NCBI GenBank assembly: GCA_003661385.1
Contig: QMWA01000030.1
Location: 1-12,484 of the forward strand
Source: Thermoproteota archaeon
GTDB lineage: Archaea > Korarchaeota > Korarchaeia > B14-G2
Direction: 5' to 3'
Length of the DNA stretch: 12,484 bases
Shown: one piece after another, positions 1 to 12,484 of the stretch
Layout of the letters: every line of letters starts with the position of its first letter
Numbering within the stretch: the first letter of the stretch is position 1
Notes under the pieces: generated by a model
Seen by the model: only the letters and a program-made list of their open reading frames with translations
Told to the model about the DNA's origin: nothing
Databases searched by the model: none
Made by a program: the position numbers and the translations under genes

Positions 1-1125
1 AAGCTCGTGAACTGCGTTGTCAGGGGGAGGAGGAGGCTTAGGCTCCTTGAGGAGGCAGGGGAGCTCCCTAGGGTTGAGCTGAGCCAGGAGGAGGCTGCTG
101 ACGTGGAGAACCTGGCTTACGGGGTGTACAGCCCGCTGGAGGGCTTCATGGCAAGCGAGGAGCTTGAGTCAACGCTAGCTGACATGAGGCTCCCAAGCGA
201 TGTACCCTGGACCATTCCCATCCTACTGGATGTAGATGAGAGCACTGTGGAGGAGCTCAGGGAGGGAGACTACATAGCCCTGTGCGCTGGGAAGCCTATC
301 GCTTTGATGAGGGTTGAGGAGGTCTACAAGCACAGCAAGGAGGACATAGCTCTCAGGGTGTATAGGACCAGCAGCTTGGAGCACCCTGGTGTGGCTAGAG
401 TGATGCAGATGAGGGATTTCCTGCTAGCTGGCAGGGTGGAGCTGATATCAGACCCGCCTAACCCCTATGAGAGGTATACTTTGAGGCCAGCTGAAACCAG
501 GGTGCTGTTCAGGGAGAGGGGCTGGAGGACTATAGCAGGCTTCCAGACCAGGAACGCACCCCACCTGGGGCACGAGTGGATCCAGAAGACAGCCTTGGCC
601 TTCGTGGATGGAGTTTTCATCAACCCTGTGATAGGCAGGAAGAAGAGGGGTGACTTCAGGGATGAAGTGATCTTGGCAGCTTACTCGGAGCTGATAGAGC
701 ACTACTACAACCCCAACACTGTGGTGCTGAGCATCCTGAGGTATGAGATGAAGTACGCTGGCCCAAGGGAGGCAGTTCACCACGCTATAATGAGGAAGAA
801 CTTCGGCTGCACCCACTTCATCGTAGGGAGAGACCACGCTGGTGTAGCAGGGTTCTACAAGCCATATGAGGCTCAGGAGATATTCAAGGAGTTCCCTGAC
901 CTCGGGATAACACCCCTGTTCTTCAGGGAGTTCTTCTACTGCAGGAGGTGTGGTGGGATAGCAAACGAGAAGACGTGCCCTCACCCTGAGGAGGAGAGGC
1001 TGAGGTTCAGCGGGACCATGATAAGAAAGATTATAGAAGGCGGTGAGAGGCCCCCTGAGTACGTCATGAGGCCTGAGGTAGCTGACACCATACTCTCATT
1101 CAAGGAGCCTTTTGTAGGTGGCTAG
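1..1125 (+). CDS. sat: Sulfate adenylyltransferase (ATP sulfurylase), 5' end outside window
   Basis: Cytosolic enzyme that makes adenosine 5'-phosphosulfate (APS) and pyrophosphate from sulfate and ATP. The frame is open from base 1. The first codons read Lys-Leu-Val-Asn, which matches the middle of the N-terminal 'HGGKLVN' stretch of archaeal Sat proteins, so the GTG at 7 is most likely an internal valine and the true start lies a few codons upstream. Counting from base 1, the nucleotide-binding motif QTRNAPHLGH is at about codons 182-191 and GRDHAG at 276-281. A C-terminal zinc-ribbon-like cluster (C314, C317, C326, H328) is typical of archaeal and thermophilic Sat. The 374 codons present are close to the usual 380 or so, so little is missing. 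The 3' end overlaps the next gene by 8 nt, indicating co-translation. The family assignment is very secure; the exact start cannot be seen. Confidence 0.96.
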   Translation, partial: KLVNCVVRGRRRLRLLEEAGELPRVELSQEEAADVENLAYGVYSPLEGFMASEELESTLADMRLPSDVPWTIPILLDVDESTVEELREGDYIALCAGKPIALMRVEEVYKHSKEDIALRVYRTSSLEHPGVARVMQMRDFLLAGRVELISDPPNPYERYTLRPAETRVLFRERGWRTIAGFQTRNAPHLGHEWIQKTALAFVDGVFINPVIGRKKRGDFRDEVILAAYSELIEHYYNPNTVVLSILRYEMKYAGPREAVHHAIMRKNFGCTHFIVGRDHAGVAGFYKPYEAQEIFKEFPDLGITPLFFREFFYCRRCGGIANEKTCPHPEEERLRFSGTMIRKIIEGGERPPEYVMRPEVADTILSFKEPFVGG

Positions 1126-2491
1126 CTTGAGGAGGCTCCTGCTGATAGGCTTGGACTCAGCTCCCCCAAGGCTCATAGAGGAGCTCAAGGGAGAGCTCCC
1201 AAACACCTCTATGCTGGTTGAGGATGGGCTCTATGGGCCTCTTAGGAGCACAGACCCGCCTATAACGATACCAGCTTGGGCTAGCATGCTGACTGGCAGA
1301 GACCCAGGTGAGCTAGGGCTATACGGGTTCAGGCACAGGAAGCCTGGAAGCTACACAGACTTCTACATAGCTAGCTCAAAGAGCGTCAAGCACCCCTGGC
1401 TCTGGGACTACGTCGGGGAAGCAGGTGGCAGGAGCCTCGTCATGGGGGTGCCGCCGAGCTACCCACCTAAGCCCCTGAGGGGAGCCCTGGTATCATGCTT
1501 CATAACCCCCTCTGGGAGGCCATACACTTACCCACTTGAGCTCAGGGGGGAGGTTGAGGAGGCTGCTGGAGGCAAGTACATCTTCGACATAGAGTTCAGG
1601 ATAGAGGACAGGGACAAGGTGCTACATGACCTATATGAGATGACTGAAGTGCACTTCAAGGTGCTCTCTCACCTCATGGAGAAGCGCTGGGACCTGGTTG
1701 CCTTCGTCGAGATAGGAGTGGACAGATTGCACCACGCCTTCTGGAAGTACTATGACAAAGCTCACCCAAAGTATGAGCCTGGGAACAGGTATGAGCACGT
1801 GATCCCAGAGTACTACAAGTACATCGACAGCTGGATAGGTAGGCTCCTTGAGAAAGCTGGGGACGCCCTGGTCTGCGTGGTCTCAGACCACGGGGCCATG
1901 GGCATGAAGGGAGCACTATGCATAAACCAGTGGCTAGCTGAGCAAGGGTACCTGAAGCTGGAGGAGCAGCCTCCACCCAGGACACCCCTAGCCAAGGCGA
2001 AGGTGGACTGGAGCAGGACCAAGGCGTGGGGCTGGGGAGGATACTACGCCAGGGTGTTCCTGAACGTGGAGGGCAGAGAGCCCAGTGGAGTAGTCCCCAG
2101 GGGGAGCTACGAGGAGGCTAGAGAGGAGCTCGCCCAGGCGCTAGAGGAGATGGAGGACCCTGATGGCAGGAGGATGGCTACCAAAGCCTACAGGCCAGAG
2201 GAGCTCTACAGGGAGGTCAACGGGGACCCACCTGACTTGATAGTCTACCTGGATGACCTCAGCTGGAGGTCAGCTGGAACCATAGGGTACCCTACACCCT
2301 ACCTGCCTGAGAACGACACTGGGCCAGATGACGCAGTGCACTCCAAGCATGGGGTGTTCACGCTCTATGACCCAGAGGGCACGCTCCCCAATGGGAGGTG
2401 TAGAGCCCACATACTGGACGTGCTCCCCACCCTCCTGGATGCCATGGAGCTTGAGGCCCCCAGGCTAGCTGGGAGAAGCCTCTTGAGGTGA
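1118..2491 (+). CDS. Alkaline-phosphatase-superfamily phosphodiesterase / nucleotide pyrophosphatase
   Basis: A 457-residue metal-dependent hydrolase of the type I phosphodiesterase/nucleotide pyrophosphatase branch of the alkaline phosphatase superfamily. The full set of expected metal and catalytic residues is visible: D13 in LLLIGLDSA, the probable nucleophile T50 in ITIPAWASMLTG, D202 and H206 in GVDRLHHAFW, D257-H258 in VVSDHGAMG, and H411 in HSKHGVF. A threonine nucleophile with no Cys/Ser-X-Pro-X-Arg motif argues against a sulfatase. There is no signal peptide or membrane segment, so it is probably cytosolic. It starts with GTG inside the end of sat, with a GGAG about 10 nt upstream, and ends 4 nt before cysC. 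Its place between the two PAPS-forming enzymes suggests a substrate in sulfonucleotide metabolism (APS, PAPS or PAP) or a phosphorylated glycan intermediate. Neither can be chosen from sequence. Confidence 0.88.
   Translation: MASLRRLLLIGLDSAPPRLIEELKGELPNTSMLVEDGLYGPLRSTDPPITIPAWASMLTGRDPGELGLYGFRHRKPGSYTDFYIASSKSVKHPWLWDYVGEAGGRSLVMGVPPSYPPKPLRGALVSCFITPSGRPYTYPLELRGEVEEAAGGKYIFDIEFRIEDRDKVLHDLYEMTEVHFKVLSHLMEKRWDLVAFVEIGVDRLHHAFWKYYDKAHPKYEPGNRYEHVIPEYYKYIDSWIGRLLEKAGDALVCVVSDHGAMGMKGALCINQWLAEQGYLKLEEQPPPRTPLAKAKVDWSRTKAWGWGGYYARVFLNVEGREPSGVVPRGSYEEAREELAQALEEMEDPDGRRMATKAYRPEELYREVNGDPPDLIVYLDDLSWRSAGTIGYPTPYLPENDTGPDDAVHSKHGVFTLYDPEGTLPNGRCRAHILDVLPTLLDAMELEAPRLAGRSLLR
2485..2490 (+). 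promoter_or_regulatory. Shine-Dalgarno GAGGTG for cysC
   Basis: GAGGTG lies 5 nt before the TTG start at 2496 and overlaps the stop codon of the preceding gene. It decides the cysC start: the ATG at 2491 runs into a stop after one codon, whereas TTG opens the full conserved kinase frame. Confidence 0.75.
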
Positions 2492-2495
2492 TGCC

Positions 2496-3047
2496 TTGAG
2501 TGGGTTTGTTGTCTGGATAACTGGGCTCCCTGCTTCAGGGAAGACCACCGTAGCCAGGCTGCTGGCTGAGCGCCTCAGGGGCCTGGGGCTGAAGGTGGAG
2601 CTTCTAGACGGGGACGAGGTGAGGAGGTGGCTTAGCAGCGACCTGGGCTTCACCAGAGAGGACAGGGAGAAGCACCTGACTAGGGTAGCTCACCTCTGCA
2701 GGATCCTAGCCAGGAATGGGATAGCTGTGATAGCCTCCTTCGTATCACCCTACAGGGAGACCAGAGCTAGAGTGAGGAGGATAGTTGAGGGGGAGGGCAT
2801 CCCCTTCATAGAGGTCTATGCTGAGTGCAGCTTAAAGGAGTGCATCAGGAGAGACCCTAAGGGGCTTTACAAGAGGGCCTTGAGGGGGGAGATAAGGAAC
2901 ATGACTGGGATAGACGACCCATATGAGCCTCCAGAGCACCCTGATGTCAGAGTGGATACAGAGAGCTCTCCACCAGAGGAGGGGGCTGAGCTGGTTTTCA
3001 GGAAGCTTGTGGCTCTCGGCCTCGCTGAGCCTCAGGTGGTAGGTTGA
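2496..3047 (+). CDS. cysC: Adenylylsulfate (APS) kinase
   Basis: Phosphorylates APS at the 3' hydroxyl with ATP to give PAPS, the universal sulfuryl donor. This is a single-domain P-loop kinase of 183 residues, a normal length for free-standing CysC. Visible motifs are the Walker A GLPASGKT (10-17), DGD (38-40), the APS-binding helix FTREDREKH (52-60), the conserved SPYRETR segment (84-90), the CIRRDPKGLYKRA lid region (about 116-128) and GIDDPYEPPEHPDV (138-151). The start is TTG with a strong GAGGTG ahead. Its TGA overlaps the TTG start of the flippase gene. With sat two genes upstream it completes PAPS synthesis. No PAPS reductase, sulfite reductase or sulfotransferase is in the window, so the downstream use is inferred from the glycan-type neighbours only. 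Confidence 0.95.
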   Translation: MSGFVVWITGLPASGKTTVARLLAERLRGLGLKVELLDGDEVRRWLSSDLGFTREDREKHLTRVAHLCRILARNGIAVIASFVSPYRETRARVRRIVEGEGIPFIEVYAECSLKECIRRDPKGLYKRALRGEIRNMTGIDDPYEPPEHPDVRVDTESSPPEEGAELVFRKLVALGLAEPQVVG

Positions 3048-4581
3048 CTGACGACCTCGTTGGGGACTTAGCTGGTGAGGCGGCTAGAGGAAGCTTCTTC
3101 CTGGCTGTCGGGCAGTTTTTCACGCTGACCTTTGGTGCTGCAAGCGTGTTCATCATTGCTAGGATGCTTGGGCCAGAGGGCTATGGGCTGTACTCCCTAG
3201 CTCTCATTCCAGCTAGCTTGCTTGTGCTGGGCACCCAGTGGGGGCTTAACATAGCCTTAGTCAAGTACAGCTCTGAGGCAAGGGAGAGAGGGGACTTAGC
3301 TGCTGTCTGCTCAGCTTTCAGGTGCTGTCTAGGCTTCAGGCTCATAGCAGGTGCCTTAGGTGCTGTGGGTGCTTCCTCTTCTCAGGCCAGCTTGCATCGT
3401 GGCTGCTGAACCGCCCTGAGGCATCTGGGCTGGTTAGGGTCGCCTCAGGGCTCATACTGGCTCAGGCTGAGTCATTCAACGCATACACAGGGACCGTGGG
3501 GCTAGGGTGAGCTGAGGGGAGTGCTGCAGCCAACCTGATCCAGTCTGCGTCGAGGCTCATACTAGCTCCTCTGCTCATCCTATGGTTCAGCACAGTTGGA
3601 GCTGTAGCAGGGCATGTCGCCAGCTTCGCCATAGGAGCTGCAGCAGCGCTCCTAGGAATCAGGAGGGTGATGCCATGTGGAGGCTGCAGCTTCTCAAGCC
3701 AGCTCTTGAGGAGCATGCTGGCCTATGGGCTCCCAGTCTATGTCTCGAACCTCATGCTGAGCTTCTCCAATAACTACCCTAGCATCGTGCTAGCCTGGTT
3801 CAGAGGAGACTTCGAGGTCGGGAACTTCAGTGCTGCAGTGAAGTTCATATTCTTCCTCTCAGCGATAGCCATGTCCTTCTCACTCGCCATGCTCTCAGCT
3901 TTCTCAAGGGCTTCAGCTGGAGGGAGAGCCGCGTACGTCTACGGGTACTCAGTCAAGTACCTGACTCTGGTCCTGCTGCCTCTGGTGGTCTGCACTTCAG
4001 CTGGAAGCAAGCTGCTAGTCAACTTATTCTATGGCAGAGAGTACACCCTAGCTCCAAAGGTGCTCTCAGTCTACTCCCTCACCTACATGCTAGTAGGCTT
4101 CGGCTACCTCGTGAACCAGAGCTACTTCAATGGAATAGGCCAGACCAAGGAGGTCCTGTGGATGAGCCTTGCTTCAGCAGCAGTCCTAACTCCAGTCGCC
4201 CCGCTGCTAGCCAAGCTATGGGGGGCTATCGGGATAGCCTTGAGCCTCATGGCATCACAGGCTGCATCCTGCCTAGTAGGCTTCAAGAGAGCTACAGGGA
4301 AGTTCAGTGCAACATGGCCTAAGAGCGACATAGCTAAAGCCTATGCTACAGCGCTCATAGCAGCTCCAGTAGCGGCCTTATCATACCTGAATGCTACACT
4401 AGGCTACGTGCTGCTCCCACTCTACCTCCTAGCCTACCTCACGCTGCTACCCATCACAGGAGCAGTCAATGGGAGAGACCTCGAGATCATGAAGTCAGCT
4501 GCAGAAGCTCTGCCAGTAAGCTGGGCTGCTAAGCCCCTCATAGGGTACCTGAGCTGGGTTCTCAGGAGGTCAAGCTCTTAA
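3044..4581 (+). pseudogene. Wzx/RfbX-type polysaccharide flippase, interrupted by a frameshift and a stop
   Basis: A multi-pass membrane protein of the MATE/MOP flippase superfamily, which moves lipid-linked oligosaccharides across the membrane. The N-terminal part starts at TTG 3044, overlapping the cysC stop, and holds the typical AARGSFFLAVGQ and ARMLGPEGYGLYSLA segments. At about 3373 the homology moves to the -1 frame, as if one T were missing from GCTTCC: the frame read so far stops at 3409, while the other gives the continuing hydrophobic helix FLFSGQLASWLL. That second frame then meets TGA at 3508-3510, within GLG*AEGSAANL, after which flippase-like sequence continues unbroken to TAA at 4581. 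Repairing both sites gives about 512 residues, the normal family length, with about a dozen hydrophobic segments. TGA ends other genes here, so recoding is unlikely. It is either a decaying gene or the product of sequencing errors. An AGGTGGT just before the start serves as ribosome binding site. Confidence 0.85.
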
Positions 4582-4603
4582 GCTACAGCAGCTGAGGCCT
4601 GGT

Positions 4604-5134
4604 ATGAAGCCTAGGTTCTCTGTCTTGAGGGATGTTGAGGTTGGGGAGGGGACTCGAGTCTATGACCAAGTGAACCTGTATAAGTGTAGGATAGGGAGGA
4701 ACTGCAAGATAGATGCCTACGTGTACATTGAGGAGGGTGTTGAGATAGGTGATAACGTGAAGATCAGGGCATTCACCTTCATACCAACTGGGGTGAAGAT
4801 AGAGGATGATGTCTTCATTGGGCCTGGAGTCATCTTCACAAACGACAGGTACCCTAGGGTCAGGGGGAGGTGGAGGCTCCAGAGGACTACTGTGAGGAAG
4901 GGGGCATCCATTGGAGCTAGGGCAGTTGTGCTTCCAGGTGTCACGGTAGGAAGGTATGCCATGGTGGCAGCTGGCTCAGTAGTGACTAGAGATGTGCCAG
5001 ACTACGCTATAGTAGCGGGGAACCCAGCTAAGGTCATAGGCTACACGAACACAGAGGTGTTCAAGGAGAAGGTCAGGAGGCACTTAAGTGGAGGTGAGGT
5101 AAGAGGAGAGGAGGCAGACTGGCCCTGGCCGTAG
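4604..5134 (+). CDS. Hexapeptide-repeat acyltransferase, WlbB/WbpD-like sugar N-acetyltransferase
   Basis: A 176-residue left-handed beta-helix acyltransferase. Hexapeptide turns ([IV]-G-x-x-[AVC] repeats) run over about residues 9-75 and 95-130, followed by the typical ending [12 protein letters not shown] (135-146). The loop FTNDRYPR (78-85) is characteristic of the N-acetyltransferases that act on 3-amino-3-deoxy nucleotide sugars, such as UDP-2-acetamido-3-amino-glucuronate (WlbB/WbpD) and related QdtC/FdtC enzymes. Acetyl-CoA would be the donor and the reaction cytosolic. The ATG start has TGAGG about 6 nt upstream and follows the flippase by 22 nt, so it is probably in the same transcript. 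Its presence points to an acylated amino-sugar in the glycan handled by this operon. The fold is certain; the substrate is an inference from one loop motif and the context. Confidence 0.87.
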
Positions 5135-5221
5135 CCACAGAGCTCCTGAGGCCCTAGGCTACCCTGGCCTTATGCTAGTGCTTGCTGTGTTCTCCTGTCG
5201 AGCTGGTAGGTGTTGTCGGCT

Positions 5222-5232
5222 AGCTTATTAAG
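5222..5232 (+). promoter_or_regulatory. Putative TATA box for the MmgE/PrpD gene
   Basis: The AT-rich CTTATTAAG stands out in GC-rich surroundings. Its centre is about 26 nt before GTG 5254, the spacing expected of an archaeal promoter giving a leaderless or nearly leaderless mRNA. Confidence 0.5.
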
Positions 5233-5253
5233 GCAGGTGTGTGCTGGCTTGTG

Positions 5254-6603
5254 GTGCTTGGGTTGGCTGACGAGACCCGTAGGCTGGCTGAGTTTGCTTC
5301 CTCAGTCTCCTATAGGTCTCTGCCAGAGGAGGTCGTGGACAGGGTTGGGCTGCTCTTCGCTGACTGGCTTGCTTCAGCTCTAGGAGGGGCAGCTGAGGCC
5401 CCGGGGAGGATTGCTGCTAGGGTTGCTAGGAGGCTTGGTGGCCACCCTGAGTCCACTGTGCTGGGGTATGGGGAGAGGGTCTCTTGCTTTGCTGCAGCTC
5501 TAGCCAACGGCATCATGTCCCACATCCTAGAGCTGGATGACGTGCACAAGAAGTCTGTTACGCACCCTGGTGCAGCTGTCTTCCCAGCTGCCTTAGCTGT
5601 GTGGGAGGTTGTGGGGGGAGGAGGCGAGAGGCTTGTTGAGGCTGCTGTGGCAGGATACGAGCTCGTAGCGAGGGTTGGGGAGGCAGCTGGGAGGAGCCAC
5701 TATGAGATCTGGCACACGACTGCTACAGCAGGGACCTTTGGCGCTGCAGCTGCGGCAGGTAGGCTGCTCGACCTGAGCCCAGAGGAGATGGCTTGGGCTC
5801 TTGGGTCAGCTGGCACATCAGCTTCAGGCCTCTGGGAGTTCCTGGAGCAGGGTGCGATGAGCAAGCACCTCCACGCTGGCAAGGCTGCTGCACTAGGAGT
5901 GCTCTCAGCCATGCTGGCTGAAGAGGGCTTCACAGGCTCAACAACCATCCTGGAGGGCAGGAGGGGGTTCCTGAGGGCCACTTCAAGGCAGCCAAGCCTA
6001 AAGCCCCTAGTTGAGGGGCTTGGGGAAGGCTATAAGGTGATGGAGGTATCGATAAAGCCCTATGCCTCATGCAGGCACACCCACTCAGCTATAGACGCGG
6101 CTCTCAAGCTCAGAGAGGAGGTAGATGTAAGGGAGATAGCTGAAGTCAAGGTTGAAGTCTACAGTGATGCCCTGAAGATAGCTGGGAACCCCAGCCCAAA
6201 GACACCGTATGAGGCGAAGTTCAGCGTCAGCTACTGCGTAGCTGCTGCACTCCTCTACGGGAGGGCGGGGATCCATGAGTTCACTGCAGAGAAGCTGAGG
6301 AGCAGAGAGCTCAGGTCTCTGATGAGGAAGGTGAAGGCTGAGGCAAGCAGTGAGCTGGACAGGATGTACCCTGAGAAGTGGCCTGCCAGGGTCACAGTCT
6401 ACACTGAAGGCAGCTCGTGCTCAGCTCAAGTAGACTACCCACTAGGAGACCCAGAGAACCCGGTGTCAAGGCAGCAGCTTGAAAGGAAGTTCAGAGAGCT
6501 GGCATCTAGGGCACTGCCCTTGGAGAGGGCGCCGAAGGTGTTTGAGCTCGCATCCAAGCCATGGCTCCTGAAGTCTCCAAGAGACCTCATGGACATGCTT
6601 TAG
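5254..6603 (+). CDS. MmgE/PrpD-family protein (2-methylcitrate dehydratase / cis-aconitate decarboxylase fold)
   Basis: A cytosolic enzyme of the MmgE/PrpD superfamily, whose members act on small di- and tricarboxylates (2-methylcitrate dehydration, cis-aconitate decarboxylation, iminodisuccinate epimerisation). All recognisable family blocks are present, numbered from GTG 5254: the helical start RLAEFASSVSYRSLPEEVV, LELDDVHKKSVTHPG (93-106), YEIWHTTATAGTFGAA (150-165), GAMSKHLHAGKAAALG (200-215) and SIKPYASCRHTHSAID (266-281). These hold the His and Lys residues that form the family active site. The frame opens at GTG 5239; GTG 5251, GTG 5254 and TTG 5263 are also possible. I chose 5254 because of the TATA spacing. 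At about 450 residues it is full length. It stands alone, with no propionate or glyoxylate pathway gene nearby, so the substrate is unknown. Confidence 0.92.
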   Translation: MLGLADETRRLAEFASSVSYRSLPEEVVDRVGLLFADWLASALGGAAEAPGRIAARVARRLGGHPESTVLGYGERVSCFAAALANGIMSHILELDDVHKKSVTHPGAAVFPAALAVWEVVGGGGERLVEAAVAGYELVARVGEAAGRSHYEIWHTTATAGTFGAAAAAGRLLDLSPEEMAWALGSAGTSASGLWEFLEQGAMSKHLHAGKAAALGVLSAMLAEEGFTGSTTILEGRRGFLRATSRQPSLKPLVEGLGEGYKVMEVSIKPYASCRHTHSAIDAALKLREEVDVREIAEVKVEVYSDALKIAGNPSPKTPYEAKFSVSYCVAAALLYGRAGIHEFTAEKLRSRELRSLMRKVKAEASSELDRMYPEKWPARVTVYTEGSSCSAQVDYPLGDPENPVSRQQLERKFRELASRALPLERAPKVFELASKPWLLKSPRDLMDML

Positions 6604-6614
6604 CTCATGAGCTA
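6601..6614. repeat. 14-bp perfect palindrome at the convergent gene ends
   Basis: TAGCTCATGAGCTA is its own reverse complement. It begins at the TAG stop of the MmgE/PrpD gene and lies in the 41-nt gap between two converging genes. It could be a bidirectional 3'-end structure or a protein site. No T-run follows, so a terminator is not shown. Confidence 0.4.
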
Positions 6615-6644
6615 GCTGGTAGAGCTCTGCTGCTGGGGCAGCTG

Positions 6645-7577
6645 CTAGCTGTGCCTGAGCTTCTGGCCTAGGACGATCTCAGCTAGCCCCTCCTCCAGCT
6701 TTACCTTGGCTTGGAAGCCTAGCTCCACCCTGGCCTTCGTCACGTCAGCGTAGCTGTGCCTTATGTCACCTGGCTTCGGTGACGTGTGCAGTGGCTTGAG
6801 GTCTAGCTTAGCTAGCTTTATGCACAGGTGTGCTAAGTCTATTATCCTAGTGGGCTTCCCTGTTGCTATGTTGTATACTGGGCTTGGAGTCTTTTTGGTC
6901 AAGGCTAGGAGGGCTGCTTGAGCTGCATCTGAGGCGTGTATGAAGTCTCTTGTCTGCTCTCCATCCCCGTAGACTACTGGAGGCAGGCCTCTTGCGACTC
7001 TGGACGTGAACTTCGCTATCACACCTGAGTACTCTGTGTCAGGCTGCCCTAGGCCATATATGTTGAAGTACCTGAGTGAAACAGCCTTCAAGCCTCTCTT
7101 GGCGTATGCTTTGGTGTAGAGCTCTCCTGCCAGCTTGCTTACCCCATAGGGTGAGATGGGTGCTGTGGGGGTGCTCTCCTTGAGCGGGAGCTCAGCTGGC
7201 TCTCCGTAGACTGCAGCTGAGGAAGCGTAGACGAGCTTCTCGACTTCAGCCTGCAGAGAGGCCTCTAGCACGGTGGCTGTCCCACCTGCGTTCACGTCGT
7301 TCACTTCACCTGGTCTCATCCAGGAGTGCTCTACGCTGACCCTGGCTGCGAGGTGCACCACGTACTCTGCTCTCCTGGCTAGCTGCCTCATGAGCTCAGC
7401 GTCCCTGACATCCCCCCTGTAGAACTCTGCCTTGCCAGACTCAACTAGCTTGGAGATGCTGCTGTAGCTTCCAGTGCTGAGGTCGTCTAAGATGATGAGG
7501 TGGAAGCCCTCGCTAGCCAGCAGCTTAGCCACATAGGAGCCTAGGAACCCTGCTCCACCAGTCAGCAGCACTGACAT
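6645..7577 (-). CDS. galE: NAD-dependent nucleotide-sugar epimerase (UDP-glucose 4-epimerase-like)
   Basis: An extended short-chain dehydrogenase of 310 residues that interconverts UDP-sugars such as UDP-glucose and UDP-galactose in the cytosol. It shows the NAD-binding GGAGFLG (7-13), DDLSTG (31-36) after strand 2, GDVRD (55-59), VVHLAA (73-78), the catalytic serine region YASSAAVYGEP (117-127), the YGVSK catalytic Tyr144-Lys148 pair, LRYFNIYG (168-175) and RDFIHASDAA (210-219). The ATG at 7577 follows the herA stop by 29 nt, and a TATA-like box sits about 25 nt upstream, so it probably has its own leaderless transcript. It would supply sugar nucleotides for surface glycans, which fits the flippase and acyltransferase 2-4 kb away. 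Family identity is firm. UDP-glucuronate 4-epimerase or a related activity is possible. Confidence 0.9.
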   Translation of the reverse strand: MSVLLTGGAGFLGSYVAKLLASEGFHLIILDDLSTGSYSSISKLVESGKAEFYRGDVRDAELMRQLARRAEYVVHLAARVSVEHSWMRPGEVNDVNAGGTATVLEASLQAEVEKLVYASSAAVYGEPAELPLKESTPTAPISPYGVSKLAGELYTKAYAKRGLKAVSLRYFNIYGLGQPDTEYSGVIAKFTSRVARGLPPVVYGDGEQTRDFIHASDAAQAALLALTKKTPSPVYNIATGKPTRIIDLAHLCIKLAKLDLKPLHTSPKPGDIRHSYADVTKARVELGFQAKVKLEEGLAEIVLGQKLRHS

Positions 7578-7596
7578 GAGAGCCCCTAGGCTAAGT

Positions 7597-7608
7597 GGAT
7601 TTATGCTT
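7597..7608 (-). promoter_or_regulatory. Putative TATA box for the epimerase gene
   Basis: On the minus strand GCATAAAT lies just after and partly within the herA stop region, with its centre about 25 nt before the ATG at 7577. This is the spacing expected for a leaderless archaeal mRNA. Confidence 0.55.
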
Positions 7609-9862
7609 AAGCCTCTATCTCCAGGTGGTGCTCCTCTACCTGAGCAGCCTTCCTCTGCTCCTCCATCCTCCTCCAGGCTTCGCTTGGCATAGCAGCTGCT
7701 TTAGCGGGGTAGATGTCCACGTCCACGTCTACTAGGACTGGGAAGGGAGCTGGGACAGCTGGGCCCCATGCCAGGGCCTGGTGGTCTGCTAGCCCTGGGA
7801 GTACCCTCCTCAAGCTGCTGTCTCCCTGCTCAGTGTACCTTGCTATGGCATCCTGGTCTGCTCCGCTCCTCATCCTGAAGCAGAAAACCGAGTTTGCTTG
7901 GCTTATCACGTTCTTGGAGACGTAAGCTGGCCTCTGGGTGACCACTATGAACCCTAGGTTGTAGCCTCCAGCCTGGCTGACTGCCTCAGTGAACACCTTG
8001 TCCACCCCTGTGGCCTGTGGGTTGCTGACCATCGGGGCGTTCCTCTCTGGGGCAATGTACTGGGCTTCCTCCACCACAGTTATCAAGGCGAAGCCTCCTG
8101 TGCTCCTCTGCTCCACAGCGTAGTCTATCAGGGTTCTGAGGAGCTCCTTGACCACCATGTACTGCCTCGTGAAGTCCACGTCGACTGAGAAGTCCACTAT
8201 GGTGAGGGGGAACCTCCTTATCAGCTCAATGACCTCAGCTGAGTCTCTGCACGCGAGCTCATCTATCACATCCTTGCACTCCTCTATCCTGACAGCTATC
8301 TCAGCCAAGTACCTGCGTCCTCCAGTCAAGCTGAGCAGAGACCTGCACTCTGAGAGTATGGCCTTGCTGTTGACTGGGTCTCCACGCCTCTGAAGCCTCT
8401 CAACAGCCTCCATAACGACCTGAGCTGCCTTAGCCCTGGTGGAGGTGTAGCCTAGCATCCTAGCTATGTCACCTGGTGTAAGAGACCTGCTTGAAGCCAG
8501 CGCGTCATATGGTATCGTGACCCCACCGTACCTGGCTAGCGGGGTGTACTCTCCTCTCCTATCCAGGACGAGGAGGGTAGGCCTGTACTTGAGGAATGTG
8601 AGGCTCCTCCTCAGCAGTGTCATGACGAAGCTGCTGTTGTGCACGAAGAGGCTGTTAGCTAGGAAGGTGCTCCCGTCAGCGACATCTATGTCATACACCA
8701 GGGGAGGGAGCCTAGCTCTCACAACCCTCTTAACTGGGTCTAGCGTGATCCACTCTGATGCAACAGCCTCTAGGACAGCCAGGCTCCTCCTAGCCTTCTT
8801 CAGCGAGGCTCCTCTCCCAGCCCTGCTGAGGAAGCTCCTGAGGGCTCTGGTCAGCTTAATCAGGGTTTCTCTGCAGCATATGCCCTCCTTACAGGCCTGC
8901 TTGACCTCGCTGAGCTTCAGCTCAGCTTGGACAGCAAGCTTGTGCAAGCTCACCCTCAGGGCCTTCCTGCAAGCATCCAGGAGGCTGCCGACATAAAGCT
9001 CGCTGCACTCCCCGCTGTGCCCTGGAAGCTCCTCTCCCCGAGGGGAGATCATCATCATGCCCTCTCTGAGGAGGGAGGCCTTCGTCACGATAGCTCCGCC
9101 AGCTGTCACAGCTATGACAGAGTGGTCCCTCGTGACCCTCAGCCTCCTACCGCTCTCGGTCTCGACCTCAACCCCCTCTAGCGGAGCTCTGTGCCTCAGA
9201 ACTCCAGCTACCCTGCTCCACCTCCAGCTCAAGTTGCTGCTCAAGGAGAGCGTGTAAAGCTCGCTTTCAGGTGTGAGCTCAGAGACCTCAACCCACCTAG
9301 CTGCCCTATCAGATGTCGTGTAGACTAGAACTCTGGTGTCAGGGGTGACGCTCTTGCCGCTCCTGGTCATCCCAGCTACAAAGGCGTGCCCTCTAGCGAT
9401 GGCATCAAGGTCTATCCAGAAGGTAGCTCCCACACCTGATATCGTCCCAACTGGAACCCTAGCCTGGGAGCGGGGAGCGTAGCTCTCGAAGAACTGCTTC
9501 AGGGTGTAGCTGTCAGGCTTGTAAACTGGAGTCCAAGTCGGCGGAGGAGCCTCGAGGTACATGAACCTGCCTGAGTCGACGTACCCGAGCACCTCACACT
9601 CTCCAACAATGTACTCAAGCTGGGTTCCAGCTTGGAGCTCTAGCCCGCGGCTTCCAGCTAAAGCTCCTAGCGCCCCGAGGGTCATCTCAGGGTTTATCGG
9701 CTTCAGGTTGGACACCCTCATGAGCACGAGCTTGGTGCCACCGTGGTACAGTGGGTGCTCTATGACGCAGAAGTCACCTACCTTCACGTTCTCATCGTTC
9801 TTCTTAACGAAGAGGACCTTCTGGATGTCGCTTTCAGCTAGGGTGAACCCTATTACCCTCAT
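7607..9862 (-). CDS. herA: HerA bipolar DNA helicase/translocase, split by an intein
   Basis: A hexameric FtsK/HerA-type ATPase that pumps DNA for NurA during double-strand-break end resection. The precursor is 751 residues. Residues 1-140 carry the N-terminal HAS-barrel type domain. The Walker A motif is interrupted: AGMTRSGK (163-170), then a 239-residue intein (171-409), then SSFVMTLL (410-417). Splicing gives an intact GMTRSGKSS P-loop and a 512-residue HerA, a normal size for archaeal HerA. Further motifs are LVLDRRGEY (431-439), the Walker B strand ALITVVEEAQYIAPE (592-606) with E598-E599, and VTQRPAYVSKNVISQ (641-655), followed by RMRSGADQDAI. The C-terminus LADHQALAWGP...PFPVLVDV matches the family. 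The start is ATG 9862, preceded by GAGGTG. The gene follows nurA by 2 nt. HerA should be inactive until the intein is removed. Confidence 0.95.
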   Translation of the reverse strand: MRVIGFTLAESDIQKVLFVKKNDENVKVGDFCVIEHPLYHGGTKLVLMRVSNLKPINPEMTLGALGALAGSRGLELQAGTQLEYIVGECEVLGYVDSGRFMYLEAPPPTWTPVYKPDSYTLKQFFESYAPRSQARVPVGTISGVGATFWIDLDAIARGHAFVAGMTRSGKSVTPDTRVLVYTTSDRAARWVEVSELTPESELYTLSLSSNLSWRWSRVAGVLRHRAPLEGVEVETESGRRLRVTRDHSVIAVTAGGAIVTKASLLREGMMMISPRGEELPGHSGECSELYVGSLLDACRKALRVSLHKLAVQAELKLSEVKQACKEGICCRETLIKLTRALRSFLSRAGRGASLKKARRSLAVLEAVASEWITLDPVKRVVRARLPPLVYDIDVADGSTFLANSLFVHNSSFVMTLLRRSLTFLKYRPTLLVLDRRGEYTPLARYGGVTIPYDALASSRSLTPGDIARMLGYTSTRAKAAQVVMEAVERLQRRGDPVNSKAILSECRSLLSLTGGRRYLAEIAVRIEECKDVIDELACRDSAEVIELIRRFPLTIVDFSVDVDFTRQYMVVKELLRTLIDYAVEQRSTGGFALITVVEEAQYIAPERNAPMVSNPQATGVDKVFTEAVSQAGGYNLGFIVVTQRPAYVSKNVISQANSVFCFRMRSGADQDAIARYTEQGDSSLRRVLPGLADHQALAWGPAVPAPFPVLVDVDVDIYPAKAAAMPSEAWRRMEEQRKAAQVEEHHLEIEA
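8636..9352 (-). mobile_element. HerA intein (Ser1 type, inserted in the Walker A motif)
   Basis: Residues 171-409 of the HerA precursor. Block A is SVTPDTRVLVYT (171-182), with Ser as first residue. Block B is RRLRVTRDHSVIAV (239-252), with the T-x-x-H pair T244/H247. Blocks F and G are VYDIDVADGSTFLANSLFVHN (389-409), ending His408-Asn409, with Ser410 as the +1 extein nucleophile. Between B and F lie about 135 residues without the paired LAGLIDADG motifs of a homing endonuclease. They contain CxxxGxCC (324-330) and a helix-turn-helix-like stretch. It can be explained as an endonuclease-free intein that has kept a DNA-binding-like domain. The boundaries are set by the restored GKSS P-loop. 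Composition resembles the host gene, so it is not a recent arrival by eye. Confidence 0.93.
8831..8950 (-). other. Helix-turn-helix-like segment inside the HerA intein
   Basis: Residues about 305-344 of the precursor (SLHKLAVQAELKLSEVKQAC, then RETLIKLTRALRSFL) follow the pattern of a Cro/LacI-like helix-turn-helix, the type found between the splicing blocks of some archaeal inteins. Sequence pattern only; no structure can be checked here. Confidence 0.4.
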
Positions 9863-9864
9863 CT

Positions 9865-10890
9865 CTACACCTCAAGCTTCTCTCCATAGAGCGGAGCCAG
9901 AGCTGCCAGGGCTTCAGCTGGAAGCTCTCCGCTTGAGACCCTCTTCATCACACGTGTGAGCAGCGATAAGGCTGCTGCTCTAGCTGACTTGGGGGACACC
10001 TTAGCATAGTGGTCTGCTACCTCAACTGGAACTGGGAGCCCTGAAGCTGGGCTGCTCCAGCAGAAGACCTCGTCTACAGCCTGCTCTGCCTCAGCCTCCT
10101 GCTCCCCTGGGAACTCAACCCTCACAACCCTCCCAGTAGCAGCCTTCACGTAGCAGTAGACAACCCCCCTGCTGGACTTCAGCAGCCTAGTCCTGTAGCT
10201 GCGTGGCAAGAGCATCGCACAGAGGGCAGCGTCCCTGAGCTTCCCTCCATTGAGCTGCCTAGCGAGCTCGCTGCTCCTAGCCCTCTTCACAACCCCAGCT
10301 ACAACCACTCCTCTAGAGACGCAGGTGTCTATGAGGCTGAGCAAGGCCTCTGATGCGCTCCTGTAGTCCCTCATGTAGCCCTCTGAGCCCCTCTTGAGCC
10401 AAGTTGGAGGGGTCAGGGAGCCGTCCCAGACCAGGAGGCTTGGCCTCCACTTCTCTAAAGCTGAAGCTGAGACCTCAGCTTGAAGCCTCAAGGCAACCAG
10501 GCTTGCTCTGTCAGATGGGGTGTCTTCGCTGCTCCAGACCTCGCTTGGGCTGTAGCAAGCTGACAGTATGTCAACTGGAGAAGGCCTACTGGCGAAGACG
10601 CATGCTACAGCTGAGACAAGAGGGAGGTAGCCTGAGACAAGCTCAACTCCGCTGTACCCTGCGTCAGATGAGCAGAAGACCCCCCTTGGCCTCCTCGGCT
10701 GGAGCGGCTTTGGGTCGAGCTCAGCTAGGAGCTCACCCCCCCTGGCCTTGAGCTCAGCTAGCTCCTCAACAAGCCTCCTGAAGGCCTCTGTGCAGCTGGA
10801 CGAGAGCGCAGCAAGTGAGCCAACATAGCTCTTGGATAAGTCCTTCTGGACCCAGTTGTCAAGTGGAAGCTGAGCCAAGGGGGGCACCAC
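9865..10890 (-). CDS. nurA: NurA 5'-3' nuclease
   Basis: A 341-residue NurA-domain nuclease, the partner of HerA. HerA-NurA degrades the 5' strand at DNA ends, with Mre11-Rad50, to make 3' overhangs for RadA. Typical features are CSSDAGYSG (73-81) with the metal-binding Asp76 followed by E83, SLLVWDGSL (151-159) with Asp156, the VVVAGVVKRARSSELARQL segment (195-213), and VPVEVADHYAKVSP (287-300) with conserved His294 near the C-terminus. The N-terminal part is helical (LVEELAELKARGGELLAEL). The last two codons (GAG GTG) also form the Shine-Dalgarno for herA. The frame opens at tandem GTG codons 10890/10887. A TATA-like box at 10901-10909 is spaced about 26 nt from TTG 10878, so a leaderless start there is an alternative. 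No mre11 or rad50 is adjacent, unlike in many crenarchaea. Confidence 0.9.
   Translation of the reverse strand: MVPPLAQLPLDNWVQKDLSKSYVGSLAALSSSCTEAFRRLVEELAELKARGGELLAELDPKPLQPRRPRGVFCSSDAGYSGVELVSGYLPLVSAVACVFASRPSPVDILSACYSPSEVWSSEDTPSDRASLVALRLQAEVSASALEKWRPSLLVWDGSLTPPTWLKRGSEGYMRDYRSASEALLSLIDTCVSRGVVVAGVVKRARSSELARQLNGGKLRDAALCAMLLPRSYRTRLLKSSRGVVYCYVKAATGRVVRVEFPGEQEAEAEQAVDEVFCWSSPASGLPVPVEVADHYAKVSPKSARAAALSLLTRVMKRVSSGELPAEALAALAPLYGEKLEV
9868..9873 (-). promoter_or_regulatory. Shine-Dalgarno GAGGTG for herA
   Basis: GAGGTG on the minus strand is formed by the last Glu-Val codons of nurA, 5 nt before the herA ATG. It supports translational coupling of nurA and herA. Confidence 0.75.
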
Positions 10891-10899
10891 TCCAGCAGC

Positions 10900-10911
10900 T
10901 AAAATATGGCG
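10900..10911 (-). promoter_or_regulatory. Putative TATA box for nurA-herA
   Basis: CCATATTTTA on the minus strand lies in the divergent intergenic region. Its centre is about 14 nt from GTG 10890 and about 26 nt from TTG 10878. The latter fits a leaderless start and raises doubt about the longer frame. Confidence 0.5.
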
Positions 10912-10977
10912 CGCTGAGCTAGGCTTTAACAGTATCTTTCTGAGAGCTCATTTTACAGCCTAAAGCGGAATTTGAGC

Positions 10978-11036
10978 CTGAAAAAACCCTACATGCTGGA
11001 AAAACATTGCACTATGCTTCCTCCAGGTTTTTTCAG
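10978..11036. repeat. 11-bp perfect inverted repeat with 37-nt spacer in the divergent promoter region
   Basis: CTGAAAAAACC at 10978-10988 pairs exactly with GGTTTTTTCAG at 11026-11036. It sits in the most AT-rich part of the window, between the nurA promoter and the TATA box of the regulator gene (about 11063-11070). It may be an operator for the adjacent winged-helix regulator, an RNA hairpin, or the ends of a small element. There is no direct evidence for any of these. Confidence 0.6.
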
Positions 11037-11057
11037 CGGAGCTCCCTGTTTGGCCAC

Positions 11058-11071
11058 AAAGCTTATATTTG
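11058..11071 (+). promoter_or_regulatory. Putative BRE/TATA promoter for the CARF-like regulator
   Basis: AAAGCTTATATTTG is a good archaeal BRE plus TATA match. The TATA centre is about 22-23 nt before ATG 11089. This is slightly short but compatible with a leaderless or very short leader and supports ATG 11089 as the start. Confidence 0.6.
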
Positions 11072-11088
11072 ATGTATGCAGAGGTTTT

Positions 11089-11862
11089 ATGTCAGAAAAA
11101 ATAATTTTGGCAGGCTGCCAGCTGGTGGCCCAGATGCAGCAGAGCACGTGGAGCGGGCTAGGAGAGCAGAAGACCCTAGTGGTAGCTGAGGGAAGCCTAG
11201 AGACAATGCTGGAGGCCTTTAAAGCCGTGATGCCTCACATGCTGATAGTCCTGAGGCAGAAGAGCGGTGGGGCATCAGATGTAGCTCAGCTTGAGCTCAG
11301 CTTGAAGGCCATACTCAGGGAGTTCCACACGCTGGAAGCTGAGCTCTCAGACTTCACCTCAGTGCTCTCAGCAGCCTGCAGGGCTATAGAGCAGGCTGAA
11401 GGCAAAGCCTATGTGCTGATAGACTCCAAGAGCCCAGCTGCCACAGCAGCGCTGTACACGGCATGCCTGCTCAAGGGAGCTCAGCCCTTCACCCTCTCAG
11501 CTGGAGCACCTAGCCCGCTGCCTGTGGCCAGGAGCCTTGAGCTAGGTGAGAACGAGAAGGCAGTCCTCCTAGCCCTCCTTGAGCTGGGTGAGGCAACAGT
11601 CAGGGAGATAGCCTCAGTGGTCAGCTTGGAGAAGGGCAGGAGGGGGAGGCCTAGGCGTGGGGAGGAGAGCGGGAAGGCTAAGGAGGCTCTCGTAGACTAC
11701 TACATAGACAAGCTGAGGAAGCTTGGGCTGGTCAAGAACAGCTTGAGGAAGGCGAACAGGCAGCTGATATACCTCCTCAAAGAGGAAGGCGAGTCTACTG
11801 CTAGGTTCATTGCTGCAGCTGAAGGCTACCTGGCTCAGCCTCGAATCGAGGTTGAAGCCTAG
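11089..11862 (+). CDS. Probable CARF-like (Csa3-like) winged-helix transcription regulator
   Basis: 257 residues from ATG 11089. The open frame extends back to TTG 10972, but those codons cover the AT-rich promoter and the inverted repeat and look non-coding. Residues 28-137 suggest a Rossmann-like CARF domain: strand KTLVVAEGS, a helix, strand MLIVLRQKSGG, a long helical region, then AELSDFTSVLSAACRAIEQA and KAYVLIDSKSPAATAALYTAC, placed like the 'nltGG-k-m-a-a' motif of CARF proteins but without its Gly-Gly. Residues 152-232 look like a winged helix-turn-helix (GENEKAVLLALLELGEATVREIA, then YYIDKLRKLGLVKN and RQLIYLLKEEGE). The wHTH contains an arginine-rich insert, GRRGRPRRG (183-191), with an AT-hook core. 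CARF-wHTH proteins such as Csa3 sense cyclic oligoadenylates and regulate CRISPR genes. Ligand binding is doubtful here and no array is present. It lies divergent to nurA-herA. Confidence 0.6.
   Translation: MSEKIILAGCQLVAQMQQSTWSGLGEQKTLVVAEGSLETMLEAFKAVMPHMLIVLRQKSGGASDVAQLELSLKAILREFHTLEAELSDFTSVLSAACRAIEQAEGKAYVLIDSKSPAATAALYTACLLKGAQPFTLSAGAPSPLPVARSLELGENEKAVLLALLELGEATVREIASVVSLEKGRRGRPRRGEESGKAKEALVDYYIDKLRKLGLVKNSLRKANRQLIYLLKEEGESTARFIAAAEGYLAQPRIEVEA
11839..11851. repeat. Short palindrome at the 3' end of the regulator gene
   Basis: CCTCGA-A-TCGAGG, a 6-bp perfect inverted repeat around one base, lies in the last codons of the regulator gene. There is no T-run after it, so function is unclear. 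Confidence 0.35.
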
Positions 11863-11880
11863 TCCGAGAGTAGAGCGGAA

Positions 11881-11891
11881 CCTTGTTATAC
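11881..11891 (+). promoter_or_regulatory. Possible TATA box for the ammonia-lyase gene
   Basis: CTTGTTATAC lies in the 44-nt gap after the regulator gene, with its centre about 20 nt before ATG 11907. There is no Shine-Dalgarno, which fits a separate leaderless transcript, although the spacing is short. Confidence 0.4.
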
Positions 11892-11906
11892 CCTCTAGCT
11901 TAGGGC

Positions 11907-12484
11907 ATGGGGCTTAGCTTGCTTCATACAGTAGAGGATGTTGTCGCTGTAGCTAGGTGGAGGAGGAGAGCTGAGGTCACAGAGGAGGATCTGAGGAGGG
12001 TTAAGGAGGGTAGGAGGAGGCTTGAGTCTCTGATATCAAAGGGGTACCTGATATACGGTGTGACAACCTCATTTGGCCCACTCTGCAACAGGGTTGTGCC
12101 AAAGAGGAAGGCTGAGGTCATCCAGTGGAAGCTGGTTGTGAGCCACGCCTCCAACGCAGGGGAGCTGCTTCCTGAGGAGGCTGTGAGGGCAGGGATGTAC
12201 TGCAGGCTCCTAGTCCTGCTCAAAGGCAGCAGCGGGGTCAGGCCTGAGGTCGTTGAGCTCCTAGCTGAGATGCTCAACCGAGAGGTTACGCCAGCAGTCC
12301 CTGAGCTGGGGTCAGTTGGAGCCAGTGGAGACCTAGGGCACCTAGCTCACATAGCTGCAGCGATGGCAGGTGAGGGGGAGGCCTTCTACAGGGGGGAGCT
12401 GCTTCCTGCAGCAGAGGCCTTGAGGAAGGCTGGGCTCAAGCCAGTCAAGCTGAGCTACAAGGAGGGGCTTGCTCTGATAAACGG
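11907..12484 (+). CDS. hutH: Aromatic amino acid lyase, probably histidine ammonia-lyase, 3' end outside window
   Basis: The open frame runs from ATG 11907 to the window end without a stop (192 complete codons, about 40% of a usual lyase of roughly 500). The family removes ammonia from histidine (giving urocanate), phenylalanine or tyrosine using the MIO cofactor, which forms by itself from Ala-Ser-Gly. That triad is A139-S140-G141 in GSVGASGDLGHLAHIA. YGVTTSFGPL (50-59) holds the catalytic Tyr50. The segment WKLVVSHASNAGE (74-86) carries Ser-His at the selectivity position, as in histidine ammonia-lyases, where PAL has Phe-Leu and TAL has His-Leu. KEGLALING at the very end is the conserved block that continues '-T'. 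No other hut gene is visible. The family is certain; histidine as substrate is likely but rests on two residues. Confidence 0.9.
   Translation, partial: MGLSLLHTVEDVVAVARWRRRAEVTEEDLRRVKEGRRRLESLISKGYLIYGVTTSFGPLCNRVVPKRKAEVIQWKLVVSHASNAGELLPEEAVRAGMYCRLLVLLKGSSGVRPEVVELLAEMLNREVTPAVPELGSVGASGDLGHLAHIAAAMAGEGEAFYRGELLPAAEALRKAGLKPVKLSYKEGLALIN

Follow-up and report, generated by a model that had tools for sequence, protein, structure and literature searches.

The window examined in this study, i.e. the whole stretch of 12,484 nucleotides on contig QMWA01000030.1 of a Korarchaeia genome (GCA_003661385.1), carries on its minus strand a herA gene that is split by an in-frame insert, together with the adjoining nurA gene. 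The coordinates of both genes, of the insert and of its parts are listed in Table 1. A gene for a Csa3-like protein (10972-11862, plus strand), with weak matches to TIGR01884 cas_HTH (2.5e-4) and TrmB, is divergent from nurA–herA. The start of a histidine/aromatic ammonia-lyase gene (11907-12482, plus; Lyase_aromatic 2.3e-67) is cut by the window end, and a gene judged by eye to be polysaccharide flippase-like spans 3044-4581 of the plus strand as two separate ORFs, 3044-3409 and 3667-4581, for which a frameshift or an assembly error may be responsible.

Table 1 Features of the interrupted herA gene and its neighbour nurA in the window
Feature	Position	Strand	Evidence or remark
nurA, 2 nt upstream of herA	9865..10890	minus	PF09376 NurA, 1.8e-15
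herA ORF	9862→7607	minus	751-aa precursor
HerA N-extein (residues 1-170), with Walker A GMTRSGK at its end (codons 9373-9353)	9353..9862	minus	weak HAS-barrel match
Intein, 239 aa, precursor residues S171–N409	8636..9352	minus	PF14890, TIGR01445/TIGR01443, HINT fold
Intein block B, T-R-D-H, intein residues 74-77	9122..9133	minus	T and H invariant across relatives
Five-helix domain at endonuclease position, intein residues 118-198	8759..9001	minus	AlphaFold2, pLDDT about 81-92
C-terminal splicing region VYDIDVADGSTFLANSLFVHN, intein residues 219-239	8636..8698	minus	TIGR01443, 2.4e-05; V-Y-D and H-N invariant
HerA C-extein, residues 410-751 and stop, beginning SSFVMTLL	7607..8635	minus	DUF87, 1.5e-05, above cut-off; HerA structures

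The insert was confirmed as a class 1-type intein by its splicing-domain sequence, predicted HINT fold and splicing residues, on the basis of which splicing is predicted. In Pfam, PF14890 Intein_splicing matched the insert alone (4.3e-13, profile positions 9–155 of 155), and in NCBIfam both TIGR01445 intein_Nterm (5.2e-08) and TIGR01443 intein_Cterm (2.4e-05) were above their cut-offs. AlphaFold2 modelling with 17 relatives generated a confident HINT fold (pLDDT 87.1, pTM 0.79), and the solved structures nearest to this model were inteins (Foldseek E down to 4.9e-10; VIA Z up to 21.3). Ser1, T74-x-x-H77, D221, H238, N239 and Ser+1 were invariant in a 12-sequence alignment. The insertion point lies between Lys170 and Ser410 of the Walker A motif, and excision of S171–N409 by sequence edit produced FVAGMTRSGK/SSFVMTLL (a slash marks the insertion point here and below) within a HerA of 512 aa. 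The preliminary description, which had named an intein at this residue of HerA, is therefore upheld, and its coordinates and residues (S171–N409, 9352→8636) were correct.

Ser1, TxxH, the block F Asp, His-Asn and Ser+1 are in agreement with the standard class 1 splicing pathway. In the HerA precursor, self-splicing would start with an acyl shift at Ser1, followed by transesterification to Ser+1, cyclisation of Asn239 and acyl rearrangement, whereby GK would be joined to SS and the 239-residue intein would be set free. The whole P-loop would be present only in the spliced 512-residue HerA, which could then drive NurA in DNA-end resection.

The preliminary description had also referred to P-loops as intein hotspots, and this agrees with earlier work in which the Walker A loops of ATPases are known intein sites (PMC5874633). 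The MCM of the window's genome is also intein-bearing: this protein of 1383 aa (L116, contig C5, 20500-27500; ORF 1321-5469, minus) contains two inteins, the first of which ends HN/SQILKFIAKV (the MCM P-loop by sequence) and the second of which precedes TISIAKAGII. Two inteins also occur in a T2SSE-type ATPase of a relative (L112 of G025, ORF 2-4570), with strong LAGLIDADG_3 matches and the first intein at the P-loop GETGSGK/S.

The host protein is the HerA of the HerA-NurA resection system, as indicated by DUF87, by HerA structure matches and by the adjoining nurA gene; in most of the stretches from relatives, a NurA gene is likewise the neighbour of herA. The best PDB matches of the precursor model, which is only moderate in quality (pLDDT 75), were Thermococcus kodakarensis HerA-NurA (9x1m) and Sulfolobus HerA (4d2i), at 1.1e-23. 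HerA has been reported to be essential in Sulfolobus islandicus (PMC8708640), and the Walker A mutant K154A of Sulfolobus HerA lost ATP and dsDNA binding (PMC5715905). By analogy with K154A, we strongly infer that the unspliced precursor is inactive. A second, uninterrupted HerA of the same type was not found in the window's genome (about 91% complete); if the HerA of the window is needed, its splicing is consequently needed as well. A contrary reading of the locus is that the intein has decayed and no longer splices, leaving herA as a pseudogene or as the source of a split or inactive HerA, and the window's own copy has no close relative with which selection could be tested. Decay is nevertheless hardly credible, given the open reading frame, the retention of all splicing residues and extein motifs, the intact nurA alongside and the failure to find a further HerA of the same type in the genome.

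HerA orthologues were searched for inserts at the same position, as the preliminary description had proposed, and an intein at the same residue (GMTRSGK/S...HN/S) was detected in 21/21 other Korarchaeia genomes with this HerA type, including three (G005, G008 and G019) in which herA is split over contigs or cut. These inteins comprise 350–396 aa where complete, and the next extein residue is S or T. Internal stops were indicated in some of the relatives' matches, but as the ORFs are open through intein and extein, these appear to be the stop codons at which the genes end. HerA of this type was not found by genome search in G006, G016, G018 and G021, which are therefore uninformative on the intein, and a diverged HerA paralogue in Korarchaeia (L060 of G025) is without intein.

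Outside the class, both empty P-loops and other insertion sites were observed. In a sister class, GMTRSGK runs straight into S/T in the HerA of G027, and the P-loop is also empty in the HerA of G026, where a Cys1 intein of 159 aa, in which no LAGLIDADG match was found, is located at QRPAYVSK/SVISQCN instead (L059:3373-5397; L095 is the same gene). Three HerAs of Bathyarchaeota (L086, L088 and L091) contain an intein five residues upstream (GM/S...HN/TRSGKS), and the partial L087 ends likewise; one of these inteins, in L088, keeps a LAGLIDADG_3 domain (2.2e-08). The other Bathyarchaeota HerAs (L089, L090, L092 and L093) are empty, with GMTRSGK directly before S or T. HerA has at least three separate intein sites, namely, GK/S, GM/T and YVSK/S. 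Most other HerA-like matches among the 394 genomes searched cross the P-loop uninterrupted, the ORFs being about 485–585 aa long, and tblastn revealed no related precursor in viral contigs. The preliminary description had considered that the insert might be conserved in all HerA proteins as a normal domain; because HerAs without the insert occur in sister classes and across the sampled archaea, it is neither universal nor a normal HerA domain.

Trees of exteins and inteins were used to evaluate the origin of the insert. In the HerA tree, the window grouped with the intein-bearing genes on a long branch and with support that is not strong (87/96), and a group of the window with the two P-loop-empty genes (G026 and G027) was rejected (p-AU 0.03). 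The intein and extein trees of the relatives had 13 of 16 splits in common, the other three being weakly supported and none in supported conflict, which fits co-inheritance of the intein with HerA rather than repeated homing. The window intein is at most 33% identical to the same-site inteins of the relatives (alignment A2), and its best matches among inteins are these same-site HerA inteins. A single clade of the window and same-site inteins against other inteins was not rejected (p-AU 0.30), in a tree without resolution. Because common origin is neither supported nor rejected by this test, a separate insertion in the window's lineage may be considered, i.e. two independent insertions at one GK/S hotspot, in which case fixation since the class ancestor would not be real. 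Such an event would account for the low identity, the very long branch and the poorly resolved tree; P-loops often hold inteins (PMC5874633), and a neighbouring site is used in Bathyarchaeota HerA. However, the insertions share the same residue, the best intein matches are mutual, the HerA genes group as sisters and no empty orthologue was found in the class, so that two insertions are unlikely. On sequence grounds, the window intein is likely the same element as the same-site inteins of the relatives.

The endonuclease has probably been lost from these inteins. Pfam detected no LAGLIDADG domain in the window intein, for which AlphaFold2 predicted helices in its place, and a LAGLIDADG match at E<=1 was obtained in 0/13 of the relatives' same-site inteins scanned, whereas other inteins of the same clade do match (1.5e-36 in L112 and 5.5e-16 in L110). 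The relatives' same-site inteins are related to the endonuclease-bearing PI-PkoII (3e-27) over the N-terminal half and over a C-terminal stretch that extends beyond the splicing domain. On inspection of the alignment, they appear to keep traces of the first LAGLIDADG motif (LLGAAVADG, LIGIALASG), and the second motif appears to be without the catalytic Asp. The middle region of these inteins is under purifying selection, with omega of 0.06–0.18 and bootstrap upper limits <=0.25 in seven close relative pairs (NG86), compared with about 0.05–0.12 for the relatives' exteins; these values are crude, being derived from single, partly non-independent pairs with high dS in some, and cover the relatives only, as the window intein has no close relative. 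The middle region of the relatives is therefore not decaying freely.

The window intein has a predicted five-helix domain at this position, and no sequence relative of the domain was detected in the searches described here. VIA aligned the window intein model over 200 residues with PI-TkoII (2cw7) and over 206 residues with TliVMA (7qss), compared with about 138 for plain mini-inteins, and helix-turn-helix accessory domains have been reported in both PI-TkoII and TliVMA (PMC8966425). A helix-turn-helix identity of the domain, suggested by eye and by superposition of the whole-intein model, is possible but was not supported by the sequence tests. With a profile of the helix-turn-helix stretches of two other inteins (L040 and L047), the window ranked at chance among shuffles; the pairwise scores of the domain against PI-TkoII and against the L040 and L047 stretches were at shuffle level; and no helix-turn-helix match to the domain was found in PDB sequences, NCBIfam, PHROGs or Pfam. 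Two of the relatives, G020 and G025, do have inteins with HTH_31/HTH_3 matches.

The middle region also bears on whether splicing is regulated. The preliminary description had inferred that splicing would be an on-switch for resection. In such a regulatory switch, the inactive HerA precursor would be spliced upon a trigger (for example, DNA ends, ssDNA, heat or redox state), and resection would thereby be turned on. Endonuclease-free P-loop inteins of RadA splice conditionally, and their remnant endonuclease loop matters (PMC5790916); a switch would also be consistent with the presence of the intein throughout Korarchaeia without detectable endonuclease, with the purifying selection on the relatives' remnant region and with the location of all five Cys of the window intein at residues 116-160, in or beside the helical domain (enrichment p 0.014, post hoc). 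However, purifying selection may reflect only the needs of folding and splicing, the window's lineage is without the conserved middle region of the relatives, and the five Cys are not conserved among the relatives, which makes a switch improbable. We assign similarly little credence to its evolutionary extension, in which an old homing intein became a fixed, vertically inherited resection switch in Korarchaeia, the endonuclease being lost, the leftover or replaced domain being selected and the precursor being stored until a damage or stress signal. Required splicing is not equivalent to regulated splicing, and no sign of conditional splicing is visible in the sequence; the plain reading is a self-splicing intein that is hard to lose.

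Like the window intein, the RadA mini-inteins of Pyrococcus horikoshii and Thermococcus sibericus (4e2t; PMC5790916) occupy an ATPase-domain site in a recombination ATPase, with a HINT fold (VIA Z 18.9) and a remnant region instead of an endonuclease, but differ from the window intein in host and in having a short loop where it has a predicted helical domain of ~80 residues. The CDC21-1 (MCM) inteins of Pyrococcus (6rpp, 6rpq), which are the best relatives of the window intein in PDB by single-sequence search (6.7e-06), likewise interrupt a replication ATPase; their host is MCM, and the VIA alignment is confined to the splicing domain (141-142 residues). PI-TkoII/PI-PkoII of the Thermococcus kodakarensis DNA polymerase (2cw7) is the best PDB relative of the same-site inteins (3e-27) and aligned by VIA with 200 of the 239 residues of the window intein (Z 20.6, 2.9 A), but has 537 aa and is described as a homing endonuclease, whereas the window intein is without a LAGLIDADG domain. 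Counterparts with the same host, residue and splicing residues are found within the class, for example in Ca. Methanodesulfokora washburnensis (NZ_RCOS01000098.1, L081); the Korarchaeia same-site inteins differ from that of the window in their length of 350-396 aa, their retained middle region and their identity of no more than 33%.

The preliminary description had remarked that HerA is not commonly listed as an intein host, and in agreement with this, HerA was not found as a host in the literature searched, although an earlier listing in an archaeal intein survey is possible. Inteins at ATPase P-loops are already known; of most interest here are the class-wide presence of the intein, with no endonuclease detected, and the remnant that is conserved among the relatives.

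Taken together, the HerA intein is very probably an old, co-inherited, homing-dead element of class 1 type, which must splice for HerA to be active and which is kept mainly because it is hard to lose. The ancestral HerA gene of Korarchaeia probably already contained it, following what would have been a single ancient gain, and the intein would have been inherited with HerA thereafter. The endonuclease would have been lost, and in the window's lineage its region would now be the five-helix domain. The remnant domain possibly has a role that helps the intein to persist; persistence may be explained mainly by the fact that loss needs an exact deletion within an essential motif. According to the homing-cycle view, an intein that is unable to home should decay and then disappear. 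With three separate insertion sites, HerA joins the ATPase hosts of inteins, and its inteins would offer a clean comparative case, in a DNA-repair motor, for distinguishing inteins that are merely hard to lose from those that are kept for a function.
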